Source: Chloroflexota bacterium | GTDB taxonomy: Bacteria; Chloroflexota; UBA6077; FW602-bin22 | DNA length: 64,000 nt | Direction: 5' to 3' | Assembly (NCBI GenBank): GCA_004297775.1 | Contig: SCUE01000017.1 | Coordinates: 51,887-115,886 of the forward strand | Shown here: piece after piece, positions 1 through 64,000 of the stretch | How positions within the stretch are numbered: position 1 is the first letter of the stretch | Layout of the letters: every line of letters starts with the position of its first letter | Notes under the pieces: generated by a model | Told to the model about the DNA's origin: nothing | The model's database searches: none | What the model saw: only the letters and a program-made list of their open reading frames with translations | Program-made: the position numbers and the translations under genes

Positions 1-52
1 CAGCGCGGCCAGGAGCTAGCCCCGGGCGAGATCTTCGGCCTTCCAGGCACGA

Positions 53-1570
53 GTGAGGAGCGCAATCAAAGGCGCGTCGATCGGTCGACGCGCCGAATTG
101 ATCGCGCTCGGGGTCATCGTCATCGCCGCGGTCGCGCTACGGGCGTGGGGCCTCGATTTTGGGCTGCCATTTCCGTACCACCTCGACGAGCCATACCTGG
201 TCGAGGCGGCCCGACGGATGCGCCAGACCGGCGACCTGAATCCGCGATTCTGGGACTACCCGACTCTCCAGATCTACGCGATCCTCGGACTGATCGCGTT
301 GCGCGAACGATTCACGGACCTCATCCCGTGGTTGGCTTCCCCGCCGCTGGACTATCTCCTGGGACGATCGCTCAATCTCGTCTACGTCGCCGTGACGATC
401 GTCGCGAGCGCGGCATCGGCGCGTCGCCTGGCCGGTCCCGCGGCCGGAATCACCGCCGCGCTCCTGATCGCAATCGCGGAGCGGCACAACCTGTCGTCCC
501 ATTTCTTGAAGGTCGATATCCTGACGGCCTGTTTCGCCTCGCTGACTCTGTTCGCCGCCCTCCGTTTGGCCGAACGACCGACCTGGCGAGCATATCTTCT
601 CGCCGGCATCGGCGTCGGGTTGACGACGGCGGGGAAGTACCCGGCCGCGACGGTGGCGGTCAGCGTCATCGCGGCACACGTCATCGCGACGCGGGGCGCG
701 TGGCTGACGCGCGCGCCCCGTCTCATCGTGGCCGGCGGCGTGGCGATCGCGAGTTTCGTCGCGGCGTCGCCATACACCGTTCTGGACTTCGCGACCTTCT
801 GGTCCTCGTTCAACAACGACATCGTCGCGTGGGCCGCCGGTGGTCACGCCGGGTGGGAAGGCGACGTCGTCGCGATGTACGCGCGGTGGTTGTTCCTCGA
901 CAACGACGCGATTCTGGCGTTGCTGGCCACGGTCGGCATCGCTGTGGCGGCTGTCCACCGGGACAGGTTGCCGATCGTCGCGATCGCATTCCCGGTCGTA
1001 TTCGCGATCGAACTGACGACGCTCTGGACGGTGCGCTTCCCCTGGTATCTCCTGCCGATCTACCCCCACCTGGCTGTCCTGGCCGGATACGGGCTGGTTG
1101 GCCTCTGGCGCGTGGCCGGGCGCGCGCACGTCGGGGCGCGGGCAGCAATCGGCGTCGCCGTGGTAGCGGGACTGGCCTATCAGGCGGCGGGATCGATCGA
1201 CCGCAGCGCGGCGCTGGCGAGCGAGGACGTTCGAACGACAGCGTTACGATGGATCGAGGCGAACGTGCCGCCGGGCAGCCACCTCGTACGCGAGGGGTAC
1301 ACGCCGCTGGTTCCGAATGGGTCGATTCGTGTGACAGATCTGTGGCACGCGATCGACCGGCCGGTATCCTGGTACGACGAGGCCGAGGTGGACTACGTCG
1401 TTCTGGGCAATTTCCTCCACGGACGGTACCTGCGTGATCCCGAGCGCTACCCGGTGCAGGCGACGGCCTACCGCGCCCTCATACGTCGTGCCGAGCGCGT
1501 GCGCCGTTTCGAAGGCTCGATGCTCGGCTCCTGGGGCGGGCAGATCGACGTCTATCGCATCGCGCGGTGA
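53..1570 (+). CDS. GT39/ArnT-like membrane glycosyltransferase
   Basis: 505 aa ORF, multi-TM, N-terminal 'PYHLDEPYLVEAARRM' typical of dolichyl-phosphate-mannose mannosyltransferase-like proteins. Confidence 0.75.
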   Translation: MRSAIKGASIGRRAELIALGVIVIAAVALRAWGLDFGLPFPYHLDEPYLVEAARRMRQTGDLNPRFWDYPTLQIYAILGLIALRERFTDLIPWLASPPLDYLLGRSLNLVYVAVTIVASAASARRLAGPAAGITAALLIAIAERHNLSSHFLKVDILTACFASLTLFAALRLAERPTWRAYLLAGIGVGLTTAGKYPAATVAVSVIAAHVIATRGAWLTRAPRLIVAGGVAIASFVAASPYTVLDFATFWSSFNNDIVAWAAGGHAGWEGDVVAMYARWLFLDNDAILALLATVGIAVAAVHRDRLPIVAIAFPVVFAIELTTLWTVRFPWYLLPIYPHLAVLAGYGLVGLWRVAGRAHVGARAAIGVAVVAGLAYQAAGSIDRSAALASEDVRTTALRWIEANVPPGSHLVREGYTPLVPNGSIRVTDLWHAIDRPVSWYDEAEVDYVVLGNFLHGRYLRDPERYPVQATAYRALIRRAERVRRFEGSMLGSWGGQIDVYRIAR

Positions 1571-1614
1571 CCGATCGACTGCGCGTCGATGCGCGGCCGA
1601 AGTCGTGGGCCGCG

Positions 1615-2265
1615 TCAGCCCGGCACGACGAACGTCGGGAGAAGATACGCCAGCTTGATGTACTCGGACACAACGAAGAGCGCGGTCGTTTCATCGAGCC
1701 ACCATGTGGCGAGGTCGACCCGTGGCGGCGTTGCCGGCGCGGACGACACGTCGACTCCCGATCCACGAAAGATCGCGTCGAACACGAGAGCGGCGCGGCG
1801 GCTGTGCCAGTTGTCCGTCACGATCGCAATCCGCGTCCATCCGCGTTCGCGCGCGAGCCGGAGCGCGCCGCGAGCGTCGGTGACCGTCGAATCGCCGAGG
1901 TTGGTCGAGAGGATGGCGGCGCGTGGGACGCCGCGCCGCTCGAGTCGCTCGACCGACCATGCGGCATAGGTCGCCTCGCGCTCGCCGGCGACCGGGCCGC
2001 CGGTGGTCACGACGAGTGGCGCGATGCCGGATCGAAAGAGTTCGGCCGCGCGCGCTTCGCGGCTGCCATGCGTCTGGCCGCCACCGAGCACGACGATCGC
2101 GTCGGACGCTGCCAGCGGTGACGACCCGACGTCCAGCCATGTCCCGAGCGAGCGCATCACCCAGCCAAGGCTGATGAGAACGATCAGCAGGGTGACTCCG
2201 GCACCCAGAGCGACATTGCGAATGAGTCGACGGGGGATCCAATAGTAGCGTCGGTCCAACGCCAC
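1615..2265 (-). CDS. YdcF/ElyC (DUF218) family protein
   Basis: N-terminal TM then 'DAIVVLGGGQTHGSREARAAELF' and 'VTDNWHSRRAALVF', DUF218 hallmarks. Confidence 0.8.
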   Translation of the reverse strand: MALDRRYYWIPRRLIRNVALGAGVTLLIVLISLGWVMRSLGTWLDVGSSPLAASDAIVVLGGGQTHGSREARAAELFRSGIAPLVVTTGGPVAGEREATYAAWSVERLERRGVPRAAILSTNLGDSTVTDARGALRLARERGWTRIAIVTDNWHSRRAALVFDAIFRGSGVDVSSAPATPPRVDLATWWLDETTALFVVSEYIKLAYLLPTFVVPG

Positions 2266-2276
2266 GTCGGGCCGGC

Positions 2277-2528
2277 TCAGGCGAGCTTGCGGCGAACTAT
2301 CTCCAGAAGCTCGGTGCGGTCGCCGAAACCGCCGTCGCGATACATCGAATGAATGAGCTCGTCGTCGACGCGCACGTCGTACGCGCCATCACCGGCCGGC
2401 TTGATGGTGATGCCATCGAGGTACATGTGGAATTCCTTCATAAGCGCGGCGGCAAGGTCGAGCGCCTCGTGGTCGTACCCGCATTCGGCGCAATAGTCGA
2501 TGCGGACTTTGATGGGACGGGCCGGCAC
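2277..2528 (-). CDS. Rdx/SelW-like thioredoxin-fold protein (Cys form)
   Basis: Small ORF with N-terminal beta strand followed by CAEC (CxxC) motif. Confidence 0.65.
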   Translation of the reverse strand: MPARPIKVRIDYCAECGYDHEALDLAAALMKEFHMYLDGITIKPAGDGAYDVRVDDELIHSMYRDGGFGDRTELLEIVRRKLA

Positions 2529-2727
2529 GGCTACCTCCGGTTTGGCAAGCGTGATCGGATGTTAGGACGATCGGACCCGTCCAAGACGGACCGCGGGCGG
2601 ACAATATACGCTCAGCGTGGGCGGAATCGTTCGACCCGTCAGCGCCGGCGCATGCATTGCGTCGGCACCGACACGAAACGACGCCGTTTCCGGGACGAAA
2701 CCGACCGCGCACGTCCCTCGCAATCCG

Positions 2728-3078
2728 ATGTCTCGGAAGCAACGCCGGACGCCGGCCGGGCGGTTCTACGCGCCAGCATTGACCGATGACGAGCGCGCCG
2801 CCCTCGAAGTGGCGGCTGGTCGCCCGCTCCTCGATGAGGAAATCGACGTTCTGCGAGTCCTGATCCGCCGAACGCTCGATCCCGACGGAGGCGCGCCGAA
2901 CATCGTCCTCGCCGGTCGGCTGATCGAAACGCTCGGGAGGCTCCTGCGGGCGCGGCAGATCGTGACCGGCTCACGGCGCGAATCCCCGGCCGACGTCCTG
3001 GCGCGACTCGGCATCGACGTATTGAAGGAGCTCGGAGCCACTGACGTCGACGCCAAGGACCCGGGGGCGCCAACGTGA
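2728..3078 (+). CDS. hypothetical protein
   Basis: ORF with internal ATG 2728; overlaps next ORF start by 4 nt. Confidence 0.5.
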   Translation: MSRKQRRTPAGRFYAPALTDDERAALEVAAGRPLLDEEIDVLRVLIRRTLDPDGGAPNIVLAGRLIETLGRLLRARQIVTGSRRESPADVLARLGIDVLKELGATDVDAKDPGAPT

Positions 3079-3272
3079 GCGTGCCGCCGAGGCGCATTCG
3101 GCGGCAGCCGGTCGTCGCGACGGAAGCCCTCACCGCCTTCGAGTTGGTCACGCGTCGGGCGGTCGAGGACGTCGAGCGCGAAATCGCGCGGATTGACATG
3201 AAGGTGAACGCGCTCGTCGTCGGCATGGCCGTAACCGTCATCGGCGAAGTCTGGCGCGCCTTTACGCGCTGA
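3075..3272 (+). CDS. hypothetical small protein
   Basis: Translationally coupled to preceding ORF. Confidence 0.45.
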   Translation: MSVPPRRIRRQPVVATEALTAFELVTRRAVEDVEREIARIDMKVNALVVGMAVTVIGEVWRAFTR

Positions 3273-3469
3273 CTTCCTTACGATCCACGTCATCGGGACA
3301 CCGGAATGATGAGATCGCGACGACGATCTACATTCGACGGAGACCGTCGAATGGCGCTTCGCGCACATTACACGCAAGATGGTCGCGCGGCGATCGTCGC
3401 GAATAGACTGTCGGGACGATCGAGAGGTTTGCTCAGCGCTCGGCGCGGTCCGACAGGAGATGTAGTGCG

Positions 3470-3940
3470 GTGAAGCTCGTTGTAGGGTGCGACCACGCCG
3501 GTTTCCCGTTGAAGGGACCGGTCATCGCGGCGTTGCGTGAATGGGGCCACGAGATCGTCGCCGAGGTCGGCAGCCAGTTGGGCGAACGAGCCGATTTTCC
3601 GGACATCGCTCGCGCGCTGAGCGTGCCGATCCGCGATGGCCGCGCCGAGCGCGGGATCATGGTCTGCGGCACGGGAATCGGCGCCTGTATGGCCGCGAAC
3701 AAGATTCCAGGTGTGCGCGCGGCGCTCTGCCACGACGTGTATTCCGCGCACCAGTGCGTCGAGCACGACGACGCCAACGTGCTCTGCCTCGGCGCGCAGG
3801 TCATCGGCGACAAGCTCGCGCTCGACCTCGTACGCACCTACCTCGGCGCGACGATGTCGGACGACCCCTATTTCCGGGGGCGGCTCGTCGCAATGGCCGA
3901 GATGGAGCGCGCCGCGGCGCGAGAACTGGCCGGGCGCTGA
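3470..3940 (+). CDS. rpiB: ribose-5-phosphate isomerase B (RpiB/LacAB family)
   Basis: 'MKLVVGCDHAGFPLKGPV...MVCGTGIGACMAANKIPGVRAALCHD'. Confidence 0.92.
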   Translation: MKLVVGCDHAGFPLKGPVIAALREWGHEIVAEVGSQLGERADFPDIARALSVPIRDGRAERGIMVCGTGIGACMAANKIPGVRAALCHDVYSAHQCVEHDDANVLCLGAQVIGDKLALDLVRTYLGATMSDDPYFRGRLVAMAEMERAAARELAGR

Positions 3941-3971
3941 GGGTCAAGTTCGTCCTATCGTCGCCGACCGC

Positions 3972-4412
3972 GTGACCACCGATCGGCTGCGCGTCGCGCG
4001 CTGGATCGCCGTCGCGCTCTTCTTCGTCGCGGTCGATCTGGCGGCACTTTCCATCCTGATCGATGGCCTGGGGCTAGCGGTCTGGATTGCCAGTCTGATC
4101 GAAGGTGAGGCCGCCGCGCTGGTTCGATTCCTTCTGAACGATCGCTTCGTCTTCGGCAATCGCTATCCGACGTTGGGGCGACTCTGGCGCTACCACGTCG
4201 CGACCGCCGTGGCGATGGCGGCGTGGTGGGCTGGCTTGAACGTGGCCGTTGCGCTGGGCAACCACTACGCGTTCGGTGTCATCGCCGGATCGGGTCTTTC
4301 GTTCGGCGTGAGCCTGGCGTCCAACTTCCTGTGGGTCTGGCGAAGGCCGGTGACCGACGCGGCGGAGGTGCCGAGCGCAAGCGGCAACCGAGATATGATC
4401 GCGCCGGGGTGA
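3972..4412 (+). CDS. GtrA-like membrane protein
   Basis: Four TM segments, 'FLLNDRFVFGNR...LASNFLWVWRRPV' typical of GtrA family; GTG start 3972. Confidence 0.7.
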   Translation: MTTDRLRVARWIAVALFFVAVDLAALSILIDGLGLAVWIASLIEGEAAALVRFLLNDRFVFGNRYPTLGRLWRYHVATAVAMAAWWAGLNVAVALGNHYAFGVIAGSGLSFGVSLASNFLWVWRRPVTDAAEVPSASGNRDMIAPG

Positions 4413-4444
4413 TCCGCGAATCGGAACCCCGATGGTGGACGTCG

Positions 4445-5890
4445 ATGGTGATTGACCGCGGACCAGCGCGCCGACACACGAGCGCGAGCTACAGCCTGAC
4501 GATACGCACCGAGACCGCGAACCTGCCGGGTACCCTGGCGCGCGTTCTCACGGCGATCGGCAACGAGGGCGGCAATCTCGGCCAGATCGAAATGATCGAG
4601 TCGACCGACGACCGACGCGTCCGCGAGATCGTCGTCATGGCGCGCGACGAGGCTCACGGCCACGCGATCGTCGATCACCTTTCGGAATTGGAAGGCGTCC
4701 ATCTGGCGCACGTGATCGACCGGACGTTTCGTGCGCACGAGGGTGGAAAGATCGAGGTCGTCGGCCGCTCGCCGATCGCGACGCGCGAGGACCTGAGCAT
4801 GGTGTACACGCCGGGTGTCGCCCGCGTCTGTATGGCGATACGTGACGAGCCGTCCACGCAATGGACGTATACGAGCAAGCAGAGCACGGTCGCGGTCGTC
4901 ACCGACGGATCGGCCGTGCTTGGGCTTGGCAACATCGGGCCAGCCGCGGCCCAGCCGGTGATGGAAGGCAAGTGCGTCATCTTCAAGACGTTTGCCGATG
5001 TCAACGCCTTTCCGATCTGCCTCGCGACCCAGGATCCCGACGAGATCGTTGCGACAGTCGAACGCATCGCGCCGGTGTTCGGCGGCATCAACATCGAGGA
5101 CATCGCGGCGCCGCAATGCTTCGAGATCGAGGCGCGGCTGCGGTCGCGGCTGGACATTCCGGTGATGCACGACGACCAGCATGCGACCGCGATCGTCGTC
5201 CTGGCAGCCCTGACGAACGCGCTCAAACTTGTCGGAAAGTCGCTCGACGCGGCGCGGATCGTCATCAACGGATCCGGCGCGGCCGGGATCGCAACCGCTC
5301 GCATCCTCCTTCTGGCTGGCGCGAAGGACATCGTGCTGTGTGACCGGGCCGGAGTCGTCGCGGCCGATCGCGCAGACCACATGAATCCGTACAAGTCCGA
5401 CATCGCCCGGGTCACGAATCCCCGCGGCGTACACGGGACGGTCGGTCAGGCGATGCGCGCCGCGGACGCGTTCATCGGCCTCTCGGCGCCGGGCGCGATC
5501 ACGATCGATGATGTCGCGGCGATGGGTCGTGACCCGATCGTTTTCGCGATGGCAAATCCGGAGCCGGAGATTCGGCCCGAGGCGCTGATCGACATCGCGC
5601 GAGTCGTCGGCACCGGTCGTAGCGACTACCCAAATCAGATTAACAACTCGCTGGCGTTTCCGGGCCTGTTCCGCGGCGCGCTCGACACGCGGGCACGCGA
5701 GATCAATGACGAGATGAAATTGGCCGCCGCGGCCGCGATCGCCGATCTGGTCGCGAGTGACGAACTGGCGGATAACTACATCATTCCGAGCATGTTCGAC
5801 CGGCGGGTGGCGCCGGCGGTGATCGACGCGACCCGCCGCGCGGCGATCGCGAGCGGCGTGGCGCGGGTTGACACCGCGCTATCGTCCTGA
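4445..5890 (+). CDS. NAD-dependent malic enzyme with N-terminal ACT domain
   Basis: ACT-like N-terminus, then 'YTPGVARVC', 'NIGPAAAQPVMEGK', 'VMHDDQHATAIVVLAAL', 'NGSGAAGIA'. Confidence 0.92.
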   Translation: MVIDRGPARRHTSASYSLTIRTETANLPGTLARVLTAIGNEGGNLGQIEMIESTDDRRVREIVVMARDEAHGHAIVDHLSELEGVHLAHVIDRTFRAHEGGKIEVVGRSPIATREDLSMVYTPGVARVCMAIRDEPSTQWTYTSKQSTVAVVTDGSAVLGLGNIGPAAAQPVMEGKCVIFKTFADVNAFPICLATQDPDEIVATVERIAPVFGGINIEDIAAPQCFEIEARLRSRLDIPVMHDDQHATAIVVLAALTNALKLVGKSLDAARIVINGSGAAGIATARILLLAGAKDIVLCDRAGVVAADRADHMNPYKSDIARVTNPRGVHGTVGQAMRAADAFIGLSAPGAITIDDVAAMGRDPIVFAMANPEPEIRPEALIDIARVVGTGRSDYPNQINNSLAFPGLFRGALDTRAREINDEMKLAAAAAIADLVASDELADNYIIPSMFDRRVAPAVIDATRRAAIASGVARVDTALSS

Positions 5891-5946
5891 TAGCGTCCGC
5901 GCTCGCTCCCGCTCTTCAACTGTCAGCCCCGAGGAGAACGCCCCCT

Positions 5947-7032
5947 GTGACGCGACACCGCGCATTGATGGTCGGCGCCGGCGGCATGGCCGGTCGCTGG
6001 GTGAAGGCGTTCCTGCCACTGCACGCCGATCGGGTCGAGATCGTCGGTCTTGTCGATGTGAATGCGACGACCCTGAACGACACGGCCGACGCGATTGGTC
6101 TGGCGCGCAAACGCCGCTTCACGTCGATCCCGTCCGCGTTCGACTCAGTCAGTGATGCGGAATGCTGCCTGATCGCGGTGCCTCCACAATTCCACGAAGA
6201 CGCGGCGGTCCGCGCGGCCGAGCGTGGCTGGGCGGTCCTGAGTGAGAAGCCGATGGCAGACAGCTGGGATGCGTGCGGGCGCATCTATCGGGCCGCGACG
6301 CGCGCCGGCATCAAGATGCAGGTGATGCAGAACTACCGGTACATCGCCGCGACCTGGACGCTGCGCGACGTGTTGCGATCGGGAGAGCTTGGTCGCATCA
6401 ACTACGTGATGGCGCGCTTCGCGGCCGACTACCGCGAATGGCTCTCGTGGGGGGCCGAGTTTCGGCACACGATGCAACACGCGCTCCTGCTCGAGGGCGC
6501 GGTCCATCACTTCGACATGATTCGCAACCTGACCGGAGGCGACTGCCAGCGCATCGCTGGTTGGGAGTGGAACCCGGCCTGGTCATCGTCGAAGGGCCAG
6601 TTCAATAACCTGTATGTGCTCAACATGTCGAACGGCGTTCACGCGGTGTACGAGGGACACGGCACGGCTGGCGGCGAGCAGAACACCTGGCACGAAGAGC
6701 AGTACCGCGTCGAGTGCGAGACCGGCGCCGTCACGGTCGGGCGCGACAAAATCGTCCGCATCCACCAGTTCCGTCGCGGTGGCGGACTCTCGACCAGGGA
6801 AGTTCCGCTGCTCAAGCCTGCGCACCCCGGTCACTCGGCGGTCAAGGATCAGGGCCACGGCGCCGTGATGGGTCAGTTCTTCGATTGGCTCGATGGCGGA
6901 CCGGCTCCCGAGACGACGATTCAGGACAATGTCAAGAGCGTCGCGATCGTGTTCGCGGCGATCGAGGCATCGCGGACGAGTCAGAGCGTCGATGTCGCGG
7001 CGATGGTTGAGCGCGCCGCGTCGGACGCGTAA
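5947..7032 (+). CDS. Gfo/Idh/MocA family oxidoreductase
   Basis: N-terminal Rossmann 'ALMVGAGGMAGRW', 'VLSEKPMADS'. Confidence 0.88.
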   Translation: MTRHRALMVGAGGMAGRWVKAFLPLHADRVEIVGLVDVNATTLNDTADAIGLARKRRFTSIPSAFDSVSDAECCLIAVPPQFHEDAAVRAAERGWAVLSEKPMADSWDACGRIYRAATRAGIKMQVMQNYRYIAATWTLRDVLRSGELGRINYVMARFAADYREWLSWGAEFRHTMQHALLLEGAVHHFDMIRNLTGGDCQRIAGWEWNPAWSSSKGQFNNLYVLNMSNGVHAVYEGHGTAGGEQNTWHEEQYRVECETGAVTVGRDKIVRIHQFRRGGGLSTREVPLLKPAHPGHSAVKDQGHGAVMGQFFDWLDGGPAPETTIQDNVKSVAIVFAAIEASRTSQSVDVAAMVERAASDA

Positions 7033-7072
7033 TCTTCGCATACAGCAATGGCGCACAAGGAGAAAGCAAAGA

Positions 7073-8470
7073 ATGGCAATCAATCCGATTCCGATCAGTC
7101 GCCGCCGTATGCTCGGCCTGGGCGCGGGAGCGGCCGCGTTCGTCGCGCTGGCCGCCTGTGGTCAGGCCGCCCCGACAGCCGCGCCGGCGAAGCCAGCCGA
7201 ACCGGCCAAGCCCGCCGAGGCCGCGAAGCCGGTGGAGGCCGCGAAGCCGGTGGAGGCCGCCAAGCCGGCGCCGGCCGCGTCGAGCCCGAGCAGAGCGAAG
7301 GGCGCGAACCTACGCATCCTGCTGTGGCAGAGCTACAAGTATGAGGGTATCGCGACCTACGCCAAGGAGTTCGAGGACCTCACCGGCGCGAAACTCACCT
7401 TTGACCCGGTCGCCGATGCCGAACTGCCGTCGAAGCAGATCGTCACCCTCTCCGGCAAGACCGGCGAATATGACCTGACGACGGTCGACGAGCCGTACAT
7501 GCCGGCCTACAGCTCGTTCCTGTCCGAGCTTGACCCCTATGTTCAAGGGGACAAGTTCCCGAAGGAGGACTGGGTGCCCGTCATGTGGGACGCTGGCGTC
7601 TTCAATGGCAAGACGTACGCAGTCGCCTTCGACCCGAACGTCCAGATCTTCATCTACCGGAAGGATGTCTTCGAGCAGAAGGGCATCAAGGTCCCGACGA
7701 AGTTCAGCGAGGCGTACGAGGCCGCCAAGAAGATTCAGGGCGACCAGATGGCCGGTTGGGTGATGATGGCAATTCGGAACGCCCAGACTGGCATCAACGC
7801 CTGGACGTTCCTGACGACCTGGGGCAACGAGATCTTCGACGACAAGTTCCAGCCCGCGTTCGACAATGACAAGGGCTACCAGGCGCTGGAGTTCTACAAG
7901 AAGGCGATCGACACGGTCATGCCGAAGGGCGTGCTCGGCATGGACTACGCGGCGATGAACGCGGAGTACCGCCAGGGCAAGGCCGGATTCATGCAGCAGT
8001 GGGCGTCGATCGCGCCTGGTATCAAGACCTCGAAGGACAGCGTTGTCGCGGACAAGACGGGCTACGCGGCCGCGCTCGGCGAGGAGAAGCGACACTCGAT
8101 GCGCGGCGTCTGGTCGTGGGGCCTTCCGGCCGACGGCAAGCAGCGCGACGCGGCCTGGGAGTTCGTGAAGTGGTTCACGACCCCCGAGTCGATGATGAAG
8201 TACGTGAAGTCCGGAGCCGGCAATAGCCCGCGCCTGGCGGTGCTGGACAGCCCTGAGTTCCAGAAGTCGTTCGACCACGCGCCGGCCTTGGCCGAAACGT
8301 TCAAGATCGCGAAGAAGCGCCCGATCTTCAAGGAGTACAACGAGATCCTCGATGCGCTGAATATCATGGGCTCGAAGGTGTGCACCGGCGAGGCGAGCCC
8401 GAAGGATGCCATCAAGGAAGCCTCGGGCAAGCTGAGCGAAGTCATGAAGCGCGGTGGCTACCTGAAGTAG
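7073..8470 (+). CDS. ABC transporter extracellular sugar-binding lipoprotein
   Basis: Twin-Arg-like/lipobox 'RRRMLGLGAGAAAFVALAACGQ', Ala/Lys/Pro linker, SBP_bac_1-type body; upstream of two permeases. Confidence 0.9.
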   Translation: MAINPIPISRRRMLGLGAGAAAFVALAACGQAAPTAAPAKPAEPAKPAEAAKPVEAAKPVEAAKPAPAASSPSRAKGANLRILLWQSYKYEGIATYAKEFEDLTGAKLTFDPVADAELPSKQIVTLSGKTGEYDLTTVDEPYMPAYSSFLSELDPYVQGDKFPKEDWVPVMWDAGVFNGKTYAVAFDPNVQIFIYRKDVFEQKGIKVPTKFSEAYEAAKKIQGDQMAGWVMMAIRNAQTGINAWTFLTTWGNEIFDDKFQPAFDNDKGYQALEFYKKAIDTVMPKGVLGMDYAAMNAEYRQGKAGFMQQWASIAPGIKTSKDSVVADKTGYAAALGEEKRHSMRGVWSWGLPADGKQRDAAWEFVKWFTTPESMMKYVKSGAGNSPRLAVLDSPEFQKSFDHAPALAETFKIAKKRPIFKEYNEILDALNIMGSKVCTGEASPKDAIKEASGKLSEVMKRGGYLK

Positions 8471-8497
8471 TTCCCGGCCAAGCGAAAACTACCGAAC

Positions 8498-9409
8498 GTG
8501 GCACGCGCGATCGCGACGGCGCCGGCCAGGCGCCGTCGGCGGCTGCGCTGGGAGCCGTACCTGCTCCTTGCGCCGTCGCTTGTCATCACCGTCGCGATCC
8601 TGCTCTTCCCGCTCGGGTTCTCGCTGCTCGTCAGCTTCCAGGACTACACGCTGGCGCGGCCCGACTATCGACCGTTCGTCGGTATCGCGAACTACGTCAG
8701 CGTGGTGACGCAGCCCGGTCTGGCTCTGGCGCTCTGGAACACATTCGTGTTCACGGCCGGCTCCGTCAGTTTGCAGTTCTTGCTCGGGCTCGGATTCGCC
8801 CTCTTGATGAGCCGCGAGTTCCGCGGCCACGGCGTGATTCGCACGTGTCTGATGCTGCCGCTCTTCCTGACACCCTCGATCGTGGCGCTGAACTGGTCGT
8901 TCATGTTTTACCCGCGCACCGGCGTCATTCCGTGGTTGCTGTCGCTGGTTGGCGCGCCCGCGAACTACCCGTACCTGGCCGATCCGAACACCGCGATGGC
9001 GAGCCTGATCGTCGTCGAGGTCTGGCGGGCGACGCCATTCATGTTCATCATCCTGCTGGCTGGCATCCAGTCGCTGCCGCAAGAGACGCTGGAAGCGGCC
9101 GCGATCGATGGCGCGAACGCTTGGCAGACGCTGCGTCACATTATGTTGCCACTCTTGATGCCGTTGATTCTGGTGGCGCTGACGATCCGCGGGATGGACG
9201 CCTTCCGCGAGTTTGACCTGATCTACCTCTTGACCGGCGGCGGCCCGGGCCAGAAGACCGAGGTCATCTCGATGCTGGCCTACAACATGGGCTTCAAGTT
9301 CTTCGACATGGGCCGGGCCTCGGCGCTGGCCTACGTGATCCTCTTCCTGGTGCTGCTGCTGAGCATCTACTTCGTGCGACGACTGCGCGACATGCAGGCG
9401 TCGTCGTGA
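8498..9409 (+). CDS. ABC sugar transporter permease (MalF-like)
   Basis: 6-TM permease with EAA-like loop 'ETLEAAAIDGANAWQTLRHIMLPLL'. Confidence 0.9.
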   Translation: MARAIATAPARRRRRLRWEPYLLLAPSLVITVAILLFPLGFSLLVSFQDYTLARPDYRPFVGIANYVSVVTQPGLALALWNTFVFTAGSVSLQFLLGLGFALLMSREFRGHGVIRTCLMLPLFLTPSIVALNWSFMFYPRTGVIPWLLSLVGAPANYPYLADPNTAMASLIVVEVWRATPFMFIILLAGIQSLPQETLEAAAIDGANAWQTLRHIMLPLLMPLILVALTIRGMDAFREFDLIYLLTGGGPGQKTEVISMLAYNMGFKFFDMGRASALAYVILFLVLLLSIYFVRRLRDMQASS

Positions 9410-10236
9410 TCGGTCGGCGTGTCTGGCAAACGGGCCTCCGCGCGATCCTGATCGCGCTGGCGCTGATCTGGTCGCTCGGCCCGATCTACCTGATGTACTC
9501 ATCGTCGTTCAAGGGCGACGATGTTCTGTACCAGGTGCCGCCGGCGGTCTTCTTCACGCCGACGCTCGAACACTACACCCGGGTGTTCCAGTCGACGCCG
9601 TTCTTCCAGTACCTCTGGAATACGCTCGTCGTGGCGACATCGACGACCGTATTTGCGCTGATCTTCGGGTCATTGGCGGCGTACAGCTTCACGCGGTTTC
9701 GCTTTGCCGGATCGGACTCGCTGCCGATTTTCTACCTCGTGATGCGCATGCTGCCGCGGTTCGTCATGGTGATTCCGTACTACCTGCTGATGCGTCAACT
9801 CGGGTTGCTGAACACTCACGCCGCGCTGATCATCGCCTACACGAGCTTCGCCCTCCCGTTCACGATCTGGCTGATGATCGGCTTCTTCAAAGAGATCCCG
9901 ATCGAGCTGGAGGAGGCCGGAATGGTCGACGGCTGCAACCGCGTCCAGGTGTTCTTTCGCATCGTCGTGCCGCTGGTCGCGCCCGGCCTGGCCGCGACCG
10001 CGATCTTCGCCTTCCTGCTGGGCTGGAATGAGCTGCTCTTCTCGCTCGTGCTGGCCGGCCGCGACTCGCGCACGCTGCCGAATATCGCGGTGGCCGTGAC
10101 AACGACCGAGCGCGGCACCGAGTGGGGCATCCTGAACGCGATGGGCTCGCTCGTGCTGCTGCCCGTCATCGTACTGGCCCTGGCGGTACAGCGTCACATT
10201 GTCAAGGGGATGACGATGGGCGCCGTCAAAGGATAG
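9406..10236 (+). CDS. ABC sugar transporter permease (MalG-like)
   Basis: EAA loop 'ELEEAGMVDGCNRVQVFFRIVVPLVAPGL'; overlaps upstream permease by 4 nt. Confidence 0.9.
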   Translation: MIGRRVWQTGLRAILIALALIWSLGPIYLMYSSSFKGDDVLYQVPPAVFFTPTLEHYTRVFQSTPFFQYLWNTLVVATSTTVFALIFGSLAAYSFTRFRFAGSDSLPIFYLVMRMLPRFVMVIPYYLLMRQLGLLNTHAALIIAYTSFALPFTIWLMIGFFKEIPIELEEAGMVDGCNRVQVFFRIVVPLVAPGLAATAIFAFLLGWNELLFSLVLAGRDSRTLPNIAVAVTTTERGTEWGILNAMGSLVLLPVIVLALAVQRHIVKGMTMGAVKG

Positions 10237-10290
10237 CGCTGGGCGCGGAGCGGTGCTCCGCGGCCTCGGGCGTGGTACAACGTCGCTCGG

Positions 10291-11130
10291 ATGAAGATCG
10301 TCGTCACGGGCGCGGTCGGGCGGGTCGGGCGATACGTCGTTGACGAGTTGGTGCCCCGTCACGAGGTCGTCGCGGTAGACGCGCGAGCGCCGGCGCGCGA
10401 CGACGTGCCATTCGTCCGGGCCGATATCCTGTCGCTCGATGAATGCCGCCGAGCGGTCGAAGGCGCCGACGCGGTCATCCATCTGGCGGCGATTCCGAAT
10501 CCGCTCACCGACCCGGCCGAACGTGTGATGCACGTCAATACCATGGGAACGTGGACGGTGCTCCAGGCGTGCGCCGAGGCGGGTGTGCGCCGGTTCGTCC
10601 AGGCCAGCACCGACTCGGCGCTCGGATTCGTTTTCCGGCGCCAGGAGTTCCGCCCGGCATACCTGCCGATCGACGAGGCTCACCCGTTGCTCGCCCAGGA
10701 TCCATACGGCCTCAGCAAACTGCTCGGCGAGCAGATCTGCTGGTCGTTCGCGCGCGGGTGGGATATCGAGACGGTTTGCGTCCGCATCTGCCGGGTCATC
10801 TTCCCGGACGACGAGGCGACGAATCGACGTCTGGCCGACGACCCCTCGCTCATGGCAAAGGGGCTCTGGGTGTACGTCGACGCCCGCGACGCGGCGCGCG
10901 CATTCCGCCTGGCCGCCGAGACGCCGGGATTGAACCGCGAGGCGGTCTTCGCCGGCGCGCCCGACGCGTACTCCCGCGTGCCAACGGCCGACCTCATCGC
11001 GCGCTTCTACCCCGACCTGGCGCCAATGGCCGACCGCCTGCCTGCCAACGCTTCGTTCATCACGAGCGCCAAGGCGAAGGCGGTGCTCGGCTGGGAGCCG
11101 CGCTTTACCTGGCGAGACGTCGTCCGCTGA
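10291..11130 (+). CDS. NAD-dependent epimerase/dehydratase (extended SDR)
   Basis: 'MKIVVTGAVGRVGRYV', 'DPYGLSKLLGEQ' (YxxxK). Confidence 0.87.
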   Translation: MKIVVTGAVGRVGRYVVDELVPRHEVVAVDARAPARDDVPFVRADILSLDECRRAVEGADAVIHLAAIPNPLTDPAERVMHVNTMGTWTVLQACAEAGVRRFVQASTDSALGFVFRRQEFRPAYLPIDEAHPLLAQDPYGLSKLLGEQICWSFARGWDIETVCVRICRVIFPDDEATNRRLADDPSLMAKGLWVYVDARDAARAFRLAAETPGLNREAVFAGAPDAYSRVPTADLIARFYPDLAPMADRLPANASFITSAKAKAVLGWEPRFTWRDVVR

Positions 11131-11526
11131 CGCGCAGCCCCAGATACGAGTCCTTCGCGATCGTTGGATGGCGATGGATCAGAATACTGGGCAATGCGAA
11201 CGCCGCTGACCCTATACCGGTTCGGCAATTCGAGCGGACCGCGGCCACCGAGGGTCTCGCCCATCCCGACCGTTCCAACGCCGGGGGCTCAGAGGCCGCC
11301 CGATCTCTACTGAGATGAAGGAGGGTTCGTGGGACCCGAACTCCGGCCAACTCCGAACGGATGCTCACTCTATGCCATTCGCGATAGATTCCGCAGCGTG
11401 TGATGGCGCAACGCGACGAGTTACGCGTGCTTGAGTGGCGCACCCTGCAGGCGTACAGACGCGCCGCACGGTTGCCCGCGAGTAGACCCAGGTCGCATAC
11501 GATCGTGCCAACAAACGGAGAACGCT

Positions 11527-12381
11527 ATGGAGTACGTTTCCACCCGACGCATCGGTGACGCCGAGGTGACGATCATTCGGGAGGCCGACGGCCGTTGGGC
11601 GCCACACCTGCGACTGATCTCAGGTGAGGAGCTGGCGGCCGATCTCTGGCGTCAGGCGATGCCGGAAGCCGATGGCGAGGGTGCCGTTCCGCTGGCGTTC
11701 AACGCCGTATACATTCGCCACGGCGCCGCGTCAGTCTTGATCGACCCATGCTTCGGCGAGCCCGAGCCGAATGACCCCTGGTCGGAGCTTCGGATCGAGC
11801 GAACGCCGGGGCGCGAGGCCGGCCTGGCGTCGATCGGCGTTCGTCCCGCAGACATCACACATGTGCTCCTCTCGCACAACCACGGCGACCATCTGGCCGG
11901 GGCGACGATCGAGCGCGGCGCTCAGAGGCTGGCCCGCTTCCCGAACGCGCGCTACCTCATCAATCGGCGCGAGTGGGAGCCGGCGCGTGGCGGCGACGAC
12001 CCGCTCGGAATGGCCGCGCTGCATCTTGGGGCGCTCGAACGACTCGGCGTCCTCGATCTGGTCGATGACGATCGTGAAATCATGCCCGGGCTGACCATGA
12101 TCCACGCGCCGGGTGAAACCGCCGGACACTCGGTGTTTCGACTCGACTCGCGCGGCGAGACGTTTATCGACCTGACCGATCTGTACCACTTCGCGGTCGA
12201 GGCCGAGCACGCCGACTGGGCGCCGGCCGGCAACGACATCGCGGTTGCGATGGCAAGTCGTCAGCGCATTGTTGGAGCCGCGCTGGCGTCGAATGCGCTC
12301 GTCACCTATGGCCACGCCGCGTTCCCCGGCTGGAATCGGCTTGCCGGGACTGCCGATCGCGCGCGCTTCGTCGCGGCTTGA
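11527..12381 (+). CDS. MBL-fold metallohydrolase
   Basis: 'LLSHNHGDHLAGA' HxHxDH-like motif; ATG 11527. Confidence 0.88.
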   Translation: MEYVSTRRIGDAEVTIIREADGRWAPHLRLISGEELAADLWRQAMPEADGEGAVPLAFNAVYIRHGAASVLIDPCFGEPEPNDPWSELRIERTPGREAGLASIGVRPADITHVLLSHNHGDHLAGATIERGAQRLARFPNARYLINRREWEPARGGDDPLGMAALHLGALERLGVLDLVDDDREIMPGLTMIHAPGETAGHSVFRLDSRGETFIDLTDLYHFAVEAEHADWAPAGNDIAVAMASRQRIVGAALASNALVTYGHAAFPGWNRLAGTADRARFVAA

Positions 12382-12410
12382 ACGGCCGAGAATCGGCAGG
12401 GAGTTGACCG

Positions 12411-13175
12411 ATGACCATTCGATTCTCGGCCTGTGTGGAGATGATCTTCGCCGACCGACCCTTTCTCGACCGCATCGATCTGGCCGCGGCAAACGGCGTG
12501 CCCGCTTTCGAGTTCTGGCGCTGGGACAACAAGGATATTCCGGCGATCGCCGAGCGCGCTCAAGGACTCGGCATCGCCTGTGCCGCGTTCGCGGCGTCCA
12601 GCGAGGGCAGTCTGGTCGATCCAGCCAGTCAGGTACCGTACCTCAACGGACTGCGCGTCGGCCTCCAGCACGCGCGCGCGCTCGGGACAACGACGCTGAT
12701 CGTCACGACTGGCAATGCGCGAAGCGGTGTCGAACGCGCCGCGCAGCACGACGCGATCGTCGCCGGCCTTCGCGCCGCCGCGCCGATGGCGGCCGACGCC
12801 GGGATAACGCTGGCGCTCGAGCCGCTCAACACGCTGGTCGATCATCGCGGCTACTACCTCGACTCGACGGCTGAGGGGCTTCAGATCGTCGCCGAGGTCG
12901 CCAGTCCGTCGGTCAAGCTGTTGTACGACTTCTACCACGCCCAGATCATGGAGGGGAGCCTGATCGCGACCGCCACCGCCAATCTCGCCAGCATCGCGCA
13001 CCTGCACGTGGCCGATAACCCCGGTCGCAACGAGCCTGGCACCGGCGAGATCGACTATCGAAACGTCTTTCGCGCGATCGACGCGGCCGGGTACACGGGG
13101 CATGTCGGCCTCGAATACCGCCCGACCGGCGACCATGCCGCCTCGCTGAGGTCGACGATCGCCCTCGCGTCGTAG
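12411..13175 (+). CDS. sugar phosphate isomerase / hydroxypyruvate isomerase-like TIM barrel
   Basis: 'LALEPLNTLVDHRGYYLDS...LLYDFYHAQIMEG...HLHVADNPGRNEPGTGEIDY'. Confidence 0.88.
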   Translation: MTIRFSACVEMIFADRPFLDRIDLAAANGVPAFEFWRWDNKDIPAIAERAQGLGIACAAFAASSEGSLVDPASQVPYLNGLRVGLQHARALGTTTLIVTTGNARSGVERAAQHDAIVAGLRAAAPMAADAGITLALEPLNTLVDHRGYYLDSTAEGLQIVAEVASPSVKLLYDFYHAQIMEGSLIATATANLASIAHLHVADNPGRNEPGTGEIDYRNVFRAIDAAGYTGHVGLEYRPTGDHAASLRSTIALAS

Positions 13176-13211
13176 GGAGCGCCGGCTCGGCGAGGTTGCG
13201 CGAAGGTCGCG

Positions 13212-13787
13212 TCAGCCGCCGCGAAGCTGGCGCGTCCAGGCGACGAGCGCGACGACGAGCTCACCGACCATCTTCCGGGTCGGTTCATCGGTCAGCCGCA
13301 AGTCGGCATCGAACTTGTCGCCGGCGCGGGCCAGGAGGACATCCGGCTTCGAGAGCGCACGCATGTCGTTGTGGAGGGTGATCTGGCGCATGTGCATCTG
13401 TGCGCGAACGGTGCCGAAGACGCTGCCCACGCCCATCATCCCGAACGGCTTCTGACGAAGCGGCGACGGGGCGCGCGGCCCCGGCCCGGATCGCGACGCC
13501 CAGTCGATCGCGTTCTTGAGCACGCCGGTGATCGAGTAGTTGTACTCCGGCACCGCGAACAGGATCGCGTCGCAAGCCGCGATCGCCGCGCGCAGGTGCT
13601 GGACCGGCTCCGGGAATCCCTGCTCTTGCTCGATATCCTCGTTGTAGAAAGGGATCGGCGCGAGATCGGTGATGTCGAGCGTCACACTCTCGGGCAGCAT
13701 CTCACCCGCCGCGCGGAGTAGCGCGGTGTTGAACGATCGGCGACGCAGGCTGCCGGAGATTCCGAGTAGATGAACCGGTGATGCCAT
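13212..13787 (-). CDS. NADPH-dependent FMN reductase
   Basis: 'GISGSLRRRSFNTALLRAA', 'VPEYNYSITGVLKNAIDWASR'. Confidence 0.92.
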   Translation of the reverse strand: MASPVHLLGISGSLRRRSFNTALLRAAGEMLPESVTLDITDLAPIPFYNEDIEQEQGFPEPVQHLRAAIAACDAILFAVPEYNYSITGVLKNAIDWASRSGPGPRAPSPLRQKPFGMMGVGSVFGTVRAQMHMRQITLHNDMRALSKPDVLLARAGDKFDADLRLTDEPTRKMVGELVVALVAWTRQLRGG

Positions 13788-14011
13788 CGTTGGACCTTAT
13801 TGTCATTCGCCGCCGCGCCGTGCTTGCCAGGCGAACTGTAGCGACTCACTATTCATTGCATATTCGTCTCGCATCGACGGCAGGATGCCGCGACTGGCGA
13901 CTGCGACGCGCCGCGCTTATTGACGCAGCGGCACCGACGTGTCCGAGCGTCAACCACGCCGCGGCCCCACGACTACCGACGGACGCGCCGACGCATCCGA
14001 ACGGGGGATCG

Positions 14012-16180
14012 ATGGTCAGGGGGAGCGGTCAGCGCCGCGGCGACTCAGACGGCGCGGAGAATCCGGAATCCAGCGCCGAGCAAACGGCTGTCGGCCTCCT
14101 GGAGCCGAACGCCGGAAACACGAGTGCCGAGGTCCGGGAATCGAACGCCAGCGACGCGGCGATCGCGATCCTGGAGGCGAACGCGGAGCCGATCGCGATC
14201 GTCGGCGCCGAGACCGATCGGCCGGCGCTGGACGTGACGATCATTCGCCCCGGCCGCAGCGCGAACGGCTACGTGTATTCGGAAGCGACGCTTCGCCAGA
14301 GCCTGTCGCTCTGGGAGGGCGCGGCCGCGTTCGTCGATCATCCGACGGCACTCGATCTGACGCGCGCCGGGCAGCGCTCACTGCGCGACCTGGTCGGCGT
14401 CTATCGCGACGCGCGGTTCGAGAGCGGCATCCGCGCGACGCTCGTCTTCTACCCGACCGCGCGCTGGGCGTACGACCTGGCCGCGGCGGCGATCGCCGAC
14501 CGGTTGGCGGGGCGACCGGGCGCCGACGTCGGCATTTCGGCCGATCTGCGCGTCCGGCGGCGGCGCATCGACAACGGCTGGGCGGTCGAGGAGATCAGTC
14601 AGGTCGTCTCGGCCGACCTCGTCTTCCAGCCGAGCGCCGGCGGCACATTCGATCGGGTCCACGAGGCGCGTTCGAACGCGCCTGGCCACGCGACGAGGAG
14701 GACAGACATGGCGAGCGAACCCAGGGCAATGGCAGTCGCTGAACGCGACGAAGGGTCTGATGACGCGAACGAAGAGCACAAGGAGACGATTCAGGGAACG
14801 ACGCGGGCCGATGACGTGGCCGCGACGGCCGAGGCAATCGGGACTCGCGCCGACGCCGCGATGGCTTCGATCGCCGAGACGCGCCGGCGGGCCAGCGGCG
14901 AACTGCTGAAGCTCGCGCTCGGCGCCAGCGAGCTGCCGGAGCCGGCGCGCGCGTTCGTGCGATCCGAGTTCGAGGGGCAGGTCTTCGAGGCCGACGACCT
15001 GGACCGGCGGATGGACTCGGTCCGACAGATGCTCGGCGCGGTCTTCAGTCCGAACGTCGTGCGCGGCGCCGGGTCGCGGCGGAGCGACGCCGAGGTCGGA
15101 CTCGGGCCGCTGGAGCGCATGCAGATCGCGCTCGACCGGTTGTTCGACCTGCCGATTCCGGATGCGCACAGCGCGATTCCCAGGTTGAGCGGCATCCGCG
15201 AGGCGTACATCGCGCTGACCGGCGACTCGCTCTTCACCGGGCGGCCGAACTGGGAGAACGCGGTCGTACGCGAGGCGAACGAGGTGACGACGAGCGTCCT
15301 GGCGAACGCGTTGGCCAACGCGATGACGAAGCGGATCGTCATGGACTATCGGGCGCAACCGCGCTGGTGGGATGCGATCGTCGTCAAGACCGCGATCGGC
15401 GATTTCAAGCAGCAGCAGCGGATTCATCTGAACGATTTCGCGGCGCTGGCGACGGTCGCCGAGAACGCGGCCTACACGAACCTGGCCTGGGGCGACACGC
15501 GTGAGACCTACACGCCGTCGAAGCGCGGGAATATGGTCGTCGTCACGCTCGAATCGATCGTCAACGACGACACCCACGCGATCACGCGGATTCCGCGCAA
15601 GCTGGCGGCGGCCGGGGTGGCGACGATCAACGAGTTCGTGGCGGGGCTGTTCACGGCCAACGCCGGGGCGGGATCGACGATGGCGGACACGTTCAGCGTG
15701 TTCGACGCCGCGAATCACCAGTCGAACGCCGGGACGACCGCGCTCTCGACGACGACGATCCAGACCGCGCTCGTGACGCTCCTGAAGATGACGAACGCGG
15801 CCAGCAAGCGGCTCGGGTTGACCGGGCGCTACCTGCTGACGCCGCCGGACCTGTACTTCACGGCCCGGACGATTCTCGAGAGCGTCAACCTGCCGGGCGT
15901 CAACACGAACGACGTGAACCCGGTGCGCGGCTCGCTGACGCCGATCAGCGTGCCGAACTGGACCGACACCAACAACTGGTACGTCCTGGCCGACCCGGGG
16001 CAGATCGAGATGATCGAGATCGGCTTCCTGAACGGCCGCGAGGAGCCGGAGCTGATCGTGCAGGATCAACCGTCGCAGGGGAGCGTCTTCACCAACGACG
16101 CGCTCTCGTGGAAGGTCCGGCACGTCTTCGGCGGTGGCTGGCTCGACTATCGCGGTGCGTACGGTGCGATCGTGGCGTAG
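14012..16180 (+). CDS. phage-type prohead protease / HK97-like major capsid protein fusion (orphan)
   Basis: N-terminal part 'TIIRPGRSANGYVYSEATL...FVDHP...GADVGISADL...VVSADLVFQPSAGGTFDRV' resembles phage maturation protease; C-terminal half resembles HK97-type capsid. Start chosen at ATG 14012; ORF is open from 13778. Confidence 0.72.
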   Translation: MVRGSGQRRGDSDGAENPESSAEQTAVGLLEPNAGNTSAEVRESNASDAAIAILEANAEPIAIVGAETDRPALDVTIIRPGRSANGYVYSEATLRQSLSLWEGAAAFVDHPTALDLTRAGQRSLRDLVGVYRDARFESGIRATLVFYPTARWAYDLAAAAIADRLAGRPGADVGISADLRVRRRRIDNGWAVEEISQVVSADLVFQPSAGGTFDRVHEARSNAPGHATRRTDMASEPRAMAVAERDEGSDDANEEHKETIQGTTRADDVAATAEAIGTRADAAMASIAETRRRASGELLKLALGASELPEPARAFVRSEFEGQVFEADDLDRRMDSVRQMLGAVFSPNVVRGAGSRRSDAEVGLGPLERMQIALDRLFDLPIPDAHSAIPRLSGIREAYIALTGDSLFTGRPNWENAVVREANEVTTSVLANALANAMTKRIVMDYRAQPRWWDAIVVKTAIGDFKQQQRIHLNDFAALATVAENAAYTNLAWGDTRETYTPSKRGNMVVVTLESIVNDDTHAITRIPRKLAAAGVATINEFVAGLFTANAGAGSTMADTFSVFDAANHQSNAGTTALSTTTIQTALVTLLKMTNAASKRLGLTGRYLLTPPDLYFTARTILESVNLPGVNTNDVNPVRGSLTPISVPNWTDTNNWYVLADPGQIEMIEIGFLNGREEPELIVQDQPSQGSVFTNDALSWKVRHVFGGGWLDYRGAYGAIVA

Positions 16181-16206
16181 GCCGCGGCAGGTCGCGGGTT
16201 CCCTGG

Positions 16207-16233
16207 CCCCTCGTTTCCGGATGGAGCGAGGGG
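16207..16233 (+). terminator. hairpin downstream of capsid gene (possible terminator)
   Basis: Perfect 7-bp arms CCCCTCG (16207-16213) / CGAGGGG (16227-16233), 27 bp after the capsid stop; no T-tract. Confidence 0.35.
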
Positions 16234-16404
16234 CTGTCGCTAGGCCGCCAGATCGCTCGCGGCAGGGCCCACGGCGGCGACGCCGCTCTCGACTACCGCC
16301 AGATAAACACTGGTGTGCTGTTGCGGTTCGTAGGTAGATGCCGTGTGGTATTCTTGCGTCTCGCCGCTGGACAGCGGCGGCCAGGCGCTGGAGCGGTGGG
16401 CACG

Positions 16405-17196
16405 ATGACCTTCGAAGACGATCACCCGACGCGGTACGGCGATTGGCGTGACGAGGTCTGGACGGGCGAGGAGTATCTGAGGCCTCGCGGCGGACGCCCA
16501 GTTCGCGACGCGGCTGATAGGGCATCTGTGCCGGCGATAGGGCCACCGGCAGCGTCGACGCCCGCCCAGGATCCGAGCGTTCTGCCCTTTGGCTCACAGC
16601 CGACGGTGCAGGCCGAGGCGCCACCATCGACGGTCGAGGAATCACTCTCCACGCGGGAATGGGATCTCGTCGTCCGCCACGAGTACCGGCGGGCGTCTAG
16701 TGCCGTAGGATGCAGTTACGTCTTTCTGCTTGGTGGCCTGATCGGGTGGGCGCTCTTGAGTGCCGAGGGTGATCCGCGCCCTAAAGAAGTCGGCCCGGTC
16801 GTTTTCATCATTGGTTTCGTGGTGGCGGTCATCGCGAGCGTCGTCGCGGTCACCCGTGACTGCCGGGCGCGGCGCTGGGAACGGCAGTCGAGCCTCCTGG
16901 TCCTTCGCATCACCGACCTGGTCACGTTCCGCCGTGAGCTCACAGACGAATCGGACTCTTGCAGCGTCGAGATCGGCGGCCGCCGCTTGACGCTCAACAC
17001 CGACGCGTCCTGGAATTCGTCGGCCCGTGGTTGGAAGCAAACGTTGCGCGACGTTCCGGACAGCGATATTCACTCTATTTCGCGCCAGCGGGCAAGAGTC
17101 ACTCTGCTGAAGGACCAGCCCGATCGCGTGCTTGAGATCAGATCCCCGGATGGCGAGATCCTCTATCTCGATCCGGCTTTGCGAGTAGGCGCCTGA
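16405..17196 (+). CDS. hypothetical two-TM membrane protein
   Basis: ATG 16405; two hydrophobic segments 'VFLLGGLIGWALL' and 'VVFIIGFVVAVIASVVAV'. Confidence 0.55.
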   Translation: MTFEDDHPTRYGDWRDEVWTGEEYLRPRGGRPVRDAADRASVPAIGPPAASTPAQDPSVLPFGSQPTVQAEAPPSTVEESLSTREWDLVVRHEYRRASSAVGCSYVFLLGGLIGWALLSAEGDPRPKEVGPVVFIIGFVVAVIASVVAVTRDCRARRWERQSSLLVLRITDLVTFRRELTDESDSCSVEIGGRRLTLNTDASWNSSARGWKQTLRDVPDSDIHSISRQRARVTLLKDQPDRVLEIRSPDGEILYLDPALRVGA

Positions 17197-17416
17197 GAAG
17201 CGACGTTGCGCCGTGACGTTGATGTCCCGAATCGCGACATTGTCGATCGGCGACATACGGTATGGGCGACCGACCACGATTACGCGTTTCAAGTGCGTCA
17301 TCTCCGACCCAATGGCTCGCGCGATAGCCAAGACCGCGAGGCCGAGAGACACCGGGCGGGTGGTTTCCCGCCGCACTCTGAGCTAGCGTCCGAAGCGACT
17401 CGCCGTCTTCGCGGAG

Positions 17417-18430
17417 ATGCCCATGCCCGATCCATACGAAGCTCTCGACCGGTTGATGTGCCTGGATCTGGCCGGTCGCGGAATCGGCCGGTTGTACGAC
17501 GCCGCGCGCACTCGGCTCGGCACTCCCCTGTCCCGAGCGGCGGCGGAGTGTTTCAGCCGCGTGCCGCCGGGCTCGTTCGTCCTGATCGGCACCGGCTGGT
17601 TGACACGCGGATGGGTCTCGACTCGACTGGCCGAGAACGACGGACCTCCGGGCGCGGCCACGGTCGCGCGCGCTCTCTGGCTGGCCCGCGATGTCACGCC
17701 TGTCGTGGTCGCCGAGGACTCGATACTCGCCGCGTTGGCACCGGTGTTTCGAGCCAGCGGCCTGTCGGTCCTCACGCTGGAAGAAGCGCGGCGCACGAGG
17801 CTGCCGGGAGGCAAGACCGCGGCGGTGGTGCTCGAAGGTTTCCCGACGGATGACGCCGAGGCCGGGCGCGCGGCTGACCGTCTCCTCGACGACATCCAAC
17901 CGGCGTTGTGCTTCGCGACCGAGCGGGCAAGCCGCGCGCGAAGTGGCGTCTATCACAACGCGCGCGGCGTAGATATCGGCGCCGGGCAGGCGCGGGTCGA
18001 CCTCCTGTTCGAAGCGGCGGCGCTTCGGGGCATCCCAACCATCGGCGTCGGCGACGGCGGCAATGAAATCGGCATGGGCTTGATCGCGGACACGGTCGCG
18101 TCATCCGTCCGTTTCGGGGACCGGTGCGCGTGCGGCTGTGGGTCGGGGGTCGGGGCTTCCACGGCCACGGACATCCTCGTCGCCGCGAACTGCGGCAATT
18201 GGGGCTGCTACGCGGCGGTCGCCGCGTTCGCAATCGCCGAGCGGGATCCGCGGCTGCTCCACACGCCGGAGCGCGAGGATCAACTCCTGCGCGCCGCCAC
18301 GTCCGCCGGGCTCCTCAACTCGCCTCGGGGCACGGTCGACCCGAACGTAGACGACATACCACTCTCGACGCACCTGGCGATGGTGGAACTCATGCGCGAA
18401 GTCGCCGTGCGTGCGATCGCCCAGGGCTAG
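17417..18430 (+). CDS. DUF4392 / D-glutamate cyclase-like protein
   Basis: 'SFVLIGTGWLTRGWVSTRLAENDGPPGAATVARAL...GIPTIGVGDGGNEIGMG...'. Confidence 0.7.
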   Translation: MPMPDPYEALDRLMCLDLAGRGIGRLYDAARTRLGTPLSRAAAECFSRVPPGSFVLIGTGWLTRGWVSTRLAENDGPPGAATVARALWLARDVTPVVVAEDSILAALAPVFRASGLSVLTLEEARRTRLPGGKTAAVVLEGFPTDDAEAGRAADRLLDDIQPALCFATERASRARSGVYHNARGVDIGAGQARVDLLFEAAALRGIPTIGVGDGGNEIGMGLIADTVASSVRFGDRCACGCGSGVGASTATDILVAANCGNWGCYAAVAAFAIAERDPRLLHTPEREDQLLRAATSAGLLNSPRGTVDPNVDDIPLSTHLAMVELMREVAVRAIAQG

Positions 18431-18540
18431 TTTCGCCGCGAGGCCGGTCTTCGCGCCCGTCCGTCGCACACACGATGGCGTCGGCGAGCAGATCTCGAGC
18501 TCGTCGACGGGACTGACTTTTCGCTAATTCATCGATCACA

Positions 18541-18663
18541 CGGCCTTGATGCGCAGGTCGTTCGCGTCGGTCCAGCGGAGCGCCACGACGTGGTCACTGT
18601 GTCCACCTGTTCGGCGGCGGCTGGCTCGACTATCGCGGCGCGTAGGGAGCGATCGCGGCGTAA
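18541..18663 (+). pseudogene. capsid 3'-tail relic B plus 63 bp of unrelated upstream sequence
   Basis: 18604-18663 translates HLFGGGWLDYRGA*GAIAA*, aligns ungapped to 16121-16180; whole 123 bp matches 22654-22776 at 114/123 by manual count. Confidence 0.8.
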
Positions 18664-18876
18664 CGGCGTGGCGTCGTCCCAGTTCGGAAGACTTCCTCGG
18701 TCCGTGTGGGTCGAGGAGGTCGCCGATCGAGAATCACGCGGCGCTTCTGGCCAAGAGTCACCACGCTCAGCTGCTTCATTCTCGTGCGTTCATCGGACAC
18801 CTCGGGAGGTCGCGTATCATCGCCCGTGTCCACGCTCTGCGAGAATGAGAATCGCTGAATTGAGGGGCACGGGTTC

Positions 18877-19992
18877 TTGCAGTTGGCTGGTGATCATCTT
18901 GCGATCGCCCAAGCGCTTCTGGCATTTGGGCGCACGATCCCGGTCGAGAAGCTCTTTCCCACCGACGTGCCGGAGGCGGCCTCGTTTGTTCTGAGCGATC
19001 CCTTTGCCTTTACGCTGGCAGCGTGTCTGAATCGGCAGACACCGGCCGAGACGATCTGGGCGATTCCTTACGAGCTTCGTGAGCGACTCGGTCACCTCGA
19101 TCCGTGGAGAGTGCGGACGCTCGCGATCGACGACCTCGCTCGCGAGTTCGCTCAGTTGCGCCGGAAGCCTCGGTTCGTCAACGACGCTCCGCGAACGATC
19201 GCCGAGTTAACAACCATAGTCTGCGACGAATATGGTGGCGACGCGTCGCGCCTGTGGGTGGGTAGGCGCGCCGCCGATGTCAGACATTCGTTTCTGCGCA
19301 TCCACGGAGTCGGTGACGGCATCGCCAGCCTAATCGTGCTCCTTATTGAGAAGGCTTTCGGTCTCCGGTTTCCGGACCTGGATCGACCGCGCATGGACAT
19401 CAAGCCGGATCGGCATGCCGGGCGGGTGCTGTGTCGGCTCGGTGTGAGCAGTTCTCAGGAAGTGCGTGATGTCGTAGCCGCCGGCAGGGTGCTGCACCCA
19501 TACTTCCCCGGAGAGCTCGACGCGCCTCTATGGCTGGTTGGGCGTGAGTACTGCCACTCCGAGTTGCCCCGGTGCGTCGGGTGTCCAGTGACCGCTGTCT
19601 GCGCCAGGGTGGGTGTCGCGAGTCAATCGATTGGTCTGCCGGCGCCATCGGCGGAGCGCACCTCCGCCATTCCAACCGCTGAGCCGCCGACATTGTCAGT
19701 CGAACGCCTCGGGGGAATGCGCCGGTCTCTGCATCGCCTCTTCGACCAGCTCGATCCTGATTCTGTCGGCAGTCGAGAGTCGATAAGTGCCCGCCTCTCC
19801 CGACTTAGGGATCGACGCCGGATCCCGCGCGATATCGCAGCGTTGATGCGCTCCGTGATCGAGACGCGAAACACGGCCGAGTACGAGACCCTCGTGATGC
19901 TTCCCTCCCAGTCTCGCGCTGTGCGGGCGACCTGGCAGGCCATCGACGAGTGGACCAGGGGCGAAGGCCCGCGCCTCGATTCCGTCGAGTAA
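18877..19992 (+). CDS. endonuclease III-like HhH-GPD DNA glycosylase with [4Fe-4S] motif
   Basis: 'FLRIHGVGDGIASLIVLLI' HhH-like segment, conserved Asp, 'CHSELPRCVGCPVTAVC' = C-x6-C-x2-C-x5-C. Confidence 0.72.
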   Translation: MQLAGDHLAIAQALLAFGRTIPVEKLFPTDVPEAASFVLSDPFAFTLAACLNRQTPAETIWAIPYELRERLGHLDPWRVRTLAIDDLAREFAQLRRKPRFVNDAPRTIAELTTIVCDEYGGDASRLWVGRRAADVRHSFLRIHGVGDGIASLIVLLIEKAFGLRFPDLDRPRMDIKPDRHAGRVLCRLGVSSSQEVRDVVAAGRVLHPYFPGELDAPLWLVGREYCHSELPRCVGCPVTAVCARVGVASQSIGLPAPSAERTSAIPTAEPPTLSVERLGGMRRSLHRLFDQLDPDSVGSRESISARLSRLRDRRRIPRDIAALMRSVIETRNTAEYETLVMLPSQSRAVRATWQAIDEWTRGEGPRLDSVE

Positions 19993-20106
19993 CGTCTCGA
20001 CAGCGCCGGTACGTGCCGCAAATCCCGGCCGACCAAACGAAAGCCCCGTCGCTGATGCAGGAGCCCTCTTGGTTCGGAGATCCGTATCAGTACGGGCGCC
20101 GGCGAA

Positions 20107-20668
<562 letters not shown>

Positions 20669-20788
20669 TCAGCTAACCGAGTCGCGCCAGTCGCCCAATG
20701 AGGCTTTTGCTGAGGCGCAAATGATTTCTCATCATGGCGCACGACCACACGCCCTGAAGCTCAGGCCGTCCGTGTCCGGCGTTCGATC

Positions 20789-21091
20789 TCAGCGCGCGCC
20801 AATCAGCCTGGCCGTTTCCCAATGAATCGAGTCTCTACAACACCCGGGGCTATTCAGGTACGCCGCGGGACGCACGGGCTGCGACTCGATCAGGAACCGC
20901 ATCTCGGCACGCGCACAGGCCTCCGTGAGCGAGGCGTAAAGAGCCGTCGTGCCGGGCGGGTTCCAGCGCGCTCCGCGCGTGTTCGGCTGCATCACCGGTC
21001 GGTCGCCGAGCGTGACTCGCCAGGCTATCCCGACGTAGGGGCCGGACTCCGCCTCCCGCAAACGAGCCAGCAGCCATGGATTCGCCGCCAA
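20789..21091 (-). pseudogene. RES-domain toxin, apparently C-terminally truncated
   Basis: 'YVGIAWRVTLGDRPVMQPNTRGARWNPPGTTALYASLTEACARAEM' is RES N-terminal half; sequence diverges after 'RPAAYLNSPGCC' and stops at 101 codons. Confidence 0.65.
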
Positions 21092-21106
21092 TGTCAGCGC
21101 GCATCA

Positions 21107-21451
21107 TCAGACATATGCGCCGTCCTTCAGTTGCGCGATCAGATCGAGCACTCGATCGATCTCGCCGTTGGAGATCAAGTCGGATGGCCTACGCCCGCTC
21201 AGGAGGCGATGGCGCTCGTAGAGCCAGATCCGCGCTTCCTCCGGCGTGTAGATCTCGCCAAGCTCGGTCGCGATGTAGACCAGATCAAGCACTCGCTGCA
21301 GGTGGGCGGACTGTGGCGCGACGCTGGACGAGCGCCAGCGGTGCAGCGTCTGCGGCGTTGTCCCGACCAGGACGGCGACCTCCTTCTCCCGAACACCCGC
21401 CTTCGTGGCGATCGCGTCGAGCCTCTTGGATAGGGGGTTTCCTTCGCTCAT
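21107..21451 (-). CDS. Xre/MbcA/ParS-like antitoxin (RES partner)
   Basis: N-terminal HTH, C-terminal 'TPEEARIWLYERHRLLSGRRPSDLISNGEIDRVLDLI'. Confidence 0.78.
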   Translation of the reverse strand: MSEGNPLSKRLDAIATKAGVREKEVAVLVGTTPQTLHRWRSSSVAPQSAHLQRVLDLVYIATELGEIYTPEEARIWLYERHRLLSGRRPSDLISNGEIDRVLDLIAQLKDGAYV

Positions 21452-21554
21452 CGCACTCGCTCCATCGCCTGGCTCTGACCAAGACGACTCTATCCCAAAA
21501 CTATCACATTCGAGTGACTATTTACGCCACGTCCATTGCGTCGCGCCTGGCTAC

Positions 21555-21790
21555 GTGGTCGGCTCGTCCGTCAGCGCGCCGAATTGGACTGGTACGTCGT
21601 GGCGGATCCGGCGCAGATCGAGATGATCGAGATCGGCTTCCTGAACGGTCGTGAGGAACCGGAGTTGATCGTCCAGGATCAGCCGTCGCAGGGGAGCGTC
21701 TTCACGAACGACGGGCTCTCGTGGAAGGTCCGTCATGTCTTCGGCGGCGGCTGGCTCGACTATCGCGGCGCGGGGCGATCGCCGCGTTGG
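21555..21790 (+). pseudogene. capsid C-terminal relic C
   Basis: Translates VVGSSVSAPNWT-WYVVADPAQIEMIEIGFLNGREEPELIVQDQPSQGSVFTNDGLSWKVRHVFGGGWLDYRGAG, near-identical to the end of 14012-16180 with an in-frame gap and mostly synonymous nucleotide changes. Confidence 0.9.
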
Positions 21791-21929
21791 CTGCGGCGCG
21801 ATCCTGGCTACCGGCCTGGCCCTTGTTCTGAAAGGTGCGAGCGGCCAGGTCGGTACCGTTCATTTGCCATAGTGGGGTCTCGCGTCCAATGGATTCGCAT
21901 CGATCCGGCGAGCTTGGGATACACCGAAG

Positions 21930-22265
21930 TCACTCGAGCAGAGGACGAGCGATTCCACGAATGAGCGCCTCAGTCTCCCGGGGCAGTCGGTCGGCAATCT
22001 CCACATGGCGGGCCTCCCAGTCGACGGACCGAATCTGATCGACGAGCACGACTCCGCGCACGGCGAGTCCGTCTGGCAGCAGAACTTCGAAGGGCCGTCC
22101 CTTCGATCGCGACGTCACCGGCACGGCCAGCGCGAGTCCCGAACGCGCGTTGTACGCTCGCGGCGACAGAATGACCGCCGGCCGATGTCCAGCCTGTTCG
22201 TGATCCGCCTGCGGGTTGAAGTTGAGCCAGACCAGATCACCACGATCGGGTGCAATCGCGGCCAC
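21930..22265 (-). CDS. MazF/PemK family toxin
   Basis: 'DRGDLVWLNFNPQADHEQAGHRPAVILSPRAYN...VPVTSRSKGRPFEV'; GTG start overlapping end of MazE-like gene. Confidence 0.88.
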   Translation of the reverse strand: MAAIAPDRGDLVWLNFNPQADHEQAGHRPAVILSPRAYNARSGLALAVPVTSRSKGRPFEVLLPDGLAVRGVVLVDQIRSVDWEARHVEIADRLPRETEALIRGIARPLLE

Positions 22266-22267
22266 GC

Positions 22268-22582
22268 TTACGAGCTCTGTCCCCGCTCTGCCTGATCCGT
22301 CGGCCACGGCTCCAGCGCCTCGCGTCCGCTGGGCGCGTCGTCGGGCCATGCCTCATTCCCGAACCCGGATTCGGTATCGCCGCCCCGGCCGGCGCCTGGA
22401 TCGCCGAATCCGGCCAGAAGCTCCTCGAGCGTCGGCACGCGCTCGACGGGCGCGGCAATCAGGCGTCCCTGTTGAACCGTCACATCCACTTCAGTGCCCT
22501 GCATAACTCGCGCCTCGTCGGCGAGCGCCTTGGGAATACGCATAGCCAGACTGTTGCCCCACTTCTGCACTGCGACCCGCAT
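22268..22582 (-). CDS. AbrB/MazE-like antitoxin
   Basis: 'MRVAVQKWGNSLAMRIPKALADEARV'. Confidence 0.88.
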   Translation of the reverse strand: MRVAVQKWGNSLAMRIPKALADEARVMQGTEVDVTVQQGRLIAAPVERVPTLEELLAGFGDPGAGRGGDTESGFGNEAWPDDAPSGREALEPWPTDQAERGQSS

Positions 22583-22601
22583 CCCGACCTCCGAATCTCC
22601 G

Positions 22602-22624
22602 ATGTATACACGAAGAGTATACAT
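22602..22624. promoter_or_regulatory. palindromic operator candidate upstream of mazEF-like operon
   Basis: ATGTATAC-N7-GTATACAT, perfect 8-bp arms, 19 bp upstream of the mazE-like ATG. Confidence 0.65.
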
Positions 22625-22653
22625 CCCTCCATTGACCAACTGCGTTTCGCATC

Positions 22654-22776
22654 CGGCCTTGATGCGCAGGTCGTACGCGTCGGTCCAGCGGAGCGTCACG
22701 ACATGGTCACTGTGTCCACGTGTTCGGCGACGGCTGGCTCGACTATCGCGGCGCGTACGGGGCGATCGTGGCGTAG
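22654..22776 (+). pseudogene. capsid 3'-tail relic D plus shared upstream segment
   Basis: 22717-22776 translates HVFGDGWLDYRGAYGAIVA*, one residue different from the capsid C-terminus; 123-bp match to 18541-18663. Confidence 0.85.
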
Positions 22777-23117
22777 GCGGGAACTCGCGAGCGCATCGGT
22801 TTGGAGATGACTCGACGCTCTCGCATTTCTCTACGGGTGCCCGCGCCGGATCAAACCGCCGGCCCTATGGCCGGCGAATCAGGCGATACCGGTCCGTGAA
22901 CGGTCTTCCCGCACAGAAGTCCTTACGACGCGCGATCTCAGCGCGAGGCTCAACTCGGGTTTGGGCCTGATGGTCTCTGGCAATCGCATTGGCATCGGCA
23001 TTGTCAATGTTCGTCTTCCTCCTATTCGCTGTTTCGGTGACGAGCGGCGCTTCAGGTAAGGCTGAATCATCCGAATCGACGCGATCCGAAGCGGCGTAGC
23101 ACTGCCGGTTCGGGATG

Positions 23118-23134
23118 GTCTAGACTATCTAGAC
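23118..23134. promoter_or_regulatory. palindromic operator candidate at Phd/VapC-type locus
   Basis: GTCTAGA-CTA-TCTAGAC, perfect 7-bp arms, one base before the GTG start at 23136. Confidence 0.65.
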
Positions 23135-23135
23135 T

Positions 23136-23390
23136 GTGAAGAACCGAACGGCGTGGCAGTTGCAGGAAGCGAAGCAGAAGTTCAGTCAGGTCGTCCGACA
23201 GGCCCTAGATGAGGGACCCCAGATCGTCACCCGCCACGGCGAGGCGGTGGTGGTGATCGTGGCCGCGGCCGAATTTGCGCACCTGACACGATCACGGATC
23301 GAATTCAACGAGTTCCTGCTGTCCGGTCCGCCTACCGACGACATTGATGTCGAGCGCGATCGCGCGTCGTTCAGAGAGATCGAACTGTGA
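23136..23390 (+). CDS. Phd/YefM family antitoxin
   Basis: 'WQLQEAKQKFSQVVRQALDEGPQIVTRHGEAVVVIVAAAEF'. Confidence 0.9.
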   Translation: MKNRTAWQLQEAKQKFSQVVRQALDEGPQIVTRHGEAVVVIVAAAEFAHLTRSRIEFNEFLLSGPPTDDIDVERDRASFREIEL

Positions 23391-23794
23391 CGTATCTGCT
23401 CGACACAAACGTCGTGTCCGAGGCACGCCGGCTCAACGGCAGCCCACAGGTAAAGTCATGGGTTCGGTCGACACCCGCTAGCACGTGCTTCCTGAGTGTC
23501 CTCACCATCGGCGAGATTCGGCGCGGTGTCGAACTGCTCCGTCGGCACGACCCGATGCAGGCGGAATCTCACGATCGGTGGCTGAGCCAGCTTTCCGACG
23601 AATACGCGGACCGGCTTCTTCCCGTAACTCCCCGGATCGCCGAGGAATGGGGCCTCCTGAACGCGCCCAACCCGCTTCCCGCGGTCGATAGCCTGATTGC
23701 CGCGACCGCCCTCGTCCATGGCCTCATCCTCGTGACGCGGAATGTCGCCGACGTTCGCGCGACAGGCGTTCAAGTCGTCAATCCATTCACATAG
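23387..23794 (+). CDS. PIN-domain toxin (VapC-like)
   Basis: 'MTYLLDTNVVSEARR...FLSVLTIGEIRRGVELL...AVDSLIAATALVHGLILVTRN'; overlaps antitoxin by 4 nt. Confidence 0.93.
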   Translation: MTYLLDTNVVSEARRLNGSPQVKSWVRSTPASTCFLSVLTIGEIRRGVELLRRHDPMQAESHDRWLSQLSDEYADRLLPVTPRIAEEWGLLNAPNPLPAVDSLIAATALVHGLILVTRNVADVRATGVQVVNPFT

Positions 23795-23916
23795 CGTGGA
23801 TTCGAGGACGACGCGACGGTTCAAGCCCTGTGCGCGGTAGACCGCGAAAGGCGTCGAGTCGTTACTTCGTCCCATCAGGTTGACTTGTACAGTTGATCTT
23901 GCAGTCTCCGTGGGAC

Positions 23917-24780
23917 CTAACGGAAACTATCGAAGTTGATCTGATCGAACCATCGTTCAATCGTATCGTGATGCTCATCAGACTCACGAATGAGCCGATC
24001 AACTCCGCTCTTGAGGTCAACGTAGTAGCGCGAATTCACGATAATGACGTCGCGATCGCTGACCGTGAGGCCCGCGGGTCGATCACGGCGAATCCGATCA
24101 TCTGTCATCGGGCCATCCTCTCCCACGATCACAAAGCGAGGTCGTCTCTTGGGCGCATATTCGTGGACGAGACCGTTGCGTAGGAGATCGTAAAGGCTGC
24201 TATCTCTCCCCTTCTCCTGACTCACGATGCTCGCGTACGGCTCGCCCATGCCCCAACACATGAAGGCATCAAACGCCTCTCGCGGATCCTTCCTGCCAGT
24301 CAAGAAGTGACCCCAGAACTCGGTATATACGACGAGTCCGAGTGCGGTCAGGAAATTTGTCCGAGCTGCAAAGATCGATCGGTGAAGGTCGTTCATTTGG
24401 AAATCGCGCGCCAGTCTCAGTCTCGACGCAATCTCCTGAGCGCGCGGAGGCGCACGGAGTCGCCACCGATCATCGGCCACTTCAACTTCCAAATTGTGCG
24501 CGCGCGCCACGGCGCGATAGCCATCGGAAAGGCTCGTCGGGATGCCCACGACCTCGAGTCCATGGCGGCGAATCGCTTCCGGCCAGCGCTCATCAATGAC
24601 ATTGAGCATCTCATCGAAGAACGACGGCGTGATGACGCGGGCACCGGTCAGGTCAACGCATGGGGAGTCGGAGTCCTCGAACCCCGGATCAAACGTGTCG
24701 CTCAGGACTCGTCGAGCGACCTCACGCGTGGATAACACCCGCGGCGCTTCCGGCGCAGATAGGATCATCGTTCGGTTCAC
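23917..24780 (-). CDS. STAS-like (DUF4325-type) N-terminal domain fused to putative HEPN-like domain
   Basis: 'SPCVDLTGARVITPSFFDEMLNVI' STAS-like; C-terminal 'DSSLYDLLRNGLVHEYAPKRRP' carries R-x4-H. Confidence 0.5.
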   Translation of the reverse strand: MNRTMILSAPEAPRVLSTREVARRVLSDTFDPGFEDSDSPCVDLTGARVITPSFFDEMLNVIDERWPEAIRRHGLEVVGIPTSLSDGYRAVARAHNLEVEVADDRWRLRAPPRAQEIASRLRLARDFQMNDLHRSIFAARTNFLTALGLVVYTEFWGHFLTGRKDPREAFDAFMCWGMGEPYASIVSQEKGRDSSLYDLLRNGLVHEYAPKRRPRFVIVGEDGPMTDDRIRRDRPAGLTVSDRDVIIVNSRYYVDLKSGVDRLIRESDEHHDTIERWFDQINFDSFR

Positions 24781-25766
24781 GATCGAGAGAGTGTCGGGAT
24801 GGACGCATGTGCCAGCGTGCCCGGGAACAGGGGCGAGCGGAGTGCCGAGAGTTCGCCCGATTCTCCAACACGAAGCGCGCCGATTCCCGAGTGCAGGAGT
24901 AGTTGCCTTCCTGGCACCGCCTGGATGTCTGTCGCAATTGCAAAGAGTCCGATCCCGCGAGTCGGGTCCCCAGTCCCTGAAACGCGCTCACGCACAGCGT
25001 GATCGAGCGCGGTCCAGTCGTAACGCGCGGCCCGCTCATTCGACTGATTTCGGGCCAATGCCGCGCGAACGCCAATACCACCATCCGCAACCACGATGTG
25101 AATTGTGCCCTTCGCATCCATCTCGACAAGGGCGAGGCCGCCAATCGATGAAGCGGCGTGCTGCACGACGTTCGCGGCAAGCTCGGCGAGAACTTCGATC
25201 GCGAGAGTCACCAGGTTCACCGGGACACTGCGCCAGCCCGGCTGATCAGCAACATGATTGATCAAATCCTCCGTCGGCGCTGCAAACACCGTAATCGGCA
25301 GAATGACTCGGGCGCCTGGCGCTCGGAACCGGAGTCCGGTCATGTCAACACTGACATTCGCGTCGAGCAAGGCCTGACACAGGCCAACATCAACAAGGTG
25401 TTGCGCGACGCCGGTGTTCTCGGGAACGAGCAACTCCGCTGACCAGCCGGCTCGTTTCGCCAACTGTAGATAGATCGCCGCCCACAGGATAGCCGGACCA
25501 TTGATGAACTCGACGCGCCGAAGATCAACTTCGACAGCATCCAGGGCGGTTGCCGCCAGCCGAGGATCGTGACCGGCCTCAGCCGTGCGCAGTTGGGCCG
25601 CGTGCCCGAACCGGGGTGGCGGCGTGATTCGATGGGTCAACGTTCCGAAGTATGGAGATTTGGCACGCGTGCGCGCCCGAACCGGGGCTGTGCCGCTCTG
25701 GTCAAGAATCCCAACCGGCGACTCGCGGCGCGGGCCGGCACATCGCGCGAACGATAATGTGAGCAA
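24777..25766 (-). CDS. STAS-like domain + GHKL (HATPase_c) ATPase
   Basis: 'VEVDLRRVEFINGPAILWAAIYLQL' STAS-like; 'VLAELAANVVQHA', 'VVADGGIGV', 'TRGIGLFAI' = N/G1/G2 boxes. True start may be downstream of 25766. Confidence 0.65.
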   Translation of the reverse strand: MLTLSFARCAGPRRESPVGILDQSGTAPVRARTRAKSPYFGTLTHRITPPPRFGHAAQLRTAEAGHDPRLAATALDAVEVDLRRVEFINGPAILWAAIYLQLAKRAGWSAELLVPENTGVAQHLVDVGLCQALLDANVSVDMTGLRFRAPGARVILPITVFAAPTEDLINHVADQPGWRSVPVNLVTLAIEVLAELAANVVQHAASSIGGLALVEMDAKGTIHIVVADGGIGVRAALARNQSNERAARYDWTALDHAVRERVSGTGDPTRGIGLFAIATDIQAVPGRQLLLHSGIGALRVGESGELSALRSPLFPGTLAHASIPTLSRS

Positions 25767-25866
25767 GTCGCGACGTGCGGCGCACTGGAACTGGAATTGC
25801 TGTTCAGTGCCCGCGATGCTGGCGACGTCAACCTCACGCGTCGACGACTGCTGGGACTACCCATCG
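25761..25866 (+). pseudogene. internal fragment of a VapC-like PIN toxin
   Basis: EQVATCGALELELLFSARDAGDVNLTRRRLLGLPIG aligns to the VapC at 29428-29853 (DQVATCGVFELEILYSARDARDFAGVRHELLGLPRF). Confidence 0.7.
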
Positions 25867-25903
25867 GTCACCAACTCGTGCCGCCTTCGCAAGTGCGCCG
25901 GGC

Positions 25904-26788
25904 TCAGGTCCGGCCGGCCGACTCGCGAGCCACCTGGATGAGCGCCGACAGGTCCCAGTCGCCGCGCCCATGTGCGACCGCGCTCAGCAGTCGATCGCGC
26001 ACCAGACTCGCGATCGGCGTTGGCGCAGACGCGTCCGCCGCGAGGCCGAGCGCGAGACCGGCGTCCTTCAACGCCATCGCAGTCGCGAAACCCGCCGGTT
26101 GGAACGCGCCGCGCAACATTCGACCACCGTATCCTTCGTAGATCGGCGTCGGGAACAGCATCTTCCCGATCTCGAAGTAGCGCTCGGCCGCCAGACCATT
26201 CGCCTCAGCCAACGTGAGAGCTTCCGCGACGGCCTCAACGGTGCTGAGCAACAGAAAGTTCGACATGATCTTGGCGACATTCGCGAGCCCCGGGTCCTCG
26301 CCCAACCAGCTGTGACCTCGACCCAGCGCCGCGAAGATCGGCTGACAGCGCGCCTCATGGGCGACCCGGCCCGCTGCCAGAATCCAGAGCGAGCCGCTGG
26401 CGGCAACATCCGGGCGCCCCATCACGGGTGCCGCGACCAAATCCGCGCCGCGGGCCCGATGCGCCGCGCATACCTCGCGCGTGACGTTGGGAGAAACCGT
26501 ACTCATGGCAATGTGCAGCGCCCCATTCGCCATGGCATCGACCAGACCACCCGGTTCGAGCGCGACCGATCGGAGCGCTGCGTCGTCGGACAGCATGCTG
26601 ATGACGATTTCTGCACCGATCGCGGCCTCGGCGGCGCGGGCGAAAGCCGGTACGCCACGCGCGAGGAACGTGGCACGTCGCGCCTCGCCGCGATTCGCAA
26701 CCCGCGTGTTAAATCCTGCGCCGATCAGCCGGTCGGCCATTGCCGCGCCCATATTCCCCAGCCCGATCAATGCCACTGTCGCCGCCAT
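25904..26788 (-). CDS. 3-hydroxyisobutyrate dehydrogenase-like NAD(P)-dependent oxidoreductase
   Basis: 'VALIGLGNMGAAMADRLIGAGF', 'APVMGRPDVAASGSLWILAAG', 'KDAGLALGLA'. Confidence 0.88.
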   Translation of the reverse strand: MAATVALIGLGNMGAAMADRLIGAGFNTRVANRGEARRATFLARGVPAFARAAEAAIGAEIVISMLSDDAALRSVALEPGGLVDAMANGALHIAMSTVSPNVTREVCAAHRARGADLVAAPVMGRPDVAASGSLWILAAGRVAHEARCQPIFAALGRGHSWLGEDPGLANVAKIMSNFLLLSTVEAVAEALTLAEANGLAAERYFEIGKMLFPTPIYEGYGGRMLRGAFQPAGFATAMALKDAGLALGLAADASAPTPIASLVRDRLLSAVAHGRGDWDLSALIQVARESAGRT

Positions 26789-27024
26789 CAGTCGATCTCC
26801 CGTTCGCGTGCGTGCATTGTCGACGGTGGCCGCGCTCGGTTTGCCTACCGGCGTTTGATGGCCAATGGTGTACAAGGCTTCGGGCACGACGGGCACACCG
26901 CCGACAGGTATCTCCGGCGATTCGCGCGATGCCCGAAAGATCCCCGGCGCGCGGGAGTGCGATCCAGTTGCACGGCGAAAATGGCGGCACCGTTCGGACG
27001 AAATTGGCAAGGAGACGACCACGC

Positions 27025-27420
27025 ATGCGCAACAGGCTTCTCTGGATCGGCCAAGGGGTTCTGGCATGGGCATTTCTGTTCAACGGCGCCATCAAGATCA
27101 TCCTGTCGCCGGCTGATTTGGCAGTGAGCGGACCGGCGAATCTCTGGGCCGCCGACGCGCCGCCTCTCCTGGTGATCGTCGTTGGCATCATCGAACTTGC
27201 CGGCGCGTTGGGCGTCGTGCTGCCCTGGTTGACCGGCCGCCAACGCCATCTCACCGCGTGGGCGGGCGGCGGTCTTGCTCTGATCATGCTCGTCGCCGCA
27301 ATTCTCCACGTGACCCGGGCCGAATTCTCCATCGTCCCATTGAACGTGATCCTGGCGGCGATCGGCGTTGCGGTGTTCCTCGGCCGGCGCGTGAAGGCGT
27401 CCGGAACCGCGGCGGGGTGA
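27025..27420 (+). CDS. DoxX-like membrane protein
   Basis: Four TM helices, 'AWAFLFNGAIKI...GIIELAGALGVVLP'. Confidence 0.78.
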   Translation: MRNRLLWIGQGVLAWAFLFNGAIKIILSPADLAVSGPANLWAADAPPLLVIVVGIIELAGALGVVLPWLTGRQRHLTAWAGGGLALIMLVAAILHVTRAEFSIVPLNVILAAIGVAVFLGRRVKASGTAAG

Positions 27421-27480
27421 ACCCAGGGGCGCTCGCCAGCCGGCTGGCGGGCGCCTCCAATCTGGGACACACTTGGCGGG

Positions 27481-29010
27481 TTGATGGGGCACATGGCCCA
27501 GGGTCTGCTGCTGCTGGCGGTTGTCCTGTCGCTTCGCCCCAGTGTCCACGCACAGACGGCGTGGCAGGACCTGACTGTCGAGACCGGCGCGGGCGCGATC
27601 GCCGGCCGCCAACAGTTCGGCCTGGCGGCTGCGCCAGATGGGACAATCTACCTTTACGGTGGCCTCCGCAACGGGACCGCGCTAGATGATCTCTGGTCCC
27701 TGCCGGCGGAGGGACGCTGGCGGCAACTTCAGCCGGCACCCGCGGACGCGCCACCGCCGCTGGTCGAACCACACCTGACGGTGGACCGGGCCGGCCGCCT
27801 GTATGAATATGGCGGCATACGTCAGGATGGCCGGCACATCGGTGATCTGTACCGCTTCGATCCGACTTCCGAACGGTGGGCGCGCATTCCCGGCGCCGGC
27901 CCACCGGCCAGGCAGGATCACGGATTCGTCGCCGATCCGGCGGGCGACGCTCTCTACGTGTTCGGCGGCGAAGGCGCCGACGGCAACCGGCGCAATGACT
28001 TCTGGCGCTACGACATCGCGCGCGCCGAATGGGTTGACCTGACCGAACCGTCCGGGGCGTGGGCGATCCAGCCGCGCGAACTGTATAACCTCACACTGGA
28101 TGGTCACGGACACCTTTACCTGTTCGGCGGGACCATCGATGGTGGCGACAGCTACCCACGCCGTCTGAACGACTTCTGGCGCTACGACATCACCTCGGGG
28201 CTCTGGGAGTCACTCACCACCGCATCCGGGTCAGCGACAGTGCCCGGCCGCCACTACTACGGCCAGGTTGCCGACGCGGACGGCGCCTTCTACGTGCTGG
28301 GTGGTTTCATTCCCTCGGAGTCAACTGACCAGTTGAGCGAGGTAGCGGGCGACCTCTGGATCTACGATCCCGCGCGCGGTGTCTGGGTGAACGGCACATC
28401 GCTGGCCGCGCCAGTGCTTCCCCGGGTCCCCTATGCGCTGGTCTGGGACCCGCGAAACCGGGCGATCGCGCTGTTTGGCGGTGCGCGACCAGATTCCTCG
28501 GGCACGCTCGCGCCGGTCGCCGACTACTGGCGCTGGTCTCCGACAGGCTGGTCACAAACGGGTCCACGATCGCGAATCGACGAGTCGGGCGGCGACGTCC
28601 GATCAGCCGATAGCGCCCTGGTCCTCGCCCTACCGGTTGGCGCCCTGAACGGCGAGCACGCCGTCTCCATCGGCTGGACCGGCCCGCCAACGATCGACGG
28701 AGCTTCGACACGGGCTGGGGTCGAGATTCGCGTCGACGGGGCGGCCGACGGCCACTTCGCGCGAAACACCGACTTGATGATCCGGGTGGACCAGATTCCG
28801 AACGGCCCCATTCTCCGGGAACCGGTCGAGCTCAGGCGTCAGGACCTCCCCAACCGATGGGTCAGTGTGCCGGGTCGGCTGAGATCGGACGGACACACGT
28901 TTGGCGCACGGATCAGCGACGCGGGCAGCTACGCCGTGATCGTCCCGCCGCATTTCACGACGCTGCTCCCGATGCTTCCACACACGCGGATGGCAGCGGG
29001 CAGCGGGTAG
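27481..29010 (+). CDS. secreted Kelch-repeat beta-propeller protein
   Basis: Signal peptide plus repeated 'YLYGG.../YVFGGEG.../YLFGGT.../YVLGGF.../ALFGGA' blades. Confidence 0.85.
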   Translation: MMGHMAQGLLLLAVVLSLRPSVHAQTAWQDLTVETGAGAIAGRQQFGLAAAPDGTIYLYGGLRNGTALDDLWSLPAEGRWRQLQPAPADAPPPLVEPHLTVDRAGRLYEYGGIRQDGRHIGDLYRFDPTSERWARIPGAGPPARQDHGFVADPAGDALYVFGGEGADGNRRNDFWRYDIARAEWVDLTEPSGAWAIQPRELYNLTLDGHGHLYLFGGTIDGGDSYPRRLNDFWRYDITSGLWESLTTASGSATVPGRHYYGQVADADGAFYVLGGFIPSESTDQLSEVAGDLWIYDPARGVWVNGTSLAAPVLPRVPYALVWDPRNRAIALFGGARPDSSGTLAPVADYWRWSPTGWSQTGPRSRIDESGGDVRSADSALVLALPVGALNGEHAVSIGWTGPPTIDGASTRAGVEIRVDGAADGHFARNTDLMIRVDQIPNGPILREPVELRRQDLPNRWVSVPGRLRSDGHTFGARISDAGSYAVIVPPHFTTLLPMLPHTRMAAGSG

Positions 29011-29098
29011 CGCCCCGTCGCGGCCGCGCACCGGCGGCGATCACTCGATACGCGCGCCCACGGCTCATCGACGAAATCGGCAAACGCGGATACGAGCC

Positions 29099-29140
29099 TG
29101 GATCGAGTATCTCGGCGCGTACGGTGTGCTCGTGACGTAG
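29099..29140 (+). pseudogene. capsid 3'-tail relic E (weaker)
   Basis: WIEYLGAYGVLVT* versus WLDYRGAYGAIVA*; 35/42 nt identical ungapped by manual count, ending at the stop. Confidence 0.5.
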
Positions 29141-29170
29141 GACGTGGCCAACCATTCCTCTCAGCGTATT

Positions 29171-29199
29171 GCTATCCAGAATCCGAGATATTGGATAGC
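29171..29199. promoter_or_regulatory. inverted repeat upstream of VapBC-like locus
   Basis: GCTATCCA-N13-TGGATAGC, perfect 8-bp arms. Confidence 0.55.
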
Positions 29200-29230
29200 C
29201 GACAATCAGTCTTCGCAGTATATTATCGAC

Positions 29231-29437
29231 GTGAGAAAGACGACCATCGAGATTGACGACGATCTCCTTGCGCAAGCCGAAGTGATTCTGGGCACGAAAG
29301 GGATCAAGGCCACCGTGCATCGCGCGCTGGACGATGTCGTGCGGCGCGAGTTGCGGTTGCAGCTCCTGGAGCGCCTGAAGCGCATGGACGGTCTCGATCT
29401 GGATGATCCTGAGGTAATGGCCGGGGCGTGGCGGTAG
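29231..29437 (+). CDS. VapB-type antitoxin
   Basis: 'VRKTTIEIDDDLLAQAEVILGTKGIKATVHRALDDVVRRELR'; GTG start. Confidence 0.85.
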   Translation: MRKTTIEIDDDLLAQAEVILGTKGIKATVHRALDDVVRRELRLQLLERLKRMDGLDLDDPEVMAGAWR

Positions 29438-29853
29438 CCAGTCCGGCCTACGTCGTTGACAAGAGCGCCTTCACCCGGCTGCGTCACGGGAGTGTCGAAG
29501 CCGTTCTGGCACCCCTTGTGGCGCGCGATCAAGTCGCGACGTGCGGCGTTTTCGAGCTGGAGATTCTCTACAGCGCCCGAGATGCGCGGGACTTCGCAGG
29601 CGTTCGCCACGAGCTGCTCGGCCTGCCACGCTTCGACTTCGCGCAAACCGACTTCGATCGCGCGATTGAGGTCCTCGGGATGCTCGCCATCCGCGGCCAG
29701 CATCGCGCGGGCGGACTATCGGACCTCTTGCTGGCCGCTATCGCCGAGCGCCACGCGGTCACGGTCCTCCACTACGACGCCCACTTCGATCTGATTGCCG
29801 CGGTGACGAATCAGCCGACGCGGTGGGTGGTTCCGCGCGGCAGCGTGGCCTGA
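29428..29853 (+). CDS. VapC-type PIN-domain toxin
   Basis: 'YVVDKSAFTRL', 'CGVFELEILYSAR', 'GLSDLLLAAIAERHAVTVLHYDAHFDLIA'. Confidence 0.88.
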   Translation: MAVASPAYVVDKSAFTRLRHGSVEAVLAPLVARDQVATCGVFELEILYSARDARDFAGVRHELLGLPRFDFAQTDFDRAIEVLGMLAIRGQHRAGGLSDLLLAAIAERHAVTVLHYDAHFDLIAAVTNQPTRWVVPRGSVA

Positions 29854-29934
29854 CGCCTGCCCTGGCACCGACGATTCGCTGAGCCGAACTGCACGCTTAG
29901 ATTCGTCAACGCCGCGCAAACTTGAGGTGCGTTA

Positions 29935-29990
29935 CCTTCGGCGCGTGCGACGAGTTGATCATCGAGCCGTAGAGTCAATTTCGTCTGCAT
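29935..29990 (-). pseudogene. 5' fragment of a VapB-like antitoxin gene
   Basis: MQTKLTLRLDDQLVARAEGN resembles a VapB N-terminus, then loses similarity. Confidence 0.45.
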
Positions 29991-30088
29991 GACGTACTGT
30001 TCTGTCAATTGTATACGGCAGGCATCGCTCAACGTGATTCCGCGGCGATCACAGCACCCGCACCGATCGCGAACACGGTGCTGGATCG

Positions 30089-30499
30089 CTAGATGCCTCG
30101 CTCCCTCCGCCAGCGCGCGATCCAGCCGGCGTGCGCCGCCTCGTGCGAGCTGCGCAGACCCGCTTCGCCGTAGCGCGATGGATCCAGACCCCGCGGGGTG
30201 GCGGACGAGATCGCGTCGATCAGTCGCTGCCGCGACGTCGTCAGTTCCCACCTCACCTGCCCGAGCGAAAACCCCCTTCGAAGCGAGTACGCCAGCGCGT
30301 TGTAGGCCGCATCCTGGTCGCCCGTCGCACGCCAGGCAGACTCGTGCCCGGCGGATATTCGCACCACTTCGCTCGCCCGAATGTCGTCCCAGAGCGCGAT
30401 GTGCGCCAGGTGGTCCTTCACCGACCAGCCGTCGATCGACGGCTCGCACATCAGTTCATCACTGAGTCCGTCGAACGCGGCCAGCAGTCCCTCGCGCAT
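30089..30499 (-). CDS. DinB/maleylpyruvate isomerase-like four-helix protein
   Basis: 'GWSVKDHLAHIALWDD' and C-terminal 'HEAAHAGWIARWRRE'. Confidence 0.7.
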   Translation of the reverse strand: MREGLLAAFDGLSDELMCEPSIDGWSVKDHLAHIALWDDIRASEVVRISAGHESAWRATGDQDAAYNALAYSLRRGFSLGQVRWELTTSRQRLIDAISSATPRGLDPSRYGEAGLRSSHEAAHAGWIARWRRERGI

Positions 30500-30566
30500 G
30501 CTCTTGTAATGTCGCAGCAGCGCGTCTCTGTCTTCAGCTATATCGCTCTCCCCTCGTCTGCCGGCC

Positions 30567-31436
30567 TCAACCCTGGCGGAGTGGTGTCATGACCTCCTCG
30601 ACGAAGCGCAGCACGGGCTCGGTCGAGGTGACGTGACCAAAATCCCCCAGGATGTGACTGACGCCGGCGGCGGCATAGGTGCCGATCCAGTCGAGCCATG
30701 TCTGCGAATCCTGGCTCGTCGTAGGCAGCGGCGCCTCGCGCGTCACGGTCAGGACGATCTTGGATGGGTCGCGACCGGCGGTTTCGGCGCTGCGGAAGAC
30801 GATGTCGCGCTTCTGCTTGAATGCATCCAAACCGCGGCCGGCGGTGGTATTCCACCAATCAGCCTGTCGCCCGACCAACGGAAGCATGAGCTGTTCGCCC
30901 GAGCCGCCGATCATCACCGGTGGGACCGGCTTCGGGAGCGGGGGCGCGTAGGCCTCCGTGATCTGGAAATGCTTGCCCGTGAACGTGGGCGCTTCCTCGG
31001 TCCACATGCGGCGAATCAACTGGACGGCCTCGTCGAGCTGGGCGATACGCACCGATGCCTTGGGGAATGGCCAGCCGTAGCGGCGGTACTCATCCTCTCG
31101 CCAGCCGGCGCCGATACCCAGGACGAAGCGTCCACCGCTCAGAGCCTGGAGAGTACCGGCCATCTTGGCGGTGAGCGCCGGGCTGCGGTAGCCAACGCCG
31201 AGGACGTGGTGGCCGAGGAGGACGTTGGGGTGGCGAGCGGCCAGCCAGGTGAGAGCGGTGAAACCTTCCAGGAACGGATCGGTCTTGCGGTCGAAACCGT
31301 AGAAGTGATCGCAGACCCACACGGAGTCGAATTGCTGAAGGATCGACGGGAAAATGTGGTCGTCCTGGTACTTGACAAGCGGGACGAAATCACTCTCGGG
31401 CGGGCCAATCGCGGGGGAGATCCAGCCGAACTTCAC
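30567..31436 (-). CDS. LLM-class (F420-type) flavin-dependent oxidoreductase
   Basis: 'FDSVWVCDHFYGFD', 'LGHHVLGVGYRSPALTAKMAGTLQALSGGRFVLGIGAGW'. Confidence 0.9.
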   Translation of the reverse strand: MKFGWISPAIGPPESDFVPLVKYQDDHIFPSILQQFDSVWVCDHFYGFDRKTDPFLEGFTALTWLAARHPNVLLGHHVLGVGYRSPALTAKMAGTLQALSGGRFVLGIGAGWREDEYRRYGWPFPKASVRIAQLDEAVQLIRRMWTEEAPTFTGKHFQITEAYAPPLPKPVPPVMIGGSGEQLMLPLVGRQADWWNTTAGRGLDAFKQKRDIVFRSAETAGRDPSKIVLTVTREAPLPTTSQDSQTWLDWIGTYAAAGVSHILGDFGHVTSTEPVLRFVEEVMTPLRQG

Positions 31437-31570
31437 GTATGTGTTCTCCTAGTCGAAGGGTGATGGTAGCCGACCAGACGCGCTCTCCCTCGGGCAGAAC
31501 GCCTTTCAACGGAAACGCCGAGGTCCAGGAACAGATCGACTTGGGTCAGGAAACGCCGGTCGCGTAACCG

Positions 31571-31981
31571 CTATTCATCGCCCCCGAGTCTTCGCGCGTG
31601 ACGTGGCGCCGACGCAACGATCCCTTCGTCGGCCGTGATCAGAGTGATTCCGCGCGCCTCGGCCAGCGCAACGTAGCACGCGTCGTAGGCGGTCAGGCCA
31701 CGCGCGCACCACCGGGCGATGCCGGTGAGTGCGGGCTGATCGACCTCGAAAGCGAACGCGTCCAGGCGTGCCGCGAGTCGCTCCAACCGGGGCAGGCTCA
31801 GGCGCCAGCGTCGAGCGGCGACGTTCAACACTTCCACAAAGAGGAGAGGCGGCACCACGACGCGAAGCTCGCCGGCCAGAAATCTCGTGAGGATCCGTTC
31901 CGCCTCAACGACATCTTGCTCGCCAGGTGCATTCATCCACTTGAGCACGATCGAGGCGTCGAGGACGCACTCCTCGATCAA
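31571..31981 (-). CDS. PIN-domain toxin (VapC-like)
   Basis: 'CVLDASIVLKWM', 'LTAYDACYVALAEARGITLITADEG'. Confidence 0.9.
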   Translation of the reverse strand: MIEECVLDASIVLKWMNAPGEQDVVEAERILTRFLAGELRVVVPPLLFVEVLNVAARRWRLSLPRLERLAARLDAFAFEVDQPALTGIARWCARGLTAYDACYVALAEARGITLITADEGIVASAPRHARRLGGDE

Positions 31982-32241
31982 CGAGCGGAGTCGCGCATTT
32001 CGCGAACGGCTGTCGCGCTATCGACCGCCAGCCACGGCTCCGCCACCCAGGCCTCACGCACCAGCGACCGCGTGTCCTCGATGGCATGCCGAACCTCCGG
32101 ACTCGCGCCGGGTCCGCGTGAACTGCTCAATCCGCGATCCGCCAGCTCCGATATGAGCGCGGATCGAGACGTATGGCGAGCCGTCGCCTCCTCGTCGAGG
32201 CGCCGGACCAGTTGGGGGTCGAGGGAGACCAAGATTTTCAC
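31978..32241 (-). CDS. ribbon-helix-helix antitoxin
   Basis: 'VKILVSLDPQLVRRLDEEATARHTSRSALISELADRGL'; GTG start 32241; overlaps toxin by 4 nt. Confidence 0.85.
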   Translation of the reverse strand: MKILVSLDPQLVRRLDEEATARHTSRSALISELADRGLSSSRGPGASPEVRHAIEDTRSLVREAWVAEPWLAVDSATAVREMRDSAR

Positions 32242-32249
32242 GATCGAAA

Positions 32250-32266
32250 AGATATCCCGGATATCT
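32250..32266. promoter_or_regulatory. palindromic operator candidate for the RHH/VapC locus
   Basis: AGATATC-CCG-GATATCT, perfect 7-bp arms, 8 bp upstream of the GTG start. Confidence 0.65.
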
Positions 32267-32279
32267 ATTTCGGTCAAGC

Positions 32280-32885
32280 GTGGCCGACCTCGTGTCGCTC
32301 CGCGCGGCGATGGTCACCGTCGGGGAAACACTTCTGCCGATGCTGCCGCTGCTGATTCGGGCGAGGCGGCAGTCGTCCGACAGGTATCCGGCCACTGCCG
32401 AGGTTAACTCCGTTCCGCTGCGCGGGACGACTCGCACTCTTGATGGCCGCATATGCTTACATCGCTTGATCGTTTACGGCGTCGATTCCCCGGTCGATAA
32501 CGGCCAGTTCAACGCGCTATTCGCGGCCGGGTGGCCCGGCCACCCCTGGACTGACTTCGAGAGCGAACTGCCGTACTGCCTGCTCCACGTCTGCGCCTAT
32601 GACGGCGAGCATCTGATTGGCTTCGTGAAGTTGGCGTGGGATGGCGGTGTGCATGGCTTCATCCTCGAGCCGGTCGTGCGCCCTGACTACCGCCGTCGTG
32701 GCGTCGGGACGCGGCTGATCGGAGAGGCCGTGGCCGCCGCCGATGCCCACGGCCTGCACTGGCTCCACGTCGACTTCGAACCCGGCCTCTTGCCGTTCTA
32801 TCAACGTTGTGGTTTCCAGCCAACCGACGCTGGCCTCATTCGGCTGGGTCAAACCCAATCGTCGCGACCATTCGATGGCATGTGA
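32280..32885 (+). CDS. GNAT family N-acetyltransferase
   Basis: 'EPVVRPDYRRRGVGTRLIGEAVAAADAHG'; start uncertain. Confidence 0.82.
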   Translation: MADLVSLRAAMVTVGETLLPMLPLLIRARRQSSDRYPATAEVNSVPLRGTTRTLDGRICLHRLIVYGVDSPVDNGQFNALFAAGWPGHPWTDFESELPYCLLHVCAYDGEHLIGFVKLAWDGGVHGFILEPVVRPDYRRRGVGTRLIGEAVAAADAHGLHWLHVDFEPGLLPFYQRCGFQPTDAGLIRLGQTQSSRPFDGM

Positions 32886-32936
32886 GCCCAACGCAATGTT
32901 TCAGGGTGAATCCACGTTCTCGCGCAGGGAGGGTCG

Positions 32937-33221
32937 ATGAAAGTCGTGGTCCTTGAGGATTGGAACAACTTCTTCCCCGGGAATCCCAACCTCGAACGCC
33001 TGCGAGAACGGGTCGGGGTCGAGGTTCAGCACGATCGGGACGTTCGAGTGGGGCGCTGGAACGTCGCACCGAGCTTCATGCTCAGCGGCAGCACGATGGG
33101 CATCGTCGGACTCGGGCGGTTGGGACGCCACCTGGCGCGTCTCGGCCAGGCGCTCAACATGCACGTCTTCGGCGGCGGCTGGCTCGACAATCGCGGCGGC
33201 CGCGGCGCGATAGTCCGGTAG
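32937..33221 (+). pseudogene. internally deleted D-2-hydroxyacid dehydrogenase joined in frame to capsid tail (relic F)
   Basis: 'MKVVVLEDWNNFFPGNPNLERLRERV' + 'GSTMGIVGLGRLGRHLARLGQALNM' + 'HVFGGGWLDNRGGRGAIVR*' (33162-33221, exactly 20 codons). Confidence 0.75.
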
Positions 33222-33548
33222 GTCCTACCGGTGCCCGCTCAATTGCCATCGTCGGATCGGCCGTCCCACGATGCGTCGTTGGATTCACGGAACGCCGCGC
33301 CGACCTGTCCGGGCCCGCCCTCGCCGTTGCGCGCGACACTGACGATGCGCGAATCCCTGAAGAGCGACGCTTAGAACGTCGCCGCCTCCTCTGCCTGACT
33401 CTCGAATCATAGAAATGGAATGATCTTCTGCATCGCGCTGCCTCCCAGCGCGACTCTCATTTCGCAGTGCCGCTGACGGCTCGGAATCAAGCTCAGCGAT
33501 GATGGTGCAGCCGCGACTCTTCGTGAGTCTGTCGTGCCGATTGGCCCG

Positions 33549-34490
33549 TCAGCGTTCGACGGTCCTCAACAACAAGACCGGCGCCGACGTGCGGCCGAGC
33601 AGCCGCGCGACCGTGCCGCCCGCCCAGACGGCCTGCAACCCGGCTCGGCCGTGGGTGGCCGCTACGATCAGTCCGGCGTGATGCTCGCTCACGTCCCCGG
33701 CCAACTGCTGCGCCGCGTCACCACGCCGCACCTCGGTCTCCACCGCGATCCCCGAGGCGCGCAGTTCGCGCGCGATTCCCTCGAGGTAAATCCCGGCCTG
33801 CTCCTGCTCACTATCCAGAATCGCGCGCGTCGCCGTCGGCATCAGGAGCGACGCTCCGCGAAGGTCGTCTCGAACGGTTTCAAGCGTTGCCACGACCATC
33901 GTCAGATGCAGGCGGGTCCCGAGCTTTGCGGCCAACAAGGTGGCAATCGGAAGCGCCGCCTCGGCCGCCGCGGTGGCGTCCAGCGCGACGAGAATCGTCT
34001 CCGGTGCGAACACGGCGGGATCCGTACCGCCGGCCGGCGCGCGCACGAGAAGCACTGGTGTTGTTCCGCGCTGCAGCGCTTGTTGGGCGATGCCGCCCCA
34101 GAGGAAATCGCGCACGCCACCCCGTCCGTGCGTACAAAGCACGATCAGGTCGGTGCGTTCTTCGGTTCCATGCTCGGCGATACTCGCCGCGACATCGCCT
34201 CGTGGCACGTTGTGGACGTGCCACGAGGCATTCACACCGCGCGACCGCAAGCCCTCCACCAATCCTCCCAGGTACGCCTCGGCGGCAGCCTGATCGATCA
34301 GGTGGCGATCCCCGTGCACGGTCGGCCGCGCGCCGCGCTCCATGACGTGCAGCAGCAAGACCTCCGAGTCGAACGCGGCGGCGAATCGCTCCGCCGGCGG
34401 GAGCGCCGACTCGGCCAGGCGCGAGCCGTCGAGTGGCACCAGTAGGCGCGCGAAGGTTTGGGCGGTTTGATACGTTTCGGTCTCGTTCAT
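33549..34490 (-). CDS. universal stress protein, tandem UspA domains
   Basis: Two Usp domains, e.g. 'RLLVPLDGSRLAESALP' and 'ETILVALDATAAAEAALP', 'LIVAATHGRAGLQ'. Confidence 0.92.
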   Translation of the reverse strand: MNETETYQTAQTFARLLVPLDGSRLAESALPPAERFAAAFDSEVLLLHVMERGARPTVHGDRHLIDQAAAEAYLGGLVEGLRSRGVNASWHVHNVPRGDVAASIAEHGTEERTDLIVLCTHGRGGVRDFLWGGIAQQALQRGTTPVLLVRAPAGGTDPAVFAPETILVALDATAAAEAALPIATLLAAKLGTRLHLTMVVATLETVRDDLRGASLLMPTATRAILDSEQEQAGIYLEGIARELRASGIAVETEVRRGDAAQQLAGDVSEHHAGLIVAATHGRAGLQAVWAGGTVARLLGRTSAPVLLLRTVER

Positions 34491-35821
34491 GACGACGCCC
34501 CCGGGAGGATTCCGCCAAGCGTTATGTAGATCAACAGCGCGTTGAGCAGCAGAATGATCGCGGCGCAGGCCATGGCCAGAACATTTGTGATCGGACGGTT
34601 AACGAGGCTCCCCATCAAATCGCGGCGGCGCGTCAGCAGTACCAGACTGATCACCGGGATCGGCAAGACGAAACTCAGGGTCACCTGACTGATGACGAGC
34701 ACCTCGGTCGGATTCCAGCCAAGCGCGATGATCACGATCGCCGGCAGCATCGTCACCAGGCGCCGCAGCCAGATCGGGATCGAGAAGTCGACGAAACCCT
34801 GCATGATGACCTGGCCAGCCATGGTGCCCACGGTCGACGAGGAGAGTCCCGAGGCGAGCAGAGAGATCGCGAACACGGTCGAGGCCAGCCCGCCCAGCAG
34901 CGGGGTAAGCGTCAGGTACGCCTGCTCGATCGAGCCGACCTCGTCGTAGCCGCTCCCGTGGAAGACACTCGCGGCCATATACAGCATCGCCATGTTGATG
35001 ATGCCAGCCAGGCTCATCGCGATTATGACATCGACGATCTCGAAACCGAAGATCCGCCTGGCCTCGCCCTCGTCGCGCGGGACGATACGCCGCTGGGTCA
35101 AGCTGGAGTGGAGGTAAATGACGTGCGGCATGACCGTGGCGCCGATGATGCCGACGATCAGGAGCGCACTATCGCCGCTGACCCACGGGACGAACGCGTG
35201 GTAGGCGACCTGGCCCCAGTCGGGCCGTGCCAGCACTGTCTCGACGACGTAGGAAACGGCGATCACGGCGACCAGCACGGTGATGACCGCTTCAAGCAGG
35301 CGGAAGCCGTAACGCTCCAGACTCAGGATGGCGAAGGTGCACAGCCCGGTCAGGATCCCGGCCGCGAGTAGCGGCATGCCAAAGAGCAAGTTGAAGCCGA
35401 CCGCGGCGCCGAGAAACTCCGCGAGATCGGTCGCCATCGCCCCGACCTCGGCGATGATCCACATGCCGTAGACGACCGGCCGTGGGAACTCGCGCCGGCA
35501 CATCTCGGCCAGGTTGAGCCCGGTCGCGATCCCCAGCTTGGCCGACAAACTCTGGAGCAGCATGGCCATGACGTTGGCCAGCAGGATGACCCAGAGCAGG
35601 TTGTAGCCGAACTGGGCGCCGCCGGAGATGTTGGTGGCGAAGTTACCTGGATCGATGTAGGCGACGGAGGCGATGAAGGCCGGGCCGAGGAAGGGTAGCA
35701 ACGCCCGGAGTCCGCGTGTACGCCCTTCGATCGAATCACGAGCGGCGTCACGCACGCTGGCCGAGGACGACGACCCAAACCCCTCGGGCGAGGCCATCGG
35801 ACGTGACTCGCGGTCAGCCAC
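34487..35821 (-). CDS. Nramp family divalent metal transporter
   Basis: 'FLGPAFIASVAYIDPGNFATNI', 'GATVMPHVIYLHSSLTQRR' Nramp motifs. Confidence 0.95.
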   Translation of the reverse strand: MADRESRPMASPEGFGSSSSASVRDAARDSIEGRTRGLRALLPFLGPAFIASVAYIDPGNFATNISGGAQFGYNLLWVILLANVMAMLLQSLSAKLGIATGLNLAEMCRREFPRPVVYGMWIIAEVGAMATDLAEFLGAAVGFNLLFGMPLLAAGILTGLCTFAILSLERYGFRLLEAVITVLVAVIAVSYVVETVLARPDWGQVAYHAFVPWVSGDSALLIVGIIGATVMPHVIYLHSSLTQRRIVPRDEGEARRIFGFEIVDVIIAMSLAGIINMAMLYMAASVFHGSGYDEVGSIEQAYLTLTPLLGGLASTVFAISLLASGLSSSTVGTMAGQVIMQGFVDFSIPIWLRRLVTMLPAIVIIALGWNPTEVLVISQVTLSFVLPIPVISLVLLTRRRDLMGSLVNRPITNVLAMACAAIILLLNALLIYITLGGILPGASS

Positions 35822-36007
35822 GACCTTGCCCGTTTCGCGCTGGCGGCCGATCGATCAAAGCGCCAGCGGGTATGGTTCGATCAGGACCTCGACGGAGGTT
35901 GATCACTCGCCGGCGCTCGTCGTACCGATGGCCCCCGTGATGACGGCAGCATTGGCTTCCTGGTTAGTCGGCTGAAGACACACGGTCAACTTTATGCTGA
36001 CGTTGTT

Positions 36008-36025
36008 ATTTAGTCAAGCCTAAAT
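36008..36025. promoter_or_regulatory. DtxR/MntR-like box upstream of Nramp gene
   Basis: ATTTAG-TCAAGC-CTAAAT, perfect 6-bp arms, in the region upstream of the Nramp start. Confidence 0.5.
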
Positions 36026-36057
36026 CGCCCGGTCTGGTGGCCTCCTCGCCGTCGCGC

Positions 36058-37176
36058 CTACAGACGAGCCGCGACGGTCAGATCGACCGCGGCGCCGACG
36101 CGCGCGGAGCGGTCCATCGCCTCGATGATCTCGACCGCGTGTTGCGCGTCCTCACCCACGATGGGCGATGGGCCTCCATCGAGAGCCGCGTCGACCGTTC
36201 CGCGGAGGATGCCCCAGTAGAAGTCGGGCACGGTGAAGTGCTCCCAGGTGCTCGGACGCGCGTACATGTGCCGTTTGTGTACGTCGGACGAGAGCTCGAA
36301 TCCGATCCGACTGCGATCGACGCGCAATCGGCCATCGCTGCCGTCGAAAGTGAGCTCGAACTCAATCAGGTGCGGCCAGACGTCGGGGATGATCCACGAG
36401 ACTTCGAGCGAGAGCGCCAGGCCCGGAAACTGCACGATCGCGCGCAGCGTGTCGGCGCAGTCGATGCCACGGGCGGCCAGAACGCCGCGCGTTTCGACCG
36501 CGTAGACCGTGGTCGCCCGGCCTACGCCGGTCAGCCAGCGAACGAGGTCGATGGAGTGCGGAAAGAGGAACCAGTGTGGGCCGGATCGCGATGCCCAACC
36601 GAGCATCCGCGTCGCGACCGAGATCGCATCGCCGTGGCGCACGTGTGCCGCGACGACCCTTCCAATTTCGCCAGCCGCGAGCGACTCCTTCGCGCCGACG
36701 AACGACGGATTGCATCGGCTGCCGAGATTGACGCTGAGCAGTCGGTTTGCCCGTCGCGCCGCCGCCACGATCGCGGCGGCGTGCTCACTCGTCGTCGCAA
36801 GCGGCTTCTCGACCAGAATGTGCTTGCCGCCGCGCGCGAGCTCCTCGGCGGGTTCGCGGTGCGCGAAATCGGGGGTCGCGACGGACACAAGCTCGGCCTC
36901 CGACGATGCCAGATCGCCGAGAGATGCGAAGGCACGGACACCGAGACGCTCGGCGACCGCGCGGGCACGCGCCTGGTCGCGATCGTAGACGCCAACCAAG
37001 CGGGAACGTGCGTAGCCTTGATACGCGCGGGCGTGCTGTTCGCCGAGTAACCCGACGCCCACGACCGCGACGGGCAGTCGACGACCGGCGGCCTCACCTG
37101 ACGGTACTCCCACGCCACAGGCCGGACAGAAGTTGGCCCCGGCGATCGGGCCACCGCATCGGCGACACGTGCTCAT
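36058..37176 (-). CDS. Gfo/Idh/MocA oxidoreductase with N-terminal zinc ribbon
   Basis: 'MSTCRRCGGPIAGANFCPACGVGV' (two CxxC) followed by 'LPVAVVGVGLLGEQHARAY' and 'ILVEKPLATTSEHA'. Confidence 0.85.
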   Translation of the reverse strand: MSTCRRCGGPIAGANFCPACGVGVPSGEAAGRRLPVAVVGVGLLGEQHARAYQGYARSRLVGVYDRDQARARAVAERLGVRAFASLGDLASSEAELVSVATPDFAHREPAEELARGGKHILVEKPLATTSEHAAAIVAAARRANRLLSVNLGSRCNPSFVGAKESLAAGEIGRVVAAHVRHGDAISVATRMLGWASRSGPHWFLFPHSIDLVRWLTGVGRATTVYAVETRGVLAARGIDCADTLRAIVQFPGLALSLEVSWIIPDVWPHLIEFELTFDGSDGRLRVDRSRIGFELSSDVHKRHMYARPSTWEHFTVPDFYWGILRGTVDAALDGGPSPIVGEDAQHAVEIIEAMDRSARVGAAVDLTVAARL

Positions 37177-37429
37177 GCCATAAGCATACGGTGCTCGGCG
37201 CTGCCAGGGTCACGTTCTCGCCGTGTCGAACAGTCCGTCCAACCGGCGCACGGTCCGATCGATCGCCTCGCCGTCGACGTTCGTCAAGACGACCGGACGA
37301 TCGGGATCGCCGCGCGGTAGTTTCCTCATTCTTGGTCGCATCACGCAAAGGCGGACAGCCGCTGACACGGTGGAATTCAAGAGGCGCGACGTGGGCGCTC
37401 TTCGCGTCGGCGGCTGTACACTGGCGCGG

Positions 37430-37636
37430 ATGGCGCGGGCGTACATCGGCACGGCGGGGTTCTCATATCCGGAGTGGCGACCAGGTTTCTACCCGACGGA
37501 GCGGGACGAATGGATCGCGCGGATCCTCGGATTGGTGGCGCGCGGAATCGATGCCTATGCGTTCATCAAGCACGAACAGAACCCGGACGCGCCCCTGATT
37601 GCCCGCGAGTGGGTGACAGCTTTGGTCAGCGCGTGA
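37430..37636 (+). pseudogene. internally deleted DUF72 gene
   Basis: DUF72 N-terminus 'MARAYIGTAGFSYPEWRPGFYPTE' runs directly into DUF72-like C-terminus 'IDAYAFIKHEQNPDAPLIAREWV'; only 68 codons. Confidence 0.65.
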
Positions 37637-38286
37637 GTAGCTACTTCGGTCCCGGCCTATTCACGTTCCTGGCCGACCTGGCGGCGCACAACGATCGCGC
37701 GTGGTTCGCGGCGAACAAAGATCGCTACACCCGTGAGGTCGATCAGCCGTTGCGCGATTTCGTGGCCGACGCCGGGATCAGTCTGGGTCATTTGAGCCCG
37801 AGCTACACCGAGGGATCGAAGTTTCGCATCTACCGCGACACCCGGTTTGCGAAGGACAAGACGCCGTTCAATCCGCGGGCGGCGGCGGTGTTTTCGCACG
37901 AATCAAAGGGGAAGGAACACGGTGTTCCCGGCTTCTATCTCCACCTGGCGCCGGGTCATTGCGTCGGTGGTGGCGGCATGCACCAACCCGATCCCCCGAC
38001 GCTCGGCCGCGTGCGCGACCGCATCGTCGCGAGGCCCAGCGACTGGGAGGCGGTCCTCACATCCGGCGCCGCGATCGAGGGGGACGCGCTGAAGCGGCCC
38101 CCGGCCGGGTACGATCCAGCGCACCGCTTCATCGACGACGTCAAGCGGAAGAGCTTCTACTCGATGACGACATTCACTGAGGAGCAAGTGTGCGCACCCG
38201 ACTTCATGGAGACGTACCTCGACGCCTGCCGATCGGCCGCGCCTCTGGTGAGCTTCCTCACACGGGCGCTGGGCCTGACGTGGTGA
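37633..38286 (+). CDS. DUF2461 (TIGR02453) family protein
   Basis: 'LFTFLADLAAHNDRAWFAANKDRY', 'KFRIYRDTRFAKDKTPF', 'PGFYLHLAPG'. Confidence 0.9.
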   Translation: MSSYFGPGLFTFLADLAAHNDRAWFAANKDRYTREVDQPLRDFVADAGISLGHLSPSYTEGSKFRIYRDTRFAKDKTPFNPRAAAVFSHESKGKEHGVPGFYLHLAPGHCVGGGGMHQPDPPTLGRVRDRIVARPSDWEAVLTSGAAIEGDALKRPPAGYDPAHRFIDDVKRKSFYSMTTFTEEQVCAPDFMETYLDACRSAAPLVSFLTRALGLTW

Positions 38287-38338
38287 GATGATGTGTCTCG
38301 CGACCGGCACTCCCTGATTGTCGCGCGCGGCCCGACTC

Positions 38339-39349
38339 ATGCCTGAGTTCGCGATCGTCGGCGCGGGCACTCTTGGCCAGGCGTTCGCCGGTTCGCTCGC
38401 CGCGGCCGGGAATACCGTCACCGTGCTGGCGACCGCGCGCACCGCCGAAGCCCTGCGCGCGGCTGGCAGGATCCGACTGCGCGGCGCGATCGAACTCGAC
38501 CAGCCGATCGTCGAGGGGGATGCCAAGCCGGGCGTCGTCTCGCTCACGACCGACCCAGCAACCCTGCCGCCCGAGGCCGGCGTCATCTTCACCCCGAAGG
38601 GCCACGCTCTCCCGACCGCGATCGAGTCGGTGCGCGCCGCCTGGCGCCCGGGCGAAGCGGCCTGGGTCTGCGGCATTCAGAACGGGATCGTCAAGGACGA
38701 TCTTTTGGCGGCGGCGTTCGGTCAGGAACGGACGGTTGGCGCGGTGACGATCCTCGGTGGCGGTCGAGAGGCCGACGGCCGTGTCGTCGTCACCGGTCGC
38801 GGCGCCACCTTTCTCGGCGAGTTTTCGGACGTCTCGTCGCAACGGGTCGAGGTCGCCGCCGCGGCGCTGAAAGCCGCCGGTATCCCAACCGAGGCGGTCA
38901 CGAATATCCGGACGGTCCTCTGGTCGAAGATGTGCAACGCAGTCGGCCTGTTCGCGGTCACCTGCCTCTCGCGCGTCAGTTCCAGCCGCCTGGGCCACTA
39001 TCCCGAACTCGTCCACGCCTACTGCGGTCTCATCCGCGAGACCGCCGCGATCGCGGCCGCCCAGGGCATCCCGATGGGCGACTACCCCGGCTTCCCGATC
39101 AAGAGCTACCTGGCGATGGGCGACGCCGGCGTGGCGGCCTACTTCGCTGAGCGGGCCGTGCCGATGAGACCCACGCCCGGCGCACCCGAATCGCGCACAT
39201 CGATGCACCAGGACTTGATCGCGGGGCGTCCGCTTGAAGTGGAGGCGATCTACGGCGACGTCGTTGCGCGCGCCGAGCGTCTGGGCGTCCCGGCGCCGCG
39301 AATCACCCTTGCGCGAGATCTGATTCGGGCGATCGATCCGGGTCGGTGA
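38339..39349 (+). CDS. ketopantoate reductase (ApbA/PanE)-like
   Basis: 'FAIVGAGTLGQAFAGSLAAAGNTV', 'VWSKMCNAVGLFAV'. Confidence 0.82.
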   Translation: MPEFAIVGAGTLGQAFAGSLAAAGNTVTVLATARTAEALRAAGRIRLRGAIELDQPIVEGDAKPGVVSLTTDPATLPPEAGVIFTPKGHALPTAIESVRAAWRPGEAAWVCGIQNGIVKDDLLAAAFGQERTVGAVTILGGGREADGRVVVTGRGATFLGEFSDVSSQRVEVAAAALKAAGIPTEAVTNIRTVLWSKMCNAVGLFAVTCLSRVSSSRLGHYPELVHAYCGLIRETAAIAAAQGIPMGDYPGFPIKSYLAMGDAGVAAYFAERAVPMRPTPGAPESRTSMHQDLIAGRPLEVEAIYGDVVARAERLGVPAPRITLARDLIRAIDPGR

Positions 39350-39423
39350 GTGGAGCTATCGCTCAGCGTTGGCACGGCCGCGACCGTAGAATGAGCGTTG
39401 GCGGGTAGCCGCGGGAGGGTGCC

Positions 39424-40284
39424 GTGCAACTCGGAGCCGTCTTATCACAGGGCGAAGTCGCGACCGATGTCGGGGCGCTTCGCGCGTACGTCCAGGCGGT
39501 GCGGGATCTCGGGTACGACTTCCTTGTTGTAGCCGACCACGTCGTCGGCAGCGATCCGAAGGCGCATCCGGAACTCGAACGAGTCTACCCGATCGAGGCG
39601 TACTTGCACGAGGCGATGACGCTGCTCGGCTTCATCGCCGGAGTCGCGCCCCGCCTCGGCCTCCTGACAAGCGTGATCATCCTGCCGCAGCGGCAGACAG
39701 TGCTGGCCGCGAAGCAGGCCACCGAAATCGACATCCTCACGGGTGGGCGGTTCCGCTTCGGCATCGGCATCGGCTGGAACCCGGTCGAGTTTGAGGCGCT
39801 GGGGATGGAGTTCCGCACGCGTGCGCGCCGGTTCGAGGAACAGATCGCACTGATGCGACGGCTCTGGACCGAGCAACTGGTCACCTTCGCGGGACGGTTC
39901 GACCGGACGAGCGCGGCTGGCTTCAATCCGCTGCCGGTGCAGCGCCCCATCCCGGTCTGGCTGGGCGCTCACTCCGACGTGGCGGTCGAACGAGCGACCC
40001 GGATCGCCGATGGCTACTTGCCATTGCGACCACTGGAAGGCGGCTGGAACGCGACGATGGAGCGCATCGACGGTTGGCTGGCCGAGGCCGGACGTGATCG
40101 GTCCACGTTTGGCATCGAGGGTCGCGTCGAGGCGGGAAAGGGCACGCCCGACGAATGGGCCGCGACCGCCGAGATGTGGCGCGGGTTCGGGGCGTCACAT
40201 CTCTCGGTCAGCACCGGCGGCGCCGGCGGTCCGGACGAGCAGATCGCGCGCCTGCGCGAGGTTCAGGCACTGGCGCGCGGCTAG
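39424..40284 (+). CDS. LLM-class F420-dependent oxidoreductase
   Basis: 'ILPQRQTVLAAKQATEIDILTGGRFRFGIGIGWNPVEFEALG'. Confidence 0.92.
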   Translation: MQLGAVLSQGEVATDVGALRAYVQAVRDLGYDFLVVADHVVGSDPKAHPELERVYPIEAYLHEAMTLLGFIAGVAPRLGLLTSVIILPQRQTVLAAKQATEIDILTGGRFRFGIGIGWNPVEFEALGMEFRTRARRFEEQIALMRRLWTEQLVTFAGRFDRTSAAGFNPLPVQRPIPVWLGAHSDVAVERATRIADGYLPLRPLEGGWNATMERIDGWLAEAGRDRSTFGIEGRVEAGKGTPDEWAATAEMWRGFGASHLSVSTGGAGGPDEQIARLREVQALARG

Positions 40285-40401
40285 ACACGACGCGGCATCG
40301 TGCGGCTCCTCGGACGGCCGTGCTCAGCGGCTGCAAGTGGCGCGCACCTGGTGTAATGTCGCGGCGATTCCGAATCCCGGCCAAGCGACTTCGGAGATGG
40401 A

Positions 40402-41313
40402 GTGAACATGGATCAGCCGCGACCGCGAAACTTTCGTCGGCTCGAACCGGGGCAGCGGAGTGAACTGCGCATCGGGGATATCGGCGGTGCCGAGCACGTC
40501 GTCGTGTGGGAATCGTCGGAGAAGCTGTTCGAGGCGCCGAACTGGACGCCGGACGGCCGGTGGCTCGTGTTCAACCAGGAAGGCGATCTCTACCGCGTCG
40601 CGCCGGAACGCGGGAGTCGTCCGGAGAAGATCGCGATCGAGGGGGACTTCCCGGCGAACAACGATCACGTGCTATCGCCGGACGGTTCGACTCTCTACAT
40701 CTCGGTGAGCGACGGCCACATCTATGCCGTGCCATTCGCCGGCGGCGCGCCGCGGCGGGTGTCGAACGTGCATCAAGAGCGTTTCACATACTACCTGCAC
40801 GGCGTGTCGCCCGACAACGCGACGCTCGCGTACGTGGCGGTGCAGCGCGACCAGAACGATCGGGTCCTGCCGATCAACACCTACACGATCCCATCGCGGG
40901 GCGGACCGGACACGCGTCTGACTGACTGGCGGTGGAACGACGACGGACCGGAGTACTCGCCGGACGGGGCGTGGATCTACTTCAACTCCGTGTACGGCTC
41001 GGATACGCCCGGCCATTCCCAGGTATGTCGAATGCGGCCAGATGGCTCGGAAGTGACCCGCATCACGAACGACGAGCGCGTCAACTGGTTCCCTCATCCG
41101 TCGCCGAACGGGGAGCACATCCTGTACCTCAGCTTCCCGCCGGGCACGGAAGGGCATCCCGCTAACAAAGAGATCGCCCTCCGCCTGATGCATCCGGACG
41201 GCCGCGAGCAGCGCGATCTCGCCTGGTTCAACGGCGGCCAGGGCACGACCAATGTGAACGGCTGGGCTCCGGACAGCCAGCGGTTCGCCTACGTGGCGTA
41301 TCCGGTCGGGTGA
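40402..41313 (+). CDS. TolB/PD40-like beta-propeller protein
   Basis: Repeated 'W.PDGRWLVF', 'LSPDGSTLYIS', 'YSPDGAWIYFNS', 'PSPNGEHILYLSF'. Confidence 0.88.
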   Translation: MNMDQPRPRNFRRLEPGQRSELRIGDIGGAEHVVVWESSEKLFEAPNWTPDGRWLVFNQEGDLYRVAPERGSRPEKIAIEGDFPANNDHVLSPDGSTLYISVSDGHIYAVPFAGGAPRRVSNVHQERFTYYLHGVSPDNATLAYVAVQRDQNDRVLPINTYTIPSRGGPDTRLTDWRWNDDGPEYSPDGAWIYFNSVYGSDTPGHSQVCRMRPDGSEVTRITNDERVNWFPHPSPNGEHILYLSFPPGTEGHPANKEIALRLMHPDGREQRDLAWFNGGQGTTNVNGWAPDSQRFAYVAYPVG

Positions 41314-41358
41314 CGATGGCCGATGCGGCGCCCGCGTGGTCGCTGGCCCGGCGAGCGC

Positions 41359-42243
41359 TTACCCTTCACGTAGCCCGGTCATGGTAATGCCGCGCACGAA
41401 GGCGCGCTGGCACGCGAAGAACACGGCGATCACCGGGAGAAGTGTCGTGACCGAGGCCGCCATCAGCTCGTGGATCGGCAACTGCAGCGCCGCGACGACG
41501 AAGAGCCGCAGTGCGGTCGCGACGACCATCTTGCTCTGCGAGTTGAGGTAGATGAGCGGTCCGAAGAAGTCGTTCCAATGGGCGACGAACGAGAGCGCGA
41601 ACACCGTGATGAGGATGGGCCGGCAGAGCGGCAGAAGGATCCGCCAGTAGATGTCGAAGTGGTTGGCGCCGTCGACCAGCGCCGCCTCATCGAGTTCGCG
41701 CGGGATCGTCATAAAGAACTGACGCAGAAGGAAGATGTAGAAGGCCGTCCCGAAGTACTGCGGCACGACGAGTGGCAGGAGCGAGTCGAGCCAGCCGAGC
41801 TCCTTGAACAGCAGGTACTGCGGGATGAGCAGAACCTGCGCGGGTAGCATCATCGTGCTGAGCACGAGAGTGAAGAGGAACTTATTGCCCTTGAATGGGA
41901 TGCGCGCGAAGCCGTAGGCGACCAGCGTGCATGAGAGGATCTGGCCGAAGACGGTCAGGCCGACGTAGACGAGCGTGTTCCGGAAGAACAGCGGGAAGTA
42001 GCGCGTCTCCTTGAAGAGCGCATTGGGGTAGTTCTCCCACGCGAACACGGTCGGGATCAAGGTTGGCGGGATCTGTTCGATGTCCCACGGCGCCTTGAGT
42101 GAGGTCGAGAGCATCCAGAAGAACGGAATGGCGTAGAGGATGGCGAGCAGCGTGACCAGCAAGTAGGCGATCGCCCGCTCGACGCGCCGCGCATTTCCGC
42201 GCCGCTGCCAGAAGCTAGGGCCGGTCGTCGTGCGCGTAGCCAC
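41359..42243 (-). CDS. ABC sugar transporter permease (MalG-like)
   Basis: 'ELDEAALVDGANHFDIYWRILLPLCRPILITV' EAA loop. Confidence 0.9.
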   Translation of the reverse strand: MATRTTTGPSFWQRRGNARRVERAIAYLLVTLLAILYAIPFFWMLSTSLKAPWDIEQIPPTLIPTVFAWENYPNALFKETRYFPLFFRNTLVYVGLTVFGQILSCTLVAYGFARIPFKGNKFLFTLVLSTMMLPAQVLLIPQYLLFKELGWLDSLLPLVVPQYFGTAFYIFLLRQFFMTIPRELDEAALVDGANHFDIYWRILLPLCRPILITVFALSFVAHWNDFFGPLIYLNSQSKMVVATALRLFVVAALQLPIHELMAASVTTLLPVIAVFFACQRAFVRGITMTGLREG

Positions 42244-42244
42244 G

Positions 42245-43195
42245 TTAGGTCGCGCCCCGGTTCTGAGTTTGCTCGCCCTCGTAGTAGACCCAGAACTTGG
42301 CCATCGCCAACTGGATCATCGTGAAGGTCAGGATGACCAGGAACAGGAACCAGGCCAGCGCCGACGCGTAGCCCATCTTGCCCTGCTCGAAGGCACTGCG
42401 GTAGAGGTGAAGATTGTAGACCAGGGTAGCGTTGGCCGGACCGCCGGCGGTGATGATGTAGGCGGCGGTGAAGACCTGGAATGAGCTGATGATGCCGAGA
42501 ATGATGTTGAAGAAGACCGCCGGCGTGATCATCGGCACGGTGATGTTGCGGAAGCGGCTCCAGATACCGGCCCCGTCGATCATGGCCGCCTCGTGCAGGT
42601 GTACCGGCACGCCCTGGAGCGCGGCCAGGTAGATCAGCATCGGCGTGCCGACATTCCAGAGGCTGTAGATGATGATCGCCGGCAACGACCACTCGAAGCT
42701 GTAGAGCCAGTTCGGCCCCTCGATCCCCACCCAACCGAGCATCGAGTTCAACAATCCGCTCTTCGAAAGAATGCTCGCCCAAAGGTAGGCTGTGGCGACG
42801 CCGGCGGTCACGGCCGGCAGGTAGAAGACCGTCCGGTAGACCGAGATGCCGCGGAGCGGCTGGTTCAGCAGCATGGCCAGCGCCAGGGCGATGATCTGGA
42901 CGCCTGGCACGTGGAAGGCGACGTAGAAGGCCGTGTTCTTGACCGCCATCACGAAGAGGTCATCCTCACCGGTGAGCATGCGCTCGTAGTTGCGGAATCC
43001 GATGATCTTCCACGTGCCGGCGACATCCCAGTTCGTCAGGCTGAGGAACGCCGAAGCGAGGAACGGCCCGGCGGTGAAGACGACGAACCCGGTCAGCCAG
43101 GGGCTGATGAAAGCCCAGCCGATCAGATCGATCCGCCTGATGAAGCGGCGGCGCGGCCGGGGGATCGCCCCGGCCGCGCGAGTGAGGAGTGCCAA
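42245..43195 (-). CDS. ABC sugar transporter permease (MalF-like)
   Basis: 'HLHEAAMIDGAGIWSRFRNITVPMITPAV' EAA loop; TTG 43195 is a possible start, ORF open to 43291. Confidence 0.88.
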   Translation of the reverse strand: MALLTRAAGAIPRPRRRFIRRIDLIGWAFISPWLTGFVVFTAGPFLASAFLSLTNWDVAGTWKIIGFRNYERMLTGEDDLFVMAVKNTAFYVAFHVPGVQIIALALAMLLNQPLRGISVYRTVFYLPAVTAGVATAYLWASILSKSGLLNSMLGWVGIEGPNWLYSFEWSLPAIIIYSLWNVGTPMLIYLAALQGVPVHLHEAAMIDGAGIWSRFRNITVPMITPAVFFNIILGIISSFQVFTAAYIITAGGPANATLVYNLHLYRSAFEQGKMGYASALAWFLFLVILTFTMIQLAMAKFWVYYEGEQTQNRGAT

Positions 43196-43217
43196 CCCGG
43201 CCTTCCTTAGGTCGAGG

Positions 43218-44672
43218 CTAGGCGACGCCCCATCTGGCCAGATCCTTCTCCGGCTCCTTCGGGACATTGAACTTGAACGGCTGCTTGGCATTGCCGAAGT
43301 TCACGGCCTCGTTCGCCTTCTTGTTGGCGGCCGCAAGGGCTTCCTTAAGCGTCTTCTTGCCGAGGTAGACCGCGTCGAGTTCGTCGTTGATCGCCTGGCC
43401 TCCCGCGTTCATACCCGCGTTGTAGAAGTGGAAGCCGTGTGGCCGCCCGTAGACGTGCTTGATGAACGACTCGAGATGCTTGCCCTTGGTGTTGGCGGTC
43501 TGGTAGGCCTTCCAGCCCTTCTTGTTGGCCGGCACGAACAACTTCCGCTCCCCCGCGAACGTCTGGAAGCGCTCGCCGGCAAGGAACTTGACCCACTCGT
43601 ACGACTCATCCTGGTAGCGGGTCTTGGCCGGGACGAAGTTCGGATTCGCCGAGGTGACCGGCACTCCCTTGGTGCTGGCGTCCATGTCTGGCAACGGCGC
43701 CGCATCCCACTCGAACTTGTCCTTAACGACGTCGTCCATCAGTTGGACTTCGTACGCGGCGCGGTGGTACATGGCCGCGGCGCCGGCACGGAATGGGACC
43801 GGTCCGCCCGCGCCCATCAGATCGGTGGTGGCTTCCTTGGTGATCATGATCTTGTCATCCTTCGCCCACTTCAGGAGCATCTCGTGGGCCTTGACCACCG
43901 CTGGATCCTCAAGGGTATACTTCAGGTCAGTCCAACTTGCGTAGTTACCCTTCAGCCCCCAGACGATCGGGGCGAACTCCTGGTAGTTGGTGTAGTTCCA
44001 CTGCAGACCGTAACGGACGATCTTGCCAGCACTGTCCTTCTTGTTGAGCTTGATGGCAGCCTCGACCATGTCGGCGATCGTCCAGTTACCCTTGAGGTCG
44101 TCCCAGGGATCCTTGGCGCCGACCTCCTTGAAGGCAGTCTTGTTGTAGTAGATGGCCCGCGGGTCGTTGTCGAAGGGTGTGTTGAGGACCTTGCCCTCCC
44201 AAATCTCGAGCCCGCCAAGCGAGTAGTCGCCCTCGAGATTGATGTTGTCACTCTTGAATCGCGGGCCAAGGTCGAGATGGTGGCCGCCTTCCATCCACTT
44301 GACCTGGACGCCGTTGTTGCAGATCGAGGCGTCGCCCCAGGTGCCAGCGACGAGCGCGGCCTCCATCTTCTGAACGAACTCGGTCGTGACCATCTCGGTC
44401 TCGACCGTCACGTGCGGGAACTGCTCCCTGAATTGGGCGCCGGCGTCCTTCAGGCCCACCTCGAGTGGCACCCACCAGGTCGTGAAGCGCAACGTAATCG
44501 GTGCCTTTGCCTTGGCCGGAACGGCGGCCGGCACCGGAGCGGCCGGCTTCGGCGCGGGCGCGGGCGTGGCGGTCGGAGCGGCCGGAGCGGCGCACGCGGC
44601 CAGCAGCGCGGTGGCGCCGAGCGAGCCGAGGGCCAAACCGACGAAACGACGGCGCGTAAGCGGCATGCTCAT
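43218..44672 (-). CDS. ABC transporter extracellular solute-binding lipoprotein
   Basis: 'MSMPLTRRRFVGLALGSLGATALLAACAAP' lipobox, SBP_bac_1-like body. Confidence 0.9.
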   Translation of the reverse strand: MSMPLTRRRFVGLALGSLGATALLAACAAPAAPTATPAPAPKPAAPVPAAVPAKAKAPITLRFTTWWVPLEVGLKDAGAQFREQFPHVTVETEMVTTEFVQKMEAALVAGTWGDASICNNGVQVKWMEGGHHLDLGPRFKSDNINLEGDYSLGGLEIWEGKVLNTPFDNDPRAIYYNKTAFKEVGAKDPWDDLKGNWTIADMVEAAIKLNKKDSAGKIVRYGLQWNYTNYQEFAPIVWGLKGNYASWTDLKYTLEDPAVVKAHEMLLKWAKDDKIMITKEATTDLMGAGGPVPFRAGAAAMYHRAAYEVQLMDDVVKDKFEWDAAPLPDMDASTKGVPVTSANPNFVPAKTRYQDESYEWVKFLAGERFQTFAGERKLFVPANKKGWKAYQTANTKGKHLESFIKHVYGRPHGFHFYNAGMNAGGQAINDELDAVYLGKKTLKEALAAANKKANEAVNFGNAKQPFKFNVPKEPEKDLARWGVA

Positions 44673-44790
44673 TCTTCGTCCTTCTCTACTGTCGCGATGA
44701 TGGGCATCGTACCGGGCGTCCGGCCGGGTGTCAAACGGCTCACAAGCTGACAAGCTGACCTGGGAGATCGTCGTGTCAGGCGAGTCACGA

Positions 44791-44859
44791 ACGACCAATG
44801 TGAACCGTTGGGAGCCGGATAGCCGCCGGTTCGCCTGCGTGGCGTATCCCATCGGGTGA
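44791..44859 (+). pseudogene. 3'-tail relic of the TolB-like gene
   Basis: TTNVNRWEPDSRRFACVAYPIG* versus TTNVNGWAPDSQRFAYVAYPVG* at 41245-41313. Confidence 0.8.
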
Positions 44860-44887
44860 CCGACGCGCGGCCGGCGGCGGCCGATGG

Positions 44888-47284
44888 CTACTTGAGTCGC
44901 GCCGCGCGCTTGCCGGCGCGGGCGCTGGTGGTCGCCGTAGTAGCCTCGCCATCGCGTGGCGGCGGACCAGCCAGCAACTCCCGCTGAAGAGCCAGTGCGC
45001 GCTCCAGGCCGCGCTCGATCGTGGGCTTTCGATACTCCATGCCGTTCTCCGTGAAGATCTCCAGCGCCGCCCGGTGGTGCCCGATCGCCTCGGTCAGGTT
45101 CGCGGCCCGACTGGCCGCGTCTCCCGTGAGTTGCGTCAGCGCGTTCGCCAGGTTGTTCAGCGTCATCGCGTGCTCGGCCGGGTAGCGGTCCCGCGTCCAG
45201 ATCTCCAGCGCCGCCCGGTAGTGCCCGATCGCCTCGGCTAGATTCGCCGCCCGACTGGCCGCGTCTCCCGTGAGTTCCGTCAGCGCGTTCGCCAGGTTGT
45301 TCCGCGTCGTCGCGTGCTCGGCCGGGTAGCGGTCCCGCGTCCGGATCTCCAGCGCCGCCCGGTACAGCCCGATCGCCTCAGTGAGATTCGCCGCCCGACT
45401 CGCCGCGTCCCCAGGAAGGACCGTCAGCGCAGCCGCCAGGTTGTTCAGCGTCATCGCGTGCTCGGTCGGATAGCGGTCTCGCGTCTGGATCTCCAGCGCC
45501 GCCCGGTAGTGGCCGATCGCTTCGGTTAGGTTCGCCGCCCGAGTCGCCCCGTCCCCCGGGAGGTCCGTGAGCGCGGCCGCCAGGTTGTTCCGCGTCGTCG
45601 CGTGCTCGGCCGGGTAGCGGTCCCGCGTCCGGATCTCCAGCGCCGCCCGGTAGTGCCCGATCGCCTCGGTCAGGTTCGCGGCCCGACTGGCCGCGTCTCC
45701 CGTGAGTTCCGTCAGCGCGTTCGCCAGGTTATTCCGCGTCATCGCGTGCTCGGCCGGGTAGCGGTCTCGGGTCCAGATCTCCAGCGCCGCCCGGTAGTGC
45801 CCGATCGCCTCAGTGAGATTCGCCGCCCGACTGGCCGCGTCTCCCGTGAGTTTCGTCAGCGCATTCGCCAGGTTGTTCCGCGTCGTCGCGTGCTCGGCCG
45901 GGTAGCGGTCCCGCGTCCAGATCTCCAGCGCCGCCCGGTACTGCCCGATCGCCTCGGCTAGATTCGCCGCCCGACTGGCCGCGTCTCCCGTGAGTTCCGT
46001 CAGCGCGGCCGCCAGGTTGTTCCGCGTCGTCGCGTGCTCGGCCGGGTAGCGGTCCCGCGAAAACACCTCGAGAAGGCGCCGGAGAATCGAGATCGACTCG
46101 TCGAGATGGGCGGTTCGCGACTGGGTGTCGCCGGTCACGTCACGGAGCAGCGCCGCAAGATTCCCAAGTGTCCGGCTGAGGCTCTCCGTACTCGATCCCG
46201 CGACGGTTGTGGCGCCGCGAAGGGCCGCGATCGCGCTGCTCTGCCGACCGAACCGGGCCGACAAGTCACCGGGCGCGTAGAAGAGACTGGTGGCGAGACG
46301 ATTCACGGCGTCGACGCGCCGATCGACCTGGATCGGCGAATCATCCGAGTCGACCAGGCGGCGCAGGAGTCGCTCGGCAACAAATGCTTCGCCTCGGCGC
46401 AACGCCGATTCGGCTTCGTCGACCTGGTGCTCGACATCCCATTCATTCAAGCCGCGCAGCCCGAGCGTCACATCGCGGTAGCGCAACACCAGCGCATCGG
46501 ACTGTCCGGCGTCCTGGCGCACGTAGAACGGCTCCTCGCGAACCAGCAACGGAGGCACCAGCGGCAGTTCGATTGAGGGGATGTCGAGATCGCCAAGCGC
46601 CTCCTTGAGAGCGGCGCGGCGTTCCTGCACGGTCCGCGGAACGTCGACCGGCACGAGCGACACGACCACGCGCGCCTGGACCCGAACCCCGAAGATCGAT
46701 TCGCCGAGAATCTGGCGGAGCACGAGTCTCGTGCCGGTGAGGTTCTGGCGGTTGAGCGAGGTCACCATGACGACGATATCCGGTAAGACGCGCGTGCAAA
46801 CGCCGCCGATGTCCGTCAGGCCCGTCCGGGAGTCGATCAGAACGTAATCGAAGCGACGTGCCCACTGGTTACGCAATTCGCGTAGAAACCCGAGAACAGT
46901 ATTGCCACGATCCCTCTGCTTGTGAAATTGGAACAGATGAGCATCGTGAAAGCGCGTGGCGTCGTCAGCGAATGATCCCGCAACCACGTTGCCGGCCGGC
47001 ATGAACGAGAGCCGATCATCGAATCCGGTCACCGTGCACCAGTATCGGCGCGCGTCCTGTGCCTGCTTCGCATCCCAGCAATCGAGCAAGTAGCCGACGA
47101 CGCCCCGCGGCAGCGGGCCGTCGGCCGGCGCAAACTCCGGCAGGTAAGAGATGCCCGGCGCCTCAAGATCGAAATCAACCAACAGCACGCGCTGACCGGC
47201 ATCGGCCAGGAGCGCGGCAACATTCGTCGCCAGCATCGAGCGCCCGACACCGCCCTTGAACGAATAGAAGGTGGTGGTCAGCAC
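44888..47284 (-). CDS. KGGVGR-motif variant ParA/MinD-like ATPase with C-terminal TPR array
   Basis: 'FYSFKGGVGRSMLATNVAALLADAGQRVLLVDFDLEAPG' plus about seven near-identical 48-aa TPR-like repeats. Confidence 0.88.
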   Translation of the reverse strand: MLTTTFYSFKGGVGRSMLATNVAALLADAGQRVLLVDFDLEAPGISYLPEFAPADGPLPRGVVGYLLDCWDAKQAQDARRYWCTVTGFDDRLSFMPAGNVVAGSFADDATRFHDAHLFQFHKQRDRGNTVLGFLRELRNQWARRFDYVLIDSRTGLTDIGGVCTRVLPDIVVMVTSLNRQNLTGTRLVLRQILGESIFGVRVQARVVVSLVPVDVPRTVQERRAALKEALGDLDIPSIELPLVPPLLVREEPFYVRQDAGQSDALVLRYRDVTLGLRGLNEWDVEHQVDEAESALRRGEAFVAERLLRRLVDSDDSPIQVDRRVDAVNRLATSLFYAPGDLSARFGRQSSAIAALRGATTVAGSSTESLSRTLGNLAALLRDVTGDTQSRTAHLDESISILRRLLEVFSRDRYPAEHATTRNNLAAALTELTGDAASRAANLAEAIGQYRAALEIWTRDRYPAEHATTRNNLANALTKLTGDAASRAANLTEAIGHYRAALEIWTRDRYPAEHAMTRNNLANALTELTGDAASRAANLTEAIGHYRAALEIRTRDRYPAEHATTRNNLAAALTDLPGDGATRAANLTEAIGHYRAALEIQTRDRYPTEHAMTLNNLAAALTVLPGDAASRAANLTEAIGLYRAALEIRTRDRYPAEHATTRNNLANALTELTGDAASRAANLAEAIGHYRAALEIWTRDRYPAEHAMTLNNLANALTQLTGDAASRAANLTEAIGHHRAALEIFTENGMEYRKPTIERGLERALALQRELLAGPPPRDGEATTATTSARAGKRAARLK
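45070..46060 (-). repeat. 144-bp tandem repeat array encoding TPR units
   Basis: 'GGTAGCGGTC'-containing unit recurs at 45181, 45325 and onward at 144-bp spacing. Confidence 0.92.
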
Positions 47285-47291
47285 GCGGGGT

Positions 47292-48185
47292 TCACGCCGC
47301 TTTCATCAATGGTTCAGTCACTTGGTACGCCTTTGCCCGCGGAGAGGAGTCGGCGATCCGCTGCGCTGGTGCGTGATCGGGACTGCGTCGCTTCGCGGAC
47401 TTCGGCCGACTCCGTATCTGGTTGCCAGTCAAGATGTCCCAGACCTTCGGAGCGCTCTCGGGAACGCCATTTGCCTCCATCGATCTTATCGCCACGTCGA
47501 TAAGTCCGTGCTTCTCCAACACGTCACGCATGCATAAGGCCAGATCGGCTCGGTCGGCGATACGCCGTATCAGCGTCATCAGCGCTAGGCGACGGGCTGC
47601 CTCGTGACCTGCGAACGTTTCGAGGACTTCGTGCAGACGTTTGATCGCCTCCACGAGTGAGAGACGACACATTCCGCCAAAGGCCGCAAGTGCAAAGCGC
47701 GAATCCCTCAGTTCCCGCCGGAACATACCCAGGACCTCCTCGACGGACAGCCCTGGGGCAGGGCTGATCGCGAGCGCGATGAGCGCCTTGCGCCGACGAT
47801 CTTGCATCGTCACCGAGTCGACGCCGAAAAGTTCGCATTGGAGGAGTGCGTACAGAAGACGTGACGTCTCTGGTTCGGCCGGAACGGCTTCGAAAACCTT
47901 CAGGACCGATCCAAGTCGCGCTAGGTCGTCCTGCGCGGCCATCCCTGCTATCGCGGATATCGCGAATGTCCGCAGGAGCACTCCGGCCGCGTGGCCGAGC
48001 CTCTCCGACAAATGCCGATCATTCGCCTGCACGACCATCGCGATCAGGTGATTGAGTCGATCCGCGTCCCGAGGCACGCGCGCATCGCCCAGCGGTACAT
48101 TGTCAACCAGGGCTCGAAGCCAGATGACCTGATCGGGAGCGGCCGCGAAGCTCTCAAGGATTGATCGGTGCGCGGTTTCAGTCAT
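47292..48185 (-). CDS. hypothetical helical protein, operon with KGGVGR ATPase
   Basis: 297 aa, predicted mostly helical from composition; 7-bp gap to ATPase gene. Confidence 0.6.
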   Translation of the reverse strand: MTETAHRSILESFAAAPDQVIWLRALVDNVPLGDARVPRDADRLNHLIAMVVQANDRHLSERLGHAAGVLLRTFAISAIAGMAAQDDLARLGSVLKVFEAVPAEPETSRLLYALLQCELFGVDSVTMQDRRRKALIALAISPAPGLSVEEVLGMFRRELRDSRFALAAFGGMCRLSLVEAIKRLHEVLETFAGHEAARRLALMTLIRRIADRADLALCMRDVLEKHGLIDVAIRSMEANGVPESAPKVWDILTGNQIRSRPKSAKRRSPDHAPAQRIADSSPRAKAYQVTEPLMKAA

Positions 48186-48197
48186 ACCTCACCTCGA

Positions 48198-49016
48198 TCA
48201 CACGACCTCGATGCGATCGAGAAGCGCGGCCTTGAACGCGCGTACGACACCTTCGCGGACGCCTCGGTCTCCGTTGGCGGTCGTGAGATCGCGGGTGTAA
48301 CCCCAGGGATCGCCCGGATTCGATGGACGGAAATGCGGATGCGTCTGAGCGTCGAGTCCGGTCGGCACGGACGCGCGACCGACCCGGCTCTGCCGGAACG
48401 TCAGGACACACTGGACAGCGTTCTGAGGATCGATCCCGCAGACCTGGAGGGCCACGGAGGTTTCTGTACCGACCGGCCAGCGCGCAACTCGGTCCGACAA
48501 CGGTGTTGCCCACGCGATCGGCAGTTCTCCCCTAACGTCCTTACTGGGATCCAACTCAGAAGTTCCAAGTTTGCTAGGACCGAACAAATCGTCCGCCCAG
48601 AATCGCTGCGCGCCGACGTTCTCAAGGTCGGCGGTTCGCAACTCTTGTTGCACCAGATAATCGCGCACATCGATGATCCCGACGATGCGACATACTGTGT
48701 CGGTATCCTCGTCATCAGGAACATCCGGACCGCGACAGAGTAGTTCTCCGGCCAAACGGTCGCTCAGATCACGCAACCACTCCACGCCGGAGCCCGGAGA
48801 CCTCCACAATTCAGTCTCGTCGACGATCGCGGCGATCAGCGCGTCCAGCGCGGTCTCGCCATCGGACTCACGCTCCAGACGAGCGTCGTCGCGCAGATTG
48901 CGTACGACCGCCTCGCCATCCGCGCCCTCGGCGTCGAGTTGGTGGAGCCATTCTCCGACCAGATCGCCATCTGAACCCGTCGGACGCGTCCCGGCCCTCG
49001 CGACGAGATCTGCCAC
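48198..49016 (-). CDS. hypothetical protein, first gene of KGGVGR ATPase operon
   Basis: 272 aa; 12-bp gap to next gene. Confidence 0.6.
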   Translation of the reverse strand: MADLVARAGTRPTGSDGDLVGEWLHQLDAEGADGEAVVRNLRDDARLERESDGETALDALIAAIVDETELWRSPGSGVEWLRDLSDRLAGELLCRGPDVPDDEDTDTVCRIVGIIDVRDYLVQQELRTADLENVGAQRFWADDLFGPSKLGTSELDPSKDVRGELPIAWATPLSDRVARWPVGTETSVALQVCGIDPQNAVQCVLTFRQSRVGRASVPTGLDAQTHPHFRPSNPGDPWGYTRDLTTANGDRGVREGVVRAFKAALLDRIEVV

Positions 49017-49110
49017 TGCCGCGATAGTACCAGTTTGGCCAAACGCCGCCGCGCCTCCGCCCGTCGGGTCCGCTGGACCGCCGGCCAGAACCCTGCCGCG
49101 CGACGCCGGT

Positions 49111-50166
49111 TCAACTCCTCGCCGAAGCCTCCGCGACGACGAGGCGTCCCTCGCGGTGGGCCCGGATGAACCCCATGCAGAACTCGTCCTCGCCCAGCAG
49201 CATTGCCCGGGCGAGCTGGTACGGCTCGGCCGAGCGGTCGAGCGCCCGGGCCGCGTCCAGATGAACCTGAGCCGGGTCCATGATCGCGCTGTCGATCCCG
49301 GCCTCGATCGCGAGCGCGAGAAAGACCTCGTTGACCAGCGCGCGACCTGGTAGCCCGAACGAGACGTTACTCAGCCCGCCGGTAATGTGGATCTCGGAAC
49401 CCATCTCCTGCCGAATCGTTCGGACGGCCTCGAGATACTGCCGGCCGGCCTGGTCGTCGACCGAGACCGGGATGACGAGCGGGTCGACGTAGAGGTCGGC
49501 CAGCGGGATGCCGTCAGCGTGGCCCAGCAGTTCACGGACGTTGGCGACCCGCTCGGCGGCGTCGCGCGGCAGGCTGGCCCGGCCGGCGGCCGTCACGACG
49601 ACCTGAGAATCGTGCTCGCGCGCCAACTCGAGCGCGCCGAGCCGTTCGAGCGAGGCCGAGTTGACCAGCGGCCGGCCGGCCCGGCGGTCGTAGGCACGCA
49701 AACCATCGCGCAGGATCTCCGCGTTCGAGGAGTCGACGCTGATCGGCACCGACGCGACCGCCTGAACCGTCTCGACCAGCCAGCGCATCGCCGCCCGCTG
49801 GACATCGCGGTCGGTCGCGACCTCGTCGACGTTCAGGTCGAGGAAGCTAGCGCCGGCCGCCACCTGACGCCGCGCGTCGGCTCGGACGTAGGCGGCGCCC
49901 TCTGCTCGCTCGTCCGGATCATCCGCGAGCCCCTTCCGCACCGCGATCATCACGTGCTTGATCTGGCCGCGCGCGTAGGCCTCGGTCTCGCGGAACCACG
50001 GCGGAACCGTCAGATAGCGAGTTCCCCCCGTCTCGTCGCGGAAGCGCACACCCTCGGACCCGTCGTCGAGCTGTGTGACGCGGCTGCCCTTCCTCGGCAC
50101 GACGCGGGTCGTGTGGAGCGTCTCGCCGACGATCGCGAAGCGCGGCGGCCGGCCGTGCTCGTTCAT
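49111..50166 (-). CDS. pterin-binding methyltetrahydrofolate methyltransferase (DHPS fold)
   Basis: 'GASFLDLNVDE', 'VPISVDSSNAEIL', 'HITGGLSNVSFGLPGR'. Confidence 0.87.
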   Translation of the reverse strand: MNEHGRPPRFAIVGETLHTTRVVPRKGSRVTQLDDGSEGVRFRDETGGTRYLTVPPWFRETEAYARGQIKHVMIAVRKGLADDPDERAEGAAYVRADARRQVAAGASFLDLNVDEVATDRDVQRAAMRWLVETVQAVASVPISVDSSNAEILRDGLRAYDRRAGRPLVNSASLERLGALELAREHDSQVVVTAAGRASLPRDAAERVANVRELLGHADGIPLADLYVDPLVIPVSVDDQAGRQYLEAVRTIRQEMGSEIHITGGLSNVSFGLPGRALVNEVFLALAIEAGIDSAIMDPAQVHLDAARALDRSAEPYQLARAMLLGEDEFCMGFIRAHREGRLVVAEASARS

Positions 50167-51764
50167 GAATTCTCCCTTTTCGACTGGTGGTCGCGGCCCA
50201 GGAAGCAGTTGGCCCAGGCCGACGTTCCGCGAAGGCCGCCATTCCGCACGACGATTGGGCGGTCGAGCATGGTCTCCGCCTCGCCGTACGCCTTGAGTCG
50301 CTCGTAGGCGCGAGCCCAGATGCACTCGCGATCGCTCACCTCGCAGAGCCCGGCGTGGGATCCGCCACAGGGGCCGTTACGCTGGTTCTTCGGGCACTGG
50401 GACTCGGGGCAGAGGTAGGCGATCTCGGGCAGCGAGCAGTCCCCGCAGTCGCGACAGCCAAACAGCGGAATCTTGACTGCCTGCTCGGCGACGTGCAGCC
50501 AGCGCCGCGCCGACGGTGCGTTGTCGATCCGCTCGTACAGCCGCCGTCCCAGTCGAAAGCCAACCGATCCCTCGGCGAACACGCGGTCGTGGACGCTCCG
50601 GTTGAGCCGGTAGGCCAGCGGCGCTCGCGCACGTCGCGCCCGTCGAGCCTCGGGCGTCCGATCGGCCAGATAGTCGCGATTGATCTCGTTCGAGTTGAGT
50701 CCGGTCGCGTCGTCTGGCGCGAAGTAGTAGAACTCGCCCGGCTGGGCGAATTGGATCTCGCCGGCGAAGCTCCGCCAGTCGTCGCGCCCGAAAGCATCCG
50801 CCATCGCGAAGATCGTCTCGACTTCGTCCGGCTTGAGGTGGCCGCCGAGGTAGGCGCCGCGGTAGCCGAGCCCGCGCGCGATCGCGACTTGCCTGGCGGC
50901 CAGTTCGTGGAAGAAGCGCTTGCCCTTGTCCGGCGATGCGGCCTGCCGTTCGACCAGCGCCAGTAGCTCGTCGGTCACCACCACGCCGGGCACCGCGCCT
51001 CGGTGAAAATAGCGCGCCATCGGCACCGACAGCCGGCAGACATTGGCGATCAATGGAACGTCGAGCCCCATGAGCGTCGTGTACCGGCGAAGCTCGTCGA
51101 ACTTGCGCGCGTCGAAGCCAATCTGGCTGATCGCGAACGCGGCGCCGGCCGCGATTTTGCGCGCCAGCTTGAAGTACTGTGGCATCAGCTCGCGCTCGTA
51201 CCGCTTGAAGGGTGAGACCGCCGCGCCGAGGAAGAAGCTCGTCGGCGGCAGCGTCGACGCGGCGGTGCGCAGCCCTCGATTCATCTCGCGCAGCAACTCC
51301 AGCAGGGCGATCGCGTCGAAGTCGAAGACTGGTGCACCCTGGCCGCGGTAGCCACTGCCTGGATAGTCGCCCGAGAGGCACAGCACGTTCTCGAAGCCGG
51401 CCGCCGCCAGCGCCCAGGCGCGGCTCTCCAACCCGTTGCGGTTGAGATCCTTGCAGGAGAGGTGGACCATCACCTCCTGGCCCTGGGCGCGCAGCCGCGC
51501 GCCCAGCGATTCCGGGGCCAGACCGGGGTGGCCGCCGGCGTTGTCGGTGATGCTGAGCGCGTGGACCGTACCCATGCGCGCCAGGTCGGTCCCGAGCGCA
51601 ACGACGCGCGCGGCGTTCGCGGCCGCCAGTGGTCCGCGCGTCGTGACCAGCTCGACGATCCGGACGAAGGTCGTCGGCTCGACCAGATGCGCGCGCAGCG
51701 ACCCGGGCCGCGCGGTCTGAGCCGACGAAGCGGCTACCTCGCCAGGCTCGACGCCAACGACCAT
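50163..51764 (-). CDS. methylenetetrahydrofolate reductase with C-terminal Zn/MetV-like domain
   Basis: MTHFR-like N-terminal part; C-terminal 'CRDCGDCSLPEIAYLCPESQCPKNQRNGPCGGSHAGLCEV'. Confidence 0.87.
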   Translation of the reverse strand: MVVGVEPGEVAASSAQTARPGSLRAHLVEPTTFVRIVELVTTRGPLAAANAARVVALGTDLARMGTVHALSITDNAGGHPGLAPESLGARLRAQGQEVMVHLSCKDLNRNGLESRAWALAAAGFENVLCLSGDYPGSGYRGQGAPVFDFDAIALLELLREMNRGLRTAASTLPPTSFFLGAAVSPFKRYERELMPQYFKLARKIAAGAAFAISQIGFDARKFDELRRYTTLMGLDVPLIANVCRLSVPMARYFHRGAVPGVVVTDELLALVERQAASPDKGKRFFHELAARQVAIARGLGYRGAYLGGHLKPDEVETIFAMADAFGRDDWRSFAGEIQFAQPGEFYYFAPDDATGLNSNEINRDYLADRTPEARRARRARAPLAYRLNRSVHDRVFAEGSVGFRLGRRLYERIDNAPSARRWLHVAEQAVKIPLFGCRDCGDCSLPEIAYLCPESQCPKNQRNGPCGGSHAGLCEVSDRECIWARAYERLKAYGEAETMLDRPIVVRNGGLRGTSAWANCFLGRDHQSKRENS

Positions 51765-53368
51765 GACACCTCCTCTCGTCGGGCGGCCGAGCGTGTGGAC
51801 TGGAACAAACAGCCCTCGACGAAGACGTCGAAGAAGTCGGGCTCCTCCTCCAGCTCGAGGTGCTCGATTCGTCGGGCGAGCCGCTCGGCGGCCGCCCGCT
51901 TCTGAGTCGAGAGGAGCATCATCACCGCGCCCTCCAGCGCCGCGTTGCCGACCTTGACGATTCGATCGTGGGGGAGGTCTGGCAAGAAGCCGATCGCGAT
52001 CGCGTTGGCGACGTCTACCCTGTTCGCAAAGCCGCCGGCCAGGTAGACGCGCCGCAGCCCCTCTGGCGGGATGCCGAGGGCGCGCAGCGCGATCAACTGC
52101 CCGGCATAGTTGGCCGCCTTGGCCTGGGCGAGCTGGCTGACGTCGCTGCGCGAGAACGTGATGCCATGCTCGGGCACGAGCGCGACCTCGGCCGCCCCAT
52201 TGGCAAAGACGCCACGCCGATCCATCCGGTCGCTACGCCGCATTTCGGCCAGCAGGTCGATCAGGCCCGAGCCGCAGATCCCCTCGGGTCTCGCCCCACC
52301 GATCGCTCGCCATTCGAAACGGCCGCCGCGCCAGTGCACCGACTCGATCGCCCCCGCGCAGCCGGGCATGCCGAACCGGACGCCGCCCCCTTCAAAGGCC
52401 GGCCCGGCCGGGCAAGACGCCGCCACGATGCGGTGGGCGTCGCCGACCACGACCTCGGTATTGGTTCCAACGTCGACCAACATAATCGGGCCGTCATCGT
52501 CCGCCAGTTCATCCATGCCGATCGCGAGCAGGCCAGCGACCGCGTCAGCGCCGACATGCGACCCGATCAGGGGCGCGCCGTAGGCCGTCGCGGCCGAGTT
52601 GACGTGCAGTCCGAGCGGCCGCGGGCTGGCCTCGATCGCGGTCGTGCACCGCTCGCCGCGCCGGAGCGCCAGCTCGGTCGTCGATCTGAATGGTCGCTGG
52701 CCGATCGACTGGACGTCCAGGCCGAAGAAGAGGTCGCGCATGGTCGGGTTGCCGACCGCGACCACCTCATAGATCAACCGGCGGGCGACCCGGAACTGGC
52801 GGCAGAGCTCGCGGATCTCGGCGTCGATCGCCCGGACGATCGCTTGATGGAGCTCGGCGCGGAACGGCCCGCCGTCGTAGGAGATGCGGTGCAGCACGTC
52901 GGCGCCGCCGAAGCGCTGGGGATTCTCGAACGCGCTGGTGTGCCGGACCGCGCCGCTCTCCAGGTCGACCAGGCTAAGGGCGACTGTGGTGGTGCCGATG
53001 TCGACCGCGAGGCCGTAGATCCCGCCGCGGTATGCGTCGATCGGTCGGCCGTCACGCCAGACCGCGTCGCCGACGCGGCGCACCGGCGGTTCGAGCGCGA
53101 CCGGGCGGCGCCGCCCCTCGGCAACGATCTGGAGCCGGCGCTTGAGCGGCGCGAAGGCGATCTCGCGCCGCGGGTCGAGTACGCGGGCCTGGCAGGCAAG
53201 CCGATAGCCGCCGCGCAGGAAGCTCTCGGCCTCAGTCGGTGGCGCGAGCGCCTCGGCGCCCCGGCTGACCTCGACGACGCACTCGTGGCACGTCCCGTTC
53301 CGGCCACACGAGGTCGGCACGCGGATCGCCTGCGCGTCGGCCCGGTCGAAGAGGGTCGGCGGCGTCAT
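51734..53368 (-). CDS. RACo-like ASKHA ATPase / corrinoid-activation ferredoxin protein
   Basis: 'PTSCGRNGTCHECVVEV' 2Fe-2S; 'GLAVDIGTTTVALSLVDLESG'; 'GICGSGLIDLLAEM'. Confidence 0.9.
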   Translation of the reverse strand: MTPPTLFDRADAQAIRVPTSCGRNGTCHECVVEVSRGAEALAPPTEAESFLRGGYRLACQARVLDPRREIAFAPLKRRLQIVAEGRRRPVALEPPVRRVGDAVWRDGRPIDAYRGGIYGLAVDIGTTTVALSLVDLESGAVRHTSAFENPQRFGGADVLHRISYDGGPFRAELHQAIVRAIDAEIRELCRQFRVARRLIYEVVAVGNPTMRDLFFGLDVQSIGQRPFRSTTELALRRGERCTTAIEASPRPLGLHVNSAATAYGAPLIGSHVGADAVAGLLAIGMDELADDDGPIMLVDVGTNTEVVVGDAHRIVAASCPAGPAFEGGGVRFGMPGCAGAIESVHWRGGRFEWRAIGGARPEGICGSGLIDLLAEMRRSDRMDRRGVFANGAAEVALVPEHGITFSRSDVSQLAQAKAANYAGQLIALRALGIPPEGLRRVYLAGGFANRVDVANAIAIGFLPDLPHDRIVKVGNAALEGAVMMLLSTQKRAAAERLARRIEHLELEEEPDFFDVFVEGCLFQSTRSAARREEVSWSLASSLAR

Positions 53369-54123
53369 CACGGGCGCGGACCCGGCTCGGCCGCGACGAT
53401 TCGCTCGTCGTAGGTCGCGACCAGGCACTGGCCGGGCTGGACGACCTGGAAGTCCGCGTCGTCCCATTCGCCGTGCACCAGCCGGCGGATCAGGTTCAGG
53501 TCGCCGCGCAGCAGATCGAATCGCCAGCCGCGCTCCTCGGCGTCGCGACGCGCCCGACCCTCGAAATCATCCGACTTGCCAAGCGGCATGTCGATGTACG
53601 CGGCGCGCTGATAGTGGCGCTGCCACGAGCCCAGCACTTCGAGCAGGTACTGGGCGTTGTCCTCGCCGTACTTGGCGACAAGCTCCTCGTACGTATCGTT
53701 GATCGGCGTTGTCGAGCCGAGCGCGACGATTCGTCCCTTGACCCGCCCGCCCGTCCCACCGCGCTCGAGGTACTCGTCCGAGTAGTAGAACGTGCCGGGC
53801 GTGCCGGTGAACTCCGCCTGATACCGAGCGCGCGAGCCGAGATAGAGGGTGATGCAATCGTGCGCGCGCGGCACGACCAGCGGGATCTCGCGCGCCCGGA
53901 GGCCGTCGAGCGAGCGGTTGCAGAGGCCGTAGACGAGCGCGATCGCGTCGAACGCGCTCGCCGGCGTCGCGTCGATCCGCGCCTGGAGCGTCTCGCGTAG
54001 CGTCGCGGCGACGTCGTGCAATCCCTTGTCGACCAGCTCGACATCGACGACGTGGGGCGCGAAGGCGGCGTTCAAATAGACCGCGCGGGCGAAGACCTCG
54101 CAGGTGATCGCCTTAAGCCGCAC
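53368..54123 (-). CDS. DUF1638 protein
   Basis: 'LKAITCEVFARAVYL', 'VYGLCNRSLDGLRAREIPLVVPRAHDCITLYLGS'. Confidence 0.85.
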   Translation of the reverse strand: MRLKAITCEVFARAVYLNAAFAPHVVDVELVDKGLHDVAATLRETLQARIDATPASAFDAIALVYGLCNRSLDGLRAREIPLVVPRAHDCITLYLGSRARYQAEFTGTPGTFYYSDEYLERGGTGGRVKGRIVALGSTTPINDTYEELVAKYGEDNAQYLLEVLGSWQRHYQRAAYIDMPLGKSDDFEGRARRDAEERGWRFDLLRGDLNLIRRLVHGEWDDADFQVVQPGQCLVATYDERIVAAEPGPRP

Positions 54124-55261
54124 TGGTCGTCTCCGGCACCCGAATTGGGTAAGTGCCAAGAGTCTCGACCAGCTCCGTGATTCGCTCGACCCGCTCGATC
54201 AGCGAATGCGGCATGACGTTGTCGGCCACACCGAGGATGAACGCGTCGCCTGGCGCGATTGTCCGGAAGACGTCGCGTACGAACGCCTCGAACTCGGCCT
54301 CCGGCGTCGTCTCCTCGAGGATGACAGATGGGATGCCACCCCAGATGATCACGTCGGTCCCCCAGGCCGCGCGCGCCTCGGCCAGCGTGCACGTGACCAT
54401 CGGCGCGGTCGTGAAGCACTCGGCCATGTCGAACCCGGCCTCCCTGGTCTGGCGCAGGATCAGGCGCGTATCGTCGTCGGCGTGGCAGGCCAGCGACTTG
54501 CCGTGAGAATGCAGGACCGCCGACATCTCCTGGTAGAACGGTGTGATGTAGCGCTCGAAGAGACGCGGCGGCGTCATTTGAGAATCGAAGTGGACCCCGT
54601 GCAAGAAGAGCCGGGCCGGCGAATGCGCCAGGACCGGCCAGAGCCGCTCGCGCTCGACGTCGGTCATGACCTTGAACAGCCGTTCGACCCGAGCGGGCCG
54701 GTCGTTCAATTCGAAGTAGGCGCGGTCGTAGCCGACCAGCCGGAGCGCGAAGTGGTGGAACGGGCAGTCGCCGGCCGCCACCATTGGCAGACCGTCGTCA
54801 CCGATCTTCGTCTCGTAGGCGCGGTACTCCTCATAGGTCGGATCGTAGTGGGTGTGCTCGACGACGTACTCCCAGATGTCGTAGTCGCGCTCGCTCTGGA
54901 TCGGGTGGACCAGATCGATCCCGCTGTCGGCGTAGCCGGTGAGGTGCTGCTCGATCACCCGCCGGCGCGTTGCCGTCCCGACCGGAGTGACGTACTCGGT
55001 GACCTCGTCGGTGCCCTCCTGGCGGACGACGATCTCCATCCCCTCATACCGCTCCCGAAAGACGCGCCCGGCTCGTGCCGGCGTGCCGAGCCGCAGCGCC
55101 TGCTCGACCTCACGCAGTGTCATGCCGCGGAAGCGCGTCGGCATCGTGCCCTCGGCCAGCCGGGCGTTGTGCCAGAGCTGCAAGCGTGGAATCCATGGAA
55201 TCCGATCGGGGCTCTTGCCGTCGAGGACGGCGAGCAACCGCTCGCGGTTGGTCATAGCCAT
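54113..55261 (-). CDS. UroD-superfamily methyltransferase
   Basis: 'MTNRERLLAVLDGKSPDRIPWIP', 'CHADDDTRLILRQTREAGFDMAECFTTAPM'. Confidence 0.87.
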   Translation of the reverse strand: MAMTNRERLLAVLDGKSPDRIPWIPRLQLWHNARLAEGTMPTRFRGMTLREVEQALRLGTPARAGRVFRERYEGMEIVVRQEGTDEVTEYVTPVGTATRRRVIEQHLTGYADSGIDLVHPIQSERDYDIWEYVVEHTHYDPTYEEYRAYETKIGDDGLPMVAAGDCPFHHFALRLVGYDRAYFELNDRPARVERLFKVMTDVERERLWPVLAHSPARLFLHGVHFDSQMTPPRLFERYITPFYQEMSAVLHSHGKSLACHADDDTRLILRQTREAGFDMAECFTTAPMVTCTLAEARAAWGTDVIIWGGIPSVILEETTPEAEFEAFVRDVFRTIAPGDAFILGVADNVMPHSLIERVERITELVETLGTYPIRVPETTSAA

Positions 55262-55294
55262 TGCCCTCTCCCTCCAGCGCGGCGATCGGTCCGC

Positions 55295-55942
55295 TCAGGC
55301 AACCCGCGCGGTCAGCAACCCTTCGAGGATGTCAACCGCCGTCGCGGCGTCGGACGCGAAGCCGTCGGCGCCGATTTGCCGGGCGTAGCGATCGGTGACC
55401 GGCGCGCCACCGACGACAACGACGACGCGGTCGCGCAGGTTGGCCGCTCGGAGCGCCTCGATCACGGCCGGCATGTTCGTCATCGTCGTGGTCAGAAGGG
55501 CAGATAGGGCGAGGACTCCGGCCTCGCGCTCGACAACCGCCTCGACGAACCGCTCGGGTGAGACGTTCGCGCCTAGGTCGAAGACCTCGTAGCCGGCGCC
55601 TTCGAGCATCATCGCGACGAGGTTCTTGCCGATGTCGTGCAGGTCGCCCTGGACCGTGCCGATCACCACCCGCGGGCGCTCGCCGGCCCGACTCTCGGAG
55701 ACGGCTAGAAGCGGCTTGAGTATGCCGAGCGCGGTGCGCATGGCCCGAGCGGCCAGCAGCATCTCGGGGACGTAGTATTCCTCGCGCTTGAAGCGCTCGC
55801 CGACCTCGTGCATGCCCGGCACGAGCGCCTGGTTGATCATCGTCAGTGGCGGAAAGCCGGCGGCCAGCCCTTCCCGCGTCAGGGCCTCGGCCTTCCTGGC
55901 GTTGCCTTCGATGACCGCTGCCTCCAGGTCGCGTAGCTCCAC
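55295..55942 (-). CDS. corrinoid (B12-binding) methyltransferase protein
   Basis: 'GTVQGDLHDIGKNLVAMMLEGAGYEVFDLGANVSPERFVE' (DxHxxG). Confidence 0.94.
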   Translation of the reverse strand: MELRDLEAAVIEGNARKAEALTREGLAAGFPPLTMINQALVPGMHEVGERFKREEYYVPEMLLAARAMRTALGILKPLLAVSESRAGERPRVVIGTVQGDLHDIGKNLVAMMLEGAGYEVFDLGANVSPERFVEAVVEREAGVLALSALLTTTMTNMPAVIEALRAANLRDRVVVVVGGAPVTDRYARQIGADGFASDAATAVDILEGLLTARVA

Positions 55943-55988
55943 GTGCTCCCTCCTTCGCCGGGTTTGCTCAGATCCGCACCGGTGCCGA

Positions 55989-57041
55989 CTACTCGTACCG
56001 GCATTCCTCGCGGGCGGTCTCGTACATCGCCAGGATGTTGTCGATCGGGACGTCCGGCAGCAGCGAGTGGCTGCAGCTCAAGATGTAACCACCGCCGGCG
56101 CCCAGGACGCGGAACCGATCGCGCACCTCGTTGCGAACGTCCTCGACCGTGCCGAACGGCAGCGTCTGCTGGATATCGATCGCGCCGTGGAAGACCAGCC
56201 GCTCGCCGAAGTCGCGTTTCAGACCGGCCGGTTCCATTCCGACCGCGCCGACCTGGATCGGATTGAGGATCTCCAGGCCCATGTCGATCAGATCGGGGAT
56301 CACGGCGCGGATCGCGCCGTCGCTGTGCAGCATGACGTGGACGCCATGCTCGTGGGCACAGCGGATAAGCCGCTCGAACGGCGGGCGGACGAACTCGCGC
56401 CACATGGCTGGCTGAATCATCAGGCTGCGCTGCGTGCCGAAGTCGGACACCATCTGGACGACGTCCTGTTCGCCCGGCGCGGCCGCGTACAGCCGCCGCA
56501 TGATCGCCTCGTTGTAGTCGGCCACCTTCCCGAGCAGGAAGTGGATCAGGTCGGGCTCATCGTAGAGCCAGGCGAAGAACTTCTCGAAGCCGATTATCTC
56601 GATTGCGTCGAAGAAGACCCGGCAACTCGGGCCGCCGAACCGGGCGTGATCGCCGGCCGCGCGAACCCGCTCGACCCAGGCCGCGACATCGACCGCGTCG
56701 GGATCAGGCCAGGGGTGCGCTTCGAGGTCGGCTCGGCAAGTCGCGTCGGCAAGCGGATGACCGGTGGTGTAGCCGCCATGCGCGCCGGTCCGCCGAACGC
56801 CCCAGACATTATCGCTCAGATCGCCATCGGGTAGACGCCGTTCGTACGCGGCGCCGTCGTGGTACGGCACGGCGATCCAGCGAATATCGACGCCGAGCGC
56901 CTCCATGAGCGCCGCATCGTCCGGCACGCCCAGCCGCTGGCGCAGCGCCGCCGAGACGGGTGGCTCGGCTCGATAATCGAGTGGCAGCCGGTCGGGCCGG
57001 CCGTGGTCGATCGCAGCCAGAATCCGCTCGCGTCCGTTCAC
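55989..57041 (-). CDS. second UroD-superfamily methyltransferase
   Basis: 'MNGRERILAAIDHGRPDRLPLDY', 'HVMLHSDGAIRAVIPDLIDMGLEILNPIQ'. Confidence 0.88.
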   Translation of the reverse strand: MNGRERILAAIDHGRPDRLPLDYRAEPPVSAALRQRLGVPDDAALMEALGVDIRWIAVPYHDGAAYERRLPDGDLSDNVWGVRRTGAHGGYTTGHPLADATCRADLEAHPWPDPDAVDVAAWVERVRAAGDHARFGGPSCRVFFDAIEIIGFEKFFAWLYDEPDLIHFLLGKVADYNEAIMRRLYAAAPGEQDVVQMVSDFGTQRSLMIQPAMWREFVRPPFERLIRCAHEHGVHVMLHSDGAIRAVIPDLIDMGLEILNPIQVGAVGMEPAGLKRDFGERLVFHGAIDIQQTLPFGTVEDVRNEVRDRFRVLGAGGGYILSCSHSLLPDVPIDNILAMYETAREECRYE

Positions 57042-57273
57042 GCTTCCCCCGCACCGGCTCTCACGACGGAATACACCCTGGCGCCGACGAGGGCATCAGG
57101 GTTTTCCCCGGATGCTGCCACGAATGTGCCCAGCCGACCGACCGCGACCTCCGCGGCGGCGACCTCAAGCGTGAGCGGGGGCCTACCGGACACTGACGGC
57201 CGCCGTGGACGGAGGAACCCGAAGCTTCTCCGTCCGCGGCTCGTTTCCCGCAAGGGCCATCCGCGGACGAGCT

Positions 57274-57777
57274 CTATCCGCCAGTTCTGGCGAACCATCG
57301 CCGGTCCGCCAGGACGACCGACGTCTCGCGCTGGCGGGCCGGGACAGTCCAGTACGTCGTGAGCAATCGCTCCTTCTCGTCTGGCGATACCAGCCGGAAC
57401 CCGTGGCGCTCGTAGAAGCGGACCGCCCATTCCGCGGCTGCCCAGGTGCCGATCATCACGGGGGTGCTCGTCAACGCGAGTAGGTGCTGGAGGAGCGCGC
57501 CGCCGAAGCCTTTGCGCTGCCAGGCGGTCCGCACGTAGGCGTGCCGGATGAGCGTCACGTCGCGGACCGGCTGCACGCCCATCACACCGACCAGCTCGCC
57601 ATCGACCTCCTGACCCCAGAACTCCACACCAGCGGCCAACTCCTGCCGCAGCGCGTCTTCGGGCATATAGGGCTCGTGCCAGCGGTCCGGCGGGATGATG
57701 CCCCGATAGGCCTCGGCCCCGTCGATGACTACCGCCAGGATCGCGGCGAGGTCGTCTGGATCGAGGCGCCGAATCAC
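57274..57777 (-). CDS. GNAT family N-acetyltransferase
   Basis: 'HAYVRTAWQRKGFGGALLQHLLAL'. Confidence 0.88.
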   Translation of the reverse strand: MIRRLDPDDLAAILAVVIDGAEAYRGIIPPDRWHEPYMPEDALRQELAAGVEFWGQEVDGELVGVMGVQPVRDVTLIRHAYVRTAWQRKGFGGALLQHLLALTSTPVMIGTWAAAEWAVRFYERHGFRLVSPDEKERLLTTYWTVPARQRETSVVLADRRWFARTGG

Positions 57778-57806
57778 CGGGACATTATCTCAATGCTCCA
57801 ACCACA

Positions 57807-58268
57807 TCAGACGTTTTCGGCCGTGGCAATGATGAACCCCATTTGCGCGAAGTGACTATCGAACGTAAACGCCAGCGTGATGCCGAGCCTTCTCATCAAC
57901 GCGAAGCTCGTCGCGTCCGCGAAACTGAAGTCCTTGTCGTCGTATCGAAACAGTATCTCGAGCGCGGCTTGCTCGTCGGCCGGCCTGACACGGACTCGGG
58001 CGATGCGACTCGCCTCGACCTCGCTTAAGAAGCGCAGCCCAGCATTGATGCCAATCCCGGAGACGATCAAGGCGTGCGATTCGACGACAACAGTGTTCGA
58101 TGTGAATTGGCCATACCCAACCTCGACCAGTCGGTCCAGAATCGCGATCGCGTCTTGGTGATGGTCGTCGTTTTCGTCGGCAAGCGCACCGAAAGCCGAC
58201 GTATCAATGAACACACGCCGACTCGCTCGTGACCTGGGAATCCGGTTCGCGGCAGCGCGTCGCGGCAC
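57807..58268 (-). CDS. PIN-domain protein
   Basis: 'VFIDTSAFGALADENDDHHQDA', 'DFSFADATSFALMRRLGITLAFTFDSHFAQMGF'. Confidence 0.87.
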   Translation of the reverse strand: MPRRAAANRIPRSRASRRVFIDTSAFGALADENDDHHQDAIAILDRLVEVGYGQFTSNTVVVESHALIVSGIGINAGLRFLSEVEASRIARVRVRPADEQAALEILFRYDDKDFSFADATSFALMRRLGITLAFTFDSHFAQMGFIIATAENV

Positions 58269-58486
58269 TAATGCTTCCTTGTCGACAGCCCTCCTGGCGT
58301 GCTGCTCTTGCCCAGTCCGACGATGCGAAAGAGGCTGTCCCCTTTGACGATTTTCCCCGCGCTCCGCCGACTGAGCACCGTCGCGGCGGCGCTTCTTTCG
58401 CTCTTGGTGGAGTGTGGGTTGCTCAGCACCTTACCCGCGCGGCTCGCCGCCACTCGATTCGCGCCCTTGGGCACGCTTCTTACCAT
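58268..58486 (-). CDS. small basic protein, putative antitoxin partner of PIN gene
   Basis: 72 aa, Lys/Arg/Ser/Ala-rich; adjacent to PIN gene. Confidence 0.5.
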   Translation of the reverse strand: MVRSVPKGANRVAASRAGKVLSNPHSTKSERSAAATVLSRRSAGKIVKGDSLFRIVGLGKSSTPGGLSTRKH

Positions 58487-58632
58487 GTGCGCAACCTCCG
58501 GCTATCAAGCATACGACAGCGTCGCATCCTACCGAGGGCACGATCGCCACTTTTCACCCTCGATGCCGACTTCGTCTCCATCACGGCGCCCTCTCGTCGT
58601 GAGTCGGGTCGGCGACAGCGCGTCGTCGCCGT

Positions 58633-58680
58633 GTCCAGTTCTTCGTCGACGGGCGGCTCGACGCTCGGGGCGCGCGCGGC
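58633..58680 (+). pseudogene. capsid 3'-tail relic G (weak)
   Basis: VQFFVDGRLDARGARG versus VHVFGDGWLDYRGAYG (relic D); 37/48 nt identical, ungapped, by manual count. Confidence 0.45.
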
Positions 58681-58735
58681 CTGGCGGCGAGGTCGTCAGG
58701 ACCGAGGCGCCGAATCACCGGCGCATTATCTCGGT
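58681..58735 (-). pseudogene. 5' fragment of GNAT gene
   Basis: VIRRLGPDDLAA on minus strand matches MIRRLDPDDLAA, the start of 57274-57777. Confidence 0.65.
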
Positions 58736-58812
58736 GCGCGCGGCGCTGATGGCCGTGGCACGCGACGCGCATCGGCAATCACGACCAAAGCGGACGCAAT
58801 CAAGACCACTGT

Positions 58813-59245
58813 TCAACTCGCCTCGTCGAGCGGCAGCAGCCGAAACGGCTTTTCCGCTCGATCCTGAAATGACGCGAAAGTGACGCTGATCCAGCGTGAG
58901 GATGTCGCAACAGCCGAATCGGTCCGCCAGTACGACGATGGACGCGTCGGCCAGCCCAACCCGAAGGTCCGCATACCGCTCGACGACCCGGAGGGCCTCC
59001 GCGACGTCCGTCGCGCTGATCGACTCAAGGTCGTAGACGCCGCGCGCGACATCGCGCAGCAGCTTGGTCGCTTCGCCCTGGCCGGCGTGCGAGGAGATCA
59101 GATAATCGAGTTCGGCAAGCACGAACGGCGAGAGGATCCGCCGTCGTGGTTGCAGCAGGACGTGCGCAGCCGAGACGTGATGCTTCTGCCTGGGGTCCAG
59201 AGCGGCGAGAAGACCGCTCGTGTCGATCAGGATCAGCGGCTTCCG
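58813..59245 (-). pseudogene. VapC-like PIN gene with apparent 3' frameshift
   Basis: 'LIDTSGLLAALDPRQKHHVSAAHVLL...FVLAELDYLISS...LADASIVVLADRFGCCDILTLDQRHFRVI', then expected C-terminus 'FRLLPLDEAS*' in another frame; start unclear. Confidence 0.6.
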
Positions 59246-59775
59246 AACCCAGTCAGATGCTCGTCCGTTCGTTCGGCGAACGCGGGATCGTCGCTGACGA
59301 AAATCGGGATCATGGGCGCCGGAGGAGCGCGTCGGGCCAGAGCGAGCTCGTTCGGTAGCAAGTCGAAGCCTTCACGACCCGCGGCGGCGCGCAATCGTCG
59401 ATCGAGGCACACGAAGCCGACACCAGCGGGGCGCTCCCGCGCCCAGGCGAGAGCGGCCGCGAGTTGAAGCGCGGCGGTCGCCCGAAGTTCGTGAACGTCG
59501 ACCAGCCGAAGGGCTCGATCGCGAACATTCAGGGTGGGACCGATCTCCTGAGCTCGCCCAAGGTACGCGTCGACCGCCCGCTGAGCAACGCCAATGTCGT
59601 GCACGGATAGTTGTCCCTGGCGGTGCCGACGCGCGAGTGCGGATCGGCACTCGATCGGCGTGCCCCACCACACCGCCATCGCCGGGTCTACGACGAGAAC
59701 ATCCTCGACAACGGTGATCCGCGACTCACTGGCCACCAGTTCAACGACGGCCGACGCGTCCCAGAACTTCACCAC
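59233..59775 (-). CDS. PIN-domain toxin (VapC-like)
   Basis: 'MVKFWDASAVVELVASE', 'ELRATAALQLAAALAWARERPAGVGFVCLDRRL'. Confidence 0.87.
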   Translation of the reverse strand: MVKFWDASAVVELVASESRITVVEDVLVVDPAMAVWWGTPIECRSALARRHRQGQLSVHDIGVAQRAVDAYLGRAQEIGPTLNVRDRALRLVDVHELRATAALQLAAALAWARERPAGVGFVCLDRRLRAAAGREGFDLLPNELALARRAPPAPMIPIFVSDDPAFAERTDEHLTGFGSR

Positions 59776-60074
59776 GCCTCTTCGCGTTCCTCGAGGAGGG
59801 CCTCAAGAACGCTCGCACCCGGAGGCAGTTGAACTCGCAAGGCGCGTAGCTCGGCGAGTTCTTCCTTGCTGAGCGGGCGCTTCGGCGGCGACAGAATGCC
59901 CGCCGCGACCAATTCGTCTAGTTCGGAGTCGGTTGGGCCGTTCGTTCGCTCGATCGGCGCCAGGCGGGCGATTGGCCGCCCGTGTTCGGTGACGATCACC
60001 TCCTCACCGGCCTTGACCCGTCGCAGGTACTCACTGAGCGACGCCTTCAATTCCGCGATACCGGCTCTCACCAT
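59769..60074 (-). CDS. Phd/YefM family antitoxin
   Basis: 'AGIAELKASLSEYLRRVKAGEEVIVTEHGRPIARLAPIE'. Confidence 0.92.
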   Translation of the reverse strand: MVRAGIAELKASLSEYLRRVKAGEEVIVTEHGRPIARLAPIERTNGPTDSELDELVAAGILSPPKRPLSKEELAELRALRVQLPPGASVLEALLEEREEAW

Positions 60075-60297
60075 GTGACCTCCCGCGACCCGATGATCAT
60101 TCTAGTCATATTCCGGGCCGGTGGCGCGCGATCTTCGGGCCCGTTCGATCGTCCACTGACGCCGGCTGATCACGACGGCGGCGCGCTGATGGCGGCGTCG
60201 ACAGTGAACGAACCCGACATTGCGACAGCCGGCCGCTGTCGTGATCAGTCTGAGCCAACAGTAAACTTGCGAAGAACTGGAGGGACGTCCCGGGAGG

Positions 60298-60489
60298 GTC
60301 ACCTACGACGCGCGGACCGACACGTTGAGCGTCGTGCTTCGCGACGCACCGGTTGCCGAGAGCGACGAAGCGAAGCCCGGCGTGATCCTCGACTATGACG
60401 ATCAGGGGAATCTCGTCGGGCTCGAGGTGCTCGACGCGTCGCTTCGCGTAACCGCGGCCGACAAGATGGATTTCAGGGTCACTGCGTAG
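60298..60489 (+). pseudogene. DUF2283-like ORF lacking a recognisable start (not in ORF track)
   Basis: VTYDARTDTLSVVLRDAPVAESDEAKPGVILDYDDQGNLVGLEVLDASLRVTAADKMDFRVTA*; frame extends upstream only to a stop at 60262, no ATG/GTG/TTG found. Confidence 0.6.
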
Positions 60490-60497
60490 ATCGCGCT

Positions 60498-60917
60498 CTA
60501 CGCCGGAGGTGCCTGTCCCTCGATCGTGGCCGGGTCCATCCAGATGATTTCCCAGATGTGTCCGTCCAGGTCCTCGAAGCTACGCGAGTACATGAAGCCG
60601 TGATCCTGTGGCGCACCCGGCTCGACGGCGCCAGCGGCGACCGCGCGATCGACCAGCTCGTTCACCTTGTCCTTGCTTTCGGCGGAGAGGCCGATGAGTA
60701 CCTCCGTACTTCGGTGAGCGTCGACGATCTCCTTCTTGATGAAGCCTTTGAAGAACGGTTCGACGAGCAGCATCGCGTAGATGTCCTCGGCGATCACCAT
60801 GCAGGCGGCGTTCTCGTCGGTGAACTGCCGGTTGAATGTGTAGCCGAGCGCGGCGAAGAACGCCTTCGACTTGGCGAGGTCGCGCACCGGTAGATTGACA
60901 AAGATCTTCGTGCTCAC
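60498..60917 (-). CDS. VOC/glyoxalase family protein
   Basis: 'MSTKIFVNLPVRDLAKSKAFFAALGYTFNRQFTDENAACMVI', 'SFEDLDGHIWEIIWMDPA'. Confidence 0.9.
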   Translation of the reverse strand: MSTKIFVNLPVRDLAKSKAFFAALGYTFNRQFTDENAACMVIAEDIYAMLLVEPFFKGFIKKEIVDAHRSTEVLIGLSAESKDKVNELVDRAVAAGAVEPGAPQDHGFMYSRSFEDLDGHIWEIIWMDPATIEGQAPPA

Positions 60918-61152
60918 GTTCCTTCCCTCTACGCTCGCGATCGTCTTGTCACCGTGCCCAAGCACGGCGACCTAGATCACGCGTGGATCAGGCTACGTGA
61001 GTTCAGCGCCGCGGGCAACCACTTCCAACGACAATGTGGCGGGTGGTCGGTCGGGGCGAGCGCCACGACACGAAACGATCGCGTTGGCGTCGCCGTGTCA
61101 GACGTCGGACTCGACAGGGTCGTGACTCTATGAAAGAATGCGTCATGATCGG

Positions 61153-64000
61153 ATGAGCAAGCGCATCGTCCTTCGAGGACTGGTCGTCGTCGCGGTCGTC
61201 GCAGTGCTGGCCGGTCTGGCGCTTTCGGCGGAGCGCTGGCTCCCGCCGCTGCTTGATCTTGCGAAGACCGAGAGCGGCACGCTTCAGGGCATCGGCGGAA
61301 TGATTCAGATCGCTCAGGCTGCCTTTCTTGTCGGTGCCGGACTTGTCGGGTTCTTCGGCGGGAGAAGCACATTATCCGAACCGCGTGGAGGGTCTGGGAC
61401 CAAGGCAGAAGCGAAAAACAAAGGTGGAGCAGTCGCGATCGGTGGAGACGCGTCAGGCGCGACCATCATCACCGGACAGTCCATTTCGGTGTCAGTCAAC
61501 GCCAGTTCGCGGTCATCAGAACTCGAAGGGAGGTCGGCGCGTGACCCCGGTTCACGGGCGCCACCGGCTCCAGCGACAACACGGGTAACGATCCTGATCG
61601 GGCACTTTGTCGAGACTCCTCTCCCCGAAGCATTGGAAATGGTGCGTCGGACCGTCCGTGCGCTGCAAGCGAGCCACCTTCAGGTCGAGGTACGCGTCGA
61701 CGTGGCGTCAATCGACGCCCTACGGCGGACTGCCCACGCCGGTTGCGATCTGCTGATCTACTACGGGCACGGGAGCGCGGACGGGCGCCTGGCGTTTCAG
61801 GACGGATTGAAGACGTACTCGCACCTAAGCGATAGCGACACACTTCGTCGGCTGTGGGAGAACCTGCAGGCATGCTTCGTGTTCGCGTGCTACGGAGAGC
61901 GGTTCGCGATCGGCCTCCCTTGTCCGTGGATTGCATTCGCCGAGCCGATCCTTCGACTCGCGCCACGAGGTTTCATGGAAAGCGTCGTAGCAGAACTCGC
62001 CACGTTGGACCTTCGTACCGCGGTCGCGAGAGCGAGAGGCGGCGCCGCGGCTGAGATGAAGTCGGAGTTTGCCGACGTGATGCGTTTCTCCGCCGTTAAG
62101 TTGCCTGGAATAGACGTTGCGGCGGGGGCGCCGACGCTCGCGCGGGTGTCGGCGGGCTTGGTCGATCACGTCTGGCTCGACTTCGAGAGCGTGGGGAAGG
62201 GGCCGATCCGGTATCCGGACCACGATCCGTTCGTCGGACGGTTGGCCGAGATCCGCGGGATGCTGGAGCTTCCAGAGCCACGTCGCGATGGCGAGCTACA
62301 GCGGGTGTTCTGGGTGGACGGCAACGCCGGTATTGGTAAGTCGGCGCTGGTGCGGCAACTGGCGGTTCAAGCGCGTGACCTACTGTTCCATGATGCCGGC
62401 GAGCCGATTTACGTGCTGCACCGCTACTGCTACGCACACACGCAGTCTTGGCAAGTGGTGCCGGCGATCCTCGAGGCAGCGACAAAGTTATATGGACTCC
62501 CGGCAGTGCCGATCTCCCTGGCGGACCTGTTCGAGACGCTCGGGCGGCGGCCAGGGAAGCATCTGTGGATTCTTGATGACCTGACGTACCTCTCGGCAGC
62601 GCGACCCGATGACACGAGTTCGGCGCGAGAGCTTGTGGAAACGATTCGGGCCGTTGCCCAGACACAGGCAGTGATCCTCGAACTGGTCGTAAGCGCGCGG
62701 CAGCCCGCACCGGTGGGCATCGTACGGGTACACCTGGCGCCGCTTGACAATCTCGAGGCGGTCGCGCTGGCGCGGGCGGTCGACGCACTGGCGCGGGTGC
62801 AGGGGCGCGCCGCCGGCGATGAGCCGGACCTCCTCGGCGCAGCGCGCCTGTTCGGGATTGTCCGCGAGAACACAACCCATTACAAACGGGGACTCTGGCT
62901 GGCGGTCGAGAGGAGCATGTCTTTCGGGACGTATGCCGATGCCATGTCTGCGCACGGCCTGGAGCGGCTGCAATCGAACGAACTTGCAAGGGCGATGGTC
63001 CAATTCGAACTCCAGGGTCTCGAGGCGGTCGCGGCGATCCACGGTTTCGATTACCCGGGCTTTCTGCGTTCGTACTTCCCGTTGGTGAGACACTGCGGCT
63101 ACTTTACCGTCGGAGAGCTCGCCGCGTGGTTCGGCAACGCCTTCGTCCGGAACGGCAGCCACCGTGACGAGGTAGAAACCGTCTATGACATAGGCCTAAC
63201 GTACCTGAGTCGCCTCGGGTTTGCGACGCCGGCTCGCCGGGACGGAGCGACCGTTTTCACCCTGCCTCCTAACCAGCGCTTGGCGATGCGAGCACTCGGC
63301 GACGCTGCAGCTGACATTCCCCGGGGCGTTCCACTTCGCGGCGCACGCGAGCGGCTGTCACTGGCACTGGAGCGAGCGCGTTCGGTGGGCCTCGAGGCGG
63401 AGCGAGACTTCTTGGAGTTGGAGGAGGACTACCGGGATCAGCTCGACAACCCCGAGGCAGCCGCGGCGGTCTTCTACTCGATGATGTCCCGAGTCGAGGC
63501 CGACGGTATCAGGTCGGGCGGACAAGTCTTCGCGGAAACAGTCGCGATTGCGCATCAGATCAGCGCCCGATATGACGAACGTCGGAAGCTATACAAGGGC
63601 GACGATCGTGACGCCGCTGCCGCCGTTACCAGCGCGCTGGTCAACGCTGGGGTCGCGCACGGCCAGCAAGGGCACCCCGAGGAGGCACTGGCCGCCTACG
63701 CCGAGGTCGTCCGCCGCTTCGGCGACCGCCCCGAGGCCGCGATCGCCGAGCAGGTCGCGAAGGCGCTGGTTTATGCCGGGATCACCCACGGCCAGCAAGG
63801 GCACCCCGAGGAGGCACTGGCCGCCTACGCCGAGGTCGTCCGCCGCTTCGGCGACCGCCCCGAGGCCGCGATCGCCGAGCCGGTCGCGACGGCGCTGGTC
63901 AACGCCGGGATCACCCACGGCCAGCAAGGGCACCCCGAGGAGGCACTGGCCGCCTACGCCGAGGTCGTCCGCCGCTTCGGCGACCGCCCCGAGGCCGCGA
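61153..64000 (+). CDS. TM-anchored CHAT/caspase-like + STAND NTPase + TPR protein, truncated by window end (not in ORF track)
   Basis: Frame +1 open from ATG 61153 to window end. TM N-terminus; 'DLLIYYGHGSADG' and 'CFVFACYGE' His/Cys dyad; 'DPFVGRLAEIRGML', 'VDGNAGIGKSALVRQL' Walker A, 'HLWILDDL' Walker B; C-terminal 43-aa TPRs. Confidence 0.82.
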   Translation, partial: MSKRIVLRGLVVVAVVAVLAGLALSAERWLPPLLDLAKTESGTLQGIGGMIQIAQAAFLVGAGLVGFFGGRSTLSEPRGGSGTKAEAKNKGGAVAIGGDASGATIITGQSISVSVNASSRSSELEGRSARDPGSRAPPAPATTRVTILIGHFVETPLPEALEMVRRTVRALQASHLQVEVRVDVASIDALRRTAHAGCDLLIYYGHGSADGRLAFQDGLKTYSHLSDSDTLRRLWENLQACFVFACYGERFAIGLPCPWIAFAEPILRLAPRGFMESVVAELATLDLRTAVARARGGAAAEMKSEFADVMRFSAVKLPGIDVAAGAPTLARVSAGLVDHVWLDFESVGKGPIRYPDHDPFVGRLAEIRGMLELPEPRRDGELQRVFWVDGNAGIGKSALVRQLAVQARDLLFHDAGEPIYVLHRYCYAHTQSWQVVPAILEAATKLYGLPAVPISLADLFETLGRRPGKHLWILDDLTYLSAARPDDTSSARELVETIRAVAQTQAVILELVVSARQPAPVGIVRVHLAPLDNLEAVALARAVDALARVQGRAAGDEPDLLGAARLFGIVRENTTHYKRGLWLAVERSMSFGTYADAMSAHGLERLQSNELARAMVQFELQGLEAVAAIHGFDYPGFLRSYFPLVRHCGYFTVGELAAWFGNAFVRNGSHRDEVETVYDIGLTYLSRLGFATPARRDGATVFTLPPNQRLAMRALGDAAADIPRGVPLRGARERLSLALERARSVGLEAERDFLELEEDYRDQLDNPEAAAAVFYSMMSRVEADGIRSGGQVFAETVAIAHQISARYDERRKLYKGDDRDAAAAVTSALVNAGVAHGQQGHPEEALAAYAEVVRRFGDRPEAAIAEQVAKALVYAGITHGQQGHPEEALAAYAEVVRRFGDRPEAAIAEPVATALVNAGITHGQQGHPEEALAAYAEVVRRFGDRPEAA
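63640..64000 (+). repeat. 129-bp tandem TPR-coding repeats
   Basis: 'GGCCAGCAAGGGCACCCC' recurs at 63661, 63790 and 63919 (129-bp period); unit GQQGHPEEALAAYAEVVRRFGDRPEAAIAEQVAKALVYAGITH. Confidence 0.93.

Follow-up and report, generated by a model that had tools for sequence, protein, structure and literature searches.

The locus described here raises the question of what a kinase and STAS gene pair controls when the STAS protein ends in a HEPN-like domain. Both genes lie on the minus strand of the 64,000-nucleotide stretch of Chloroflexota DNA that was analyzed (the window), which comes from a 4.0-Mb assembly of 38 contigs that is 96% complete, with ~7% estimated contamination. Gene A, predicted to encode a CapK/VapK-like STAS + GHKL kinase without an HTH, runs from 25766 to 24777, giving 329 aa counted from the first TTG. 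Gene B (23917..24780) has a GTG start and encodes a STAS + HEPN-like fusion of 287 aa. Both open reading frames, whose coordinates had been given in an earlier note on this DNA, are present, and the overlap that was described there as ATGA does exist, the stop of A and the start of B sharing 4 nt whose actual bases are GTGA. The true start of A is likely the TTG at 25640, which would give a protein of 287 aa, given that most relatives are 284 to 292 aa long.

The surroundings of the pair include a toxin-antitoxin island at 20.3 to 23.8 kb, in which Pfam recognized BrnT, RES, MazF/PemK, MazE, Phd, and PIN genes and matched an Xre/MbcA/ParS gene just below the cut-off. BrnT, RES-Xre, MazEF, and Phd-PIN pairs are packed there inside 4 kb (20110-23791). 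The RES toxin ORF (20792-21091), which adjoins the Xre-type antitoxin, spans profile positions 3 to 50 of 157 only and looks truncated or frameshifted. A further VapBC-like pair was seen by eye at 29144-29853. We rejected the Phd-PIN pair adjoining gene B as the VapC of the module, given that its PIN gene (23387-23791) is convergent to B, on the opposite strand, and is paired with its own antitoxin gene, Phd. A search for sigma-70 promoter-like sites around the A/B pair gave none, a result that carries little weight in this phylum.

Relationship to the CapKS and VapKSC switches

In CapKS and VapKSC, described in 2026, one kinase/STAS switch controls either a repressor or a toxin complex. CapK is an HTH-STAS-GHKL kinase that is activated by ssDNA and phosphorylates a Ser of CapS, a STAS-wHTH repressor (PMC13373217). 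VapK, VapS, and VapC are a STAS-GHKL kinase, a STAS protein, and a PIN toxin, respectively, and the same activation has been proposed for them, with phospho-mimic and phage data (PMC13373217).

Gene A has the STAS-then-GHKL order of these kinases. Its GHKL (HATPase_c_2-like) domain (24792..25295, minus strand) was matched by Pfam HATPase_c_2 at an E of 4.9e-4, under the cut-off of that model, and contains three motifs (E195-x3-N199-x3-H203, D228-x-G230-x-G232, and R270-G271-x-G273) that are all invariant in an alignment of nine relatives. The N-terminal STAS-like domain (25296..25595, minus strand) was placed by the alignment of the A family and by PDB profile matches, the top ones being MlaB STAS chains, which are weak; its acceptor position has no Ser and is occupied by Pro, Gly, Met, Phe, or similar residues across the family. 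The earlier description of A as a STAS-like domain joined to GHKL boxes is borne out by these motifs and by an architecture that matches CapK. In PHROGs, phrog_3364 (function unknown) matches A residues 71 to 325 (E 9.7e-15).

A plasmid search, for which the query was the winged-helix-type relative L029, returned a locus from Enterobacter roggenkampii in which a CapK-like gene occurs together with a wHTH STAS gene and a multiubiquitin/ThiF operon; at this locus, residues W68, N218, K237, K239, and S54 coincide exactly with the numbering in PMC13373217. The A family aligned with this CapK across STAS + GHKL with an hhalign probability of 98.4 (E 5e-15), and window A alone matched it over 52 GHKL residues (E 2e-6). 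N199 of A (codon 25170-25172, minus strand) aligns with the catalytic Asn of CapK, N218. Of the CapK ssDNA-contact residues W68, K237, and K239, none is conserved in A. F54 of VapK has no securely located counterpart in A, a candidate equivalent being W95, which shares an alignment column with Phe in some VapKs.

Immediately downstream, the N terminus of B carries a DUF4325/CapS-type STAS domain (24481..24780, minus strand). Taken alone, it gave a subthreshold DUF4325 match in Pfam (E 0.14); a profile built from B together with its relatives found crystallized CapS 9Z71 in the PDB, with an E of 2e-6 that owes much to two winged-helix members of the STAS profile, and VapS 9Z7O, upholding the previous assignment of this region as a DUF4325-type STAS domain. 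When a STAS-only profile was used, VapS 9Z7O was the top match, a weak one at E 0.051. S53 of B, the predicted phospho-acceptor (codon 24622-24624, minus strand), aligns with S54 of CapS, and this position is Ser in 11 of 12 STAS sequences. The sole exception is the Ala of L003, which has no kinase gene beside it; this orphan DUF4325-like STAS gene (L003:1426-1767) lies beside DUF5131-like and TcmP-like genes, named by eye.

Collectively, these comparisons support gene A as a putative kinase of the CapKS/VapKSC family, with S53 of B as its predicted substrate site. We filed the pair under neither system, given that A has no HTH and B no wHTH, as CapKS would have, and that no VapC-like PIN gene lies downstream in the same operon, as in VapKSC. 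With VapKSC, it shares a STAS-GHKL kinase without an HTH next to a STAS protein, the gene order of kinase, STAS, and effector, and probably an RNase as the output, but the effector of VapKSC is a separate PIN protein (VapC), whereas the window pair has a HEPN-like effector joined to the STAS domain in one chain. With CapKS, it shares a homologous kinase family, matching Ser and Asn positions, and a STAS domain with a fused C-terminal output domain, although the output of CapS is a wHTH repressor and CapK has the HTH and ssDNA-contact W68 that are both lacking in A. The pair is best read as a layout of the CapKS/VapKSC switch that had not been described before, in which the known kinase/STAS switch is provided with a new, fused output.

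The C-terminal domain of gene B

In HEPN domains, helix 3 ends in an Rx4-6H motif whose R is typically followed by a polar residue, helix 2 holds an acidic residue that is often part of Ex3[KR], and inserts can lie between helices 2 and 3 (PMC3710099). The HEPN-like domain of B (23974..24450, minus strand), defined with the standalone relatives L006 to L012 and AlphaFold2, has E154 in helix 2, R201, H206, and Y208. The R201-NGLV-H206 motif, which the earlier note had matched to the R-x4-6-H signature, is present in B, with the Rx4H at the end of predicted helix 3. We rejected a bare R-x4-H in one sequence as evidence, given that the motif arises in about half (50%) of shuffles of this C-terminal domain and therefore means little there. 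The R and H, whose conservation had been proposed as a check, are invariant together with the helix-2 Glu in all eight aligned domain members, which come from different phyla; R, G, H, and E of R-x-G-x-x-H-E and the Glu of YTE are likewise kept in 8/8. Two positions after H, seven members have Tyr and one has Phe, and Rx4HxY at a helix end is the pattern of HepT, the HEPN-MNT toxins (PMC7641770). R is followed by Asn in the window and by Cys in most of the relatives (Ser in one), and Ex3[KR] occurs in six of the eight members, the window itself having TEFWGH.

As modeled by AlphaFold2, the window domain (pLDDT 81.5, pTM 0.80) and a standalone relative (pLDDT 84.8, pTM 0.82) both have the Glu within helix 2, followed by insert helices, a helix that ends in the Rx4H, beta strands, and finally a long helix. 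Two features of HEPN domains, the conserved Rx4-6H ending helix 3 (by predicted position) and the acidic residue in helix 2, are thus found in 8/8 members. We did not observe a significant HEPN match by Pfam, PDB-sequence, or Foldseek PDB search, the shallow alignments limiting sensitivity; HepT 7AE6 and AbiV 9BJ7 were weak matches only (E 9.4 and 6.4, respectively), and Foldseek of the two AlphaFold2 models against the PDB gave nothing significant. When one model was compared with viral models, two of unknown function were matched (probability 0.95-1.00, TM about 0.5). Searches of Pfam, NCBIfam, PADLOC, and PHROGs with both proteins and the relatives returned nothing informative on the C-terminal domain. 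The pair also differs from HepT in having no MNT partner. The conservation of R and H and the predicted order of the helices therefore fit the HEPN-like region that had been proposed, whereas the missing significant match is at odds with it; on account of that missing match, we regard HEPN as the probable, rather than the demonstrated, identity of this domain.

The C-terminal domain is homologous to small standalone proteins of about 160 to 177 aa from Acidobacteria, Shapirobacteria, Portnoybacteria, Chloroflexi, Planctomycetota, and Deltaproteobacteria bins. Their family pattern is NFLAALGLL...YTEF...R-x-G-L-x-H-E-Y, and no Pfam, PADLOC, or PHROGs model matches them. The HEPN-like family extends beyond the eight aligned members; remoter standalone relatives with RNGFAH or RCGMLH motifs and no Pfam match occur at L036:1435-1914, L037:1405-1953, and L038:1408-1947. 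No relative of gene A, gene B, or the standalone domain turned up on viral contigs, by pattern search, or on plasmids, and in phages no relative of the standalone domain was found. In Shapirobacteria, one standalone HEPN-like gene comes directly after a Ser/Thr-kinase-like gene and has a Fic-like gene close by (L007:3971-5348), and one from Chloroflexi directly follows an MtlR-family gene (L009:4335-5456). The MtlR family is itself placed in the HEPN superfamily.

Proposed mechanism and alternative readings

The PIN RNase of VapKSC, a separate protein, is covered by the STAS protein as long as the latter is unphosphorylated and is released by phosphorylation, and a phospho-mimic at the acceptor residue frees the nuclease (PMC13373217). 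Given this release, the simplest model for the window pair is that the STAS domain of B inhibits the HEPN domain and that phosphorylation frees it. Kinase A would phosphorylate Ser53 in the STAS domain of B once a stress is sensed; until then, the STAS domain would hold the fused HEPN domain inactive in cis, and its release would lead to RNA cleavage and cell arrest, probably as a form of anti-phage or DNA-damage defense. The RNase activity of B, the direction of gating, the trigger, and the role in stress or phage infection are what we infer for this pair. That it is a CapKS/VapKSC-type switch whose output is a HEPN-type RNase, fused to the STAS substrate and freed by phosphorylation, is a proposition that we hold to be evenly balanced. 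The toxin-antitoxin genes around the pair speak for it, as do the homology and conservation described above, whereas the missing significant HEPN match, the single occurrence of the fusion, and the lack in A of the ssDNA-contact residues and the HTH of CapK speak against it. The A/B module encodes no antitoxin, and cis inhibition would therefore have to suffice; the more specific idea of a toxin without an antitoxin, in which the HEPN RNase is silenced in cis by the STAS domain of the same chain, phosphorylation by the neighboring kinase being the only way to turn it on, is a tentative one that we lean slightly against. If true, it would show that direct gating of a fused effector is possible for CapKS-type kinases, and it would add an undescribed HEPN family. 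The fused STAS-HEPN would be a third output of the switch and the most direct, with the effector polypeptide itself phosphorylated, and the scattered, small standalone family may consist of HEPN RNases.

HEPN RNases are generally active as dimers. The gating could consequently run in the opposite direction, with an unphosphorylated STAS dimer joining two HEPN domains into a composite active site and phosphorylation by A separating them, so that the RNase is turned off and A acts as an antitoxin. Phosphorylation does split the STAS dimer of CapS (PMC13373217), and the order of kinase and then effector also fits an antitoxin-toxin pair. We nonetheless consider this polarity unlikely, given that the phospho-mimic acts in the other direction in VapKSC, the nuclease-bearing relative, and that the standalone HEPN-like proteins do without such a kinase, no A homologue having been found at threshold in five of the seven genomes that hold them. 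We similarly doubt that the C-terminal domain is an RNA- or protein-binding regulator with no nuclease activity, which would make the pair a CapKS-like binding switch with the wHTH replaced. The other outputs seen fused to this STAS domain are DNA-binding wHTH domains, and no fold or profile match proves HEPN, but the Glu, Arg, and His that are invariant across phyla look catalytic, and the pattern around them matches the HepT toxins.

The earlier note had likened the pair to anti-sigma partner switching. Partner switching is well supported by the CapK homology, the conserved Asn and Ser, and the recurrence of the pair, whereas the anti-sigma analogue is not the closest one, the DNA-damage and anti-phage family of CapKS/VapKSC being closer. 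The GHKL and STAS folds are common to RsbW/SpoIIAB and RsbV/SpoIIAA (PMC13373217), which likewise combine a GHKL kinase with a STAS substrate that has a conserved Ser. However, their kinase has no extra STAS domain and there is no effector fusion, while A has its own STAS domain in a CapK architecture, and no sigma factor gene was recognized among the neighbors of A in the ORF list by eye or by Pfam of the island. A classical RsbW/RsbV-like switch on a sigma factor, to which the C-terminal domain would be incidental, is very improbable on these grounds. It is scarcely credible that the fusion is an assembly artifact or a decaying gene in a metagenome-type bin: it was seen once, in a genome with the contig number and contamination given above, but B is a single intact 287-codon ORF with both domains full length and the key residues kept, and its start overlaps the stop of A.

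Partner genes and outputs among relatives of gene A

Matches to A were found in 8 of 399 genomes of its phylum, its own genome included, at nine places in total, and its homologues were found in three phyla. A STAS gene is directly next in all eight relatives first examined (the window excluded), and these partners are short DUF4325-like STAS proteins, six of them bare and two with a winged helix. Two further phyla contributed 37 additional places matching A. Among the relatives, VapKSC-type STAS+PIN operons were seen at L047, L064, L066, L069, and L070, as well as L030 (PIN by eye); STAS-wHTH partners at L039, L042, and L043 (wHTH by eye); bare STAS partners at L040, L041, L051, L065, and L031; and kinase and STAS in a single chain, kinase first, at L045, L050, L063, L068, L071, and L032. 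Output swapping in this kinase family is established, given that, across several phyla, bare STAS, STAS-wHTH, and STAS+PIN partners all occur with the same kinase. For several matches in the two further phyla (e.g., L052 to L057), no STAS partner was seen among the downstream genes, and kinase-STAS pairing is therefore not universal at this distance.

The co-occurrence on which the earlier note had staked the module holds for the kinase+STAS pair, which recurs, but not for the STAS-HEPN fusion, which was seen in the window only within the sample searched. No HEPN-like tail was present among the places from the two further phyla, and no second fusion was found in three other phyla, where all open frames found with the HEPN-like profile were ≤204 aa.

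In one genus (L024, L025, and L027), the kinase and a bare STAS gene lie beside the same zinc-dehydrogenase-like and methyltransferase-like genes, with no evident effector at these loci, possibly a housekeeping use of the switch. The PADLOC DrmA model weakly matches the kinases at L022:2531-3403 (E 4e-7) and L033:3641-4747 (E 8e-5), and automated defense annotation could therefore mislabel them. The kinase + STAS pair at L022:1286-3781 directly follows an integrase-like gene, which suggests that this pair is carried on a mobile element.

Follow-up and report, generated by a model that had tools for sequence, protein, structure and literature searches.

A three-gene operon on the minus strand of the window, the whole 64,000-nucleotide stretch of DNA analysed, is on strong evidence a rare but conserved one. 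It consists of a gene A, a gene B and a KGGVGR-variant ATPase gene. By profile comparison the product of gene A falls into a new protein family, family A, which occurs in several phyla and for which no relative was found in Pfam, NCBIfam, PADLOC or PDB. The locus is quite likely some form of conflict or regulatory cassette. Our detailed mechanistic reading is tentative, plausible but short of probable: a conflict module, probably of the anti-phage abortive-infection type, that would act like the TAC systems with the KGGVGR-TPR ATPase replacing the SecB-like chaperone.

All three open reading frames of the tightly spaced minus-strand operon described in the sequence-only reading are present (Table 1). 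The gene order is A, B, ATPase, with gaps of 12 nt between A and B and 7 nt between B and the ATPase gene, and a Shine-Dalgarno-like sequence, GAGGTGAGGT, lies immediately 5' of the ATG of gene B. The longest open frame spans 298 codons, compared with a mean of 170 and a maximum of 339 in shuffled sequences; ORF length is weak proof of coding here because the GC content of the region lets shuffles reach 339 codons. Codon-position GC is coding-like (0.70/0.47/0.68 for gene B), and coding of gene A is supported by homologues that occupy the same operon position. Third-position GC is 0.68 in A and B, against 0.82 in the ATPase gene and 0.88 in the adjoining methyltransferase, which is compatible with a different history of the first two genes. 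The flanking ORFs look metabolic when their translations are read by eye (sugar ABC transporter or sugar transport; methyltransferase, MTHFR-like protein, one-carbon/corrinoid metabolism), and in the same reading no defence gene or mobile element was recognised beside the operon. With respect to vWA-MoxR/VMAP ternary systems, the surroundings seen here are these metabolic-looking ORFs. Genome G002 keeps the methyltransferase neighbour without the operon and with a different gene 3' of it, so the operon and its upstream neighbour are not a fixed pair. Elsewhere in the window, the minus-strand ORF at 21930-22349 is MazF-like by eye and that at 57807-58268, also on the minus strand, resembles a PIN-domain protein.

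Table 1. Coordinates of the operon and of its features in the window
Feature	Position	Strand	Description	Basis
Gene A	48198-49016	minus	272 aa, GTG start; assigned to a new protein family; candidate effector/toxin	effector role by position
Family-A C-terminal signature	48291-48368	minus	about residues 217-242, VPTGLDAQTHPHFRPSNPGDPWGYTR	hhalign of relatives against window A aligns there
Gene B	47292-48185	minus	297 aa, ATG start; candidate neutraliser/antitoxin-like component	position and similar size
C-terminal tail of B	47295-47453	minus	about residues 245-297; charged, probably disordered, ends ...EPLMKAA	sequence, L101 B counterpart, terminal-Ala enrichment
ATPase gene	44888-47284	minus	798 aa, GTG start; KGGVGR-variant SIMIBI (MinD/ParA-like) ATPase with C-terminal TPR array	NF047398, AAA_31, CbiA, TPR-S, TPR_12
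Variant Walker A	47237-47257	minus	KGGVGRS, P-loop Lys replaced by Arg	sequence
Tandem array	45055-46059	minus	144 bp x 7.0, coding 48-aa TPR units	TRF, 90% matches

Conservation of the gene neighbourhood, the check that the sequence-only reading had named, bears the operon out. KGGVGR loci were collected from members of the phylum, from plasmid matches and, through ATPase-domain alignment, as 80 GTDB loci; the genes upstream of the ATPases were then chained and clustered across loci. Operons of A, B and a KGGVGR ATPase recur in Lentisphaerota, Verrucomicrobiota, Fermentibacterota, Thermodesulfobacteriota, a Rhodoferax-labelled MAG and one further bacterium. Five loci (L055, L062, L063, L082 and L101) show an A gene of about 270 aa and a B gene of about 265-300 aa directly before the ATPase. 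A search with the A profile, in which the ATPase was not used, gives the complete operon L136 in genome G483, whose genes are 3 and 4 nt apart, and L129 in G024, of the same class as the window, where A and then B run up to the contig end. Besides the window there are eight loci with A, a gene in the B position and the ATPase (the five above with L092, L122 and L136), and the ninth, L129, ends after B. These loci were mostly found via the ATPase, which favours an ATPase beside them, and L129 and L136 alone are free of that preference. Two further loci, L047 and L066, keep the B position and the ATPase and have an unrelated protein in the A slot. L035 was considered as a divergent A/B operon and rejected, its A match being weak (hhalign 0.0053; HMM 0.067) and its ATPase lying in another clade; it is left out of the operon count and kept in the terminal-Ala count below.

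Genes A and B match no recognised family, in agreement with what had been proposed from the letters: Pfam, NCBIfam and PADLOC give no match at E<=1 for either, and neither is assigned to a housekeeping family. Single-sequence searches with A and B find no relative in 101 related genomes or in plasmids, and the A proteins of the relatives give no match in plasmids and viral contigs. Among themselves, the A proteins of L055, L062, L082 and L101 match at 1e-25 to 1e-45, with L063 weaker at about 1e-3. A first A HMM, made of L055, L062, L063, L082, L101, L129 and L136 and searched against every ORF in the window and the collected loci, finds after its own members the A proteins of L122 (3.7e-4), the window (7.8e-4) and L092 (2.7e-3), and the next match is at E=2. 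When the A proteins of L092 and L122 join the model and that of the window is still kept out, window A is found at 1.3e-6 and the next non-member at 0.38. The alignment defines a C-terminal signature, PT-x-x-D-[AGS] ... G-x-T ... E, and residues P218, G239, T241 and E270 are invariant in its ten rows. On these sequence comparisons, the HMM match and the signature together, window A is a member of family A. The family is rare: in four samples 2/251, 2/145, 1/344 and 0/249 genomes have it, counting the centre genome where it bears A. It is found here only beside the second gene and, on contigs that reach far enough, the KGGVGR ATPase. The model of L101 A is of moderate quality (pLDDT 73, pTM 0.74) and is helical in its N-terminal part and alpha/beta in its C-terminal part. 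Compared with PDB it gives no significant fold (best E 1.9), and no catalytic site was recognised in A. A relationship to the NADase toxin Tne2 was also considered; the structure match is weak (E 3.5, target TM 0.52) and is not used as evidence.

Window B resembles the B genes of L062, L101, L082, L055, L063 and L136 in position and size. No HMM of the other B proteins matches it, and hhalign gives E values of 0.1-0.26, within the range of shuffled controls; what links window B to the other B proteins is its place in the operon, its size and its tail alone, and we do not count it as a member of family B. The L101 B model is an alpha-solenoid with a mean pLDDT of 84.5 and a helical core mostly above 90. 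Its nearest structures are designed armadillo repeats, a generic likeness that is not significant. The tail of this model (residues 231-264), the counterpart of the window B tail, has pLDDT below 50 and is disordered. We consider it unlikely that A and the ATPase are the conserved pair and window B an unrelated replacement, the role of B varying by locus. The shuffle-level hhalign between the B profiles and window B agrees with a replacement, and the unrelated protein in the A slot of L047 and L066 indicates that slots are swappable, but window B has the same place, a similar length and the Ala-Ala end of most B proteins.

The third gene codes for a KGGVGR-motif variant AAA ATPase (NF047398) at 1.3e-42 and 146.3 bits against the NCBIfam cut-off of 90; this score and the KGGVGRS motif itself, read directly in the sequence, uphold the earlier call of a variant Walker A. 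Arg takes the P-loop Lys place in 88/88 of the KGGVGR family members collected. MinD/ParA-like domains in conflict systems are predicted to be inactive (PMC7159879), and since the invariant Arg fits this prediction, the job of the ATPase is likelier to be binding than turnover. The C-terminal repeats, previously taken for TPRs, are recognised as such by TPR_12 (1.5e-16, 60.8 vs 30.1 bits) and TPR-S (PF20308; 7.8e-14, 52.5 vs 27.6 bits), both over the Pfam gathering score, which places them with the TPR-S/TPR sensor repeats of conflict systems. Seven copies at 90% matches suggest that the array has undergone recent expansion or homogenisation. It is improbable that the ATPase localises an A-B cargo, with the TPRs forming a scaffold, in the manner of an ordinary MinD/ParA-like complex for positioning or partition. 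The SIMIBI fold and weak ParA/MinD matches in Pfam and NCBIfam speak for such a complex, but it is opposed by the P-loop Arg in all 88 members, the sporadic distribution (family A in 2/251 and 1/344 genomes, own or centre genome included), the swapping of partners and the highly repetitive TPR array.

In the ATPase tree the window lies within a 12-row A/B clade (99/95), and all A/B operons represented in the tree fall there as well. L092 and L122 are its closest companions (98/80); the window branch is long (1.85) and its exact place is unsure. Partner type follows the tree, with 12 changes vs 43.3 when shuffled. The sister clade fills the same two slots with a protein of about 120 aa and an MqsA-family antitoxin, in which TIGR03830 covers residues 21-138 of 191 and an extra C-terminal tail of about 50 aa follows. 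The small protein, which we take to be MqsR-like from its position and a recognised YxK...SF pattern (a local resemblance), has no match in Pfam or PDB. This MqsR-like, MqsA-family and KGGVGR ATPase unit is widespread (L042, L043, L049-L052, L054, L060 and others) and is also seen in plasmids and in the viral contigs L138-L140. Another KGGVGR clade follows TIR proteins, one of which scores as FxsC beside an FxsT-type ATPase.

The protein coded just upstream of the ATPase frequently ends in Ala. This is the case for 8/8 first-counted B-type proteins (L035, L047, L055, L062, L063, L066, L082 and L101) vs 55/475 ORFs (Fisher 5.6e-8) and for 19/36 MqsA-type proteins vs the same 55/475 background ORFs (Fisher 1.6e-8); the proteins within each class are related and not independent, so the p-values overstate the evidence. 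The stronger point is that the Ala end is common to two unrelated classes. Only 1/19 of the TIR-type upstream proteins has it. The total for the A/B type becomes 10/12 when the window and L136 are added as matches and L092 and L122 as misses; in these last two, the nearest relatives of the window ATPase, the B-position protein is without terminal Ala. An [FY]-x-[LI] motif is present in addition in 32/36 of the MqsA-type tails, compared with 52/400. An artefact of stop/start overlap was rejected, as the codons are GCC, GCT, GCG and GCA and many of the stop codons are clear of the following start. In CmdTAC, the antitoxin CmdA ends in LAA, and ClpP degrades it when phage capsid titrates the chaperone, which frees CmdT (PMC11618068). 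A single tail of M. tuberculosis HigA1 holds both the chaperone site and a ClpX degron (PMC8165232). The Ala-ended tails are read as degron-like because known TAC antitoxins end in such ClpXP signals (PMC11618068, PMC8165232).

These tails also bear on a rather unlikely explanation, that of a Kaur/Aravind-type conflict system in which the KGGVGR domain is an inactive or switched transducer or effector, A and B serve in recognition or as adaptors, and toxin-antitoxin logic plays no part. Inactive MinD/ParA-like domains are described among conflict-system effectors and partners (PMC7159879), KGGVGR ATPases also come after TIR/FxsC proteins and in a caspase-containing locus, and the helical N-terminal and alpha/beta C-terminal parts of the A model could be a sensor. 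It accords less well with a sister clade that pairs with a toxin-antitoxin-like couple, or with an Ala-ended tail that marks the ATPase-adjoining protein of the A/B and MqsA classes and not that of the TIR class.

In the TAC-like reading, we infer toxicity of A, neutralisation by B, recognition of the tail by the ATPase, degradation and a trigger, in the following way. A would be a growth-inhibiting effector, and B, a helical protein whose flexible C-terminal tail ends in Ala-Ala, would bind and silence it. Alone, B would be a ClpXP-type substrate; the ATPase would hold its tail and so shield it. The TPR array would sense an invader signal, and once it is engaged the ATPase would release B, which would be degraded and leave A free. 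The conserved order, the match of window A, the A/B clade, the sister MqsR-like/MqsA pair, the Ala ends and the L101 B tail argue for this reading. Against it stand A without a recognised fold or catalytic site, window B without detectable homology, L092 and L122 without Ala, an MqsR-like label given by resemblance, and surroundings in which no defence genes or mobile elements were recognised by eye.

The TAC systems (HigBA-SecB of M. tuberculosis and CmdTAC of E. coli) have the effector-neutraliser-guard gene order that is proposed for the window. Their middle protein carries a C-terminal extension with a ClpXP-like signal at its end, to which the KAA end of window B and the disordered tail of the L101 B model may correspond, and window B is a candidate for degradation. 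Unlike in these systems, the third gene here codes for a TPR-bearing KGGVGR ATPase of the SIMIBI type and not for a SecB-like chaperone, and A and B lie outside the known toxin and antitoxin families. NF047398 ATPases, including FxsT of the FxSxx-COOH system, have the same domain and C-terminal TPRs and are coded right after their partner, but the partner here is the A/B pair and not a TIR/FxsC protein, and neither A nor B has an NCBIfam match to FxSxx-COOH components. M28B of PADLOC PDC-M28 matches the ATPase domain at 4.1e-24; however, only part of the 438-aa model is covered, A and B are without a PADLOC match, and the three genes do not make up the full system. The MqsR-like/MqsA-like KGGVGR loci of chromosomes, plasmids and viral contigs share the three-slot layout and often the Ala-ended tail of the middle protein, with the ATPase in the sister clade, and differ in the effector and neutraliser families.

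A broader proposal, possible but somewhat doubtful, is that KGGVGR-repeat ATPases serve generally as the third component in place of SecB chaperones. They would read the degron-like tail of the upstream-coded protein and guard several unrelated effector-antidote pairs (MqsR/MqsA-like, A/B and others), A being a new effector family. Comparison over some 90 loci suggests one rule for these ATPases, a family that is widespread and poorly understood: they would watch the tail of the protein coded upstream of them. If this holds, tripartite toxin-antitoxin defence would gain a second guard type.

Other layouts are seen among the collected loci. The KGGVGR ATPases of L079 and L091 have a WD40-like C-terminal part and are preceded by a protein of about 215 aa, with a MarR-like HTH in L079, and one of about 450-480 aa. 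In L006, L007 and L038, which may show the PADLOC PDC-M28 layout, a KGGVGR protein of about 430 aa is flanked on one side by a gene of about 140-160 aa and on the other by one with a P-loop-like stretch. On a cyanobacterial plasmid (L045, 1-9715), genes annotated as SAV_2336-like, caspase and beta-propeller surround the KGGVGR ATPase.
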